Positions 1-52,202 of a stretch of 52,202 bases of DNA are shown here, piece after piece. Source of the DNA: Acidimicrobiia bacterium (GTDB taxonomy: Bacteria; Actinomycetota; Acidimicrobiia; IMCC26256; JAMXLJ01); assembly GCA_024281095.1 (NCBI GenBank), contig JAMXLJ010000062.1:1-52202 (forward strand), read 5' to 3'. Position numbers and translations under genes: made by a program. A model generated the notes under the pieces. The model was given only the letters and a program-made list of their open reading frames with translations. It had not been told where the DNA came from and ran no database searches. Numbering within the stretch: the first letter of the stretch is position 1; each line of letters opens with the position of its first letter.

Positions 1-63
1 TGGTGGAGGTCGGCACACATCCCCACCCATCATTGTCGCACCGGTGGGTACGGCAAGCGTTCT

Positions 64-102
64 GGCGTCACTTCACGCGCACTATTCGCGTCAAGTGACG
101 CC
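64..102. terminator. Hairpin downstream of small membrane protein gene
   Basis: A 10-bp perfect stem (GGCGTCACTT, 64-73, with AAGTGACGCC, 93-102) is followed inward by a C/C mismatch, a 5-bp stem (ACGCG/CGCGT) and a 7-nt loop. It lies about 22 nt after the stop of the reverse-strand gene ending at 125, so a terminator role is likely. No T-tract follows on either strand, so it could also be a dispersed palindrome. The rest of 1-124 shows no gene. Confidence 0.5.
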
Positions 103-124
103 GGAACTCCCGGGTCGGCCGGCC

Positions 125-358
125 TCAGTGCCCGAGGAGGTGGGCAAGAAGGGTTCCGATGTACACCGCGAACGGCGTGAGCACCAGAACCACGACGAGT
201 CGGGTGACCCGCCGGCGCCGAGGCGAGAGGTACGAGAATCCGCGCGCGAAACGCCGGGCACCTTCGACTTCACCCGCCGGGCTGTAGGGCGAATACTTCA
301 GCTCCCAGCCGGCGTCGTCGCGCACCTTCACGAGACGCCGGCGACCCTTTCGGCGCAT
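125..358 (-). CDS. Small basic protein with one C-terminal membrane segment
   Basis: This 77-residue protein has a very basic N-terminus, a Tyr/Pro-containing middle (YSPYSP, 22-27), an Arg-rich patch (RRRR, 47-50) and a hydrophobic stretch at about 51-74 that should span the membrane. No catalytic motif is visible and I do not recognise the family. The ATG at 358 has a purine-rich GGGCAGG upstream; a GTG at 373 would add five residues. A hairpin follows the stop. The function is unknown, and the gene is accepted on its ordered composition and plausible start. Confidence 0.55.
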   Translation of the reverse strand: MRRKGRRRLVKVRDDAGWELKYSPYSPAGEVEGARRFARGFSYLSPRRRRVTRLVVVLVLTPFAVYIGTLLAHLLGH

Positions 359-463
359 CGCGGGCCTGCCCACGATCGCACGTTACCGGGCAACCGCCGA
401 GGCGGCTCCGGTGAGGCAGACGAAGCGGCTGCCGGCTGTCTCTTCGACCGGGGTTCGGCGTCG

Positions 464-1207
464 TCAGGCGTCGTGTACCCGGAGCCGGACGCGCTTGTTG
501 CCCTTGCCCTTGCTCTCGGTCTTCACGACCTCGATTCGGCCGACCTCCGACGTGTCGCGCACGTGTGTTCCGCCGTCGGCCTGCTTGTCGAGACCGACGA
601 TGTCGACCACACGGATCTCCGTGACCGACTCGGGGATCAGGTTCACACGTGTCCGGATCAGGTCCTCGTCCTCGATCGCGACGCCACGCGGAAGGAACGA
701 CACGACGATCGGACGTGCCGCAGCCAGCTCCTCGTTCACGAGTCGCTCGACGTCGTGACCGAAGTTCTCGGGCAGGGGATCGAACTCGAAGTCCATGCGT
801 GCTTCGAGCGGCTCCATGTTTCCGCCGGTGACCGCCTTGCCCCACCGATGCCAGATCACACCGCACAGGACGTGCAACGCCGTGTGCGTCCGCATCAACG
901 CGTGGCGCCGCTCCCAGTCGACCTCACCGTGCACCGTCGCACCCACTTCGGGCAGTCGCCCATCCAAGGTGTGCCAGACGGTGTCACCGTCCTTGCGGAC
1001 GTCCACGACGTCGGCCTCGCCGAGCCGGCCGCGGTCGTGAGGCTGGCCGCCGCCCGTCGGATAGAAGGCGGTCCGGTCGAGTGCCACCGCGTCGTCGCGA
1101 GCGTCCACCACTTGCGCGTCGAACGCCGCGAGGTAGGCGTCCCGGAGATACATCAGATCGGTCTCCATGCAGGCATTGTGTCGTACGACCATCTCGGCGG
1201 TGGTCAT
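464..1207 (-). CDS. AlaX-type alanyl-tRNA editing protein
   Basis: This 247-residue protein resembles the free-standing editing domains (AlaX) that hydrolyse mischarged tRNA-Ala. The middle carries the zinc motif HTALH (His108, His112). The C-terminal part carries DGGTHV, with His215 at the position of the last zinc ligand. The residue that is usually Cys in the second half-motif is Asp211. The GKGNKR segment near the end is also typical. The ATG at 1207 overlaps the methyltransferase stop as ATGA, which suggests translational coupling. A second ATG at 1168 (METDLMYLRD) is the start most AlaX proteins would suggest. Confidence 0.85.
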   Translation of the reverse strand: MTTAEMVVRHNACMETDLMYLRDAYLAAFDAQVVDARDDAVALDRTAFYPTGGGQPHDRGRLGEADVVDVRKDGDTVWHTLDGRLPEVGATVHGEVDWERRHALMRTHTALHVLCGVIWHRWGKAVTGGNMEPLEARMDFEFDPLPENFGHDVERLVNEELAAARPIVVSFLPRGVAIEDEDLIRTRVNLIPESVTEIRVVDIVGLDKQADGGTHVRDTSEVGRIEVVKTESKGKGNKRVRLRVHDA

Positions 1208-1968
1208 CGATGCGACGCCTTGCGGCGCGACGCGATGGTGATGATCTCCGGGCTCGTGCGGGTGAGGGGTGCGCGGTTCCAGTCCCCGAACTGATCGTCG
1301 ATCGCGAAACCGGCTTCTGAGAGGAGTCCAGCCACGGCCTCCACTCCGAGGAAGCGCAGCGTGCTGTGACTGAGCCGCGGCGCCTCCCAGCTCGGGCTGC
1401 TGTAGGTCACGGTGAACGACACGGTTCGTCCGTCGAACTCGAGCGGTGTGTCGACCGCATGTGCCATGCGCACCTTCCACCCGTTCGCGTCCACGATCTC
1501 GACCGCTTCGTCAGGCGTCCAGTGTTCCCACGCCCGCGCCGTCGGGTTGCGGGTCTCGAACACGAACTGGCCGCAGTCGGTCAACGCCCGGTGGATCGCA
1601 GCCAACGCAGCGCGCAGTTCGTCGTCGTCGACCAGCACCTGAAATGCGTGACCCGTCATGACGACGAGATCGAACGCGTTGTGCCATGGCATCGAGGCGG
1701 CGTCGCCGAGTACCCATTCGATATCGCGTCGGACGCGTGCCTGCTCGAGCATCGAGCGTGCGGGGTCCAGCCCACAGAGTCGTCCTTGATGACCGCCCGC
1801 TCGGGCGAGACGCAGCAGTTCACCGGTTCCGCAACCCACATCGAGGACGCTGGCGGTCGCCATCACCAGCGGTAGGTAGAACCCGAAGTCGGGTCGGCCC
1901 GCGCACAAGCTGTCGTACAACGCTGCAAGGGCCGGGTCGGAGAATGCACGGTCGACCACGGTCGCCAT
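1204..1968 (-). CDS. Class I SAM-dependent methyltransferase
   Basis: This 254-residue protein has the Rossmann-type SAM-binding motif I, VLDVGCGTGE, at residues 41-50. An acidic strand end (GLDPARSM) follows, then a motif IV-like segment (DLVVMTGHAFQ). It belongs to the broad UbiE/Methyltransf_25 group; the substrate cannot be told. The stop overlaps the start of the AlaX gene, so the pair is probably one operon. The ATG at 1968 was chosen because the fold begins soon after it; an upstream ATG at 2025 would add 19 residues and run into the promoter of the divergent HNH gene. Confidence 0.85.
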   Translation of the reverse strand: MATVVDRAFSDPALAALYDSLCAGRPDFGFYLPLVMATASVLDVGCGTGELLRLARAGGHQGRLCGLDPARSMLEQARVRRDIEWVLGDAASMPWHNAFDLVVMTGHAFQVLVDDDELRAALAAIHRALTDCGQFVFETRNPTARAWEHWTPDEAVEIVDANGWKVRMAHAVDTPLEFDGRTVSFTVTYSSPSWEAPRLSHSTLRFLGVEAVAGLLSEAGFAIDDQFGDWNRAPLTRTSPEIITIASRRKASHR

Positions 1969-2001
1969 CGTGCCAGACGCCACGCCGGGCAATTCGCCAA
2001 C

Positions 2002-3225
2002 ATGACTGTCATACCCCCCGTTCATACTTGTGGTGTGAGCGGAGTGGCGGAGATCCGGGCCGAGTTGACGGCTCGCGTGTGCGCGCTCGAACCCAATGCG
2101 GTCCCACTTCCGGAGGTCGTCGCGTTGTGGGAGGACTACGACGCGATCGAACGGCAAGCGGCCGCCGCGAAGACGCTGTTGGCCCGCCGCGTCGAGGAGT
2201 CGCGTGTATGGCAGCGCGCCGGGCACCGCAGCGCCGCAGACTTCATCGCCTCGCGCGCGGGAAGCTCCGTCGGCGCGGCCCGGACACAACTCGAGACGTC
2301 GCAGAAGCTCGAGGAACTCCCGGCAATCGAACAGCAGCTGCGCGACGGCACTCTGTCGAGCACGCAAGCCGCGCTGGTGGTCGAGGGTTCGAGCGCCAAC
2401 CCCGACGCTACGCAGCGCCTCCTCGAGACGGCGGTGCGCGGCTCGCTCAAGGAGCTGCGCGACGAGGTGCTGCGGGTGCGGGTCGCCGCGGACGCGGATC
2501 GGGCGGCGACGGATCGCCGGATCCACTCGCGGCGGGGGTATCGCAGCTGGCTCGACGGGGAAGGTGCGTGGCACGCCGCCCTGTGCGGCACCGCGACCGC
2601 GGGCGCCCGCTTCGAGGCCCGCCTCCAGGCCCGCATCGACAAGGAGTTCGCCACGGCCCGCGCCGAAGGCCGCCACGAACCCCGTGAGGCCTACGCCTTC
2701 GACGCGGTCATGGCCCTCGCCGACCAGCCGGGCGAGGAATCCAACAAACCGAGCCCGCGGTTCACGACCGTCGTGCGGGTCGAGCTCGACGCGCTGCGCC
2801 GGGGCACGGTCGAAGAGGGCGATACCTGCGACATTCCCGGCCTGGGCCCGATCTCGGCGACCAGTGCCCGTGAGCTGCTGGGCGAGAGCATCCTGAAGCT
2901 CGTCGTCACGAAGGGGGTCGACGTGTTGAACGTCACCCATCTCGGCCGCGGCCCGAACGCGGCGCAGAAGATCGCGCTGTTGTGGTCGTCACCGATGTGC
3001 ACCGTCGCAGGCTGCGCACACGCGGCCCGCGAGGTCGACCACCGCGAGCCCTACGCGAAGAACCCGCAGACGAGGCTCGACAATCTCGATGCCCTGTGCA
3101 AGTACCACCACGATCTGAAGACCTACGACGGCTGGTCACTCGTCGAAGGCACCGGCAAACGCGAAATGGTCCCACCCGACGACCCGAGACACCCGAAGAA
3201 CAGACCGAAAGAAGATTCGCGCTGA
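2002..3225 (+). CDS. DUF222 / 13E12-type HNH endonuclease
   Basis: This 407-residue protein has an N-terminal helical DUF222 domain and a C-terminal HNH nuclease domain. The latter holds a Cys (CTVAGC), the metal and catalytic segment EVDHREP, an Asn (LDNLDALC) and the closing KYHHDLK. This is the architecture of the multicopy actinobacterial 13E12 repeat family; its cellular role is not settled. The ATG at 2002 is the longest start. A GTG at 2035, six bases after a -10-like CATACT (2023-2028), fits a leaderless transcript and would shorten the protein by 11 residues. The gene diverges from the methyltransferase/AlaX pair. Confidence 0.9.
   Translation: MTVIPPVHTCGVSGVAEIRAELTARVCALEPNAVPLPEVVALWEDYDAIERQAAAAKTLLARRVEESRVWQRAGHRSAADFIASRAGSSVGAARTQLETSQKLEELPAIEQQLRDGTLSSTQAALVVEGSSANPDATQRLLETAVRGSLKELRDEVLRVRVAADADRAATDRRIHSRRGYRSWLDGEGAWHAALCGTATAGARFEARLQARIDKEFATARAEGRHEPREAYAFDAVMALADQPGEESNKPSPRFTTVVRVELDALRRGTVEEGDTCDIPGLGPISATSARELLGESILKLVVTKGVDVLNVTHLGRGPNAAQKIALLWSSPMCTVAGCAHAAREVDHREPYAKNPQTRLDNLDALCKYHHDLKTYDGWSLVEGTGKREMVPPDDPRHPKNRPKEDSR
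2023..2028 (+). promoter_or_regulatory. -10-like element for the HNH gene
   Basis: CATACT lies six bases before an in-frame GTG (2035). That spacing would put the transcription start at or next to the GTG, giving a leaderless mRNA of the kind common in actinobacteria. No good -35 is seen. Confidence 0.4.
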
Positions 3226-3246
3226 CGGGCGCGGTGCAGCAGCGCG

Positions 3247-4116
3247 TCAGCGCACGTCTGCTCCGAGAACGGCTTGAAGTCGGGTCAACGTCGCAGATGG
3301 CGCGAACACGGCGCGGTCGCCGTTGGTGGCGGTGCGGCACCCGGACGTGTGGATCGCGACCACCAGGTGTGACTCGCCGGTGTACCGGAAGATCAGCGAG
3401 ATCGTTTCACCGAAGTCCGCCGGGCAGTTGACCGGCCGGGCCGGTTCCGGCCGCGCGCCGTTGAGCTCGCGCGCGGTCTCGGTGGGATCGAAGCTCGCGG
3501 AGCTCGCGAGGGAACCGCTGAGTTGGGGCTGGTTGAAGCCGTGGTACCGACAGGCCAGGAGTTCGCGGGGGTCGTCCGGAACCATTGCCCCTTGGGTTCC
3601 GTCACGTTGGTGCACTGCCACGGCGGCCGGTACCGACTCGGGGCATTGCATCGGCGCGGACGTCGTGACGGTCGAGTCGGGTGCCGGCTCGGGAACCGGT
3701 GTGACGATCACCGAGGTTCGCGCCGTGCCGTTGGTCCCGTAGATCGCGAGCACGGCCGCCGGGCCCGGCATCGCCCAGGGCGGAAGTGCCACGTGGTAGG
3801 TGAAGACGCCCCGCTCCGTCTGCGCGTCGACCGAGCCATAGTCGATCGTTCTCGTCCCCTGCTCGAAACGAATTCTGATGCTGTGCATCGGTGAGATCGT
3901 GCGAGGGACGTTCGTGTCGCGACAGTCGGTAGCGAAGCCCTGGCCGCGGATCGTGAATGTCCGCACCGCGCCGCCCACGGCGGACGGCGACGGCTCGATC
4001 CTCGGCCCGGCACACGACGCCGACGTGCCCGAGCCCGTGCATCCCCACGTGGCGCCGGCAATCGTCGCGAGCAGGAGCCAACGGCCCGCAGTCGTCACAC
4101 TCGCACCTCCACTCAT
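3247..4116 (-). CDS. Putative secreted lipoprotein
   Basis: This 289-residue protein starts with a signal peptide (hydrophobic core WLLLATIAGA) that ends in a lipobox-like TWG-Cys26, so it is probably anchored on the outer face of the membrane. The first half is beta-rich with a TIG-like pattern (FTIRGQGF, then YHVALPPWAMPGPA). A Thr/Pro-rich linker follows, then a second domain with several Cys residues (Cys of MQCPES, LLACRY, VNCPAD, TSGCRT) that may form disulfides. No enzyme motif is seen and the function is unknown. It converges on the HNH gene. Confidence 0.75.
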   Translation of the reverse strand: MSGGASVTTAGRWLLLATIAGATWGCTGSGTSASCAGPRIEPSPSAVGGAVRTFTIRGQGFATDCRDTNVPRTISPMHSIRIRFEQGTRTIDYGSVDAQTERGVFTYHVALPPWAMPGPAAVLAIYGTNGTARTSVIVTPVPEPAPDSTVTTSAPMQCPESVPAAVAVHQRDGTQGAMVPDDPRELLACRYHGFNQPQLSGSLASSASFDPTETARELNGARPEPARPVNCPADFGETISLIFRYTGESHLVVAIHTSGCRTATNGDRAVFAPSATLTRLQAVLGADVR

Positions 4117-4164
4117 CTTGGACGTCGCGCACGGTGCGTGCGGTTCCGGTGCGAAGCTGGCGGG

Positions 4165-4965
4165 ATGATTGCCGGACCCCCGCGCACGCCGGTCCAGCTG
4201 CCCCGCGCCGTCGCTCGCCTGGCCGGCCGCGTCCAGGTGCGCCCCGTGTGGCAGAACGAGCTCGGTGGGCTCACGTTCCAGATGGGAACGGGAACGTCGA
4301 GGGCGTTCGTGAAATGGGCGGCGACAGGGTCCGGCCTCGACCTCGCCGCAGAAGCGGCCCGCATGGCATGGGCGGGCGCGTTCACCGCGGTGCCTCGGGT
4401 CCTCGATCAGGGTGCTGACGACAGCGGCTCCTGGCTCATGACTTCAGGGCTGCCCGGCGAGAGTGCCGTGAGCGAGCGATGGTCCCGATCGCCGGAGGTC
4501 GCGGTCACCGCGATCGGCGAGGGCTTGCGTGCGCTGCACGACGCGCTGCCCGTCGACGGGTGCCCGTTCTCGTGGTCGCTCGCGGATCGGATCGAGGACG
4601 CGCGCCGACGCGCCGCCGCTGGATTGATCGATCCGGCGCGGTGGCACCCGGTGCATCGACCACTCGGGATCAAGACGGCAATCGAGCTCGCCGCCGATGC
4701 TCCGCCGGTCGACGCGCTCGTCGTGTGCCACGCCGACGCGTGCGCGCCGAACACGATCGTGTCGGCGAACGGTGCGTGCTGCGGTCACGTCGATCTCGGT
4801 CGCCTCGGCGTCGCCGACCGATGGGCCGACCTCGCGATCGCAACGTGGAGCACCGAATGGAACTACGGGCCCGGCTGGGAAGCGCCGCTCCTCGATGCAT
4901 ACCGCATCGAGCCCGACCGTGAACGTACGCGCTACTACCGTCTCCTATGGGATCTGGGCCCGTAG
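4165..4965 (+). CDS. Aminoglycoside 3'-phosphotransferase-like kinase
   Basis: This 266-residue protein matches the APH(3') group over its length. It has a probable ATP lysine in AFVKW (Lys50) and an acidic partner in LAAEAARM. The Brenner motif is CHADACAPN (His189, Asp191, Asn196), and HVDLGRLGVADRWADLA holds the metal-binding Asp210. NptII-type enzymes have HGD at the first site; here Gly is Ala190. Members phosphorylate a hydroxyl of aminoglycosides, but chromosomal actinobacterial homologues may act on other small molecules, so resistance is not established. The ATG at 4165 was chosen over an upstream GTG at 4138. Confidence 0.85.
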   Translation: MIAGPPRTPVQLPRAVARLAGRVQVRPVWQNELGGLTFQMGTGTSRAFVKWAATGSGLDLAAEAARMAWAGAFTAVPRVLDQGADDSGSWLMTSGLPGESAVSERWSRSPEVAVTAIGEGLRALHDALPVDGCPFSWSLADRIEDARRRAAAGLIDPARWHPVHRPLGIKTAIELAADAPPVDALVVCHADACAPNTIVSANGACCGHVDLGRLGVADRWADLAIATWSTEWNYGPGWEAPLLDAYRIEPDRERTRYYRLLWDLGP

Positions 4966-5064
4966 CGTCGGAGAAACGCTGAGGGAAGGGCACGCCGACG
5001 CCGCGCGCCGGTCCGCGCAGAATTGGAAAGATACGTCCCACAAGACTCGTCAGGGAGGGGTGTG

Positions 5065-5556
5065 ATGTCGAGCGCGCGCAAGGGTGAAGTTCGCGTCCAC
5101 GTCGACGCATCACCCGACGTGGTGTGGGCGCTGGTCGCCGATCTCGACCGGATGGGGGAGTGGAGTCCCGAGTGCTACCGGGTGGAATGGCTCGACGGCG
5201 CCGCGTCTCCCGCGACGCCGGGCGCGCGGTTCAAGGGCTGGAATCGCTACGGACTGCTGCGATGGTCGGTGACGTGCGAGGTGAAGACGGCCGAACCCGG
5301 TCGTACGTTGTCGTGGGCGACGCTCCAGCGCGGCCGTGAGATGACGCGCTGGCAATACGACTTCGCGCCGGCGGACGGCGGCACCGAGCTCACCGAGTCG
5401 TTCGACGTCAAATGGCTCTCGCCGGTCGCGCGTCTGGCCGAAGACTGGTTGATGCGCGACCGAGACCGGCGCCGCGCCGACGCGATGCGAGCCACGTTGG
5501 CGCGAATCAAGACGATCGCCGAGGGAACCGGATCAGCGCCGCCCGGGCACACGTAG
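5065..5556 (+). CDS. SRPBCC (polyketide cyclase/START-like) family protein
   Basis: This 163-residue protein has the typical SRPBCC opening (KGEVRVHVDASPDVVWALVA) and the alternating strands ending in a long C-terminal helix that build a hydrophobic ligand pocket. Such proteins bind lipids or aromatic ligands; the ligand is unknown here. A strong ribosome site, AGGGAGGGG (5052-5060), sits four bases before the ATG at 5065 and decides this start over longer readings. The gene converges on the GYD gene. Confidence 0.85.
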   Translation: MSSARKGEVRVHVDASPDVVWALVADLDRMGEWSPECYRVEWLDGAASPATPGARFKGWNRYGLLRWSVTCEVKTAEPGRTLSWATLQRGREMTRWQYDFAPADGGTELTESFDVKWLSPVARLAEDWLMRDRDRRRADAMRATLARIKTIAEGTGSAPPGHT

Positions 5557-5575
5557 CCCGCGGCGGGGTCGATGC

Positions 5576-5899
5576 TTACTGTCCGGGGCCGCGGTACGAC
5601 ACGTCACCGCTTGCGGCGCGGTCGATCTCCTCGGGCGTGAGGAGGACGACCGTGCGCACGCGAACGAGCCCAGTCGCCCCGACCGCGAGACCGAGCGATG
5701 CCGCGGCAACGTTGTCGGGCAACTCGCAGATGACGTACACATCGTCCTCACCGAAGGCGAAGTCGAACGACTCGATCTTCCCACCCAAACCGCTGACCGC
5801 GTCCGCAACGGCCTTCCGGCGTGCCGAGCCACCCCCGCCCTTGAGAACGCCTTGAATACCTTCAGCCGTGTACGACGCAATGACCATGTACCTCGGCAT
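5576..5899 (-). CDS. GYD domain protein
   Basis: This 107-residue protein has the GYD family pattern: an N-terminal beta strand (MPRYMVIASYTAEGI), an internal GKIESFDFAFGEDDVY segment and the closing VRVRTVVLLTPEEID. GYD proteins are small ferredoxin-like alpha/beta dimers with no settled function. A clear ribosome site, GGAGG, lies six bases upstream of the ATG at 5899 and fixes the start. It stands alone, convergent with the SRPBCC gene. Confidence 0.9.
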   Translation of the reverse strand: MPRYMVIASYTAEGIQGVLKGGGGSARRKAVADAVSGLGGKIESFDFAFGEDDVYVICELPDNVAAASLGLAVGATGLVRVRTVVLLTPEEIDRAASGDVSYRGPGQ

Positions 5900-6134
5900 C
5901 GTGGCCTCCTTCGTCGGCACCACCGGCAGTATTCCGCCTCCATCGCGGTGTGGCAACGGGCACGGATCGCGGCGACGGTTACGGCGGGCTCCACCCCCTT
6001 CCAACGCCCGGCGGGCCGGAACCCGGGGCCGCGTCATCCCGGCCGTCGATCGCGTCGAGCGCGGTCGCAGCAGTTTCGTTGCGGTGAGCGTCACTGACGT
6101 GCGCCCGTTGCACGCGTGGGGTAGGACTGCAGCG

Positions 6135-7766
6135 ATGGCAACGGGTCGGACGCGGCCGAAGCAGGCGACGAAGAGAGCGCCGTCGAAACGGCTGACGGAA
6201 TACGCGGCAAAGCGTGACTTCACCCGCACGCCCGAGCCGGCTGGTGGGGATGTCGCAACCGCCGACGGCGCCCGCCCGCGATTCGTCGTGCAACGTCATC
6301 GTGCGCGCCGGCTGCACTACGACTTCCGGCTGGAGATGGGCGGCGTGCTCGTGAGCTGGGCGATCCCGAAAGGTCCCTCGCTCGACCCCGCCGTCAAACG
6401 GTTGGCCGTGCACGTCGAGGATCATCCGATCGAGTACTTCGACTTCGAGGGCGTCATTCCCAAAGGCGAGTACGGCGGCGGCGACGTAATCGTGTGGGAC
6501 TGGGGCACGTATGAAGTGGTGCACCCCGACGACCCACTCCAAGGAGTCGCAGAGGGTGAGCTTCACCTCGAGCTCTTCGGGCAGAAGCTGCAGGGCCGCT
6601 TCATGCTGATCCGGCGCGGGAGTGACGCGTCGGGCAAGGAGCAGTGGCTGTTCTTCCACAAGAAGGACGAGCACGCCGTGCCGGGCTGGGACCCCGAGGA
6701 GCATCCGCGCTCCGTGCGAAGCGGCCGCACCAACGACGAGGTCGCCGCAAATCCCGATGCGTTGTGGCGAAGCGACGAACCCGTGTCGCGCGCAAGCATC
6801 GACTTCTCGGCGAGCCGCACCGACATCGCCGCGCTCGACGACCTCGGGTCACAGGGAGACTGGGAATTCGACGGCGTAACCCTTCGTCTGACGAACGTCG
6901 ACAAGGTGCTGTTCCCCGGGCGCACGAAACGCGAGAAGCCACTGACGAAGCGCGACCTCATTCGCTACTACGCCACCATGGCGCCGGTGATGCTGCCGTA
7001 CCTCGAGTCTCGGCCGGTCAACATGCACCGGTATCCGGAAGGGATCGACAAGCCCGGGTTCTGGCACAAGGAGGTGCCATCACACGCGCCCGAGTGGATC
7101 ACGCGCTGGCACAACGACGAGGCCGACCAGGGTGAGACCGAGTGGTACATCGTCGCCGATCGGCCCGCGACACTTGCATGGCTCGCCAACTTCGGTGCAG
7201 TCGAGTTGCACGCATGGACGTCGAAGATCCCGCATGTCCACTGCCCTACGTACGCGCTCATCGACGTCGATCCCGGTGAGAAGACGACATGGGAAGACAT
7301 CGTGACGCTGACCCGGCTGTATCGCGCGGCGCTGGATCACCTGCACATGTTCGGTGCGCCGAAGCTGAGCGGCCGCCGCGGCGTGCAGATCTGGGTGCCG
7401 ATCGAGATCGGGCCGACCTTCGACGAGACCCGCGCGTGGGTGGAGTCGATCTCCAAGGCGATCGGCAACACCGTGCCGGAGATGGTCAGTTGGAAATGGG
7501 AGAAGCGCTCCCGCGACGGCCTCGCCCGCCTCGACTACACGCAGAACGCGATCAACAAGACACTCGTCGCGCCGTACTCCGTGCGCGCCGCCCCGGGCGC
7601 CCCGGTCTCGATGCCGATCCGCTGGGAAGAGCTCGACGACCCGAAGTTGCGCAGCGACCGCTGGACGATCCGTGACGCCGGCCATCGTGTGATGGAGGTC
7701 GGTGACCTGTTCGCCGACGTGCTGACCCGGAAGCAGAAGCTCCGTCCACTCGGCGAACCCGGCTGA
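6135..7766 (+). CDS. LigD-like 3'-phosphoesterase + primase-polymerase protein, no ligase domain
   Basis: This 543-residue protein carries two of the three domains of DNA ligase D. Residues about 45-200 are the 3'-phosphoesterase (His55, His61, Asp63, Arg65 in HRARRLHYDFRL, then HVEDHPIEYFDFEG). Residues about 250-535 are the PolDom primase-polymerase, with the catalytic pair Asp377/Asp379 in IDVDPG, the SGRRGVQIWVPI segment and the closing NKTLVAPYSVR. No ATP-dependent ligase domain lies between or after them. The order is PE then POL, unlike the POL-PE-LIG of mycobacterial LigD. A role in end repair (NHEJ) is inferred; no Ku gene is in the window. The start is the ATG at 6135. Confidence 0.9.
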   Translation: MATGRTRPKQATKRAPSKRLTEYAAKRDFTRTPEPAGGDVATADGARPRFVVQRHRARRLHYDFRLEMGGVLVSWAIPKGPSLDPAVKRLAVHVEDHPIEYFDFEGVIPKGEYGGGDVIVWDWGTYEVVHPDDPLQGVAEGELHLELFGQKLQGRFMLIRRGSDASGKEQWLFFHKKDEHAVPGWDPEEHPRSVRSGRTNDEVAANPDALWRSDEPVSRASIDFSASRTDIAALDDLGSQGDWEFDGVTLRLTNVDKVLFPGRTKREKPLTKRDLIRYYATMAPVMLPYLESRPVNMHRYPEGIDKPGFWHKEVPSHAPEWITRWHNDEADQGETEWYIVADRPATLAWLANFGAVELHAWTSKIPHVHCPTYALIDVDPGEKTTWEDIVTLTRLYRAALDHLHMFGAPKLSGRRGVQIWVPIEIGPTFDETRAWVESISKAIGNTVPEMVSWKWEKRSRDGLARLDYTQNAINKTLVAPYSVRAAPGAPVSMPIRWEELDDPKLRSDRWTIRDAGHRVMEVGDLFADVLTRKQKLRPLGEPG

Positions 7767-7888
7767 GCGCCCGGCATTCCGCCAGAAGGGATCACGAGAA
7801 AGCGCGGCGGGGCACTTGCCGTGTACGTACACTCACGGCCGGGGAAGGACACCACCGAGGCCCCGATCGAGTCGAGGCAGGGAACGCC

Positions 7889-8128
7889 ATGGCACTTGTG
7901 CTCTACGCCGTCGGTACGTGTCTGGCAGGTCTCCTCGTCCCGCTGATCCGCGTGCACTCGCGCCAGGCGCGCGCCGACCGGGTCGCGTGGACGCAGTGGC
8001 AGGACGCCCCCGATCCCGTCACGCGGAAGGCGGCCGCTCGCGAGCTCACGATCACCGCGGTCGCCCGGTACGCGAAAACCGACGAGCTCTGCGACGAGTT
8101 GATCGAGGACCTGACGCGGTTCGGTTGA
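7889..8128 (+). CDS. Small membrane-anchored protein of unknown function
   Basis: This 79-residue protein has an N-terminal hydrophobic helix (about 2-21) followed by a charged, mostly helical cytoplasmic part ending in CDELIEDLTRFG. No known motif is seen. A purine-rich AGGCAGGGAA precedes the ATG. It is probably a single-gene unit between the LigD-like gene and a structured non-coding stretch. Coding-like composition and an ordered protein support it; the function is unknown. Confidence 0.6.
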   Translation: MALVLYAVGTCLAGLLVPLIRVHSRQARADRVAWTQWQDAPDPVTRKAAARELTITAVARYAKTDELCDELIEDLTRFG

Positions 8129-8470
8129 GCCCTCGCCCGAGTGAGACCGCGTGCATGCGGATCGGTCCGGTGGCGGCCGAGGCCCGGGGGAGCACCCGAG
8201 GCAGGCGGCTCTGGGGTTCCGGCCTGCCCCGGGTTTCGCTCCCCACGACACCCGCACCCACCGGGCAGGGCAGGAGGGGGTGCGGATGCCCACCTTGCCG
8301 AGCAATTGGCAACGTTTGCCTCTGCAGTGGACGGCTACAAGAACCGGCGTACGAACGCCAGGCAAATGAAACGCGAACAGCTCATCGGCGCGATGACGCA
8401 CTGTCGGCGCCGGAACACGACGCTCGCGCACGACGGCGAGGCCAGTGAAGCACCACTACCGTCGCCCAAC
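8129..8470. other. 342-bp intergenic stretch with nested hairpins and a lower-GC half
   Basis: This is the only gene-free stretch above 300 bases. The first half carries strong hairpins (annotated separately). The second half (about 8300-8420) has A/T-richer codons than the genes around it. It can be read in frame with the downstream GNAT gene but shows no domain there, so it may be leader RNA or a gene remnant. I find no tRNA or known riboswitch pattern. Confidence 0.45.
8187..8312. repeat. Cluster of three hairpins
   Basis: Hairpin one is a three-part stem: GGGGAGC (8187-8193)/GCTCCCC (8238-8244), ACCCG (8194-8198)/CGGGT (8230-8234) and GCAGGC (8201-8206)/GCCTGC (8222-8227). Hairpin two pairs CCGCACCC (8252-8259) with GGGTGCGG (8278-8285). 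Hairpin three pairs TTGCC (8295-8299) with GGCAA (8308-8312). No T-tract follows. They may be a structured RNA leader of the GNAT gene, a terminator for the upstream gene, or a palindromic repeat. Confidence 0.5.
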
Positions 8471-8956
8471 ATGCTGGTGCGACAGGCGCGGGCGGAGCAG
8501 TACGAGGCCATCGGCGCGCTGCTCGAAGACGTGTACGTCGGAGGCGGCTTCACGCAGGCAGATTCTCCGTACCGACAAGTACTGCGCGATGTCGTCGGCC
8601 GCGCGGCCCGTGGGCGAGTCCTCGTCGCCGTCGACGAGGCAGGTCGCGTCGTCGGCTCGGTGACGTACTGCGAATATGGCGTGTCGGATGCGCACATTGC
8701 GCAACCGGGGGAAGCAGAGTTCCGGATGCTGGCGGTTGCCCCGTCAGCCCGACGCCGTGGCGTCGGGGCCGCACTTGTCAGGGCATGTATGGAGTTGGCG
8801 CGCACGGTCGATGGCAGGATGCTGCGCCTCTCGACCGAACCGGCGATGAGTGATGCGCAGCGGCTCTATGAGACCCTGGGCTTCGTGCGTACACCGGAAC
8901 GCGACTGGTCACCGTGGCCGGATGGGTGGCTCCTCACGTACGCGCTCGAGGTGTGA
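8471..8956 (+). CDS. GNAT family N-acetyltransferase
   Basis: This 161-residue protein has the GNAT fold. Strand 4 (EFRMLAVAPSARRRGVGAALV) contains the acetyl-CoA pyrophosphate loop RRRGVG, and the C-terminal LYETLGF is the usual strand 5 / helix 4 signature. The substrate is unknown. The start is the ATG at 8471; a longer reading back to 8141 would add over 100 residues without domain support and cross the hairpin cluster. Confidence 0.85.
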   Translation: MLVRQARAEQYEAIGALLEDVYVGGGFTQADSPYRQVLRDVVGRAARGRVLVAVDEAGRVVGSVTYCEYGVSDAHIAQPGEAEFRMLAVAPSARRRGVGAALVRACMELARTVDGRMLRLSTEPAMSDAQRLYETLGFVRTPERDWSPWPDGWLLTYALEV

Positions 8957-9109
8957 GAAGGGCACGAGGCTCTAGCGCGCTCCTCCAGGTGCTTGGCGTG
9001 CCGCCGCGCCACACGGCGCGCGAGCCGGTGTTTCCACCTCGGCGGAGTCCGCCGGTAGCGTGCGGCCCGAGCGATCGCGGTCGCGACGCCCGCAAGCCTG
9101 GAGGACGAC

Positions 9110-9517
9110 GTGGACATCGAGCAGTTCTACGAGGAGAACCCGCAGCGGAGGACCTCGGAGGAGTTCGACTTCGGTCGCGACTGGCACGACGCGGATGGCA
9201 CCCGATACGAGTTGAGCTGGATACGGGACACCGGTGAGCTCTACGCGATGCGCGAGCCGGTCGAGCCCGTGATCATGGATCCCGTGGGCGACGAATACGT
9301 CGCCCCCATGTCGAGGAAGAGCGTTACCGTCGAGGTGTTGGGCACCGTGCCCACGCTCGAAGGTGTCGAGCACCTGCTCGCGGGTTGGCCCGACGAGATG
9401 GGCAAACCCAACAGCCTCCAATGGCCGCGCGACCGGATCGCGCAACATGCCGAACGTTCCACCGGCCCGATCGCGGCGGACGAGCAGCCCGAACAGCTAC
9501 CGGGCGCCGACGCCTGA
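9110..9517 (+). CDS. Small acidic protein, paralogue of the 11033 gene
   Basis: This 135-residue protein of unknown function starts at a GTG with a GGAGG eight bases upstream. Its opening (FYEENPQRRTSEEFDFGRDW, about 6-25), a middle GELYAM and a late LLAGWPDEMGKPNSLQW align with the shorter protein at 11033-11329 (FYDDPDRAESPEVDFGSAW, GELVAF, TLAGWAAHMGDENGLAW). The two are clearly paralogues separated by two other genes. There is no signal peptide or membrane segment. The extra C-terminal tail (about 105-135) is acidic and Pro-rich. Confidence 0.75.
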   Translation: MDIEQFYEENPQRRTSEEFDFGRDWHDADGTRYELSWIRDTGELYAMREPVEPVIMDPVGDEYVAPMSRKSVTVEVLGTVPTLEGVEHLLAGWPDEMGKPNSLQWPRDRIAQHAERSTGPIAADEQPEQLPGADA

Positions 9518-9522
9518 CCGGA

Positions 9523-10155
9523 TCAGGCACGGGTCTCGCGTCCCGAGAGCTCGAGCAACGCCGCGCACGGCTCGATCGCCGACAACGAGTCACGACGCCG
9601 GTTGTGCAACCGGAGCATGTCGTCGAGCGTCGCCTCGCACAGTTCGCCCCCGGGGGCGAATGCCACGCCGAGCCCGTCGCAGATGTCGAACGTGTGCACC
9701 AGCACCTCGTTCGCGCCGAGACCCGCCCATTGCCCGGGCGACAGCATTCCGAGCGAATGCCAGGCGCGTGTCTCGGCGGGAGCGCTCGCCAGCACCGCGG
9801 CGAACATCCTTGCAACAGCGGCGAACGCGTCGACGATGTCGCGCGGTTGCGCCTCCGGAAGGGGGCGCAGCTCGTCGAGCGGAACGTACCCGGCGTTCGC
9901 CTCGGCCGCGAGTTGCAGTGCATAGGAGAACACCACGTCGACGATGTGGCCGGCAGTCTCCCGGCAACTCCAGCTCAACGAGCCGGCCGGCGCTGACCAG
10001 TCGTGATCGCAGGTGGCGCGCAGCGTCCCGGCCGCGACACACGCGATGCTGCGGAATTGCTCGACCTGCATCCGCCATTGCGTACCCGTCCTGGGATCGG
10101 GCGGCAAGCCACGTGCCGACAGAAAATCGTCGGGCCGGGTGGCGGCGCATGTCAT
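9523..10155 (-). CDS. DinB/mycothiol-dependent maleylpyruvate isomerase-like protein
   Basis: This 210-residue (at most) helical protein resembles the MDMPI/TIGR03086 group. It has a helix with Trp and His (SWSCRETAGHIVDVV), a long second helix and the late GLGANEVLVHTFDICDGLG, where His and Asp fit the metal site of this fold. Members use mycothiol or act as small-molecule transferases; the true reaction is unknown. The ATG at 10155 lies only nine bases from the divergent GNAT start, so an internal ATG at 10071 (MQVEQF) may be the true start. Confidence 0.75.
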   Translation of the reverse strand: MTCAATRPDDFLSARGLPPDPRTGTQWRMQVEQFRSIACVAAGTLRATCDHDWSAPAGSLSWSCRETAGHIVDVVFSYALQLAAEANAGYVPLDELRPLPEAQPRDIVDAFAAVARMFAAVLASAPAETRAWHSLGMLSPGQWAGLGANEVLVHTFDICDGLGVAFAPGGELCEATLDDMLRLHNRRRDSLSAIEPCAALLELSGRETRA

Positions 10156-10164
10156 CGTGGTCGT

Positions 10165-10995
10165 GTGCCGCACGTGGTGACGAGTCACGACGCCGGCCGC
10201 ACCCTCGACGCGGCGCGGGCGATGCTCGAACGTGATCCCGTCGCGAACAACGTCGTGCTCACGCTGCTGCAACAGGCGAGCCTGAGCCCGGTCGAGGGGA
10301 CGTTCTGGCTCGTCGGCGGCGACGACGGCGTGTCCCAGGCGGCGGCCTTGCGGTGGCCGGCCTTCATGCCCGCCGCCATCACTCCCGTTCCGCCCGGATG
10401 CGTCGGCGCGCTCGTGGACGCGGTGGCTCGGGCCGCGCCCGACCTGCGGGGCGTCGTCGGCGAGGCCCGCAGTGCCGCCGCGTTCGTGGGCGCATGGGTC
10501 GACGCCCGCCACGAAGGCGCGGTTCCGGTCGAGGGCCAGCGCCTCCACCGGCTCGCGACCGTGCCGGCGCCGCCCTCTGTCGACGGTGCGTTGCGTGCCG
10601 CCACCCTCGACGACGTCGGGTTCCTGCGGCGATGGTGCGACGAGTTCGCGGCGGAAACGGGTTCACACGGCTCGGCCGCACCCGTGGTGAAGGATCGCGT
10701 GCGCCGCGGCGAGATCTGGGTGTGGGACGCCGGCCGCCCCGCCGCGATGGCGGTCGCGACCGGTCCCGCAGCAGGGGTCACCCGCGTCGGGCAGGTGTAC
10801 ACGCCGCCGGAGCGGCGACGGCGCGGGTACGCCGGCGCGTGTGTGGCGGCGCTGAGCGCGCAGATGCTCCGGAGCGGCACCGACGCGTGCGTCTTGTACA
10901 CGCAGTTGTCGAACCCGGTGTCGAGCTCCGTCTACCGCAAGGTCGGCTACGAGCCCGTGAGCGACGTGTTGCGCTACGAGATCCTGCGCTCGTAG
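10165..10995 (+). CDS. GNAT family N-acetyltransferase (two-domain type)
   Basis: This 276-residue protein has a C-terminal acetyltransferase domain with VGQVYTPPERRRRGYAGA (the acetyl-CoA loop RRRGYA) and the closing SSVYRKVGYEPV. The N-terminal ~120 residues form a related but motif-poor half, the layout of actinobacterial GNATs of about 270 residues. The GTG at 10165 is the likely start, since an in-frame extension to 10003 would run through the divergent gene. It probably shares a short divergent promoter with the DinB-like gene. Confidence 0.8.
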   Translation: MPHVVTSHDAGRTLDAARAMLERDPVANNVVLTLLQQASLSPVEGTFWLVGGDDGVSQAAALRWPAFMPAAITPVPPGCVGALVDAVARAAPDLRGVVGEARSAAAFVGAWVDARHEGAVPVEGQRLHRLATVPAPPSVDGALRAATLDDVGFLRRWCDEFAAETGSHGSAAPVVKDRVRRGEIWVWDAGRPAAMAVATGPAAGVTRVGQVYTPPERRRRGYAGACVAALSAQMLRSGTDACVLYTQLSNPVSSSVYRKVGYEPVSDVLRYEILRS

Positions 10996-11032
10996 GCACG
11001 GCGTTCGTGCCCGCGCCTGGAATGCTTGCGCC

Positions 11033-11329
11033 GTGAGGATGCGCGAGTTCTACGACGACCCCGACCGGGCCGAGTCGCCCGAGGTCGACTTCGGTTCGGC
11101 CTGGCGGACCCAGGGCCGCGGTCCGTGGAAGGTCGTCTGGCTCGAATGGACGGGCGAGCTCGTGGCTTTCGACGTCGCGGGCGACGAGGTTGTGGTCGTC
11201 GGCTACGCGGAGGATCGCGACGAGCTCGTGGCAACACTCGCCGGGTGGGCGGCTCACATGGGAGACGAGAACGGGCTCGCCTGGCTCGTCGAGCGCTGCG
11301 ACAACGAACCCGACGTCGACGAAGGGTGA
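11033..11329 (+). CDS. Small protein, paralogue of the 9110 gene
   Basis: This 98-residue protein of unknown function is the shorter paralogue of the 135-residue protein at 9110. Shared blocks are FYDDPxR, VDFGSAW, a W-x-x-WTGELVAF strand pair and the LAGWAAHMGDENGLAWL helix. It lacks the acidic tail. GTG at 11033 and ATG at 11039 are both usable; the difference is two residues. The repeated Trp and Gly positions suggest a compact alpha/beta fold. Confidence 0.75.
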   Translation: MRMREFYDDPDRAESPEVDFGSAWRTQGRGPWKVVWLEWTGELVAFDVAGDEVVVVGYAEDRDELVATLAGWAAHMGDENGLAWLVERCDNEPDVDEG

Positions 11330-11387
11330 ACGTTCAGAGCCAGCCGATGCGCGCGTAGTCGTCCACCGGCCGTGCCGGGGCGTTGGT

Positions 11388-12317
11388 TCAATGATCGCGC
11401 CGTGCCGCGTCGAGAAGGCGCAGCTCGCCCGCGAGCGGCTCACGCACCACGCGCCGGTTGCGCGCCACCCAGGGCAGCGCGCGCGTTGCGTCGAGCAACC
11501 CGGCGCGCGCGTCCGCATCGCTCGCTGAGCGGCGGAATGCCTCGAGCGTCAGCGTCAGCGCCTCGCGACGTGGCCGGCGCAACCACGCCGTCCACAACGT
11601 GTTGCGCTGTTCCCGACGGCGGCGCGACGCAGGATCGCGCGACATCGACGGCCGGTGGTGCACCTCGAGCTCGTCGACGTAGACCAGTTCCCAACCGGAC
11701 GCGGCCAGGTCGCATGCGAGCAGCTCCTCTTCGCCGCCCACGACGAACCGAGGCTCGAAGCCGCCGGCGGCGAGGAACGCGTCGCGGCGCACCACCGCGG
11801 AGCACGCGAGGAAGCCGCGCACGCGGGGACCCGGGAGATCGGGGCGTGGAGCGAGCGGGCTGCGGCTCATGAGGTCGCAGACCGGGTCGACGCGCCCGTG
11901 CGGCTCGACCATGACGCGCGCCGCGAGCAAGGCGACGTCGGAGTGCTGCTCGAGGAGATCGACCGCGCGTTCGAGCGACCCCGGTTCCCACCACGTGTCG
12001 TCGTCACAGAAGGCGATGTACCGGGTGCCGGCGAGCCGGGCTCCGATGTTGCGTCCGCCCCCGCCGAGGTTCGCCTCGGATCGGATCACGGTCACGTGCG
12101 GAAAGCGGGCGCGCACCGCGTGTGTCGTTCCGTCATGCGAGCCGTTGTCGACGACGACCACGGGAATGTCGCCCGACAGCTCGCCCAGGCGGCCGAGTGT
12201 CGGCAACAGCTCATGTACCCGGTTGCGTGAGATCACGACGATCGACACGCGCGGCTGAGGACGATGCTGGGGCGAGACGGACGCGGCCACGTCATGCTCG
12301 CTACCCCCGCGGCGCAC
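11388..12317 (-). CDS. Family 2 glycosyltransferase
   Basis: This protein of about 309 residues has a GT-A fold. It has the nucleotide-binding opening RVSIVVISRNR, the segment VVVVDNGSHDGT and the metal-binding DDD in AFCDDDTWW. A late GGFEPRFVVGGEEELL / ELVYVDELEVHHRPS is typical of rhamnosyl- or galactofuranosyl-type GT2 enzymes. The donor and acceptor are unknown. The GTG at 12317 is tentative: the longest reading (from 12458) adds about 47 residues of non-coding-looking sequence that overlap the divergent gene's promoter. Confidence 0.85.
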   Translation of the reverse strand: MRRGGSEHDVAASVSPQHRPQPRVSIVVISRNRVHELLPTLGRLGELSGDIPVVVVDNGSHDGTTHAVRARFPHVTVIRSEANLGGGGRNIGARLAGTRYIAFCDDDTWWEPGSLERAVDLLEQHSDVALLAARVMVEPHGRVDPVCDLMSRSPLAPRPDLPGPRVRGFLACSAVVRRDAFLAAGGFEPRFVVGGEEELLACDLAASGWELVYVDELEVHHRPSMSRDPASRRRREQRNTLWTAWLRRPRREALTLTLEAFRRSASDADARAGLLDATRALPWVARNRRVVREPLAGELRLLDAARRDH

Positions 12318-12430
12318 CGGCCACTCGGCCAAAGCAGATGCACCACAGGCGCGGGCACCGCCAGGGGCGGAACCGCGTCGACCGTCACGTATGTGGCGAT
12401 GCCCGCGGCCGTGCGCGACGCTTCCTGACC

Positions 12431-12901
12431 GTGAATCAGGCGCCCGGTCCCGACGCATCCAACGACGCCGCGACGTTCGCGGTGGGGGGCTGGGACGCGA
12501 CCGTGCTGGTCTGCGACGCGGCTCAGGTCGCGGACGGCAAGCTCTACGTCCTCGGTGGCGGATGGTCGTTGTGCGGGCCGGGCCCGTTCGTGCATTCCCT
12601 CGCGGTCAAGATCGACGTGCCGTGGGACCAGGCCAATCGCAAGCATGCGCTCACCGCACGCCTCGTGAACGAGGACGGTGCACCGGTCGCGCTGGGCGAC
12701 CCGCCCCAAGAGCTGCGCTTCGAGAGCGAGTTCGAGGTCGGACGGCCGCCCGGGATGGTCGAGGGCACGCCGCTGATCGTCCCGTTCGCGATCGGGCTCG
12801 GGCCCATCGACCTGCCCGCCGACGCGGGGTACTCGTGGATCGTCGAGATCGACGGCTCGGAGATCGCCCGCACGAGCTTCCGCACCCGCCCGTCGCGCTG
12901 A
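12431..12901 (+). CDS. DUF6941-like protein
   Basis: This 156-residue protein opens with a strand-rich segment ATVLVCDAAQVADGKLYVLG, then GGGW and a Pro/Phe loop, followed by an immunoglobulin-like beta pattern (HALTARLVNEDG, PIDLPADAGYSWIVEIDG). This is the look of the conserved actinobacterial DUF6941 family, named from memory. No function is known. The GTG at 12431 is the start, and the gene diverges from the GT2 gene. Confidence 0.75.
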   Translation: MNQAPGPDASNDAATFAVGGWDATVLVCDAAQVADGKLYVLGGGWSLCGPGPFVHSLAVKIDVPWDQANRKHALTARLVNEDGAPVALGDPPQELRFESEFEVGRPPGMVEGTPLIVPFAIGLGPIDLPADAGYSWIVEIDGSEIARTSFRTRPSR

Positions 12902-12947
12902 CCGCTTCGCGATCGCGCGCTCACGCGGTCCGGCGTCGCGTGCCTGT

Positions 12948-13370
12948 TCAGGCCGTGACGAGACGGCGCCCGGTGACCACGTCCATCGCGATGCGAACGA
13001 AGCGGTCGGCGTCGCCCGCCGCCGCCCACGACGGCAGCCCGAGACTGCGGAGCCGGGCCCGGTCGTTTTCGTCGGTGACTTCACGCGCCATGCCTTGCAC
13101 GAGGACGCTCCATCCCGTCCCCGTTGCAGGGTCGTACTCGTCGACCTCGAATGCCACGACGGTGCGTGCCGTCGCGACGTCGAATCTCGTCCCCGGCACG
13201 GTGCGGAAGACGACGTCGCCGTCGTCGACGAGGAAGTTCACCGGGACCACCGCCGGAAGTGCGGCGATGCTGACGCCGACGCGGCCGAACGCGGCAGTGC
13301 GCAGGAGCTGCTCACACTCCTCCGCAGTGAGATCTTCTTCGACGGGCGCGACGACCGGTACCGACGGCAT
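12948..13370 (-). CDS. Pyridoxamine 5'-phosphate oxidase-like flavin-binding protein
   Basis: This 140-residue protein has the split-barrel pattern of PPOX/F420-type proteins: a helix ([20 protein letters not shown]), then [35 protein letters not shown], and [15 protein letters not shown]. Such proteins bind FMN, F420 or heme; the cofactor cannot be assigned. The ATG at 13370 fits the usual start just ahead of the first helix. It is divergent from the aconitase gene. Confidence 0.85.
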
Positions 13371-13532
13371 CCGAACACGATGAGGGTTGTGGCGGTCGTA
13401 CGCTAGGGCCGAAGGTCCCTGTCTTTCGCGTCCACGCGCCGACCTGCGGCACGGCACCGTTTCCTCGACCGGGAGCTGGGGAACGTGCAGACCGAGCAGG
13501 CCAAGAGGCCCCAGGCGACGAGAGGAGAACGG

Positions 13533-13568
13533 ATGCACGTCCGAGCCTGTCGGGATGGAGCCCGTTGA
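13533..13568 (+). CDS. Candidate 11-codon leader ORF ahead of aconitase
   Basis: An ATG at 13533 lies just behind a strong ribosome site (AGAGGAG, 13521-13527) and opens an 11-residue frame ([11 protein letters not shown]). Its TGA overlaps the TTG start of the aconitase gene as TTGA. The arrangement points to translational coupling or leader-peptide control. The peptide has one Cys and four Arg/His. It could be chance, since the ribosome site might serve the TTG indirectly. Confidence 0.5.
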
Positions 13569-16399
13569 GCCCGGCACCACGCGACTCGTTCGGCGCCCGC
13601 CGCCGCCTGGCCGTGGGTGACGACTCCTACGAGCTCTACCGGCTCGACGCGGTCGGGGATCGCTTCGACCTCGGCCGCCTGCCGTACACCGTCAAGGTCC
13701 TCCTCGAGAACCTGTTACGGGCCGAGGACGGTGTGCGGGTCGCCGCGGAAGACGTCGAGGCGCTGGCGGCGTGGTCGCCCGACGGCCCGGCGGACCGCGA
13801 GCTCGCGTTCAGCCCGGCCCGGATCCTGATGCAGGACTTCACCGGTGTGCCCGCCGTCGTCGACCTCGCCGCGATGCGCGACGCGGTTGCGCGCCTCGGT
13901 GGCGATCCGGCCCGCATCAATCCGCAGGTGCCGGTCGACCTCGTGATCGACCATTCCATCGTCGCCGACGTGTACGGCGTTCCCGACGCGTTCCGCCGGA
14001 ACGCGGAGCTCGAGTTCGCGCGCAACCGGGAGCGCTACGAGTTCCTTCGCTGGGGAAGCCAGGCCTTCGACAACCTGCGCGTCGTGCCGCCCAACACCGG
14101 CATCTGCCACCAGGTCAACCTCGAGTACCTCGCCCAGGTCGTGCATCGTGACGCCGACGGGCTCGCGTACCCCGACACGCTCGTGGGAACCGACTCGCAC
14201 ACGCCGATGGTGAACGGGCTCGGTGTGCTCGGGTGGGGCGTGGGCGGCATCGAGGCCGAAGCGGCCATGCTCGGCGAGCCGGTGTCGATGCTCGTGCCGC
14301 GCGTCGTCGGCTTCCGCCTGTCGGGGTCCCTGCGTGAAGGCGCGACCGCCACCGACCTCGTGCTCACGGTCGCCGAACTTCTGCGCCGTCACGGTGTGGT
14401 CGGCAAATTCGTGGAGTTCTTCGGCCCCGGCGTGGCGTCGGTGCCGGTGGAGAACCGGGCCACGATCGGGAACATGTCGCCGGAGTACGGCTCGACGTGC
14501 TCGATCTTCCCGATCGACGACGAGACTCTGCGCTACTTGCGCTTCACGGGCCGGTCGCCGGGGCTCGTCGCGCTGGTCGAGGCGTACGCGAAGGAGCAGG
14601 GGCTCTGGCACGACGAGCAGACGCCTGCGCCGACGTATTCCGAGATCGTCGAGCTCGACCTCTCGACGGTGGTGCCGAGCCTCGCCGGGCCGGCGCGGCC
14701 CCAGGATCGCGTCCCGCTCAACCGGGCGAAGGAGATGTTCGCGGTCGCGCTGAGCTCGTCGCTGCCCGATCCGCCCCCCGCACCGGCCACCGGGTTCAAC
14801 GGCGGCGACTCGCCCGACGAGGCGTCGGCCGAGTCGTTCCCGGCGAGCGATCCCCCCGCGGCGATGGCCGGCGCAGCGCCGCACGACAACGTCGAAGAGA
14901 TTCGACCGGCGGCCGCGTCGCCGGATGAGGCGCGCGCCCGTCACGCACCGGTGCCGGTCACGCTGTCCGATGGCACGCAGTTCACTCTCGACGACGGTCA
15001 CGTCGTGATCGCCGCGATCACGAGCTGTACGAACACGTCGAATCCGTCGGTGATGCTCGCCGCCGGCCTGCTCGCCCGCAACGCAGTCGACCGCGGTCTG
15101 CGCGTGCACCCGTGGGTGAAGACCTCGCTCGCACCGGGGTCTCGTGTCGTCATCGACTACTACGAGCGCGCGGGGCTGTTGCCGTACCTCGAGAAGCTCG
15201 GCTTTGATCTCGTCGGCTTCGGTTGCACCACCTGCATCGGCAACTCCGGGCCGCTGCTGCCGGAGATCTCCGACGCGATCAACGCGAACGACCTCTCGGT
15301 GTGCTCGGTGCTCTCGGGGAACCGGAACTTCGAGGGCCGGATCCACCCCGACTGCCGGATGAACTACCTCGCGTCACCGCCGCTCGTCGTCGCGTACGCG
15401 CTCGCGGGCACGATGGACTGGGATCCGTACGGCGAGCCGCTCGGCACGGGCACCGACGGTGCTGCGGTGTACCTGCGTGACATCTGGCCGTCGTCGGACG
15501 ACGTCGCGGCGGCCGTGCGCGACGCGGTCCAGTCGCAGATGTTCGTCGATGCGTATCGCGACGTGTTCCGCGGCGACGAGCGCTGGCAGACGCTGCAGGT
15601 CGCCGGTTCCACGACGTACCGGTGGGATCCGACGTCGACGTACGTACGCGAGCCGCCGTTCTTCGAAGGGCTCACGCGCGAGCCCGCACCCGTCACCGAC
15701 GTGCGGGGAGCGCGCGTGCTTGCGTGGCTCGGCGACAGCGTGACGACCGACCACATCTCACCCGCGGGCGTGATCCGGCCCGACAGCCCCGCCGGCCGCT
15801 GGCTCAGCGAGCACGGCGTACCCCGCGACGAGTTCAACTCCTACGGGTCGCGGCGCGGCAATCACGAGGTGATGATGCGGGGCACGTTCGCGAACGTGCG
15901 CATTCGCAACCGGCTCGTCCCCGGCGTGGAAGGTGGCGTCACACGGCACATCCCGAGCGGCGAGCAGCTCGCGATCTATGACGCGGCCATGCGCTACCGC
16001 GACGAGGGGGTGCCGCTCGTCGTGCTCGCGGGCAAGGAGTACGGCTCGGGCTCGTCTCGGGACTGGGCGGCCAAGGGAACCGCCCTGCTGGGCGTCCGGG
16101 CCGTGCTCGCCGAGAGCTACGAGCGCATCCACCGCTCGAATCTCGTCGATCTCGGCGTGCTGCCGCTCCAGTTCCTCGACGGCGAGTCGGCCGAGTCGCT
16201 CGGCCTCACGGGCGAGGAGACCTTCGACATCGCCGGCCTGGCGGAGGCTGGGAGCAACGGTGCGTTCCCGGCCGAGCTCGAGGTCCGGGCCGGCGACCGC
16301 ACGTTCCGGGCGCGGGTCCGAATCGACACGCTGGCGGAGGCTTCGTACTTCCGCCACCGGGGCATCCTCCCCTACGTGCTGCGAGGACTCGCCGGCTGA
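13565..16399 (+). CDS. acnA: Aconitate hydratase A
   Basis: This 944-residue enzyme of the AcnA/IRP type interconverts citrate and isocitrate in the TCA cycle. Three 4Fe-4S ligands are seen: Cys488 (SCTNTS), Cys554 and Cys557 (GCTTCIG). Substrate-loop motifs [13 protein letters not shown] and [12 protein letters not shown] (swivel domain) are intact. Between domains, about residues 400-470, lies a Pro/Ala/Asp-rich linker containing [14 protein letters not shown]. The TTG at 13565 is the only start that keeps the usual N-terminus ([18 protein letters not shown]). The gene is downstream of a short leader ORF and 5 nt before the nucleotidyltransferase gene. Confidence 0.95.
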
Positions 16400-16404
16400 G
16401 CCCG

Positions 16405-17034
16405 ATGGCCACGGAGCGGACTGCGCTCGTCACGCAGGAGAGCGACGGGGTCGCGTTCGTCGCGACCCTGCGCGATGCCGTCGCGGCGGTGGAACGGACC
16501 GGAACCCCGTACCTCCTGATGGGTGGCATCGGCTCCGCCGCGCTCGGGCGGCCCCGCTTCACCCACGACATCGACCTCTTCGTGACTCCCGACGCCGCGG
16601 GGCCGGCCCTCGAGGCGTTGGCGAGCGCGGGGTTCGAGACGGACGAGACCGACGACCGCTGGTTGTACAAGGCGTTCAAGCGTGACGTGATGGTGGACGT
16701 GATCTTCCGCTCGGCGGGTGACATCTATCTCGACGACGAGATGCTTGCGCACGCCTCGGTCATCGACGTGCTGGGCATCACGGCGCGCGTCATCGCGCCC
16801 GAAGACCTCCTTGTGATCAAGGCGGTCGTCGCCGACGAGCACCTGCCGCGTCACTGGTATGACGCGCTCGGCATCGTGGCGCGCTGCGATCTCGACTGGG
16901 ACTACCTGCTGTGGCGCGCGTTGCAGCACGGAACCCGTCGGGTGTTGAGCCTGCTCCTCTACGCGCAGTCGAACGACGTCGCGGTGCCGATGGCGCCGCT
17001 GCAGAAGCTGTTCGGCGCGTTGTACGAGAGTTGA
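16405..17034 (+). CDS. Nucleotidyltransferase-fold protein
   Basis: This 209-residue protein has the Pol beta-type core: GGIGSAALGRPRFTHDIDLFV, where Gly-Gly and the DID pair fit the metal and nucleotide site, and a later VDVIFRS acid. The rest is helical. It resembles the AbiEii/MNT-like nucleotidyltransferases that modify RNA, proteins or drugs, but no antitoxin partner follows; the next gene is a BON protein. It starts 5 nt after aconitase, so it may be cotranscribed with it. Confidence 0.75.
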   Translation: MATERTALVTQESDGVAFVATLRDAVAAVERTGTPYLLMGGIGSAALGRPRFTHDIDLFVTPDAAGPALEALASAGFETDETDDRWLYKAFKRDVMVDVIFRSAGDIYLDDEMLAHASVIDVLGITARVIAPEDLLVIKAVVADEHLPRHWYDALGIVARCDLDWDYLLWRALQHGTRRVLSLLLYAQSNDVAVPMAPLQKLFGALYES

Positions 17035-17042
17035 GGCCCGCA

Positions 17043-17300
17043 GTGCCTCACGAGCCGGAGCCCGACGACTACCTCTGCGAGCAGGTCCGGCGGACGCTCG
17101 CCCACGACGACCGCGTCGGCGAGCTCGACGTGCACGTCGCCATCGTCGCCGGCAAGGTCTTCGTGACGGGTTCGGTCGCGACCGAGCTCCGCCGTGATGC
17201 GATCTCGACGATCGTGGGCGAGATGCTGCCCGCCCACGAGCTGCACAACGACGTGAGCATCCCCCTGATGCACGACACCGGCGAGATCGAGCACCTGTGA
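17043..17300 (+). CDS. BON domain protein
   Basis: This 85-residue protein consists of one BON domain: a helix (DDYLCEQVRRTLAHDD), a strand (ELDVHVAIVAGKVFVTGSV), then a helix (RRDAISTIVGEML) and strand (ELHNDVSI). It has no signal peptide, so it is probably cytosolic. BON domains bind lipids or other macromolecules. The GTG at 17043 follows the previous stop by eight bases, and the TGA overlaps the next start as GTGA, so it belongs to a small operon with the phosphoesterase. Confidence 0.85.
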   Translation: MPHEPEPDDYLCEQVRRTLAHDDRVGELDVHVAIVAGKVFVTGSVATELRRDAISTIVGEMLPAHELHNDVSIPLMHDTGEIEHL

Positions 17301-18064
17301 TACGGATCGCCGCAATCGCCGACGTCCACGTCGGCGAAGACTCCGCGGGGAAGCTGGCGCCGCACTACGAGCGGCTACGCGACGAAGCCGACGTGCTTCT
17401 CGTAGCCGGCGACCTGACGCGCGTCGGCACCGTCGCGGAGGCGCGCACGTTCGTGAGCGAGCTGCGCGACGTCGGCGTGCCGGTCGTCGCGGTGCTCGGC
17501 AATCACGACTACGAGTGCGGCAACGACCGCGAGGTGACCGCGGTCCTTCGCGATGCGGGCGTCCAGGTGCTCGAGGGTGAGCGAACGAGCGTCGAGATCG
17601 GTGGGAGGCGTTTGGGCATCGCGGGCACAAAGGGATTCGGGGGCGGGTTCGTCGGCGCGTGCGCGTCCGATTTCGGAGAGCCGGAGATGAAACTGTTCAT
17701 CCGCCACACCCAACAGCTCGCGAGCCGTTTGCAGGAGAACCTCGAGGCGCTCGACACGGACGTGCGTGTCGCGCTGCTGCATTACTCGCCCGCCGAGGGA
17801 ACGCTGCACGGCGAGCGCCTGGAGATCTGGCCGTTCCTCGGGAGCTATCTGCTCGGCGAGGCCGTCGACCATGCCGGGGCCGATCTCGTCATCCACGGTC
17901 ATGCGCACGGCGGCACGGAGAAAGGGCACACGGCAGGCGGCATCCCGGTGCGCAACGTCGCGCAGCCGGTGGTGAAGGCGCCGTATCGCTTGTTCTGCTT
18001 CGACGGCACGCAGACTGAGGACGAATCGGCCGGCCGCCCCGACGCGGTCGTCGAACGGGCATGA
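17297..18064 (+). CDS. Metallophosphoesterase
   Basis: This 255-residue calcineurin-like phosphoesterase has all main metal motifs: AIADVHV (D-x-H), VAGDLT (GD), LGNHDYE (GNHD), a later ALLHYSP (H) and VIHGHAHGG (GHxH). The substrate is unknown. The GTG start overlaps the BON stop. A Nudix gene follows 7 nt later, so phosphate-ester housekeeping functions sit together. Confidence 0.9.
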   Translation: MIRIAAIADVHVGEDSAGKLAPHYERLRDEADVLLVAGDLTRVGTVAEARTFVSELRDVGVPVVAVLGNHDYECGNDREVTAVLRDAGVQVLEGERTSVEIGGRRLGIAGTKGFGGGFVGACASDFGEPEMKLFIRHTQQLASRLQENLEALDTDVRVALLHYSPAEGTLHGERLEIWPFLGSYLLGEAVDHAGADLVIHGHAHGGTEKGHTAGGIPVRNVAQPVVKAPYRLFCFDGTQTEDESAGRPDAVVERA

Positions 18065-18071
18065 TGGCCCG

Positions 18072-18809
18072 ATGCAGCAACCCGACCCGGCTCCCACCGA
18101 CCCGGCTCCTACCGACCCGGCCGCGACCGACCAGATTCCGGTGGACCAGACTCCGGTGGTCGCCGCGCCGAGCGCCACGCTCGTGCTCCTGCGCGACGGC
18201 GCCAAGGGTGTCGAGGTTCTGCTCGTGCGACGCAACCGGCGTCTCGACTTTCACGGTGGCGCCTGGGTCTTCCCCGGCGGCCGCATCGACCCGGCCGACA
18301 CCGCGCCCGGCGGTGGCGAGCTCGAAGCGGCTCGACGCGCGGCCGTGCGCGAGCTCCAGGAGGAAGCCGGGCTCACGGTGGACGGCGAGCAGCTCCTCCA
18401 CCTGTCGACCTGGACGACACCGGAGATCGCGCCGAAGCGCTTCCGCACGCTTTTCTTCGTCGCGCGCGGTGACGGTGCGGTACAGGTCGACGGGGGAGAG
18501 ATCCACGACCACCGCTGGATCGCGCCGCGTGCCGCGCTCGACCTCCAGCGCGACGGCGAGCTCGAGCTGCCGCCGCCACAACATGTGACGCTTCTCATGA
18601 TCGAGCCGTTCTCGTCGGTCGACGCGGCCTTGCACGCGCTGCGGGCCTCCCCTGCGATGTCGTTCATGCCGCGCTTCGTGCGATCGGCGGACGGCCCGAT
18701 CTGCCTCTACGAAGGCGACGCGGGCTACGAGTCGGGCGAGCCGGACGCGCCCGGGCGCCGCCATCGGCTCGTGCTCGGCACGCCCGCATGGCGATACGAA
18801 CGAGGCTGA
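18072..18809 (+). CDS. Nudix hydrolase
   Basis: This 245-residue protein has the Nudix box GGELEAARRAAVRELQEEAG, with the REL-x-EE core that binds metal and hydrolyses nucleoside diphosphate-linked compounds. A GGAWVFPGGRID segment precedes it and a C-terminal extension of about 90 residues follows, as in the NUDT19/YfcD-like group acting on CoA or similar substrates (inference). The first 30 residues hold an irregular Asp-Pro-Ala-Pro-Thr repeat that looks disordered. The ATG at 18072 follows the phosphoesterase by 7 nt. Confidence 0.9.
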   Translation: MQQPDPAPTDPAPTDPAATDQIPVDQTPVVAAPSATLVLLRDGAKGVEVLLVRRNRRLDFHGGAWVFPGGRIDPADTAPGGGELEAARRAAVRELQEEAGLTVDGEQLLHLSTWTTPEIAPKRFRTLFFVARGDGAVQVDGGEIHDHRWIAPRAALDLQRDGELELPPPQHVTLLMIEPFSSVDAALHALRASPAMSFMPRFVRSADGPICLYEGDAGYESGEPDAPGRRHRLVLGTPAWRYERG

Positions 18810-18863
18810 AAGCGCGGCCGCGGATACCCGATCTCGCGAGGAGCGCCCACTACGCTGCCGTCG

Positions 18864-20741
18864 GTGCACATGCACACGGTGCGTCCGCGCCCCCGCGCGC
18901 TGCTCGTTGCGTCCAGCCTCGTCGTCGTAGCGGGGCTCATCGCCGGTTCGTTCGCTCTGTTCGGCGCGCCGTGGAGATCGACCGCGAGAGCTGCGCGTGC
19001 ACAAGGTCACCCTGTCGACGGGCGCGCGCCCACGACCGCCAACACCGCTCCCCACGAATCCCTGCGCGCCGACTGGGTCGTCGCCGAGAACGCGAAGCCC
19101 GGCACATCCGACTGGCGCATCGCCAAGGCGCCGAAGCCGGGTGAGATCGAGGGCTATGCCGACGGCGTGAGCGCGCAACAAGGCGACACGGTCAGGTTGT
19201 TCGTGTCCACGACCGCGCCGACGTACGACGTCGAAGCCTTCCGCATGGGCTACTACCAAGGGTTGTGGGGCCGGCGGGTCTGGAACATCACCGGCATGCC
19301 CGGCGTCAGGCAGGCCCGTCCGACCGTGACGTCGGGTGTCAACCTCATCGAGGCCCGGTGGCAGCCGTCGCTACCGGTTCGCATCGACACGTCGTGGCCG
19401 CCGGGCGACTACCTCTTCAAGCTCACTGCTTCGACGGGCGGTCAGCAGTGGATCCCGCTGACGGTCCGCGAGGACACGAGCCGGGCCGCGTTCATGGTGA
19501 TGAATGCGGTGACGAACTGGCAGGCCTACAACACGTGGGGCGGTTGCTCCCTGTACATGTGCCCCGGGTGGAACAGCGGCGGGAGCAACAGCAACAGCAA
19601 CAACAACGGCCGTAGCAGCCGTGGGAACAGCATGATCGGCGACGCCACCGTCGGGAGCACGACGACGAGCGGCATTGGTGGCGCGACCGGCAGCAGCACG
19701 TCGACGGGCAGTACCGGCAGCGGTGCCACGACCAGCACGAGCGGCAGGAGTGGATCGGGCAGCAGGACCCGCGGCGGCAGCACCGGGAGCGGCAGCGGGA
19801 GCAGCAGCACGAGCTCGCCCACCGGCGGGCGAGCAGAGGAAGTGTCGTTCGACCGGCCGTACGCGTACGGCAGCGGCGCGGCGGACTTCACCGGCAACGA
19901 GTTGCCGTTGGTTGCGCTCATGGAGACGTACGGCTTCGACGTCACGTACACCACCAGTGTCGATCTCGACCGCCATCCCGAGCTCGTGCTCCAACACGCC
20001 GCACTCCTGTCGCTCGGGCACGACGAGTACTGGTCGAAGGCGATGTTCGACGGCGCGCAAGCGGCGCGCGACCACGGTGTCAACATCGCGTTCTTCGGCG
20101 CGAACGCGATCTACCGCCAGATCCGTCTCGTGTCGTCGCCGCTCGGTCCGCAGCGGCGCCAGATCAACTACCGGTCCACTGCGGATCCAATCCGGAGGAC
20201 GGACCCGGCCCTGACGACCGTGAGCTGGCGCGAGTCGCCGGTGAACCGCCCGGAGCAGACCCTGATCGGCCAGCAGTACGAGTGCAACCCCGTGCGCGCC
20301 GACCTCGTCGTCGCCGACCCCTCGTCGTGGGTCTACGCAGGCACCGGTCTGAGGAAGGGCGACCACGTGCCCATCACCGTGGGCACCGAGTACGACCGCT
20401 ACGACCCGAACGTGCCCGGTCCCGCGAACGTCGAGGTGCTCGCGCACTCGCCCGTGCGCTGCCAGGGTCGGTCGAGCTATGCGGACGTGACGTACTACAC
20501 CGCGCCCGGCGCGGGCGGCGTGTTCGCGAGCGGCACGAACTGGTGGATCAGCAAGCTGAATCCGGCCGGTCCCGGCAACCCGCACGAGCCCGCGATCATC
20601 ACGATGACGATCAACGTGCTGCGCGTCTTCGGTACCGGCCCGGCGGGCCTCTCGCATCCGTCGGTCGCGAACTGGCAGGGGCTCCCGGGCATCCGCCACA
20701 CACGCAGCGTCACGACGTCGACGACCGCGTCGAGCAACTGA
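18864..20741 (+). CDS. Exported N,N-dimethylformamidase beta subunit-like protein
   Basis: This 625-residue protein has an N-terminal hydrophobic anchor or signal (about 12-36). A beta domain binding-like region follows (DWVVAENAKPGTSDW, EAFRMGYYQG), then the large C-terminal domain of the N,N-dimethylformamidase beta family (FMVMNAVTNWQAYNTWGG, VSFDRPYAYGSGAADF, LSLGHDEYWSKAM, NIAFFGANAIYRQI). Between NTWGGCSLYMCPGW and VSFDRPY sits an unusual Ser/Gly/Thr/Asn-rich insert at about residues 237-322. The reaction in these exported actinobacterial members is unknown. GTG at 18864 and ATG at 18870 are both possible. Confidence 0.8.
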   Translation: MHMHTVRPRPRALLVASSLVVVAGLIAGSFALFGAPWRSTARAARAQGHPVDGRAPTTANTAPHESLRADWVVAENAKPGTSDWRIAKAPKPGEIEGYADGVSAQQGDTVRLFVSTTAPTYDVEAFRMGYYQGLWGRRVWNITGMPGVRQARPTVTSGVNLIEARWQPSLPVRIDTSWPPGDYLFKLTASTGGQQWIPLTVREDTSRAAFMVMNAVTNWQAYNTWGGCSLYMCPGWNSGGSNSNSNNNGRSSRGNSMIGDATVGSTTTSGIGGATGSSTSTGSTGSGATTSTSGRSGSGSRTRGGSTGSGSGSSSTSSPTGGRAEEVSFDRPYAYGSGAADFTGNELPLVALMETYGFDVTYTTSVDLDRHPELVLQHAALLSLGHDEYWSKAMFDGAQAARDHGVNIAFFGANAIYRQIRLVSSPLGPQRRQINYRSTADPIRRTDPALTTVSWRESPVNRPEQTLIGQQYECNPVRADLVVADPSSWVYAGTGLRKGDHVPITVGTEYDRYDPNVPGPANVEVLAHSPVRCQGRSSYADVTYYTAPGAGGVFASGTNWWISKLNPAGPGNPHEPAIITMTINVLRVFGTGPAGLSHPSVANWQGLPGIRHTRSVTTSTTASSN

Positions 20742-20749
20742 GCTCTCTC

Positions 20750-21313
20750 GTGCCCGCCAACCCCAGGCCGGCGCGTCTCGTGCTGATCCGGCATGCACAT
20801 CCCCATGCGGGGTATGCCCAAGACGAAGATCCGGGCCTCGACGACCTCGGGCGCCGGCAGGCCGCGTCGATGCGCGATGCCGTCACGCCCCTCGGCCCTC
20901 GGCCGATCCTCGTGTCGCCGTTGCGCCGCACCCGCGAAACCGCGTCCGTGCTCGAGGAAGCGTGGGCCACGCCGGCCACGGTCGAGCCGAGGGTCGGCGA
21001 GATCCCCTCGCCGTTCGGGCTGGGCGAGCGTTCGACGTGGCTGCGGTCGGTGCTGGCGAGCACGTGGAGCGAACAGCCATCCGAGCTGCTGCAGTGGCGC
21101 GACCGCGTGCTCGACACACTCCGCGCGGTGCGGTCGGACACCGTCGTCGTGACTCATTTCGTGGCGATCAACGTTGTCGCCGGCGCGGCGACCGGCGACG
21201 AACGCATCACCAATTGCCTTCCCGACTACTGCTCGCAGACCATCGTCGACGTCGACGCGGACGGCTTCACCCTCGTCGAGACGGGCGCGCAGGCGTCGAC
21301 GCAGATCAGATGA
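20750..21313 (+). CDS. Histidine phosphatase superfamily protein
   Basis: This 187-residue protein is of the phosphoglycerate mutase-like type. It has the catalytic VLIRHAH (RHG variant with Ala), the second arginine in SPLRRTRETA, and the late VVTHFVAIN with the second catalytic His. An acidic residue in VGEIPSP fits the proton donor. The GTG at 20750 starts 8 nt after the dimethylformamidase-like gene. The phosphatase substrate is not evident. Confidence 0.85.
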   Translation: MPANPRPARLVLIRHAHPHAGYAQDEDPGLDDLGRRQAASMRDAVTPLGPRPILVSPLRRTRETASVLEEAWATPATVEPRVGEIPSPFGLGERSTWLRSVLASTWSEQPSELLQWRDRVLDTLRAVRSDTVVVTHFVAINVVAGAATGDERITNCLPDYCSQTIVDVDADGFTLVETGAQASTQIR

Positions 21314-21342
21314 ACGGCGACATCACTGAAGTGGTCGTGCGG

Positions 21343-22488
21343 TCAGAGGCCGATCAGGTCGGCGACGCGCGCGCGGTGGGTTGCCGCGCTGCCGAACAGC
21401 ACACTGCTCGCCTGCGCGCGCCGCACGTAGAGATGCATGTCGTGCTCCCACGTGTAGCCGATGCCGCCGTGCACCTGGATGCCTTCTTTGGCGAGCTTGT
21501 GCGCCGCGTCGGCCGCAGCGGCCTTCGCCATGGAAGCGGCGAGGGTACGGCGCGGGTCGCCTTCGGCAAGGGTGAGCGCGGCGAAGTACCCAGTCGCCCG
21601 CGCCCGTTCGAGCAGGACGAGCATGTCGGCGAACTTGTGCTTCGTGGCTTGGAACGAGCCGATCGGCACGCCGAACTGCTCACGCTGCTTCGCGTAGTCG
21701 AGTGTGACGTCGAAGATGCTCTGGCACGTGCCCACGAGCTCGATCGCGAGCGCCGCGACACTCTCTTCGCACGCGCGCCGCAACGCTTCGGCCACGCTCG
21801 GGCCCGGCTGGCCGAGCACTCGGTCCGCATCGACATGGACGTCGCGCAGCTCGACCGTTCCGACGACACGGCTGACGTCGACCGAGGGCAGCGAGGTGGA
21901 GGTCACGGCGTCGCCGGGCACGACGAACGCACCCACGCCGTCGTCGCCGGACGTGCCGGGCACACGCGCGACGACGACGATCTCGGCCGCGACATCCGGC
22001 TCGAAGACGAAATGCTTCGTGCCGCGCAACGTATAGCCGGCGCCCGAGGGTTGGGCGACCGCGGCGACACGAGCGGGGTCGAAGCCGCCGGACTCCTCGG
22101 CGATCGCGAGCGTTCCCGTCGACCCGTGCTCTGCGACCGGAGAGAGGAACCGTGCCCGTTGCTCCTCGTCGCCGGCTTCGCGCACGGCCGGCACGAACTG
22201 CGACACCGTAGGCAGGTAGGGCCCGGGCGCGACCACCCGTCCCAGCTCCTCGACGACGACCGCGAGCTCGACCGCACCGAGGCCGAGACCACCCGTCGAC
22301 TCCGGGACGGTCAGCGCCGGCCAGCCGAGCTCCACCATCCGGCTCCACAGCTCGTCGGCGTTGGAGTCGCCGCCGTGCCAGCGCTTCTCGACGAGCGTAC
22401 GAACCGAGCTCATCGGACACTCGCGTTCGAGCACCGCGCGCACACCGTCGCGCAGCTCGTCCTGCTCGGCCGTGAACTCCAACTCCAT
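21343..22488 (-). CDS. Acyl-CoA dehydrogenase
   Basis: This 381-residue flavoprotein of the FadE type introduces the alpha-beta double bond into acyl-CoA. It has the N-terminal helical domain (MELEFTAEQDELRDGVRAVL), the FAD-binding middle (FAIAEESGGFDP; YTLRGTKHFVFEP) and the C-terminal HGGIGYTWEHDMHLYVRRA. That segment carries the acid/base region of actinobacterial, often steroid-type, FadE proteins. A TGAC-N6-GTCA palindrome lies about 105 bp upstream, and a GC-rich hairpin (22520-22541) lies in the leader. It probably acts with the acyl-CoA ligase just upstream. Confidence 0.92.
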   Translation of the reverse strand: MELEFTAEQDELRDGVRAVLERECPMSSVRTLVEKRWHGGDSNADELWSRMVELGWPALTVPESTGGLGLGAVELAVVVEELGRVVAPGPYLPTVSQFVPAVREAGDEEQRARFLSPVAEHGSTGTLAIAEESGGFDPARVAAVAQPSGAGYTLRGTKHFVFEPDVAAEIVVVARVPGTSGDDGVGAFVVPGDAVTSTSLPSVDVSRVVGTVELRDVHVDADRVLGQPGPSVAEALRRACEESVAALAIELVGTCQSIFDVTLDYAKQREQFGVPIGSFQATKHKFADMLVLLERARATGYFAALTLAEGDPRRTLAASMAKAAAADAAHKLAKEGIQVHGGIGYTWEHDMHLYVRRAQASSVLFGSAATHRARVADLIGL

Positions 22489-22519
22489 ATCTATGGCCGC
22501 ATCTCTGGCCGCGCTCGCC

Positions 22520-22541
22520 GGGGCCCGGGAGACCCGGCCCC
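22520..22541. terminator. GC-rich hairpin between ligase and dehydrogenase genes
   Basis: GGGGCC pairs with GGCCCC around an inner GGG/CCC with one bulged C and an AGA loop. It lies between the acyl-CoA ligase stop and the dehydrogenase start, downstream of the operator at 22593 on the reverse strand. It could terminate the ligase transcript or attenuate the dehydrogenase mRNA. Confidence 0.35.
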
Positions 22542-22592
22542 CAGACGTTTGCCGCTCCGGCCGGCCGACAGCGAGTCACCCGTTCGGTGATA

Positions 22593-22606
22593 TGACACGG
22601 GCGTCA
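22593..22606. promoter_or_regulatory. TGAC-N6-GTCA operator candidate (site 1)
   Basis: TGACACGGGCGTCA lies upstream of the acyl-CoA dehydrogenase gene (start 22488) and overlaps the stop of the upstream ligase gene. On the reverse strand it is followed directly by TATCAC, a possible -10. It is one of five copies of this palindrome seen in the window. Confidence 0.5.
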
Positions 22607-24103
22607 GACTACCGGGGCCTCGACGAGCGCGGCCAACGATCGCCGGTCGACCTTCTCGCCCGCCGTGAGGGGCAGTGAATCGACGATCCGCAACCCTTCC
22701 GGCAGCTTGTACGCCGCGAGCCGGTCGGTCGCGAACTCGCGCAGCTCCGCGAGCGTCACGGGCTCCGTCGAATCGCGCGCGACCACGCACGCGACGCCGA
22801 TCTCGCCCATGACGGGGTCGGGCCGCGGCACGACCGCAACTGCGGCGACGCGTGGATGGGTGGACAGGACCGCCTCCACCTCCACGGGATAGACGTTGTA
22901 CCCGCCGCGCACGTACATCTCCTTGCTCCGACCGACGAGGCGGAGCCGGCCTCGGTCGTCGATCCATCCGAGATCACCGGTGCGCACGTGCCCGCTCGGC
23001 GTGAACGCGGCCTCGGTCTGCGCTTCGTCGTGCCAGTAGCCCGTCATCACGGCGGGTGAGCGCAGACAGACCTGCCCGACCTCTCCGGCCGGCACGGGTC
23101 TGTCGTCGGGATCGAGCACCGCGAGGTCGACCGACGGGTGCGGACGCCCGACGCTGACGACTGCGTCTTCTTCCGGATCGTCGAACGCCGTGCCCAGACC
23201 GATTCCCGCCTCGGTGCACGAGTAGCGGGTGGCGAGCTTCGCGTGGAAGCGGGCGCGCGCTTCCTGCGCGAGCCCCGGCGTGATCGGCCCGCCGCCGACG
23301 ACGATGAAGTGCACGCTGTCGAGGTCGTACGCGTCGAAGTCGGGTTGCCGCAACATCAGCGCGAGTTGGGTGGGCACGCCCGACACCGTGGTCATGTGTT
23401 GCTCGGCGAGCAGCCGCAGCGCGGCGTCAGCCCTCCACCTCGTCATCATGAAGTTCACCCCGCCACGCCGCAGGTTGCCCGGAAGCTTCGTCATGAAGCC
23501 GAGGTGCGCGAACGACGTGCCCATGAATCCGCGTCCACCACCACCCCACGCGTCGCCGACGTCGGTGCGGGTGATGAACTCGAGCTGGCGGTTGCCGTAG
23601 AGCGCGCCCTTCGGGAGGCCCGTGGTTCCGGAAGTGAAGATGATCGCGACCGCGCGCTCGGGGTCGGATGTGAGCTCGGGCGGCGAATCGTCCCGGGCCC
23701 GCACCGAATCGAGGAGCTCGCCGAGCGACGCAGCCGTCGCGGTCACCACCACGTCGGCGCCACCGGGAGCGCTGCGCAAGAGGTCCGGACCCGTGATGAC
23801 GAGACGTGGTCGTGCGAGTGCGACGACGGCGTCGCGTTCGGCCGGCGCCAGCCGGTCGTTGACACCGGCGGTGATCGCACCGATCTTCGCGGCTGCGACG
23901 TACGAGAACAGGTACTCCGGGCCGGGCGGCAGCACCAACGCGACGACGTCGCCTTCTCGCACGCCGCGCAGCGCCATCCCGACGGCGACCTCGTCGGAGA
24001 CACGGTCGAGGTCGCGGTACGTGACCGGCCATCCCGACGCAGTGACGTAGGCAGTAGCATCCGCGAACCGTCGAGCCGCTTCGCGAGTCGTCGCCGGGAG
24101 CAT
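22604..24103 (-). CDS. AMP-forming acyl-CoA synthetase
   Basis: This 499-residue ANL-superfamily enzyme activates a carboxylic acid with ATP and CoA. It has the P-loop IIFTSGTTGLPKG, the A5-type segment YSCTEAG, the hinge-region TGDLGWIDDRGRLRLVGRSKEM and the C-terminal lysine in LTAGEKVDRR. It resembles FadD3/FadD13-type actinobacterial ligases, so fatty or steroid-ring acids are possible substrates (inference). The ATG at 24103 is one base from the divergent TetR GTG, and TTAGATT upstream could be its -10. Confidence 0.93.
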   Translation of the reverse strand: MLPATTREAARRFADATAYVTASGWPVTYRDLDRVSDEVAVGMALRGVREGDVVALVLPPGPEYLFSYVAAAKIGAITAGVNDRLAPAERDAVVALARPRLVITGPDLLRSAPGGADVVVTATAASLGELLDSVRARDDSPPELTSDPERAVAIIFTSGTTGLPKGALYGNRQLEFITRTDVGDAWGGGGRGFMGTSFAHLGFMTKLPGNLRRGGVNFMMTRWRADAALRLLAEQHMTTVSGVPTQLALMLRQPDFDAYDLDSVHFIVVGGGPITPGLAQEARARFHAKLATRYSCTEAGIGLGTAFDDPEEDAVVSVGRPHPSVDLAVLDPDDRPVPAGEVGQVCLRSPAVMTGYWHDEAQTEAAFTPSGHVRTGDLGWIDDRGRLRLVGRSKEMYVRGGYNVYPVEVEAVLSTHPRVAAVAVVPRPDPVMGEIGVACVVARDSTEPVTLAELREFATDRLAAYKLPEGLRIVDSLPLTAGEKVDRRSLAALVEAPVV

Positions 24104-24104
24104 C

Positions 24105-24815
24105 GTGAGCGAATCTAACAAGCCGACCCGAGGGCGTGACCCGAACCGGCGCGGGCGCCGGGGCCCGGTGAACGGCCAGGCCACCGGCACGCCCGCAAGC
24201 CAGCGGGAGTTGCGGGCCCAGGGACGGCGCACCATGCGCAAGCTGCTCGACGCCGGCATGCGCGTGTTCGCCGAGCGCGGATACCACGCGGCGCGGGTCG
24301 ATGACATCGTGCGCGCGGCCCGCACGTCGCACGGCACGTTCTACCTGTACTTCGCGAGCAAGGAAGACCTCCTGCGCGCGCTCGCTGTGGAATGCGCGCA
24401 GGAATGGACTGATCTTGCCGCCTCCATCGGGCCGATCACGCGCGACGACGCCGGCTTCGAGGAGCTCCGCCGATTCCTCGGCGGCTTCGTCGGCACGTAC
24501 CGGCGGTACGGCCCGATCATCCGGGCGTGGATGGAAGACCAGGGCGGCGACCGCGAGATCGGCCGCCTCGGGGTGCGGTCGTTCACCGCGATCGCGAGCG
24601 CGCTCGGCGAGCGGATGGACGAAGTCGGCGCGCCGCACGCCGTCGACAGCGCCACGTCGGTGGCCGCGTTGATGGCGATGCTCGAGCGGTTCAACTACGT
24701 GCTCGTCTCGCGCCGCATCGATGTCGACGACGACGTGATGCTCGACTCGCTCGCTCGCCTCGTGCACCGCGGATTCTTCTTCGGGGCCGAGCGCGGGATG
24801 GCGGCCTCGCGGTAA
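24105..24815 (+). CDS. TetR family transcriptional regulator
   Basis: This 236-residue protein has the TetR helix-turn-helix (RRTMRKLLDAGMRVFAERG, then ARVDDIVRAARTSHGTFYLYF) and a helical ligand-binding domain. It is divergent from the acyl-CoA ligase and may control it and nearby catabolic genes. The GTG at 24105 leaves a one-base gap to the ligase ATG; a GTG at 24168 would leave room for a promoter and lose only 21 disordered residues, so the true start is unsure. The gene converges on a thiolase gene across a strong hairpin. Confidence 0.88.
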   Translation: MSESNKPTRGRDPNRRGRRGPVNGQATGTPASQRELRAQGRRTMRKLLDAGMRVFAERGYHAARVDDIVRAARTSHGTFYLYFASKEDLLRALAVECAQEWTDLAASIGPITRDDAGFEELRRFLGGFVGTYRRYGPIIRAWMEDQGGDREIGRLGVRSFTAIASALGERMDEVGAPHAVDSATSVAALMAMLERFNYVLVSRRIDVDDDVMLDSLARLVHRGFFFGAERGMAASR

Positions 24816-24839
24816 CCGCGCCAGGGCGCCGGTCGGCAG

Positions 24840-24887
24840 GTGCGGCTCGACGGCGACGACCCGCGGCGCCTCGCCGTCGATCCGCAC
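24840..24887. terminator. Bidirectional hairpin terminator
   Basis: GTGCGG (24840-24845)/CCGCAC (24882-24887) and TCGACGGCGA (24847-24856)/TCGCCGTCGA (24871-24880) form a 16-bp stem with one mismatch and a 14-nt loop. It lies between the convergent TetR and thiolase genes, where it can serve both. It lacks a T-tract. Confidence 0.6.
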
Positions 24888-24909
24888 CGAGCGCGCGGCC
24901 GCGCGGTTC

Positions 24910-26058
24910 CTAGTCAACGCCGAGGAGCACGGTGCTCGCCGACGAGAACCAGCCACCGGTGCCGTTCACGCAGCAGATCTCGGCGTCGGGAACCTGACGG
25001 TCGCCGGCTTCGCCGCGCAGCTGCCGGACCGCCTCGACGAGCAGGAACATGCCGCGCATGCCGGGGTGACAACACGACAGGCCGCCGCCGTCGGTGTTGG
25101 TCGGCAGCGCGCCGCCGACACGCATCCGGCCGTCGGCGACGAACGGGCCGGCTTCGCCCTTCTTGCAGAAGCCGAGTGCCTCGAACGACAGCAGGACCAT
25201 CGGCGTGAACGCGTCGTAGATCTGACAAAGGTCGACGTCGTCGGGTGTGAGCCCGGCCCGCTGGAATGCGAGCTTCGCGGAGCGCACGGCCGGAGACTCG
25301 GTGAAGTCCTCCCACTCGCTCATCGTGGTGTGGTCGACGGTCTCACCCGTGCCGAGGACCCAGACAGGTCGCTGGGCGAGATCACCGGCCCGGTCCTCCG
25401 ACGTGAGCACGACCGCGCCACCGCCGTCCGACCGGATGCAGCAGTGCAGCTTCGTGAGGGGATCGGCCATCATGCGCGAGCTCTGCACGTCGTCGATCGT
25501 GATCGGATCGCGGTAGTAGGCGAACGGCGTGAGCGACGCGTTGTAGCGGCTCGACACCGCGATCTCCGCCAGTTCCTCCATCGTGGTGCCGAACTCGTGC
25601 ATGTGCCGCCGGGCCACCATCGCGTACTTGGAGATGAGCGTGTGGCCGTACGGAACGTCGAACTGCACCGGGCCCCGCGCGCCGAACGACAAGTTCGCGC
25701 TGCGCCGGCGGGCCTTGAGGTCGGCCCGGGCGGTCGACCCGTAGACGAGCACCGCGACCTCGGCGTGCCCGGCCGCGATCGCGTCGGCCGCGTGGCCGAC
25801 CATGAACTCCCACGTGCTACCGCCGACACCGGTGCCGTCGACCCATGTGGGCCGCAACCCGAGATACTCCGCGACCTCCACCGGTGCGAGCAGGCCCGTC
25901 CCGCTCGACGCGAAGCCGTCGATGTCGCCTTTCGCGAGCCCCGCGTCGGCGATCGCCCGGCTCGCGGCCTGGTAGTGCAACTCGAACGGCGACTTCACGT
26001 CGACCCGCCCGATATCCGACAGCGCCGCGCCGACGATCGCGACCCGACGACCGCTCAT
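24910..26058 (-). CDS. Thiolase-fold lipid-transfer protein (Ltp type)
   Basis: This 382-residue protein has the thiolase fold of the SCP-x/Ltp group. It has VAIVGAALSDIG at the N-terminus, a GTGVGGSTWEF segment where condensing thiolases have the nucleophilic Cys (here Ser/Thr), an IYDAFTP segment and CCVNGTGGWFS near the end. Such proteins cleave or transfer acyl chains in fatty acid and steroid side-chain catabolism. It lies 57 nt after the SDR gene on the same strand and is probably in one transcript with it. It is convergent with tetR. Confidence 0.88.
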   Translation of the reverse strand: MSGRRVAIVGAALSDIGRVDVKSPFELHYQAASRAIADAGLAKGDIDGFASSGTGLLAPVEVAEYLGLRPTWVDGTGVGGSTWEFMVGHAADAIAAGHAEVAVLVYGSTARADLKARRRSANLSFGARGPVQFDVPYGHTLISKYAMVARRHMHEFGTTMEELAEIAVSSRYNASLTPFAYYRDPITIDDVQSSRMMADPLTKLHCCIRSDGGGAVVLTSEDRAGDLAQRPVWVLGTGETVDHTTMSEWEDFTESPAVRSAKLAFQRAGLTPDDVDLCQIYDAFTPMVLLSFEALGFCKKGEAGPFVADGRMRVGGALPTNTDGGGLSCCHPGMRGMFLLVEAVRQLRGEAGDRQVPDAEICCVNGTGGWFSSASTVLLGVD

Positions 26059-26115
26059 GCGACCGCCGGGTGCACGAGGAGCAGTCGCAGCACGCGCATC
26101 ATCACCGAGATCGCA

Positions 26116-27048
26116 CTATCGCTGGATACGCGCGATTCCGGGGTTGACGGTGTTGAACACGAACTTGTGCAACGTCTGGCCGATGTCGACCGGGTCCCAC
26201 CGCTGCGGGTTGCCCTCCTTGTCCTTCGCGAAGAACTGCTCACCGAGCTCCCACGGCCGGTACAGCGCGAGGTTGTTGCCGACGAGGCGCAGCACCTGCC
26301 CGGTGACCGGGATCGAGTCATCGGAGGCGAGCCACGCGACGCCCGGAGCGGAGTTACCGGGGTTCATGTTGTTGAACTCGGTGTACTCCTCGGGCTCCTT
26401 CACCTCGATGTCCTTCATCGCCTGGCCGACCATGCGGGTGAAGCCGCCGGGCCCGATCGCGTTCACGCGCACGCCGTAGCGGGAGAGCTCGAGGCTGGCG
26501 ATGATCGTCAGCGCGGCGATGCCCGCCTTCGCCGCCCCGTAGTTCGACTGGCTCGCCTGACCTTGCAGACCGGCGCTCGACACGGTGTTGACGACCGAGG
26601 CGCGCGGCTGGCGGCCTTCTTTCGACTCGTTGCGCCAATAGACCGATGCGTGGTGGACGGTGTTCCACGTGCCCTTCAGGTGCACACGGATGACGGCGTC
26701 GAAGTCTTCCTCGGCCATCGAGAAGATCATCTTGTCGCGCAGGATGCCGGCGTTGTTGACGAGCACGTCGAGCTTGCCGAACGTCTCGATGGCGGTGTTG
26801 ACGATGTTCTTCGCGCCGTTGAAGTCGGAGACGTCGTCGTAGTTCGCGACCGCTTCGCCGCCGCGCTGCTTGATCACGTCGACCACTTCGTCGGCGACAC
26901 GCTTGTCGCCGCCGCCGCCCGAGACCGCGCCACCCAGGTCGTTCACCACGACGCGTGCGCCTTGATCGGCCAGCTCGACCGCTTCGCCGCGACCCACGCC
27001 GTGGCCGGCGCCCGTGACGATGGCGACCTTGCCGTCGAGGATGCCCAT
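26116..27048 (-). CDS. SDR oxidoreductase (3-hydroxyacyl-CoA dehydrogenase type)
   Basis: This 310-residue enzyme has the Rossmann motif TGAGHGVGRGEA, VNNAG, and the catalytic Ser-Tyr-Lys in VSSAG/SNYGAAKAG. It resembles the dehydrogenase part of 17-beta-HSD type 4, which oxidises 3-hydroxyacyl-CoA; the long C-terminus (about 240-310) fits this group. It probably works with the divergent MaoC-type hydratase, the preceding step of beta-oxidation. An operator candidate at 27077 lies 29 bp upstream of the ATG. Confidence 0.9.
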   Translation of the reverse strand: MGILDGKVAIVTGAGHGVGRGEAVELADQGARVVVNDLGGAVSGGGGDKRVADEVVDVIKQRGGEAVANYDDVSDFNGAKNIVNTAIETFGKLDVLVNNAGILRDKMIFSMAEEDFDAVIRVHLKGTWNTVHHASVYWRNESKEGRQPRASVVNTVSSAGLQGQASQSNYGAAKAGIAALTIIASLELSRYGVRVNAIGPGGFTRMVGQAMKDIEVKEPEEYTEFNNMNPGNSAPGVAWLASDDSIPVTGQVLRLVGNNLALYRPWELGEQFFAKDKEGNPQRWDPVDIGQTLHKFVFNTVNPGIARIQR

Positions 27049-27076
27049 TTGCGCGTTCCTTCCGTCGCGAGAAAAC

Positions 27077-27090
27077 TGACGTGGCCGTCA
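27077..27090. promoter_or_regulatory. TGAC-N6-GTCA operator candidate (site 2)
   Basis: TGACGTGGCCGTCA lies in the 155-bp divergent region between the SDR gene (start 27048) and the MaoC-type gene (start 27204). It could control both. Same 14-bp pattern as sites at 22593, 31388, 31473 and 38660. Confidence 0.55.
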
Positions 27091-27203
27091 CGCTAGCGCG
27101 GGCGGCCGGCGAGTCGCCAAGGGCGTCCGGACGCACGTGCGCGGGCACGCGTCCGGTCACACGAGACGCCTGTCATCCGACAGCGGAATTCCTGGAGCAG
27201 AAC

Positions 27204-27698
27204 ATGGCCGTCGACACGAGCGTCATCGGCAAGCCGACGAGTGCCGCCAAAGTTGTGGTGGAGCGAGGCCCGGTGTCGTACTTCGCGTCCGCGCTGAAGG
27301 ACGAGAACCCGATCTATCACGACGACGGCGCGGCACGCGCGGCGGGCCTTCCCGCCATTCCCGCGCCGCCGACCTTCTCGTTCGCGATGAACCACATGGG
27401 TCGCTTCGCCGAGGATCAACCGCCCGACCCGACCGGCGGTCAGAACCCGATGTTCAAGGTGATGGGCGACCTGATGTCCAAGGGCGGCCTCGTGCTCCAT
27501 GGCGAGGAGGAATTCGAGTACCACCGCCCGATCGTGGTCGGCGACGTGCTCGTGAGCGAAGGCAAGATCACCGACGTCTACGAGCGTGAGAGCAAGGGCC
27601 GCACGATGACCTTCATCGTCATGGAGACGGTCTGGCGTGACGACGCGACCGGCGAACCGGTCGTCACCGAACGCTTCAACCTGATCCATCGCGCGTAG
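27204..27698 (+). CDS. MaoC-type (FAS1-like) dehydratase/hydratase
   Basis: This 164-residue hot-dog protein is of the MaoC N-terminal group. It has an opening segment KVVVERGPVSYFASALKDENPIY, the PAPPTFSFAMN turn and the central LHGEEEFEYHRPIVVGDVL. It should hydrate enoyl-CoA or act as half of a two-subunit hydratase; the hydratase-2 catalytic motif itself is not obvious, so a partner may be needed. The ATG at 27204 follows a GGAG six bases upstream. It is divergent from the SDR gene. Confidence 0.85.
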   Translation: MAVDTSVIGKPTSAAKVVVERGPVSYFASALKDENPIYHDDGAARAAGLPAIPAPPTFSFAMNHMGRFAEDQPPDPTGGQNPMFKVMGDLMSKGGLVLHGEEEFEYHRPIVVGDVLVSEGKITDVYERESKGRTMTFIVMETVWRDDATGEPVVTERFNLIHRA

Positions 27699-27757
27699 GG
27701 CGGTCGCGGGAGACGCGTTCGGCCTCACGCTTCCGGCTTGACGCCTCCGGCCGGAGA

Positions 27758-28921
27758 TCAGGTCCCGACGAGCGCGCCCTGCGGCATTGGTGAGATGTCG
27801 ACGGTCTCGGCGCCGCCGGCGGGGCCGATGGCGACGAGGCGGCCGTCGTCGAGCGTCACGAACAGCCAGTCGCCGCTCCACGCGAGCGCGCTGGCGTGCC
27901 CGCCGGCGTCGACGACACGCGCAACGCCCGATCGCACCACGAGGACCCGCGTGCTGTCGCTGTTCGGCGCGTTCGTGAGCACGGCCAGCGCCCCGCTGTC
28001 CTGACCGAGCGCGCTCGGGCCGATCGCCCAACCCGACGGGACCGCCGTGTCGATCCGGCGGTCGCCGCGCCCGTTCAGATCGGTCAGCACGACCGTGCAC
28101 GACCTCTGCGCGCAATCGAGCGAAACGGCTGATGTGCCGGCCATGCCGAGCACGATGTCCTGGCGTGAGATCGCGCGGCTTCTCGTGGCGGATCCGATCA
28201 CACGACGACCGTCCTCGACCCGGTCGAGCACCGGGCCGTCGCCGTCGAGCACGCCGATCGGCCGCCCCATCCCGATGCGCGCCGGCGTGAACGACGACGG
28301 GCCGCGCTCGCCGGTGACGGGAGACACCAGGTTCAGCTGCCAGCCCGATGTCGTCGCGACCGCCAGCCATACCCACAGGCTGCTGGCGGATCGGAAGACG
28401 GCGTCGGCCGGCCCCAGATCGACGGCCGGACGGTCGAGGCTCCGGTTCACCGCGTACGCGCGCCCGTGCACGACCGCGGCGAAGCTGTCGCCCGCGGCCA
28501 CGACCGCAGTCGGCGTGCCGTCCGGAATGCCGGCGAGCCGCACCACGCGCTCCACACGCGCGTCGACGTCGACCGCCTCGATGCGGTCGTAGGCGATGCT
28601 GACGACGTGGGCACCCGTGGTGACGTCGAGCATCCGGGGTGACGGCACGGCGTGCATGTCCGACACGGAAGAGCCGGGATTGCCGATGAGCACCGCGAGC
28701 ATCGCGATCACCGCGAACAGCAGCACCCACAGCGGGGTGCGGGACGCCCGGTCGGAGTGCACCCGCCGGCGCACGGTTCCGAGCCCGAACGCGAGCTGCG
28801 CGAACTGCTCGTCGAACGCCTCGCGCTCGATGCTCCGGCTCGGAGGCGGCACGTCGTCGAGATCGACGATGACGAGGTCGCTGGCTTCGCCGAGCTCCAC
28901 GAGGGTTCCGTGGCGCGCCAC
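27758..28921 (-). CDS. Membrane-anchored beta-propeller-like protein
   Basis: This 387-residue protein has a cytoplasmic N-terminus of about 65 residues, a single membrane helix (TPLWVLLFAVIAMLAVLIG) and an outside domain of repeated short beta strands. The latter has GxxVVSIAYDR-like and GDSFAAVVHGRAYAV-like repeats, which suggest a propeller. Two Cys (LDCAQRSC) could form a disulfide. No function is recognised. It may sense or scaffold at the cell surface. Confidence 0.75.
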   Translation of the reverse strand: MARHGTLVELGEASDLVIVDLDDVPPPSRSIEREAFDEQFAQLAFGLGTVRRRVHSDRASRTPLWVLLFAVIAMLAVLIGNPGSSVSDMHAVPSPRMLDVTTGAHVVSIAYDRIEAVDVDARVERVVRLAGIPDGTPTAVVAAGDSFAAVVHGRAYAVNRSLDRPAVDLGPADAVFRSASSLWVWLAVATTSGWQLNLVSPVTGERGPSSFTPARIGMGRPIGVLDGDGPVLDRVEDGRRVIGSATRSRAISRQDIVLGMAGTSAVSLDCAQRSCTVVLTDLNGRGDRRIDTAVPSGWAIGPSALGQDSGALAVLTNAPNSDSTRVLVVRSGVARVVDAGGHASALAWSGDWLFVTLDDGRLVAIGPAGGAETVDISPMPQGALVGT

Positions 28922-29007
28922 GCTGAAATGGTACGACCCCGGCGGCGTTTCCGTGCCCGGTGTCGCGGAACGAGCCCTCGGGCTTCAGGATGTGGAACAA
29001 ACCGGCG

Positions 29008-31356
29008 TCACTCGACCGCGCCGTCGGCGCGCAGCTGCTCCTGTTCGTCCGTCGACAGCCCGAGCAGGTCGCCGAGCACCCAGTCGTTGTCCTGCCCGAG
29101 CGTGGGCCCGCTTCGGTCGTAGCCGCTCGGTGCGTTCGACAGTCGAAATCCGTTGCGCTCGTACAGCGTCGGCCCCGTGAAGGGATGGGCGAGCTCGACG
29201 AAGTGCTCGCGTGCGGCGACCTGCGGGTCGAGATGGATATCGCCGAAGTCGGCCACGGGCACCGCTTCGATGCCGGCGTCCTGGAGCAGCGACGCGACCT
29301 CGTCGCGAGACCGCGTACGCGTCCACGCCGCGACCGCGCCCTCCACCTCGTCGATGCGGGCTTTGCGGGCGTCGACAGTGTCGAGCGACGGGTCGTCGAC
29401 GCCGATGATCGACGCGAGACGCTTCCACTCGTCGTCGGCCCATGCCGCGATCGCGACCCAGCGGTCGTCGCCGCGGCAGGGGAACGCGCCGTGCGGCACC
29501 GCCCGCGACGAGCGGTTGCCATCACGCATACCGATGACGCCCTCCCGTTCGTATTCGAGGATCCACGGTGACAGCGTCCAGATGCCGACCTCGACCTGTG
29601 ACAGATCGAGGTACGCGCCCCGGCCGGTGCGCCGTCGGTAGAGCAGCGCGGCGCCGAGTGCCGCCGCGACATAGCGGGGCGCGAGCGAGTCGGTGATCGT
29701 GCCGAACGGGCCGACCGGTTCGCGGTCGGGCCAGCCCGTCAGCCAGTTGTATCCCGACAGCGCGGCACCCTGGCTGCCGAAGCCGGGATAGTCGCGGTGG
29801 GGGCCGGTCTGACCGTTGAGGCACGCGCTGATCATCACGAGGTCCGGCTTGACCTGAGCGAGCGCGTCGTAGTCGAGACCGAAGCCGCGCATGGCGCGCG
29901 GAGCGAAGTTCTCGGCGACCGCGTCCGCCCACTCGACGACGAGCCGGCGCACGAGCTCGACGGCGCGCGGATGCTTGAGGTTGAACGTCACGTTGCGCTT
30001 GTCGACGTTGAGTGCGTCGTACAGCACCGAGCCCTCGAGCCCGTGCGGGTTGTTCGGGCCCAGCGCGTACACACGCAGGAAGTCGGGCCGGCTCTTCGAC
30101 TCGACCCGCAGCACCGTCGCGCCGTGCTCGGCGAAGTACCGAGTCGCGATCGGCCCCGCCGCTCCCGAGCCGAACTCGAGGATGTTCACCCCCGCCCACG
30201 CCCCACCCCCTTCGCTCAGTTGGGACGATTTGCCGGTCAGAGGGCTGGAAATCGTCCCAACTGACGGGATGGTGGAGGGGTCGGTGGAGCCGAGTGCCGG
30301 CGCCGGGTGCTCGGCGCGCGCGGGTGCGGCTTCGCCGTCGGCGCTGCGCACGACGACGAACGAGCGCGGGAAGCGCTCGATGTCCCCGACCGGTCCGAAG
30401 AAGTCGCGCGAGGCGAGCTGTGTGTTCGCGAGCAGCTCGCGGGGCGAGTTGGCCGGGGCGATCATGAGGTTGGTCGCGCACGCGATGTCGTAGAGCTCCT
30501 GCATCGTGTGGCGCGAGAAGTAGTCCGAGAGCGCGACCTCCATGGCTTTGAGGTCTTCGTCGCTCGCCGTGTTGGGGGAGAACTCGTTCCAGTCGCGGTC
30601 GGTCATGACGGCGGCGTCGATGCCGTCGGCGGCGACGAGCTTGGTGAGGGTCTGCAGCGTCGGGACGCGGGCCTTGCCGCCGCGAAGCCCGAACGAGACA
30701 TAGCCGTCGAGGGTGGGCCAGATCTCGCGGGTGCGGCCGATGTTGGCGCCGCGGCGGGTGCCCCGCTCGCCCGTCTTCGGGAAGCTCGAGGGCCCCGACA
30801 TGCTCGCGATGAACACGACTTCCTGCATCGACAGGTCGACGTGCTGCGGCCGGCCCGATGCGAGCGCGGTGATGGCCGCGAACGCGGCCTCGCCGCCGGT
30901 GTGCGCGTACCCCGACGGCTCAGTGCACCGCACGGGCGCGCGGTCGGGGTCGCCGGTGCTGTACATGTTGCCGCTCGAGGCCATGACGCCGAGATCCGAC
31001 GCTCGCCATCCGGCGCGCGGACCGCTCACGCCGAACGGCGTGACGCTGACCCACACCGACTGCGATGCCCGCGCCGGGTCGAGCGCCCATGCACCGGGGA
31101 AGCCGGGCGTGTCGATCACGACGTCGGCCGCGGCCAGCAGCCGCGCGACCGCAGGGTCGTCGTCCGACGCGGCCACGACACTGCGCTTCCCCGCGTTCCA
31201 GGCCGCGAAGCGATGGGGGAGTGTGCGCAGCGGGTCGCCGCTCGGCGGTTCGACCTTGACCACGTCCGCGCCGAGGTCGGCGAGGACCCGGCCCGCGATC
31301 GCGGCGGGCTCGCCGGCCAGGTCGACGACGAACACCCCTTCGAGCAGCGATTGCAT
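29008..31356 (-). CDS. Fused double CaiB/BaiF family (type III) CoA-transferase
   Basis: This 782-residue protein contains two complete CoA-transferase III halves joined by a Ser/Gly/Thr/Pro-rich linker at about 350-395. Each half has the nucleotide-type opening (GRVLADLGADVVKVEPP; GPIATRYFAEHGATVLRVE) and a DLS motif that fits the catalytic Asp (PQHVDLS; AYLDLS). Family members move CoA between acids without free CoA. The DNA of the linker carries a perfect 16-bp inverted repeat (30216-30264). The ATG at 31356 has GGAGGGGAG upstream, and a TGAC-N6-GTCA site lies 32 bp upstream. Confidence 0.92.
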   Translation of the reverse strand: MQSLLEGVFVVDLAGEPAAIAGRVLADLGADVVKVEPPSGDPLRTLPHRFAAWNAGKRSVVAASDDDPAVARLLAAADVVIDTPGFPGAWALDPARASQSVWVSVTPFGVSGPRAGWRASDLGVMASSGNMYSTGDPDRAPVRCTEPSGYAHTGGEAAFAAITALASGRPQHVDLSMQEVVFIASMSGPSSFPKTGERGTRRGANIGRTREIWPTLDGYVSFGLRGGKARVPTLQTLTKLVAADGIDAAVMTDRDWNEFSPNTASDEDLKAMEVALSDYFSRHTMQELYDIACATNLMIAPANSPRELLANTQLASRDFFGPVGDIERFPRSFVVVRSADGEAAPARAEHPAPALGSTDPSTIPSVGTISSPLTGKSSQLSEGGGAWAGVNILEFGSGAAGPIATRYFAEHGATVLRVESKSRPDFLRVYALGPNNPHGLEGSVLYDALNVDKRNVTFNLKHPRAVELVRRLVVEWADAVAENFAPRAMRGFGLDYDALAQVKPDLVMISACLNGQTGPHRDYPGFGSQGAALSGYNWLTGWPDREPVGPFGTITDSLAPRYVAAALGAALLYRRRTGRGAYLDLSQVEVGIWTLSPWILEYEREGVIGMRDGNRSSRAVPHGAFPCRGDDRWVAIAAWADDEWKRLASIIGVDDPSLDTVDARKARIDEVEGAVAAWTRTRSRDEVASLLQDAGIEAVPVADFGDIHLDPQVAAREHFVELAHPFTGPTLYERNGFRLSNAPSGYDRSGPTLGQDNDWVLGDLLGLSTDEQEQLRADGAVE
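30188..30210 (-). other. Possible G-quadruplex tract in CaiB linker
   Basis: On the reverse strand this reads as four G-runs (G5, G4, G3, G5) separated by one to three bases, next to the inverted repeat in the linker. It encodes Gly/Ala/Trp. It fits a G-quadruplex pattern but may simply be a Gly-rich linker. Confidence 0.35.
30216..30264. repeat. Perfect 16-bp inverted repeat inside CDS
   Basis: TCAGTTGGGACGATTT (30216-30231) and AAATCGTCCCAACTGA (30249-30264) are exact reverse complements separated by 17 bases. The element lies in frame in the linker of the double CaiB protein and encodes a Ser/Thr-rich peptide. Its base composition is less GC-rich than the flanks, which suggests an inserted palindromic element. 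Confidence 0.7.
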
Positions 31357-31387
31357 GGGCCCTCGGTCTCCCCTCCGGTGCCTGATC

Positions 31388-31401
31388 TGACGCGCGCGTC
31401 A
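31388..31401. promoter_or_regulatory. TGAC-N6-GTCA operator candidate (site 3)
   Basis: TGACGCGCGCGTCA is a fully symmetric copy, 32 bp upstream of the CaiB start in the divergent region shared with the amidohydrolase gene. Confidence 0.55.
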
Positions 31402-31439
31402 CCCTACCGTCGGGCCCGTTCGGGGCCACGAGCGGTCTC

Positions 31440-31452
31440 TGACGGTCCGTCA
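31440..31452. promoter_or_regulatory. Variant palindrome TGACGGTCCGTCA
   Basis: A 13-bp inverted repeat with a five-base spacer between TGAC and GTCA, sitting between sites 3 and 4. It may be a weaker copy of the same operator. Confidence 0.35.
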
Positions 31453-31471
31453 AGATTGACACGGTTGTTAG

Positions 31472-31500
31472 TTGACACTGACGTCAGGGAACTGGACAAT
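31472..31500 (+). promoter_or_regulatory. Promoter of amidohydrolase gene with embedded operator (site 4)
   Basis: TTGACA (31472-31477) and GACAAT (31495-31500) are separated by 17 bases, a good -35/-10 pair. The palindrome TGACACTGACGTCA (31473-31486) overlaps the -35 and the spacer, so a bound repressor would block the promoter. The amidohydrolase start is at 31549. Confidence 0.6.
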
Positions 31501-31548
31501 GCCAGACGCGCACCGCCAAGGGCGCGCACGCGACCGGGAGGACGTCCC

Positions 31549-32724
31549 ATGTCGAAGTACCGGCTCGTCGACGCGGACTGCCACATCCTCGAACCGCGCG
31601 ACATCTGGAAGAACCACCTCCCGAAGAAGTACCAGGACAAGGCGCCCCAACTCGTCAAGGACGTCGACGGCGGCGATGCCTGGCAGTTCGCCGGCGCGTC
31701 CGCGCCCGATCCGATCGGGCTCACCGCGACGCCGGGAATGTCGTTCGACCAGTTCCGCTGGACTGGCGTCACCTACGACCAGGCCCGTCCCGGTTGTCAC
31801 AACGGCGCCGAGCGCCTCAAGGACATGGACATCGACGGTGTCGACGCGGAATTGCTGTACGCGCCGCAGCGGACCATCGGCCACTTCCTCGGCGACGAGG
31901 ACGACGACTTCGTGCTCGCGGGCGTCGAGGCGTACAACTCGTTCCTCTTCGACGAGTTCTGCGCGCCCGACCCGACGCGGCTCATCGCGCTCGCGCAGAT
32001 GCCCTCGCTCGGTATCGACAGCGCCGTCGACGGCCTGCGCAAGGCCAAGGCGCGCGGCTCGAGAGCGGCGGTGATCTCCAACTGGCCGTCGGGCGGGACG
32101 TCGGTGTCGACGGCCGACGACCCGTTCTGGGCCGCGGCGTGTGACGAGGGCATCCCGGTCGCGATCCACATCAACGTGATCTCACGCGAGCAGCGACAGG
32201 CCCAGCGCAAGGCTGCGGCGAAGGGCGGCCAGACGGTCTACGGCGGCAAGGGTGAGGCGGCGAAGGCGAAGGCGGTCGGAGGTCTCGGCAGCGTGTTCTC
32301 GACCGTGCCCGCGAACATCTCGCAGATGATCTTCACGGGCGTCTTCGAGCGCTTTCCCGAGCTGCACGTCGCCTGGATCGAGACCGGCGTCGGCTGGTTG
32401 CCGCATTTCCTCGAGATGATGGACGACAAGTACTGGCGGAACCGGTCGTGGGGCGAGCTGCCGATCAAGGAGCCGCCGTCGTACTACTGGTACCGCAACA
32501 TGAGCGCGACGTTCATCACCGACCGTTCGGGCATCGACCTGCGTCACAAGGTCGGGGTCGGGAACATGATGTGGTCGAGCGACTACCCGCACCACGGCAA
32601 CGACTGGCCGTACTCACGGCGCGTCATCGAGGACACGATGGGCGGCCTGCCGAGCGACGAGCGTCATGCGATCGTCGCCGGCAACGCGGCGCGCATCTTC
32701 CATCTCGACGACTCGTCGGCCTGA
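31549..32724 (+). CDS. Amidohydrolase-family metal enzyme (amidohydrolase 2 type)
   Basis: This 391-residue protein has the metal motifs of the ACMSD/amidohydrolase-2 group: DADCHILEP near the start (D-x-H), a middle IHINV (His), and SSDYPHHGNDWPYS (late Asp) near the end. Members decarboxylate or hydrolyse cyclic acids; in actinobacterial lipid clusters the substrate is often unknown. The ATG at 31549 has GGGAGGAC upstream. The gene is divergent from the CaiB gene and has a strong promoter with an operator in it. It lies within a catabolic neighbourhood. Confidence 0.88.
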   Translation: MSKYRLVDADCHILEPRDIWKNHLPKKYQDKAPQLVKDVDGGDAWQFAGASAPDPIGLTATPGMSFDQFRWTGVTYDQARPGCHNGAERLKDMDIDGVDAELLYAPQRTIGHFLGDEDDDFVLAGVEAYNSFLFDEFCAPDPTRLIALAQMPSLGIDSAVDGLRKAKARGSRAAVISNWPSGGTSVSTADDPFWAAACDEGIPVAIHINVISREQRQAQRKAAAKGGQTVYGGKGEAAKAKAVGGLGSVFSTVPANISQMIFTGVFERFPELHVAWIETGVGWLPHFLEMMDDKYWRNRSWGELPIKEPPSYYWYRNMSATFITDRSGIDLRHKVGVGNMMWSSDYPHHGNDWPYSRRVIEDTMGGLPSDERHAIVAGNAARIFHLDDSSA

Positions 32725-32741
32725 CTCGTCGGCCTGACGCG

Positions 32742-33503
32742 TCAGCTCTCGACGACGGGGACTTCACCCGACTCGTCGACGTCGACGGATCGGCCGGCGC
32801 GCGGGTTGTCGCGTTCGACCGCCTGCAGGGTCAGCCGTTGCAGCGTGCGCTCGTGCACGTACTGGACGATCCGCGTGACGATCGGGAGGAGGTTCGACGC
32901 GGACGCAGCGGTCGTGTCCTGGAACGCCTCGAGCTCGCCCGGCCTCCACGCCGGCCCACGATCGCCGCGGAAGAGCTCGAGCACCTGGAGCTGCATCTGC
33001 TCGACGCCGAGCGCGTAGATCGACACGAGCTCGACCACGACGTCGGCCGGCATCCCGAGCCGGTGCAGGTCGGCCGCGGCCCGCATGACGTCGAGGTCGG
33101 CCGCGTCGTACGCGTCACGCCCGAACTCCTCGGGATCGCGCAACAGCGTGGCCGCGCGCAGTCTCGTGGCGAGCTCCGGGTCGATGCCCGAGCGCTCGAC
33201 GAGGGCATCGAAGTCGTAGGCCGCGCCGGTGGAGCCGAAGATCCCGTCGATCATCCCGGGGCGGTCGGCGTCGAGCAGGGCTCGGATCGCGGCCAGGGAG
33301 AAGCGGCGTTCCTGCAGCTCCCGGATGCGCTCGAGCCGCTCGAGGTGCTCGAGGCCGTAGACCTTCGTGCGCCCCTCGCGCGTGGCCGGGGGGAGCAGCC
33401 CTTCTCGCTGGTAGAAGCGAATCGTGTCGACGGTCAACCCGGCTTCGTGCGCCAGGTCGTCGATGCGCCACCGCGCCGCGGGGGTGGTCATGGCTGTGGG
33501 CAT
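32742..33503 (-). CDS. MerR family transcriptional regulator
   Basis: This 253-residue protein has the MerR helix-turn-helix and wing (WRIDDLAHEAGLTVDTIRFYQR, then EGRTKVYG and RLERIRELQERRFSLAAIRALL), followed by a long helical C-terminal domain that probably binds a ligand or dimerises. No metal Cys cluster is seen, so it is not a metal sensor. An ATG at 33491 (four residues shorter) is also possible. The stop overlaps a CTGACGCGTCAG palindrome (32734-32745). Its upstream region holds a MerR-type operator and a CRP-type palindrome. Confidence 0.88.
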   Translation of the reverse strand: MPTAMTTPAARWRIDDLAHEAGLTVDTIRFYQREGLLPPATREGRTKVYGLEHLERLERIRELQERRFSLAAIRALLDADRPGMIDGIFGSTGAAYDFDALVERSGIDPELATRLRAATLLRDPEEFGRDAYDAADLDVMRAAADLHRLGMPADVVVELVSIYALGVEQMQLQVLELFRGDRGPAWRPGELEAFQDTTAASASNLLPIVTRIVQYVHERTLQRLTLQAVERDNPRAGRSVDVDESGEVPVVES

Positions 33504-33515
33504 GTTGTCACGTCG

Positions 33516-33531
33516 TGTGACCCTAGTCACA
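33516..33531. promoter_or_regulatory. CRP-type palindrome upstream of merR
   Basis: TGTGACCCTAGTCACA matches the TGTGA-N6-TCACA half-sites of CRP/FNR-family regulators exactly. It lies 13 bp ahead of the MerR start, where binding would repress or tune the gene. Confidence 0.55.
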
Positions 33532-33545
33532 GTTTGCGAGCGTCT

Positions 33546-33570
33546 ACTTTGAGAGTAAACACTCTAAAGT
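33546..33570. promoter_or_regulatory. MerR-type operator in divergent region
   Basis: ACTTTGAGAGT and ACTCTAAAGT face each other around AAAC, a near-perfect inverted repeat (one extra G) of the ACT-rich kind used by MerR proteins. It lies between merR and the small gene at 33685, so it may serve both. Confidence 0.5.
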
Positions 33571-33684
33571 AATGAAGGTGCAGTGTCGAGAGTCCAGTGA
33601 ACCGAGAGTTCCGGGGAACACGGACCCGCGACACACCGCGTGCCGGCGCGACGTAGCGCAGGCTCAGGAGCAAGGACGACAGCG

Positions 33685-33837
33685 ATGACCGCCAGCACGA
33701 CCAGTATCGAGGTCCGCCGCCAGGCCGAGCGCCGTCAGGCCGCGCTCGCGTGGGTGGCCCGGCAGCTCGAGTGGGAGCGGACCCTCAACGGTCTGCGGGC
33801 CCGCCGGCACGCCGACGCCGAACAGCGCGCGGCCTGA
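33685..33837 (+). CDS. Small helical protein beside merR
   Basis: This 50-residue protein is rich in Arg, Ala and Gln, with a predicted single long helix (VRRQAERRQAALAWVARQLE). It starts at an ATG with AGGAGCAAGGA upstream. It is divergent from merR across the MerR-type operator, so it may be a regulated target. No homologue is recognised. Its length and spacing support a real gene, but the evidence is limited. Confidence 0.55.
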   Translation: MTASTTSIEVRRQAERRQAALAWVARQLEWERTLNGLRARRHADAEQRAA

Positions 33838-33959
33838 CCGCCTGAATCCTGCGCGCCTGCCCCCCGGGCGCGTCGTTACGACGCCGCGCGCGTCGGGTCA
33901 CGAACCCCCCTCGTGAGCCCGGCGCCCGTGGCGTCGTTTCCTGTGTGCCGCCGCTGCGC

Positions 33960-34391
33960 TCAGCGCAGCACCCAGCGGGGAAACGTGGCGTCGCCGACCG
34001 GCTGGAACACGACCTCGACCGGTGCACCGATCTCGATCGTCGCCGGGTCCACCGAGTTGATGTCCGCGTCGGGCGCCGCGACGAGGTTGCCGACGAAGCG
34101 GATGGTCGGGTCCTCGTCGAGCGCGACCACGATCACGTTGTAGGGAGCGAGCTCCGAGTATGCGGGGAGTAGCGGCGGGTGGGGGACCACGAACGACCAG
34201 ATCGTCCCGCGACCCGACGTCGGCTCGAAGCGACGCCTCGTCGAGCGGCAGTACGGGCACATCGGTCGCGGCGGCATCCGCCGGCGACCGCACGCCTCGC
34301 ACGCCTGCACCAACAGCTCGCCGCGGGCACAGCCCTGCCAGAACGGCGACGCCTCGTCGCCTTCGAGCAACGGCAGCAAAAATTCAGGCAT
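33960..34391 (-). CDS. DUF35 OB-fold/zinc-ribbon protein, Ltp2 partner
   Basis: This 143-residue protein has the DUF35 layout: an N-terminal helix (FWQGCARGELLVQACEACG), a zinc ribbon with two CxxC pairs (CEAC and CPYC), and a C-terminal OB fold (GRGTIWSFVVPHPPLLP, PYNVIVVALDED, RFVGNLV). In steroid and fatty acid catabolism DUF35 proteins form a complex with Ltp2-type aldolases, binding the CoA substrate. The gene lies 17 nt after the Ltp2-like gene on the same strand, which supports this partnership. Confidence 0.9.
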   Translation of the reverse strand: MPEFLLPLLEGDEASPFWQGCARGELLVQACEACGRRRMPPRPMCPYCRSTRRRFEPTSGRGTIWSFVVPHPPLLPAYSELAPYNVIVVALDEDPTIRFVGNLVAAPDADINSVDPATIEIGAPVEVVFQPVGDATFPRWVLR

Positions 34392-34408
34392 CTTTCGGGC
34401 CTGTCTCC

Positions 34409-35566
34409 TTACTTCCTCAGGATGAGCGCGCTGGTGGGGACACCTTCGCCGCTCGTGACGAGACAGTTGCCGGCTCCCTCGACTTGCGCGGTCGACGTGC
34501 CCCGCACCTGCCGCACGCCTTCGGTGATCAGGTTGAAGCCGTGCACGTACGCCTCGCTCATGCCGGCGCCGGAGGTGTTGACCGGCAGGCGGCCGCCGAG
34601 CTCGATCGCGCCGTCGTCGGTGAACGGGCCACCTTCGCCGCGTTTGCAGAAGCCGTAACCCTCCAGCGACAGGATGATCAACGGGCTGAACGCGTCGTAG
34701 AGCTGTGCGACCGCGATGTCGTCGGGCCGGAGCTCCGACGTCGCCCAGAGCTTGTCGGCGCAGACCCACGCGGGGCCGCGCAGCGGGTCGTCGTTGAAGT
34801 AGTTCGTCATCGTCTGGTGCTGCGTCGGGATGCTCTGCGCGAACGCGTGGACGTACGCGGGCGGATGGGGAAGGTCGCGTGCGCGCGCGGCCGACGTGAT
34901 CACGACCGCGAGCGCGCCGTCGGTCTCCAGACAGTTGTCGAACAGGCACAGCGGCTCGGAGATCCAGCGCGCGTTCATGTAGTCGTCGCGTGTCAGCGGC
35001 TTCTCGTACATCGTCGCCGCTGGATTGCGGTTCGCGTGCTTCCGTGCCGCGATCGCGACGTTGGCGAGATGGTCCCGCGTCGCGCCGTACTCGTGCATGT
35101 AGCGACGGGTGAGCATCGCGATCTCGTCGACCGGGCGCAGAAGACCGAACGGGCGCGACCACTGGAACTGCTCGCCGACGCGGCGCTCGATCTGGGCCCA
35201 CGGGCGGCTCGTCGCCGCCGCGCGCTTGCGGGCGCGCCACGCCACCACGATCTCGGCCTGCCCGGTCACGATCGCCATCGCGGCCTGCCCGACGACACCG
35301 CAGCCCGCGCCGCCGCCGAACCCGATCTGGCTGAACCACGTGATGTCGCCGAGGCCGACACTGCGGGCGACGTCGACCTCGCGGTTCTGTTCCATCGTGT
35401 ACGAGGCGAGCCCGTCGACCTCGCTCGGCGCGATGCCGCAGTCGTCGAGTGCCGCGGAGATCGCCATGCACGCGAGCTCGAGCTCCGACTCCGGCACCCC
35501 TTTGCCGAACTTGGTCTGGCCGATGCCGACGATGGCGGTCCGGTCGGTGAGCGGGCCGCTCACCAT
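34409..35566 (-). CDS. Ltp2-like thiolase-fold aldolase
   Basis: This 385-residue protein (MVSGPLTDRTAIVGIGQTKF) has the thiolase fold but an FGGGAGCGVVGQAAMA segment in place of the standard condensing Cys motif. It also has QLYDAFSPLIILSLEGYGFC and the late VNTSGAGMSEAYVHG, typical of Ltp2 and related aldolases. Such proteins release propionyl- or acetyl-CoA by retro-aldol cleavage of steroid side chains. GTG at 35563 or ATG at 35566 start it; the GTG overlaps the preceding stop as GTGA. It forms an operon with the DUF35 gene and a crotonase. Confidence 0.88.
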   Translation of the reverse strand: MVSGPLTDRTAIVGIGQTKFGKGVPESELELACMAISAALDDCGIAPSEVDGLASYTMEQNREVDVARSVGLGDITWFSQIGFGGGAGCGVVGQAAMAIVTGQAEIVVAWRARKRAAATSRPWAQIERRVGEQFQWSRPFGLLRPVDEIAMLTRRYMHEYGATRDHLANVAIAARKHANRNPAATMYEKPLTRDDYMNARWISEPLCLFDNCLETDGALAVVITSAARARDLPHPPAYVHAFAQSIPTQHQTMTNYFNDDPLRGPAWVCADKLWATSELRPDDIAVAQLYDAFSPLIILSLEGYGFCKRGEGGPFTDDGAIELGGRLPVNTSGAGMSEAYVHGFNLITEGVRQVRGTSTAQVEGAGNCLVTSGEGVPTSALILRK

Positions 35567-36411
35567 CCCTTGAACTCCGTGGGCCGTCGCTCCATGAACG
35601 CGGCGACACCCTCTTTCGAGTCGAGCGTGTGGCTGATCAGCTCGACGTACGTGCCCTCCTCGCGCAGGAACGCCTCGCGGTCGAGTGTGAGCGCGTCGTG
35701 CAGGAGCCGCTTGGACCAGCCGATCGCCTTCGTGGGCCCGGACGCGAGCCGTTCGGCCCATTCCTTCGCCGTGCCCTGGAGCTGGTCGGCCGGCACGACC
35801 TTGTTGACGATGCCGATGCGTTCCGCGTCGGCCGCGCTCAGGTCGTCGCCGAAGAACATGAGCTCCTTCGCCTTGTGCAAGCCGACGAGCCGCGGGAGGA
35901 GATATGCGGCGCCGCCGTCGGGCACGAGGCCGCGGCGCACGAAGACCTGGATCAGTCGCGCGTTCTCGGCTGCGATGACGAGATCAGCCGCGAGTACCAG
36001 CATGGCGCCGCCGCCGGCCGCGGTGCCGTTCACGGCGGCGATGATCGGTTTCTCGCAGTCCTGCATCACCGACATCAGCTGCTGGAAGCCGGCCCGCATC
36101 GTCTGGATGGCGGTGCCGGCGATCATGTCGGGCGCACCCTCGGGCTGGGGCTTGGGATCGGGCCGGACCGCGAGGTCGGCGCCGGTGCAGAAGTGCCGAT
36201 CGCCCGCGGCGGTGAGCACGACGGCGCGCACCGCAACGTCGGCGTGGGCGCCCTTGAAGTGCTCGATCAACCGATCGCGCACGTAGAACGGGATCGCGTT
36301 GCCGCTCTGGGCCCGGTTGATGGTGAGCCAGAGGACTCCATTGTCCAGACGGGCGAGCAGCTCTTCGTCGGCTCGAGCGGCGAAGTCGGTGTCGGTCACG
36401 GGTCTACTCAC
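35560..36411 (-). CDS. Crotonase-fold protein, PaaG-like subgroup
   Basis: This 283-residue crotonase has the CoA-binding oxyanion-hole segments HFCTGADL and NGTAAGGGAML. The two glutamates of enoyl-CoA hydratase are absent: the GGGxE position is Met and the PEI segment is VRR. Instead GLVPDGGAAYLLPRLVG, with its Asp, matches the ring-isomerase PaaG type. Isomerisation of an enoyl-CoA is therefore more likely than hydration (inference). The GTG at 36411 overlaps the ADP-forming ligase stop, and the stop overlaps the Ltp2-like gene. Confidence 0.85.
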   Translation of the reverse strand: MSRPVTDTDFAARADEELLARLDNGVLWLTINRAQSGNAIPFYVRDRLIEHFKGAHADVAVRAVVLTAAGDRHFCTGADLAVRPDPKPQPEGAPDMIAGTAIQTMRAGFQQLMSVMQDCEKPIIAAVNGTAAGGGAMLVLAADLVIAAENARLIQVFVRRGLVPDGGAAYLLPRLVGLHKAKELMFFGDDLSAADAERIGIVNKVVPADQLQGTAKEWAERLASGPTKAIGWSKRLLHDALTLDREAFLREEGTYVELISHTLDSKEGVAAFMERRPTEFKGW

Positions 36412-38645
36412 TTCCTGACGACGAGGGCGTCGAGCGCGACCGCACCGCGCGGTCGTACGACCAGGGGATTGATGTCGAGCTCGGCGATGTCGCCGGCGAG
36501 ATCGAGGGACAGACGCTGCACCTTCGTGATCACGTCGACGAGGGCATCGACGTCGACCGGCTTACGGCCCCGCACACCGGTCAGCAACGGGTACCCCGCG
36601 AGCTCGCGCAGCATACGGTGCGCCTCGTCGCCGTCGAACGGCGGCACGCGGAACGTGACGTCCTTCAGGACCTCGACGAAGATGCCGCCGAGGCCCGCCA
36701 TGACGACCGGGCCGAAGAGCGGATCCTGCGAGACCCCCACGACGGTCTCGACGCCGCCGCTGACGAGCTCGGACACGATCACTCCGTCGAGGCGGACGTG
36801 CTTCCCCCCGGCGCGCTGCGCGCGACGGAGCATCACGTCGTAAGCGGTGCGCACCGCCTTTGCCGAGTCGACGCCGACCTCGACGAGCCCGAGGTCGCTC
36901 TTGTGCAGCAGGTCGGGCGACGAGACCTTCATCACCACGGGGAACTTGAGGCTCTGCGCGGCGCGCACCGCAGCCGCGGCCGACTCGCACAGGATGTCGC
37001 GCGACGGCTTGATGCCGTACGCCTTCAGGAGTTGCTTCGACGCGTGCTCGGAGAGCGCTTCACCCGGCTGCGCCGCCTCCAGGACCTTACGAGCGCGTGT
37101 CGCAGCGGCCAGCGGCTCGGTGGGCGCGTCGTCGAACGGTGACCGGTAGCGCGTGGCGAACGTCCAGTAGTCGAGATAGGCCTTGACCGCTTGAACGCAG
37201 TTGTGAAACGTGCGGAACACCGGCAGCTGCGACGCCAGGAGCACGTCGCGGTAGGCCGGCTCCGTGCCGACGGGCGAACCCCACACGACGAAGATCGGCT
37301 TGTCGGTGGTCTTCGCGACCTCGACGAGATCGCGAGCGAGCGGCATCGACATCGCCTCGAGCGCGCCGGTGATCGGGCAGATCAGGATGTCGACGTTGGG
37401 GTCGGCGATGATCAGGTCGAGGATCTTGCGGCCTGCCGGTCGCATCACCGGCGGGCCGCCGCAGTCGACGGGGTTGCTGACCCGCAGATACTTCGGGATC
37501 AACCCGTCGTGCAACGCCCGCTGCGTCTCCTCGGTGAGCTCCGGGAGCCGCAGGCCCGCGGCGGCCGCCATGTCGGCCATGTGCGCCCCGGTGCCACCGG
37601 AGATCGCATAGATGGCAACCCCTGGTCCTCTGGTCGCGCTCGCAGGCTCGCCGCTCCTGCGAGCGCGCTGCGCACCCTCCGGGCTGCTCCGCTCGCGGCG
37701 CTGCCAGTGCGGGAGGCCGTTGTCGACAGGTCGCGTTCGGGCAAGGGCCGTGGCGGTGTCGAGGAGCTCGTCGAGCCCGTCGACGCGCGTCACACCGAAC
37801 TGACGGAACACAGCCGACACGACGTCGTCCGCGCCGGTGAGATGACCGGTGTGGGCCTTCGCCATCGACCGACCCTCGTCGGTTCGCCCGACCTTCACGA
37901 CGACCATCGGCTTGCGCAGGCGCGCGCAATGGTCGGCCGCGAGCATGAGTGTGCGGCCGTCCTTGAAACCCTCGATGTAGGCCGCGATCACGCCGACTTC
38001 CGGTTGGTCGGCGAAGTAGCGCGCGAAGTCGGCGAACTCGAGGTCGACCTCGTTGCCGGTGGGCGCCCAATGGGTGAGACGGATCCCGATCTCCTGACCC
38101 TGGAACACCGGCCGGCCCTGGTGCCCGCTCTGTGTGATGAGCGCGATCGACGGGCCCGCGAGCTCGTCACGGAAGTCCTCGAACGCGTTGAGGTTGGTGT
38201 TCGGCCCGAGGAGACGCACGTCGCCCGTGCGTACGAGCGCTTCGAGCCGCGCCTCGAGCGCCTCGCCCGTGGCGCCGGTTTCGGAGAAGCCGGCGGCGAA
38301 GATCACCGCGAACTTGGCCTTGCGTTGCAGGACCTCTTCGAACGTGTCGACCGCGGCGCCCGTGAGAATGATGGCGAGATCGATCTCGCCCGGTACGTCG
38401 AAGATCGAGCGGAAGACCTTCGAGCCGTAGATCTCGTCGTGCTCCGGATGCACGGGGAAGAACTCCGAGCCGTGCTTCTCCGACCACGACTTGAACTTTC
38501 GGGTCATCGCCCCGTTCGGCTTGGCGAGGTTCTCCGACGCGCCGATGACTGCAACGGTTTTCGGGTGCAGGAATGCGTCGATGTCCACATCGCGCAACGC
38601 GAGCGGCCGCCCGGAGACGTCGACCACAGCTTCGGATGACGGCAT
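36408..38645 (-). CDS. ADP-forming acyl-CoA ligase (ACD/NDP-forming type)
   Basis: This 745-residue protein fuses the alpha (CoA-binding, ligase-CoA) and beta (ATP-grasp) parts of the ADP-forming acyl-CoA synthetases. It has VAVIGASENLAKPNG at the N-terminus, ALITQSGHQG, the AKAHTGHLTGAD helix and the C-terminal ATP-grasp segment (PVVMKVSSPDLLHKSDLGLV; LAGDIAELDINPLVV). The catalytic His lies in the AKAHTGH loop. About 30 residues (LPHWQRRERSSPE..., near 333-365) are inserted between domains and are encoded by GC-rich palindromic DNA. It is the first gene of a four-gene operon. Confidence 0.9.
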   Translation of the reverse strand: MPSSEAVVDVSGRPLALRDVDIDAFLHPKTVAVIGASENLAKPNGAMTRKFKSWSEKHGSEFFPVHPEHDEIYGSKVFRSIFDVPGEIDLAIILTGAAVDTFEEVLQRKAKFAVIFAAGFSETGATGEALEARLEALVRTGDVRLLGPNTNLNAFEDFRDELAGPSIALITQSGHQGRPVFQGQEIGIRLTHWAPTGNEVDLEFADFARYFADQPEVGVIAAYIEGFKDGRTLMLAADHCARLRKPMVVVKVGRTDEGRSMAKAHTGHLTGADDVVSAVFRQFGVTRVDGLDELLDTATALARTRPVDNGLPHWQRRERSSPEGAQRARRSGEPASATRGPGVAIYAISGGTGAHMADMAAAAGLRLPELTEETQRALHDGLIPKYLRVSNPVDCGGPPVMRPAGRKILDLIIADPNVDILICPITGALEAMSMPLARDLVEVAKTTDKPIFVVWGSPVGTEPAYRDVLLASQLPVFRTFHNCVQAVKAYLDYWTFATRYRSPFDDAPTEPLAAATRARKVLEAAQPGEALSEHASKQLLKAYGIKPSRDILCESAAAAVRAAQSLKFPVVMKVSSPDLLHKSDLGLVEVGVDSAKAVRTAYDVMLRRAQRAGGKHVRLDGVIVSELVSGGVETVVGVSQDPLFGPVVMAGLGGIFVEVLKDVTFRVPPFDGDEAHRMLRELAGYPLLTGVRGRKPVDVDALVDVITKVQRLSLDLAGDIAELDINPLVVRPRGAVALDALVVRK
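37635..37667. repeat. 12-bp inverted repeat inside CDS
   Basis: CGCGCTCGCAGG (37635-37646) and CCTGCGAGCGCG (37656-37667) are exact reverse complements around nine bases. The element lies in the insertion of the ADP-forming ligase and is followed by further GC-rich short palindromes to about 37710. It encodes an Arg/Ser/Glu-rich peptide absent from the core fold. Confidence 0.6.
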
Positions 38646-38659
38646 GGCGGGGAAGAGTA

Positions 38660-38673
38660 TGACGCCGGAGTCA
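38660..38673. promoter_or_regulatory. TGAC-N6-GTCA operator candidate (site 5)
   Basis: TGACGCCGGAGTCA lies 15 bp upstream of the ATG of the ADP-forming ligase, which heads the operon ligase-crotonase-Ltp2-DUF35. Confidence 0.5.
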
Positions 38674-38762
38674 GGATTGCTGCCACCCGTGCCGGCCCGG
38701 GCGACGCGGCGTAGCGAATGGTTAGCGTGCTGCGGGATTCGCAGCCCGCAGCGGGCACGCGA

Positions 38763-38819
38763 GCCGGAGACGGAAGGCCGGAGACGGAAGGCCGGAGACG
38801 GGAAGGCCGGAGACGGAAG
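38763..38819. repeat. Four tandem 14-15 bp repeats
   Basis: GCCGGAGACGGAAG is repeated at 38763, 38777, 38791 (one extra G) and 38806, ending nine bases before the GTG of the flavoprotein gene. Each unit holds a GGAG, so the repeat offers several ribosome-site-like motifs. Confidence 0.75.
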
Positions 38820-38827
38820 GAACGGGA

Positions 38828-40045
38828 GTGGCGTTGCGCAACATCGTCGTGGTCGGCGCGTCACTCGCGGGGTTGCGAGCGGTCGAGGCCCTGCGTCGCG
38901 AAGGCTACGACGACCGGCTCGTGGTCATCGGCGCCGAGCCGCATTTGCCGTACGACCGACCGCCGCTGTCGAAGGAGTTTCTCGCGGGGGAATGGGAACC
39001 GGAGCAGCTCACGTTGCGCCGGCAGCCCTACGACGACCTCGACGTCGACTGGCGGCTCGGCCGCCGCGCGACCGCGCTCGATCTCGGCGCGCGCGAGCTC
39101 GAGCTGCACGACGGCGAACGCGTCCCGTTCGACGGACTCGTCATCGCGACCGGTGCGACACCGCGCACGCTCGCGGGCACGCCGCCACTGGCGGGTGTGT
39201 TCACGTTGCGGACGCTCGACGACGCGCTCGCCATCCGTGAACTGCTCGAGGGACGCCCGCGCGTCGTCGTGATCGGCGCCGGGTTCATCGGCTCCGAGGT
39301 CGCGGCGACGTGCAAGAGCCGCCGCGGCATCGACGACGTGACGGTGCTCGAGATGTTGCCGCAGCCGTTGGTGCGGGGCGTCGGTCCGGTGATCGGCGAG
39401 GTCATGGGCGAGTTGCACCGCGATCACGGCGTCGACCTGCGCTGCGGCGTCACCGTCGCGGGAATCGAGGGCGACGGACGCGTGGAGCGCGTGCGACTCG
39501 GCGACGGCACCGCGCTCGAGGCCGACCTGGTCGTCGTCGGTGTCGGCGTCGCACCGGAGACGGCTTGGCTCGAGGGCTCCGGGTTGACCATCGACAACGG
39601 TGTCGTCTGTGACGAGACCTGCCTGGCCGCGCCCGGTGTGGTCGCCGCCGGGGACGTCGCGCGGTGGCGCAATCCGCTCTTCGGCGGCGAATTGATGCGC
39701 GTGGAGCACTGGACCAACGCCACCGAGCAGGGTGTCGCGGCCGCGCGGCGGCTGCTCGCCGGCGACCGTGCGGGTGAGCCGTACGCGCCGGTGCCCTTCG
39801 TGTGGTCGGACCAGTACGACCTGAAGATCCAGGTCGTCGGCCACGTTCGCGGCGACGACGAGGTGGCCGTCGTGCACGGGTCGCTCGACGAGCGGCGCTT
39901 CGTCGCACTGTTCGGTCGCGGCGACCGGCTCACCGGTGCGCTCGGGTTCAGCCGGCCGCGGCAATTGATGCAGTACCGCCGGATGCTGGCGGAAGGCACG
40001 AGTTTCGCCGATGCAGTCGCGCACGGGCGCGCGGTGAATGGCTGA
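38828..40045 (+). CDS. FAD-dependent ferredoxin/rubredoxin reductase-like protein
   Basis: This 405-residue pyridine nucleotide-dependent flavoprotein has the FAD motif (VVVGASLAGLRA), the NAD motif (VVVIGAGFIGSEVAA) and the closing ATG/GDVA segment (VVAAGDVARW). The C-terminal ~80 residues are of the reductase-C kind seen with ferredoxin reductases. It probably passes electrons from NAD(P)H to a ferredoxin or P450 system, but neither is in the window. The GTG at 38828 lies behind four tandem repeats. Confidence 0.9.
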   Translation: MALRNIVVVGASLAGLRAVEALRREGYDDRLVVIGAEPHLPYDRPPLSKEFLAGEWEPEQLTLRRQPYDDLDVDWRLGRRATALDLGARELELHDGERVPFDGLVIATGATPRTLAGTPPLAGVFTLRTLDDALAIRELLEGRPRVVVIGAGFIGSEVAATCKSRRGIDDVTVLEMLPQPLVRGVGPVIGEVMGELHRDHGVDLRCGVTVAGIEGDGRVERVRLGDGTALEADLVVVGVGVAPETAWLEGSGLTIDNGVVCDETCLAAPGVVAAGDVARWRNPLFGGELMRVEHWTNATEQGVAAARRLLAGDRAGEPYAPVPFVWSDQYDLKIQVVGHVRGDDEVAVVHGSLDERRFVALFGRGDRLTGALGFSRPRQLMQYRRMLAEGTSFADAVAHGRAVNG

Positions 40046-40109
40046 ACGCGCGCGTGAAGCGCACGATCCCTCGTTCCCTCGAGCGCGTTCTGTACGATCG
40101 CGACCCGTG

Positions 40110-40457
40110 ATGCCCGATGCCGTCAAGGACTTCGGCGCGATTCCGGTCATGCCGGTGCTGTGCGGCCGGTGCGGACGTGTGCTCGACGAGATGAGTGTCG
40201 ACCCGCAGCGTGGGTGGGTGTTCTACCGACCGGCTGCTTCGGTTCGCACGCCGGCGCGACGACCGCGCATCGCACGACGCGGCGCGCGGCGTCCGTGGAG
40301 CGCGACGGGTGGAAAGCTGCCCGGCGATCGGATGCGCTACTCGTGCGATGGTCCGTGCCGGCGCACGTACGAGCACGAGTACGAGGAACTGCGCGTCGCG
40401 GTGTTGCGCGCGGTGGCCGCCGGTCGCTCGCGAGTCCTGCTCGGTCGCGACCTCTAG
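40110..40457 (+). CDS. Small zinc-ribbon-like protein
   Basis: This 115-residue protein has two cysteine pairs: CGRC (about 15-18) and CDGPC (after YS), which may bind zinc. A basic middle (RTPARRPRIARRGARRP) suggests nucleic acid binding. No family is recognised. A -10-like TACGAT (40092-40097) lies 13-18 bases upstream of the ATG at 40110, giving a very short leader. An ATG at 40038 would start inside the preceding gene and is less likely. Confidence 0.65.
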   Translation: MPDAVKDFGAIPVMPVLCGRCGRVLDEMSVDPQRGWVFYRPAASVRTPARRPRIARRGARRPWSATGGKLPGDRMRYSCDGPCRRTYEHEYEELRVAVLRAVAAGRSRVLLGRDL

Positions 40458-40533
40458 GCGATACACCGGGTTTCCGCCGCGGGCGGCGGAAACGACTTCG
40501 AAGCGCGTCGATCCCACATGCGACACTGAGGGC

Positions 40534-41736
40534 ATGGCCGGTCAGGAGCGCCTTCTCACACCGCGCTTCATGATCGTGACCGGGAGCGGCCTGGCGTATT
40601 TCCTCGCGCTCGGGATGCTGCTGCCCGTCCTGCCGCTGTTCGTGCAACACCGTCTCGGTGGCGACAACACCGAGGTGGGCATCGCGGTGGGCGCGTTCGC
40701 GGTCGGCGCGGTGCTGCTCCGGCCGACTGCGGGCAGGCTCGGCGACCGGTTCGGTCGCCGAGTGCTCATGATCGGCGGCGCGGCGACGGTCGCGGTGTCG
40801 ATCGTGGCGTATCTCGCGGCGTCGTCGTCGTTGCTGCCGTTGGTGATCGCGCGGGTGTTCACCGGCTTCGGCGAAGCGGCGTTCTTCGTCGGCGCGGGGA
40901 CGATGATCACCGACCTCGCGCCGGTGCACCGTCGCGGCGAGGCGATCAGCTATTGGTCCGTCGCGGTGTACGGCGGGCTGTCGTTCGGGCCCGCGCTCGG
41001 AGAGCTCGTGCTCGGTGGACGCTCGTACTCGCGCGTGTGGATCGTCGCCGCCGGCTTCGCCGTCGTCGCCGTGTTGCTCGCGACGTGCACGAAGGAGACC
41101 GCGGACGCGGGGCACGAGCAGGCGCCGGTGTCGACCCTGCTGCACCGCGCCGCGATCGCTCCGGGGATCGTGTTGTTCCTCGGACTGGTGGGGCTCGCGG
41201 GCTACACGGCATTCGTGCCGCTCTACGTGCGGCGTATCGGCCTCCACAGCTCCGACGTCGTGTTCCTCGTGTACGGATGTCTCATCCTCGTCATCCGGAT
41301 CGTCGGAGCGCGGCTTCCGGATCGCCTCGGGCCGGTCCGCGCCGGTACCGGTGCGCTGGGCTTCGGCAGCGCGGGCCTGTTGATCGTGTGGTTGTGGCCC
41401 CACGTCGCCGGCCTCTACCTCGGGACGGCGGTGTTCGCGGTCGGGATGTCGCTGCTGTATCCGGCGCTCCTGACGCTCGCGCTGCAGGGCGTCGACGACC
41501 GCGAGCGCGCCTCGGTGGTCGGCACGTTCAGCACGTTCTTCGACCTGTCGCAAGGCCTCGGCGCGCTGATGCTCGGCGTGGTCGCGCAGGCGGGCGGATA
41601 CGGCGCCACCTTCGCGGCCGGTGCGTTCGCGGCTGCTGGAGGCCTCGCTCTGCTTCGCGCCGGAATCGATTCGCGGACGCGGCGCGCGCCGTCGGCGGTG
41701 CACGTCGAGGCGGAGCTCGTCGAGCCCAACATCTGA
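40534..41736 (+). CDS. MFS transporter
   Basis: This 400-residue membrane protein is of the major facilitator type, with about 12 hydrophobic helices. The loop GRLGDRFGRR (between helices 2 and 3) is the MFS signature. A second half-repeat (GARLPDRLGPV) lies after the central loop. The substrate is unknown; drug or sugar efflux is possible. The ATG at 40534 has GAGGGC upstream. It is directly followed by the PimB'-like gene, five nt apart. Confidence 0.88.
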   Translation: MAGQERLLTPRFMIVTGSGLAYFLALGMLLPVLPLFVQHRLGGDNTEVGIAVGAFAVGAVLLRPTAGRLGDRFGRRVLMIGGAATVAVSIVAYLAASSSLLPLVIARVFTGFGEAAFFVGAGTMITDLAPVHRRGEAISYWSVAVYGGLSFGPALGELVLGGRSYSRVWIVAAGFAVVAVLLATCTKETADAGHEQAPVSTLLHRAAIAPGIVLFLGLVGLAGYTAFVPLYVRRIGLHSSDVVFLVYGCLILVIRIVGARLPDRLGPVRAGTGALGFGSAGLLIVWLWPHVAGLYLGTAVFAVGMSLLYPALLTLALQGVDDRERASVVGTFSTFFDLSQGLGALMLGVVAQAGGYGATFAAGAFAAAGGLALLRAGIDSRTRRAPSAVHVEAELVEPNI

Positions 41737-41741
41737 GCCTG

Positions 41742-42887
41742 ATGCCGTCGCTTCTCGTCACCAACGACTTCCCGCCGAAACTGGGTGGCATCCAGTCGTA
41801 CTTGTACGAGCTGTGGCGCCGGCTGCCTCCGGCGGAGACGACGGTGCTCACGACGCCGTTCGCCGGTGATCGCGCGTTCGACGCTTCGCAGCGGTTTCGC
41901 ATCGAGCGCGTCCGCGAGCGGTTCCTGCTTCCCACGCCGGGGCTGGCCCGCCGTGTCGACGCGCTGGCGCGTGAGGTGGGCGCGGGCGTCGTCTTCGTCG
42001 ACCCGATGCTGCCCGTCGGCGCGATCGGTCCACGTCTGCGGGCCGCGCCCTACATCGTGGTGGCGCACGGAGCCGAGATCACGGTGTACGGACGGCTTCC
42101 GTTCACCGGCGCACTGGGGTCGCGCGTGCTGCGACGAAGCAGCGGTGTCGTCGCCGCGGGCATGTATCCCGCGCAGATGGTGGAGCGCACCGCAGGCATG
42201 CCGTTGCGGGGCGTCGTCGTTCCGCCGGGCGTCGACGTGGAGCGGTTCCGGCCCGCGACCGGAGGCGACGAACGGGCCGACATCCGGGCGTCGTTCGGAC
42301 TTCCCGTGGAGCGGCCACTCGTGCTCGGTGTGAGTCGCCTCGTTCCACGCAAGGGATTCGACGTGCTCATCGACGCGGTCGCACAACTCGACTCCGACGT
42401 CGTGCTGGCCATCGCGGGCGACGGTCGCGACCGCAAGCGCCTGATCGAGCGCGCGCACCGGCACGGCCTGGCGGCACGGGTCCGGTTCCTCGGCCGCGTG
42501 CCGGACGAGACGCTTCCGGGTCTCTATCGCAGCGCCGACGTGTTCGCGATGCCGTGCCGTGAACGCTGGGGCGGGCTCGAGGCGGAGGGGTTCGGCATCG
42601 TGTTCCTCGAAGCGGCTGCCAGCGGATTGCCCGTCGTCGCGGGCCGCAGCGGAGGCGCGCACGAAGCAGTCGACGACGGCGTGACCGGCTGGGTGGTCGA
42701 TCCGGGCAGCGTCGCCGAAGTGGCAGGCGCGGTCGGACGCGCGCTGTCGGACGCGGCCGCGCGCTCCGAGATGGGCACGGCCGGGCGGCGCCGTGCAGTC
42801 GAGGAGTTCTCCTACGACGCCCTCGTGGCGCGTCTCGCGCCCCTCGCATCGGGGCGGGTCGACGCACTGCCACCGCTCGTCCGATGA
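41742..42887 (+). CDS. GT4 glycosyltransferase, PimB'-like mannosyltransferase
   Basis: This 381-residue GT-B enzyme resembles PimB', the mannosyltransferase of phosphatidylinositol mannoside synthesis. It has LLVTNDFPPKLGGIQSYLYE at the N-terminus, VVPPGVDVERFRP, LVLGVSRLVPRKGFDVLIDA and the acid motif EGFGIVFLEAAASGLP. It probably uses GDP-mannose at the inner membrane face. The following gene order (membrane protein, SRPBCC, ArsA ATPase, small protein, kinase) is the one I recall around PimB' in mycobacteria and corynebacteria, which supports the call. Confidence 0.8.
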   Translation: MPSLLVTNDFPPKLGGIQSYLYELWRRLPPAETTVLTTPFAGDRAFDASQRFRIERVRERFLLPTPGLARRVDALAREVGAGVVFVDPMLPVGAIGPRLRAAPYIVVAHGAEITVYGRLPFTGALGSRVLRRSSGVVAAGMYPAQMVERTAGMPLRGVVVPPGVDVERFRPATGGDERADIRASFGLPVERPLVLGVSRLVPRKGFDVLIDAVAQLDSDVVLAIAGDGRDRKRLIERAHRHGLAARVRFLGRVPDETLPGLYRSADVFAMPCRERWGGLEAEGFGIVFLEAAASGLPVVAGRSGGAHEAVDDGVTGWVVDPGSVAEVAGAVGRALSDAAARSEMGTAGRRRAVEEFSYDALVARLAPLASGRVDALPPLVR

Positions 42888-43543
42888 CCCCGACCCTCCG
42901 GTACCCTCCTTCCGTGGCCGGAAGAAGTCGACGACCCGGCGCGGGCCGGGGACGAGCGCAACGCCGCAGCGGTGCAACCGTTCGGCCCGGCGCGTCCGGA
43001 GGACCCAAGGCCGCCACGGTCGCGCGTGTCGCCGCGACCTCCGCGGCGACAGAGCCGACCGACGACCACTCAGGTGACCGCATCCTCCTCGCCGCGTGGC
43101 TGTCGGTCGGGTTGTTCGTGCTCGCGACCGTGCCGGCCGCAGCGGGGATGTCCGCACTCGACGGCGTCGCCGTCGGCGTCCCGCTCGCGCTGTTCCTCGT
43201 CGGCACCGGCTTGATGCTGTGGTCGTTCGTAGCCGGCCTCGCCCGCACGACGCGCGGCGACAACGTCGTGGTGAGCAACCTGTACCTGCTCGCCGGCTCC
43301 GCTCCCCGGCGGGTGCAGGCGCACCTGTTCGGCGCACTTGCGGCCACCGTGGTGGTGGCGTGCGCGCTCGCGGCCTTCAATCCCGCCGTCGTGCTCGTCC
43401 CGATTCTCCCCCTCGGTCTCAACGGGCTGTGGGCGGCGCGCCACGGGACGTTCCCGCCGCGACCGGCGCGGCCCGAAGGCCGATCGGAGCTCCGTTCGTC
43501 GACTGGAGGCGGGTCCGCCGGGAAAGGGAGGCGTCGTGGCTGA
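42884..43543 (+). CDS. Membrane protein in the PimB' cluster
   Basis: This 219-residue protein has a long disordered, Arg/Ala-rich N-terminus (about 1-60) and four probable membrane helices in two pairs (ILLAAWLSVGLFVLATVPAA; VAVGVPLALFLVGTGLMLW; then VQAHLFGALAATVVVACALA and VVLVPILPLGLNGLW). The role is unknown. The start overlaps the PimB' stop as ATGA, and the stop overlaps the next GTG. Its position matches the Rv2186c place in the mycobacterial cluster (recalled). Confidence 0.75.
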   Translation: MTPTLRYPPSVAGRSRRPGAGRGRAQRRSGATVRPGASGGPKAATVARVAATSAATEPTDDHSGDRILLAAWLSVGLFVLATVPAAAGMSALDGVAVGVPLALFLVGTGLMLWSFVAGLARTTRGDNVVVSNLYLLAGSAPRRVQAHLFGALAATVVVACALAAFNPAVVLVPILPLGLNGLWAARHGTFPPRPARPEGRSELRSSTGGGSAGKGRRRG

Positions 43544-43973
43544 CCAGGTCAGTGAGCGGATACGCGTCGATGCATCACCGGCGCGCTGCTACGAGGTGGC
43601 GACCGATTTCGAGCAGTACCCGACGTGGGCTCGTGACGTCAAGGAATCGACCGTCGTGGAGCGTGACACCGAAGGCCGCGGCACGAGAGTGGAGTTCCGT
43701 GCCGCCGCGATGGGACGCACGATCCGTTACGTGCTCGAGTACGACTACTCCGATGCGCCGCGCGCCTTCTCCTGGAAGCTCGTCGAGGGCGACATGCTGC
43801 GACGACTCGACGGCCGGTACCAGTTCGATCCCGACGGCGACGCGGCCCGGGTCACGTACGACCTCGCGGTCGAGCTCGCGGTGCCGCTTCCCGGCCTCAT
43901 CAAGCGGCGAGCGGCCGGGTTGATCATGGGGAACGCGCTCAAAGAGCTCAAGCGCAGAGTCGAGAAGGGGTGA
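43536..43973 (+). CDS. SRPBCC family protein in PimB' cluster
   Basis: This 145-residue cyclase/START-like protein begins VADQVSERIRVDASPARCYEV, with the SRPBCC strand-helix pattern and a long amphipathic C-terminal helix (LIKRRAAGLIMGNALKELKR). The pocket could bind a lipid or polyketide. The GTG at 43536 is supported by GGGAGG five bases upstream and overlaps the preceding stop by eight bases. It matches the Rv2185c place in the cluster (recalled). Confidence 0.88.
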   Translation: MADQVSERIRVDASPARCYEVATDFEQYPTWARDVKESTVVERDTEGRGTRVEFRAAAMGRTIRYVLEYDYSDAPRAFSWKLVEGDMLRRLDGRYQFDPDGDAARVTYDLAVELAVPLPGLIKRRAAGLIMGNALKELKRRVEKG

Positions 43974-44003
43974 GCGCGCCCGCGACGCACTAGCCTCCCG
44001 CCG

Positions 44004-45176
44004 ATGCGCATCCTGCTCTTCACGGGCAAAGGCGGCGTCGGCAAGACCACCGTGGCGGCGGCCACCGCGCTCCTGGCCGCGCAGGCCGGCCTTCGCACGA
44101 TCGTCTGCTCCACGGATCCGGCGCATTCACTCGCCGACGCGCTCGACACGCCGCTCGGCGACACTCCCAGACCGGTCACGACGCGCCTCCACGGTCAGCA
44201 GCTCGACGCCCGGGGCCGCCTCGAGGAGGTGTGGGGCTCGGTGCGCGAGTACGTCGTGACCTTGCTCGACTGGGCCGGCGCCGACGCGGTCGAGGCCGAG
44301 GAGCTGTCCGTGATTCCCGGTCTCGACGAGGTGTTCGCGCTCGCCGACATCCGGCACTTCGCCGAATGCGGTGACTACGACGTCGTGGTCGTCGACTGTG
44401 CCCCCACAGCGGAGACGGTTCGGCTTCTGTCGCTTCCGGACGTGCTCGGCTGGTACATGGAGCGCGTGTTCCCCGCTCATCGCAGCCTGACGCGCGCGAT
44501 GCGTCCACTGCTCTCACGCGTCTCGAACGTGCCGGTTGCGGGCGACGACGTCTTCGGCGCCGTTCGCCGCTTCTACGACCGCCTCGACGGCGTGCGCGAC
44601 CTGTTGACCGACGGGGGCGTCACGAGTGCGCGCCTCGTCGTCAACGCGGAGCGAATCGTCGTAGCGGAGGCCCGGCGCACGTTCACGTACCTCTCGTTGT
44701 TCGGCTACCACGTCGACGCGGTGATCGCGAACCGGTTGCTTCCCGACGGGGTGCGCGACCCTTGGTTCGATCAGTGGAAGGAGCTGCAGGCGGAGCACCT
44801 GGCGTCGGTGCAGACCGCCTTCGCACCGGTGCCCGTGCTCACGGCGGAGCTCGCGGCACACGAGCTCGTCGGCCCTGCCGCGCTCGCATCGTTCGGCAAC
44901 TCGCTCTACCGCGATCGTGATCCGGTGGCGCGGCTGTTCGACGGCGAGCCGTTCCGTGTCGACGCGGTGGGCGGGTCGCTCGTGCTGTCGATGCACCTAC
45001 CCTTCGTCGAAAAGGGACACGTGGAGCTCGGTCGGTCCGACGGCGAGCTGCTGCTCGCGGTGGGCTCGTACCGGCGGGCGCTGGTCCTGCCGGACAGCCT
45101 GCGCCGGCGTGAGGTCGTCGGCGCGCGCATGAGCGGCGACCGGCTCGAGGTCGAGTTCGTGGCGGCCGGCGCGTGA
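44004..45176 (+). CDS. ArsA/GET3-family ATPase
   Basis: This 390-residue P-loop ATPase has FTGKGGVGKTT (Walker A with the signature lysine), CSTDPAHSL (switch I-like) and VVVDCAPTAETVRLLSLP (switch II). A helical domain and a C-terminal beta domain follow (LVLSMHLPFVEKGHVELG). The actinobacterial copies in the PimB' cluster are not known to pump arsenite; the role may be in membrane-protein or lipid-enzyme handling (inference). No arsenite-binding Cys pair is obvious. The stop overlaps the next GTG. Confidence 0.9.
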   Translation: MRILLFTGKGGVGKTTVAAATALLAAQAGLRTIVCSTDPAHSLADALDTPLGDTPRPVTTRLHGQQLDARGRLEEVWGSVREYVVTLLDWAGADAVEAEELSVIPGLDEVFALADIRHFAECGDYDVVVVDCAPTAETVRLLSLPDVLGWYMERVFPAHRSLTRAMRPLLSRVSNVPVAGDDVFGAVRRFYDRLDGVRDLLTDGGVTSARLVVNAERIVVAEARRTFTYLSLFGYHVDAVIANRLLPDGVRDPWFDQWKELQAEHLASVQTAFAPVPVLTAELAAHELVGPAALASFGNSLYRDRDPVARLFDGEPFRVDAVGGSLVLSMHLPFVEKGHVELGRSDGELLLAVGSYRRALVLPDSLRRREVVGARMSGDRLEVEFVAAGA

Positions 45177-45532
45177 GCGCGTTCCACCACGACGACGAAT
45201 GCGACGACGCCGACGGGGACCTCGGTATGACCGCCGCGGACGCGCTCGACGACGCGTTCCACCGCTACGAGGGTGAAGCGGGCCCCGCCGCAGCCGAGTG
45301 CGGCGGCTGTCCGTTCGGCCTCTTCCGCGGCATGTCCCGTGAGATGCAACCGGATGTGACGCTGCACCTGCTTGCGGCGGCGCGCGAGCTCTTGCTCGCA
45401 ATGGAGACCGTGGTGCGCGCCGCGGAACAAACCGTGCAACGCAACGCCGGCCCGCCGGCACCGGCCGCCGAGCCGGGGGGCGCGACCGCGTCGCCTCGGC
45501 CCGGGCGCGTCCGTCACATCGACATCGCGTGA
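45173..45532 (+). CDS. Small conserved-cluster protein with CGGCPFGLFR motif
   Basis: This 119-residue protein has an acidic His/Asp-rich N-terminus, a central CGGCPFGLFRGM (possible metal or disulfide site) and a helix (PDVTLHLLAAARELLLAMETVV), followed by a disordered Pro/Ala tail. It starts at a GTG overlapping the ArsA stop. It sits where I recall Rv2183c lies in the mycobacterial cluster. No function is recognised. Confidence 0.75.
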   Translation: MSAFHHDDECDDADGDLGMTAADALDDAFHRYEGEAGPAAAECGGCPFGLFRGMSREMQPDVTLHLLAAARELLLAMETVVRAAEQTVQRNAGPPAPAAEPGGATASPRPGRVRHIDIA

Positions 45533-45536
45533 CGTC

Positions 45537-46478
45537 ATGAGCACGACGATCGGTATGGACATCGGCGGCACGAACGTGCGGGGCGCGATCGTGGCCGAGG
45601 ACGGCACCGTCGTGCGCGAAGAGCATCGCCACACGCCACGAGGTTTCGCCGCGTTGTCGGACACCATTCTGGACGTCGTCGCCGACCTGCGCAGCGGACC
45701 GCCCGAAGTCATCGCCGTCGGCATCGGCATCGCGGCGCTCGTCGACTTCGACGGTCGGGTGCACTTCGCACCGAACCTTCCGGGGCTCGTCAACGTCCCG
45801 CTTCGCGATCAACTCAACGAGGCGCTGGACCTACCGGTCGTCATCGACAACGACGCCAACGTGGCCGCCTGGGGCGAGGCGGTGTACGGCGCCGCGGCCG
45901 GCGTGCGCGACGCGCTGCTCATCACGCTGGGCACCGGCATCGGCGGCGGGATCATCGCCGGAGGCGCCCTCTACCGCGGTGGCCACGGCTTCGCGGCCGA
46001 GATCGGGCATTTCACCGTCGAGCCCGACGGGCCGTTGTGCGCGTGCGGCGAACGCGGTCACTGGGAGGCGATCGCGTCCGGCACCGCGCTCGGTCGCATG
46101 GCGCGGGAGGCCGCGGCCGCAGGCGCGGCGCCGAGCATCCTCGCGGCCGCCGGCGGACACGTCGACGCGATCACCGGCTATCACGTCACGGGCGCGGTCC
46201 TGGCGGGCGAGCCGGACGCGCAGCAGCTGCTCGACCGGTACGCGGTCAACGTCGCAATCGGGCTCGCCGGGCTCGCGAACATCCTCGATCCGACGCGCAT
46301 CGTCGTGTCGGGTGGGCTCATCGATCTCGGTGAGCGGCTGCTCGACCCGGTGCGGCACGCGTTCGCCGGCCGCATCGAAGGCGCCGCCCTCCGACCGGCG
46401 CCCGACATCGTCGCCGCGACGCTCGGTGACCGGGCCGGCATGATCGGCGCCGCCGCCCTCGCCCGCGCCGAACGATGA
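45537..46478 (+). CDS. ROK family glucokinase
   Basis: This 313-residue sugar kinase has the ATP phosphate loop GMDIGGTNVRGA, the catalytic Asp in VIDNDANVAAWGEA and the ROK segment GTGIGGGIIAGG. The zinc site reads CACGERGHWEA: the usual Cys-x-Cys-Gly-x-x-Gly-Cys has His at the third position. Glucokinase activity is the normal role; GlkA-type genes sit in the same cluster in other actinobacteria (recalled). The ATG at 45537 follows the preceding stop by four bases and its stop overlaps the LLM gene as ATGA. Confidence 0.88.
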   Translation: MSTTIGMDIGGTNVRGAIVAEDGTVVREEHRHTPRGFAALSDTILDVVADLRSGPPEVIAVGIGIAALVDFDGRVHFAPNLPGLVNVPLRDQLNEALDLPVVIDNDANVAAWGEAVYGAAAGVRDALLITLGTGIGGGIIAGGALYRGGHGFAAEIGHFTVEPDGPLCACGERGHWEAIASGTALGRMAREAAAAGAAPSILAAAGGHVDAITGYHVTGAVLAGEPDAQQLLDRYAVNVAIGLAGLANILDPTRIVVSGGLIDLGERLLDPVRHAFAGRIEGAALRPAPDIVAATLGDRAGMIGAAALARAER

Positions 46479-47293
46479 GGCTGGGCCTCACCCTGCCGCA
46501 GTTCCGCGCCGATCCCGAGCCGCTGCTCGCGGTGGCCCGGCGCGCCGACGATGCGGGACTCGACGGCGTCTTCGGATTCGATCACCTGTTCCGCGTCGCG
46601 CGCGACGGGCACCGGCGCCCCGCACTCGAGTGCATGAGTGTGCTCGGCGCGGTCGCGGCGACGACACGGCGGGTCGCCGTCGGCACGTTGGTGGTTCGGG
46701 CGACGCTGCGACCGCCGGCGACAACGATGCACGCGTTGCGATCGGTGCACCGCGTCGCGCCTGGTCGCCTCATCGCCGGCATCGGTGCCGGCGACTCGCA
46801 CAGCCGGACGGAGAACGAGTCGTTCGGCCTCGGCTTCGGAAGCTTCGAGACACGCGTCGGCGCGCTGCGACTCACGGTCGAAGCAACGCGCGGTCACGGC
46901 TTTCCGGTCTGGGTCGGTGGCGCGGCCGTGAACGTCGGCCACGTCGCGGCCGAGTCGGACGGTTGGAACCGCTGGGGTGTCGCTCCGGACGTGTTCGCGG
47001 CCGAAGTCGAATCGGTGCGCGAGATGTGCGCGGCTGTCGGCCGCGACGTCTCGCAGTTCGACTTCACGTGGGGCGGCCTCGCCGTGCTCGGGGCTGACGA
47101 CCGTGACGCGCAGGCAAAGGCCCGCCGGCTGGAGCCGGGTCCGAACACGTTGGTGGGTGGCCCCGAACGGGTCGCGGACGCGCTGCGTCAGTTCGCGGCG
47201 GCCGGAGCATCGTGGGTCATCGTCGGGCCGGTCGACGCGGCAGATCCCGACAACGCATCCCTTCTCGCGGAAGCTGTCGCGCCGCTTCTCTAG
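46475..47293 (+). CDS. LLM class F420-dependent oxidoreductase
   Basis: This 272-residue protein has the luciferase-like barrel: RLGLTLPQFRADPEPLLAVARR at the start, GVFGFDHLF, the VGTLVVRATLRPPAT strand-turn and the glycine-rich IAGIGAGDSHSR. These proteins use F420H2 or FMN. The ATG overlaps the ROK stop. Its TAG shares the CTAG at 47290-47293 with the opposing decarboxylase gene, so the two stops overlap. Confidence 0.85.
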   Translation: MRLGLTLPQFRADPEPLLAVARRADDAGLDGVFGFDHLFRVARDGHRRPALECMSVLGAVAATTRRVAVGTLVVRATLRPPATTMHALRSVHRVAPGRLIAGIGAGDSHSRTENESFGLGFGSFETRVGALRLTVEATRGHGFPVWVGGAAVNVGHVAAESDGWNRWGVAPDVFAAEVESVREMCAAVGRDVSQFDFTWGGLAVLGADDRDAQAKARRLEPGPNTLVGGPERVADALRQFAAAGASWVIVGPVDAADPDNASLLAEAVAPLL

Positions 47294-48678
47294 TGGTGGA
47301 AGCTCGCGTCGACCTTCGCTCGAGGCGCCGCTTGCTGCTCGAGCTCCGCGACCGCGTCACGGAGATGGCGCAGAAGGAGCTCACCGAGATCGCGGCTGAA
47401 CCCGTTGCGCACCACGATGCGCAGCACGTGGAGATCTTCCAACTCCGGCGGAAAGTGGTAGGCCGGCACCAGCCAGCCGTGCTCACGCAGCGTTCGTGAC
47501 ACGTCGTAGACGGTGTAGTTCGTCACGCCGTCGCGCAGCTTGAACGCGAACACCGGGATGTGCTCGGCCCGGCTCAGGAGCTCGAACGGCGCCAACGCGT
47601 CGACGCCGTCGGCGACGAAGCGCGCAACGTCACGAGTGACCCGCTGCACCCGCTCGTACCCCTCGTGGCCGAGGCGCAGGAAGTTGAAGTACTGGGCCAC
47701 TACCGGAGCGCCGGGCCGGGAGAAGTTCAACGAGAACGTCGAGTCGGATCCGCCGAGATAGTCGACCGAGAACACGAGGTCGCGTGGCAGCGAATCCTCG
47801 TCACGCCACAACGCCCACCCGACACCCGGCGGGACATGCCCGTACTTGTGACCCGACGCGTTGATCGACGCGACGCGCGGGAGGCGGAAGTCCCACTCGA
47901 GGCCCGGCTCCAGGAACGGCGCGACGAATCCCCCCGAGGCCGCGTCGACGTGGATCGGTACGTCGGGACCGCCGCTCGCGGCGAGGCCGTCGAGCGCGGT
48001 CGCGATGTCGCCCACCGGTTCGTAGCTGCCGTCGAAGGTCGAGCCGAGGATCGCGACGACGCCGATCGTCCGTTCGTCGCACTGGGCAAGCGCAGGCTGC
48101 GCCGTCAGATGGTGGCGCCGGGGCTCCACCGGCACGAGACGGGGCTCGACGTCGAAGTACCGGCAGAACTTCTCCCAGCACACCTGCACATTGGCGCCCA
48201 TGACGAGATTGGGCCTGTCCGTGGGCAGTCCGGCTGCCTCGCGGCGGGCGCGCCAGCGGTGCTTCAACGCGAGGCCGCCCAGCATCGCGGCCTCGCTCGA
48301 CCCGGTGGTCGAGGTGCCGACCGCGTTGCCGTCGTCTTCCGGCGCGTTCCACAGCCGGGCGAGGATGTTGATGCACCGCCGCTCGATCTCCGCAGTCTGC
48401 GGGTACTCGTCGCGGTCGACGATGTTCTTGTCGAGGGTGTCGGCGATCAGGGCCCTCTGGTCCGGCTCCATCCACGTCGTGACGAACGTCGCGAGGTTGA
48501 GGCGTGCGTTGCCGTCGAGCATGAGCTCGTCCCGCACGATCTGGGCCGCGACACCCGGTGGCAGCTCGCCGTGGGGGAGCTCGTAGCGGCAGATTTCGAG
48601 GTCACCGATGCCGTAGACGGGGTTGACGGAGAGCTCCGCGGCACGCTCTTCGGGTGAAACTCGCCTTCTCAGCGGCAT
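47290..48678 (-). CDS. gadB: PLP-dependent glutamate decarboxylase family enzyme
   Basis: This 462-residue group II decarboxylase has the PLP lysine in INASGHKYGHVPPG, the His of DAASGGF and the GTSTTGSSEAAMLGGLA segment that holds the phosphate. It matches GadB along its length, ending in a short His-containing tail (DASFHH) that could act in pH response. Glutamate to GABA is the likely reaction; the substrate is an inference. The ATG at 48678 follows the upstream decarboxylase stop by two bases, so the pair is one operon. Its stop overlaps the LLM gene stop. Confidence 0.9.
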   Translation of the reverse strand: MPLRRRVSPEERAAELSVNPVYGIGDLEICRYELPHGELPPGVAAQIVRDELMLDGNARLNLATFVTTWMEPDQRALIADTLDKNIVDRDEYPQTAEIERRCINILARLWNAPEDDGNAVGTSTTGSSEAAMLGGLALKHRWRARREAAGLPTDRPNLVMGANVQVCWEKFCRYFDVEPRLVPVEPRRHHLTAQPALAQCDERTIGVVAILGSTFDGSYEPVGDIATALDGLAASGGPDVPIHVDAASGGFVAPFLEPGLEWDFRLPRVASINASGHKYGHVPPGVGWALWRDEDSLPRDLVFSVDYLGGSDSTFSLNFSRPGAPVVAQYFNFLRLGHEGYERVQRVTRDVARFVADGVDALAPFELLSRAEHIPVFAFKLRDGVTNYTVYDVSRTLREHGWLVPAYHFPPELEDLHVLRIVVRNGFSRDLGELLLRHLRDAVAELEQQAAPRAKVDASFHH

Positions 48679-48680
48679 GG

Positions 48681-49934
48681 CTACTCCAAGGTCGCGTAGT
48701 CGGTGTCGCGTCTGTTCGTTCGTGTGCCGCCGGCTCCGGCCGCGAGCGTCCGGAGGTCGTCGACGAGTCGCTCGATCATCGGGGCGTTGCCCGCGCTCAC
48801 TGTTGCGTGGAGGCTCTCGGGCCCGGTCTGCCGGTCGAAGAACCAGCCCTTCGACGCGAGCGCGTCGCCGAGCACGAACACGTCCAGCGAACCGGGGTCG
48901 GCCGCGCCGAAGCACACGATGTGAGCGTCGGGCTCGCCGACGAGCGCAAGTTGGGGGATCGACCGGATGCCGTCGAGAAGCCTCGCCGTCGCGTCGAGCG
49001 TGACTCGCGTCAGCCGCAGGTACCCCTCTTCGCCGAGGTAGTGCAGCACCGCCCATGCTGCCGCGATGGGGCCGGCGGGGCGGGTGCCCAACAGGTTCGG
49101 CGACGCATACAGCCCGCCGAGCCAGTCGTCGAACACGAAGGTCTGATAGCGCCGCAGGTCCCTCGTGCGGTGCACGATCACCGACGCGCCCTTGGGGGAG
49201 TACCCGAGCTTGTGCACGTCGGCCGAGATCGACGTGACGCCATCGACGCGGAAGTCCCACGGCGCGACGTCGACGCCGAGGCGCTGCGCGAACGGCAGCA
49301 CGAAACCACCCATGCACGCGTCGACGTGACAGTTCGCGCCTACAGATTGCGCGATCGCCGCGATCTCGGGAACCGGGTCGACGACACCTTGCGGATACTG
49401 CGGAGCGGAGGCGACGACCAGCACGGTGCGGTCGTTGACCGACGCCTCGATCGCGTCGACGTCAGCTCGCCAGTCGTCGCGCACGGGCACGACGCGCGCC
49501 GCGACGCCGAAGTCGTGTGCGGCCTTGTGGAACGCCGCGTGCGCGCTGCGGGCCAGCACCATCTCGGGCTCGGTGACGCCGCGTTCGATCCGGGCGCGCT
49601 CCTTGGCGGCCTTCACCGCGACGAGGATGCTCTCGGTGCCGCCCGACGTCATGAAGCCCGCGGTTGCGTCGTCGCCGTGCAGGAGATCGGCGACGATGCC
49701 GACCACGTCCGCCTGCATTCGCGCCAGGCTCGGAAACGCGTTGGTGTTGAGCGCGTTCTCGCTGAGGTACAGGTCGTGCGCGGCTCGCGCGACATCGCGT
49801 ACGTCCTCCCCGCCGTCGAACACCAGACTGAAGCAGCGGCCCGACCGCCAGTCGACGTCGGCGCCGCGCATCGACTCGAGCGCCGCGAGGACCTCGTCCC
49901 TCGCGAGGCCGGTGCTCGGTAGCCGGTTGCTCAC
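48681..49934 (-). CDS. PLP-dependent decarboxylase/S1P-lyase-like protein
   Basis: This 417-residue enzyme has the PLP lysine in SADVHKLGYSPKGA, the FMTSGGTESI phosphate segment and the ARSAHAAFHKAAHDFG and CHVDACMGGF segments of the sphingosine-1-phosphate lyase/group II decarboxylase type. The substrate is unknown; a long-chain base phosphate or an amino acid are both possible. The GTG at 49934 overlaps the thioesterase stop as GTGA. It stands directly before a second, distinct PLP decarboxylase (GadB-like). Confidence 0.85.
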   Translation of the reverse strand: MSNRLPSTGLARDEVLAALESMRGADVDWRSGRCFSLVFDGGEDVRDVARAAHDLYLSENALNTNAFPSLARMQADVVGIVADLLHGDDATAGFMTSGGTESILVAVKAAKERARIERGVTEPEMVLARSAHAAFHKAAHDFGVAARVVPVRDDWRADVDAIEASVNDRTVLVVASAPQYPQGVVDPVPEIAAIAQSVGANCHVDACMGGFVLPFAQRLGVDVAPWDFRVDGVTSISADVHKLGYSPKGASVIVHRTRDLRRYQTFVFDDWLGGLYASPNLLGTRPAGPIAAAWAVLHYLGEEGYLRLTRVTLDATARLLDGIRSIPQLALVGEPDAHIVCFGAADPGSLDVFVLGDALASKGWFFDRQTGPESLHATVSAGNAPMIERLVDDLRTLAAGAGGTRTNRRDTDYATLE

Positions 49935-50605
49935 GGACCGTCGGGCGCGCCGATGCGGTCGCCGAAGTATTCGCGGCGGCGCTCGGGCGTCGGCTGCACG
50001 AAGAGGCCCTCGCACTCCGCCGTCACCTTGCCGTCGACGGCAAGCGTCGCCTTCGTGGTGATGCGGCGGCCCTCGACATGCGTGACCGCGGCCTCGAGCT
50101 GCACCTCCCGCCGCAGCGGCGTGGGGCGCCGGTACCGCACCGTGAGCCGGCCCGTCATCCCCGGGTGACCCGCGGCAATGTTGGCGATGCCCAGCACCTC
50201 GTCGAACGCCAGCGCGATCCAACCGCCGTGCACGAAGCCGGGCGGCCCTTCGCACGCGGTCGGGAAGATGCCGTGGGCGTGCACGGCGCCGTCGCGCGCC
50301 TCCCACTTCAGCGGAGGCGCGATGGGGCTCGCCGCGCCGACCACAGGGCTGCGGGGCAGGTAGTCGTAGTGACCCGTGTCGGCCGCGACCTCGGACGGTG
50401 TTGCCCGGCCGTCGCGCGCCGCGGCCCGGAGGTCGTCGACGATGCGCGCGATGCCGGCCGCCGCGGCGTCGAGCACGGTGCCGTCGACGTCGTGCGCGGC
50501 GAGCACGGTGTCGACGAGATCACGTGCCGCGGCCGCGAGCCGGAGCCGTTCCGAGGTCGCGAACGACTCCGCCTTCGGGTAGTCGTACTTGTCGGCGAAC
50601 GCCAA
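49931..50605 (-). CDS. Hot-dog thioesterase (PaaI/4HBT type)
   Basis: This 224-residue protein has an N-terminal helical extension of about 95 residues and a hot-dog domain with GPPGFVHGGWIALAFDEVLG, the HGG turn of PaaI-type thioesterases. It should hydrolyse an acyl-CoA. The start is a TTG at 50605, three bases after the enoyl-CoA hydratase stop. The stop overlaps the next gene, so it is in the same operon as the two decarboxylases and the hydratase. Confidence 0.85.
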   Translation of the reverse strand: MAFADKYDYPKAESFATSERLRLAAAARDLVDTVLAAHDVDGTVLDAAAAGIARIVDDLRAAARDGRATPSEVAADTGHYDYLPRSPVVGAASPIAPPLKWEARDGAVHAHGIFPTACEGPPGFVHGGWIALAFDEVLGIANIAAGHPGMTGRLTVRYRRPTPLRREVQLEAAVTHVEGRRITTKATLAVDGKVTAECEGLFVQPTPERRREYFGDRIGAPDGP

Positions 50606-50608
50606 GGC

Positions 50609-51421
50609 TCAGCGGCCCTTGAAGACGGGAGGACGCTTCTCGGCGAACGCACGCGGCCCTTCCTTCGCGTCGTCGCTGGCGAAGACCTCCCATCCGATCT
50701 TGTCCTGGATCTGCATCGCCTCGGCGTCGGACAAGCCCTCCGTCTCGCGCCACGCGCGCAGGATGCCCTTCGTCGACAGCGGCCCGCACTGCGCGACCTG
50801 TTCCGCGACCGCGCGCGCGGCGGCGAGCGCCTGACCGTCGGGCACGATCCGGCCGATGAGCCCGATCTGCTTCGCCTCGAGCGCGCTCACGGGCCGCGCG
50901 CTCAGCAGGATGTCCATCGCGATCGTGTAGGGGATCTGGCGGGGCAGCCGGATCGCCGAGCCCCCGAGCGGGAACAAGCCCCGCTTGGCCTCCCACACGC
51001 CGAAGGTCGCGTTCTCGCCGGCAATGCGAATGTCGGTGCCCTGCAGCATCTCGGTGCCGCCGGCGACCGCGTAGCCCTCGACCGCGGCGATCAACGGCTT
51101 GCTCACCCGGTAGTCGCGCAGTAGGCCCTTCCAATGGATGTTCTTCTCCTCGGCCATGCGGCGGCGCACCCGCTCGTCTTCCGACGGCGTACCGACCGCG
51201 ACGAGGTCCATGCCGGAGCTGAAGTGGCCGCCCGCTCCCGTGAGGATCGCCACCCGCACCTCGGGCTCCTCGTCGACATAGGTGAAGCCGTCGGCGAGCC
51301 CGACGAGCATGTCGGAGCTGAGCGCGTTGCGCTTCTCGGGGCGGTTCATGGTGAGGGTCACCACGTGACCGTCGCGCTCGACGATGCAGTGGCGGGTCGA
51401 GATCTCCTCGAGGACGGGCAT
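50609..51421 (-). CDS. Enoyl-CoA hydratase/isomerase family protein
   Basis: This 270-residue crotonase has both catalytic glutamate positions: VAGGTEMLQG and FGVWEAKRGLFPLGG. It also has the oxyanion-hole segment HFSSGMDL. It is thus a likely true hydratase, unlike the PaaG-type protein at 35560. The ATG at 51421 has GGAGG six bases upstream, which fixes the start. It heads a five-gene reverse run with the thioesterase and decarboxylases; the HAD gene lies 55 bases upstream. Confidence 0.9.
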   Translation of the reverse strand: MPVLEEISTRHCIVERDGHVVTLTMNRPEKRNALSSDMLVGLADGFTYVDEEPEVRVAILTGAGGHFSSGMDLVAVGTPSEDERVRRRMAEEKNIHWKGLLRDYRVSKPLIAAVEGYAVAGGTEMLQGTDIRIAGENATFGVWEAKRGLFPLGGSAIRLPRQIPYTIAMDILLSARPVSALEAKQIGLIGRIVPDGQALAAARAVAEQVAQCGPLSTKGILRAWRETEGLSDAEAMQIQDKIGWEVFASDDAKEGPRAFAEKRPPVFKGR

Positions 51422-51476
51422 CCATGGCCTCCAGCGGCAGCCGGCCCGAGCCGGCCGGGAACGGGTAGAACGGATT

Positions 51477-52199
51477 CTAGATTTGCGCGCCGCCGGCGCG
51501 AGCCGCCGCACCCACGAGGTCGACGAAGTCGGCGAGCGAACGGACCCGGGTCACGTCGAGGTGAGCGTGAAGCCCGAACGGGTCGACCAGCACGGGCCCG
51601 ACGCCCGCAGCACGCGCGCCGTCGACGTCTGCACCCGGTGTGTCGCCCACGTGCACCGCGAACTGCGCGTGGACACCGATTCGCGCGAGCGCGATCTCGA
51701 AGATGCGCGGGTCGGGCTTGGCCGCGCCGACCAGGTTCGAGTCGATGATCGCGTCCACCGGGACGCCCGGGCCCGGGCCGACCTGGCACACCTCCTGCTC
51801 CCGGAGGTTCGTCTCGCACGTGCCGTCGGAGTTGGAGACGATCGCGATGCGAACGTCGAGGTCCGCGAGCTTTGCGAGTGCGTCCTTCGCTCCGGGTACG
51901 TGACGGGTCCACAACCCGGCCACCGTGAACTCGCTCATCAGCGCGCGCACGACGTCGTCGAGGTCGTCGTCGCCCACCCCGCACGTACGCGCGTAGGCGC
52001 GGTTGTAGGTGGTCCAGATCTCCTCGTCGCCCTCGCGGAACTCGTCCAACGCGGCGATGCCGCGGTAGTGGGCCTCGTCGAACGCTTCGTCGTCGGGCAG
52101 CGTGATCCCGGCGCGCTGCAACACGGGCGCGATCCGCCGCGGTGAAGGAAGAAAGAAGACGCCGCCCACGTCGAGGAGCACGGCGTCGACACGATCCAT
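51477..52199 (-). CDS. HAD family hydrolase
   Basis: This 240-residue HAD phosphatase has the nucleophile segment VLLDVGGVFF (Asp then Gly where the second Asp is common), the Ser/Thr of IVSNSDG, the lysine of AAKPDP and the acid pair of VHVGDTPGAD. D-x-G variants of HAD motif I are known in active phosphatases. The substrate is unknown. The ATG at 52199 is near the window edge, so upstream context is missing. Confidence 0.85.
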   Translation of the reverse strand: MDRVDAVLLDVGGVFFLPSPRRIAPVLQRAGITLPDDEAFDEAHYRGIAALDEFREGDEEIWTTYNRAYARTCGVGDDDLDDVVRALMSEFTVAGLWTRHVPGAKDALAKLADLDVRIAIVSNSDGTCETNLREQEVCQVGPGPGVPVDAIIDSNLVGAAKPDPRIFEIALARIGVHAQFAVHVGDTPGADVDGARAAGVGPVLVDPFGLHAHLDVTRVRSLADFVDLVGAAARAGGAQI

Positions 52200-52202
52200 G
52201 AG

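Follow-up and report, generated by a model that had tools for sequence, protein, structure and literature searches.

Ligase gene and its palindromic insert

The stretch of DNA analysed as a whole (the window) comprises 52,202 nucleotides and belongs to a genome of 4.39 Mb in 177 contigs, designated G000. At 36411..38645, its minus strand carries a gene for an ADP-forming acyl-CoA ligase, recognised by Pfam and NCBIfam matches, by relatives of known structure (PDB 8wzu and 9y43) and by the starts of orthologues. The protein contains CoA_binding_2, Succ_CoA_lig, Ligase_CoA and ATP-grasp_5 domains (Pfam). Its start was set at an ATG near the beginnings of orthologous proteins; the reading frame is open up to position 38864. 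Named relatives of the ligase come mostly from metagenome-assembled genomes of Acidimicrobiia.

The otherwise unbroken alignment of orthologous ligases is broken by an in-frame insert of 26 residues, QRRERSSPEGAQRARRSGEPASATRG, which is encoded by the minus strand (37626..37703) directly ahead of GPGVAIYAISGGT. A preliminary description of this DNA had reported an insert of about 30 residues at a domain boundary. The insert and its location stand, and its size is corrected to approximately 26 residues. In the 762-residue reading of the protein, Pfam places the insert between the end of PF13607 (residue 318), a flavodoxin-like CoA-ligase domain, and the start of PF19045 (residue 361). An AlphaFold2 model based on 25 related sequences has a mean pLDDT of 90. 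Its sole long internal stretch of low confidence (pLDDT 49-60) covers residues 320-340, the insert itself corresponding to residues 315-340. According to this model, the insert is predicted to be a disordered loop at the domain joint, as would be expected of a tolerated flexible loop.

At the DNA level, positions 37625..37707 hold a full (type A) copy of a repeated element, which matches the 83-nt consensus from end to end with 92% identity (E 5.5e-28). The element reads in sense on the plus strand and is antisense to the ligase gene. Within it, the perfect 12-bp inverted repeat noticed earlier was located again, with arms at 37635-37646 and 37656-37667 and a 9-nt loop (37635..37667, not assigned to a strand).

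When the 141-bp stretch was shuffled 3000 times with its dinucleotides preserved, four of the shuffles held such an inverted repeat, and shuffling of the whole window gives about 0.9 perfect 12-bp inverted repeats. Since approximately one is expected by chance per 52 kb, the palindrome taken by itself carries modest weight. Folding of the 37-nt hairpin is stronger than that of its shuffles (z -2.5). For the whole 83-nt element, z is -0.4 on one strand and -1.7 on the other, which means no clear excess of folding. The same chance expectation fits a reading in which a linker of a GC-rich genome was extended, in the ordinary way, by lineage-specific Arg/Ser-rich sequence, the palindrome being a by-product of composition. 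The joint also varies among ligase orthologues, and one of them (G020) has an unrelated Arg/Ser-rich extension. This reading is nevertheless scarcely credible, as copies of 70-85 bp dispersed in the genome already refute it, barring misassembly. Because the DNA of the insert is found again elsewhere in G000 (E values down to 1.2e-23, or 3.4e-29 with the consensus as query), we judge the observation at the ligase to be real.

Family of dispersed repeats

When the ligase element was used as query against G000, at least seven further matches were retrieved, the best of them showing 90% identity over 85 bp (contig C15). The matches are 70-85 bp long and 84-96% identical. They lie in unrelated genes as well as between genes, and the search for other genomic copies proposed in the preliminary description has thus yielded both kinds. 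With the consensus as query and E near 1e-5, at least about nine elements are present in G000, the ligase copy included, and at least about 20 in G001, a relative of the same genus.

Several forms of the element can be distinguished. Full form A is GC-rich and has 70-83 bp. Half form B (about 40 bp) has the first 27 bp, that is the 5' half, in common with A, often followed by CCTGCCAACRGC. In form A', a hairpin around GGGATACCC stands in place of two middle bases and the unit is up to about 115 bp long. Conserved ends of the element are (T)CTGGTCGCG and CTCGCCGC. GC-rich stems of the GGGATACCC hairpin module vary among copies yet stay complementary, and the position of the module within the element is constant (L007, L065, L066, L149, L158, L160, L266). 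Clustering was observed as well. On contig C65 of G001, a single intergenic region contains the second half of the element three times in tandem (L148:2024-2226). Clusters of half-elements occur in other genera of the order, namely in G048 (L268) and in G046 (L271), where they are arranged head to tail.

Within one order of Acidimicrobiia, several families contain the element, and its distribution is sporadic: 12 of 100 related genomes, representing 10 of 60 sampled genera, contain a match at 1e-5. In a search of 396 genomes spread over the phylum (1e-6, two candidates scored per genome), only G000 matched and the 395 others gave no match. Collections of plasmid, phage and viral contigs contained no match to the element, nor did Rfam.

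Palindrome in the CaiB linker

The window contains another conspicuous palindrome at 30216..30264 (not assigned to a strand). It has 16-bp arms with the core TTGGGACGATTT ... AAATCGTCCCAA and is located in the linker of a CaiB protein, in which two CoA-transferase family III (CaiB) domains are fused into 782 residues (29008-31356). The fusion is found order-wide with a variable linker. The palindrome belongs to a separate dispersed family. Its 12-bp-arm pattern, TTGGGACGATTT-N17/18-AAATCGTCCCAA, occurs at seven exact places in G000 and at none in either G001 or the reversed control. Spacing in this family is nearly constant (17-18 nt), and loop sequences differ among copies (other copies L072 and L074-L078).

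The CaiB linker and the ligase insert had previously been presented as a pair of cases. This pairing has to be abandoned, as the CaiB palindrome is unrelated in sequence and represents a different family. We also rejected the linker as a second case of the ligase element on grounds of length, since it shows no clear gain. The linker varies naturally in both length and sequence, and relatives have linkers of similar length without the palindrome.

Copies inside genes and their empty sites

Five insertion events (in the ligase, UvrA, CarB and at two sites of DnaE2) came from a DNA search that was blind to both reading frame and genes. Comparison with orthologues, suggested in the preliminary description, showed that the ligase element is missing from 28 of 29 of them; it is present only in G001. 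In 27 orthologues the two domains are joined directly or via a short linker, the extension of G020 being the remaining case. Since site and orientation agree in G000 and G001, the two copies are read as one insertion that preceded the species split. UvrA of G000 contains a full copy that is absent from UvrA of G001. At least one insertion hence took place after the split within the genus, and the element was active at that time.

CarB of G017 has about 50 extra residues that include parts of two copies and are placed between residues 631 and 635 of E. coli CarB. In DnaE2, the error-prone DNA polymerase (NCBIfam), a full copy is found in G011 and, in a second genus, a half copy at a different loop in G001; both insertions are absent from G000 and from 15 other orthologues. 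The half copy, situated in a loop of nearly unchanged length, is the weakest of the five events. With UvrA, DnaE2 and CarB among the hosts, the stress formerly laid on catabolic enzymes is not warranted.

Two more copies were recognised on closer inspection, which covered the UvrA, DnaE2, ligase and CaiB loci only. A long loop in UvrA of G002 can be aligned with A' copies over about 110 bp; the score is 39-46, and shuffles average 18-19 (sd about 3). This is the same loop that harbours the copy in G000, here in another family and with another variant (A'). DnaE2 of G030 contains an A'-like hairpin with the GCGAGCGCGACCA end of the element, inside a linker of variable length. Ligase and CaiB loci, similar in number to those of UvrA and DnaE2, gave no further in-gene copy.

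In G030, a GGGTATCCC hairpin and a related repeat are also located at the N-terminus of DnaE2, either within it or a short way upstream (L238:1333-1510). A match in an SDR-like gene of G000 (contig C133, L063) was judged to be a chance one, its peptide VIAARRAERLEGLA being typical of the SDR family.

Orientation and reading frame

In each of the seven in-gene copies, the element's own strand runs antisense to the host gene. Their predominant reading is GGDRSSPEGAQGARRSGELASAT, and the five events from the DNA search share one frame. The respective peptides are RRERSSPEGAQRARRSGEPASATR, GGDRSSPKGAKGARGSGELASATS (same ligase event in G001), GADRSTPKGAEGARRSGEL, GGDRSGPEGAQGARRSGELASATG, GGRSSPQGAQAARRSSELASATG and WSGELASATG. 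The remaining two frames of the antisense strand are open inside the copies, and in the consensus all six frames are open except for TAG at the very end. The choice of frame is therefore not forced by stop codons. Probability that both orientation and frame are shared by chance is (1/6)^4 = 8e-4 if both are free and (1/3)^4 = 0.012 if orientation is given. The latter figure is safer because intergenic full copies also lean towards the antisense orientation. As to exceptions, UvrA of G002 is read in another frame (NELAGAAN) and UvrA of G000 shifts frame near one end. DnaE2 of G030 ends in the usual ASAT.

A single orientation in all and a single frame in nearly all in-gene copies could be taken to mean that positive selection favours the inserts as functional protein modules, altering for example repair or protein interaction. 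The repeated occurrence in repair genes would agree with this, and Di Nocera et al. suggested a change of activity for such genes. Such a function is highly improbable, given that the host proteins are unrelated, that orthologues of the same function do without the insert and that the ligase insert is predicted to be disordered. We rather suppose that selection for the peptide that does least harm underlies the preferred frame.

Copies between genes

Most copies of the element are found just downstream of stop codons. Half copies mostly begin 0-13 nt past the stop codon and run in sense direction, while full copies in this position are mostly antisense. Relative to the upstream gene, and where one side is clear, about 13 intergenic full copies are antisense and 4 sense. 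The contexts of half and full copies alike were assigned by a simple codon-usage score rather than curated gene calls. Copies in G001 upstream of SDR, aldo/keto reductase, P-II and nitronate monooxygenase-like genes were considered as N-terminal extensions. They need earlier starts of these genes and were counted as intergenic.

The position of both half and full copies past stop codons raises the question whether the main role of the repeat is that of a functional 3'-end element under selection, such as a terminator, an mRNA stabiliser or another REP-like site, in-gene copies being rare misplacements via recombination or gene conversion. Hairpin stems that differ in sequence and stay complementary in one variant fit this explanation too. 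We consider it unlikely on several counts. Inside genes, the element is present in full and far away from the gene ends, UvrA acquired its copy after the species split, the distribution is sporadic and the whole element has no strong fold.

Probable origin of the insert

Taken together, the ligase insert is very probably one copy of a GC-rich palindromic repeat that is non-autonomous and is, or once was, mobile. Some copies of this repeat lie within genes. Because the repeat is open in all frames, an insertion that keeps the frame and falls into a surface loop or a domain joint could survive and add 10-50 residues to the protein. The survivors are antisense to their host genes, and the peptide nearly always read from them, GGDRSSPEGAQGARRSGELASAT, is polar and flexible. 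The element presumably moves by transposition, with the enzyme supplied in trans.

Y1_Tnp (PF01797), the sole transposase family searched, was detected in the control genomes and in neither G000 nor G001. Copies of the element display no clear terminal inverted repeat. Because the flanking linkers evolve fast, the flanks are too diverged to define a target-site duplication. Support is tempered by the small number of events and by the fact that the DnaE2 copy of G030 resides in a linker that varies anyway.

Repair genes as hosts

Three of the five gene-blind events affect uvrA or dnaE2. REPs of other families and in other phyla have been reported inside uvrABCD, recBCD and dnaE2, and chance was doubted as the cause (Di Nocera et al. 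2013, PMC3733652). LexA controls dnaE2, and probably uvrA, in Streptomyces (PMC9380542). A perfect LexA-type box, CGAACN4GTTCG, is present upstream of uvrA in G000 and of dnaE2 in G011, its background over all sequence examined being one per about 33 kb; no such box was found upstream of dnaE2 in G001. With few events at hand, the association of the element with repair genes and LexA is suggestive only, and loops may simply be better tolerated in long proteins with several domains. It has also to be considered whether unrelated palindromic repeats across phyla converge on SOS genes (uvrA, dnaE2) since insertion would occur mainly during the DNA-damage response, when these genes are strongly transcribed and partly single-stranded. 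We regard this as distinctly unlikely.

Comparison with known palindromic repeats

Coding palindromes are a recognised, poorly explained route by which mobile DNA adds peptides to proteins, seen mainly in Rickettsia and other Gram-negative groups. The element described here resembles MITEs with open frames, such as ERIC and Correia, in that these are small non-autonomous repeats whose open frames may be fused to genes (PMC2229807). In ERIC and Correia, terminal inverted repeats are present, mostly together with target-site duplications (PMC2229807); in the Acidimicrobiia copies, a clear terminal inverted repeat is not apparent.

Intragenic GTAG and CGTC REPs (PMC3733652) are similar in the distribution of their copies. 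Those REPs, too, lie mostly just downstream of coding regions, and some are found in genes, where they encode 20-30 residues, uvrA, dnaE2 and other repair genes being prominent hosts. In contrast to them, the Acidimicrobiia element is larger and modular, and its conserved ends bear no GTAG or CGTC tag. Unlike for GTAG REPs, no RAYT (Y1_Tnp) was found in G000 or G001; CGTC-type REPs are likewise without RAYT. Actinomycetota are not among the phyla listed for REPs in that paper (PMC3733652). Since uvrA and dnaE2 are targeted again, the present copies provide an independent data set on why repair genes are favoured.

Rickettsia palindromic elements (RPEs), 100-150 bp long, were described from Rickettsia (Ogata et al. 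2000, 2002, as summarised in PMC10969869 and PMC2229807). Judging from these summaries, the two systems differ in that the Acidimicrobiia element occurs in another phylum and is 70-83 bp long (about 115 bp with the hairpin module), GC-rich and represented by few in-gene copies per genome. The comparison is by description, and no relation in sequence is claimed. As far as RPEs are characterised there, several features are common to both. Short palindromic repeats are inserted in-frame into unrelated genes whose orthologues lack the insert (here the ligase, UvrA, CarB and DnaE2). A conserved peptide is read in one frame in different hosts, in our case in five events and with UvrA of G002 as an exception. 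Both also have intergenic copies and occupy positions tolerated by the protein. A separate family of this kind in GC-rich Acidimicrobiia indicates that the phenomenon is bound neither to shrinking intracellular genomes nor to RAYT transposases.
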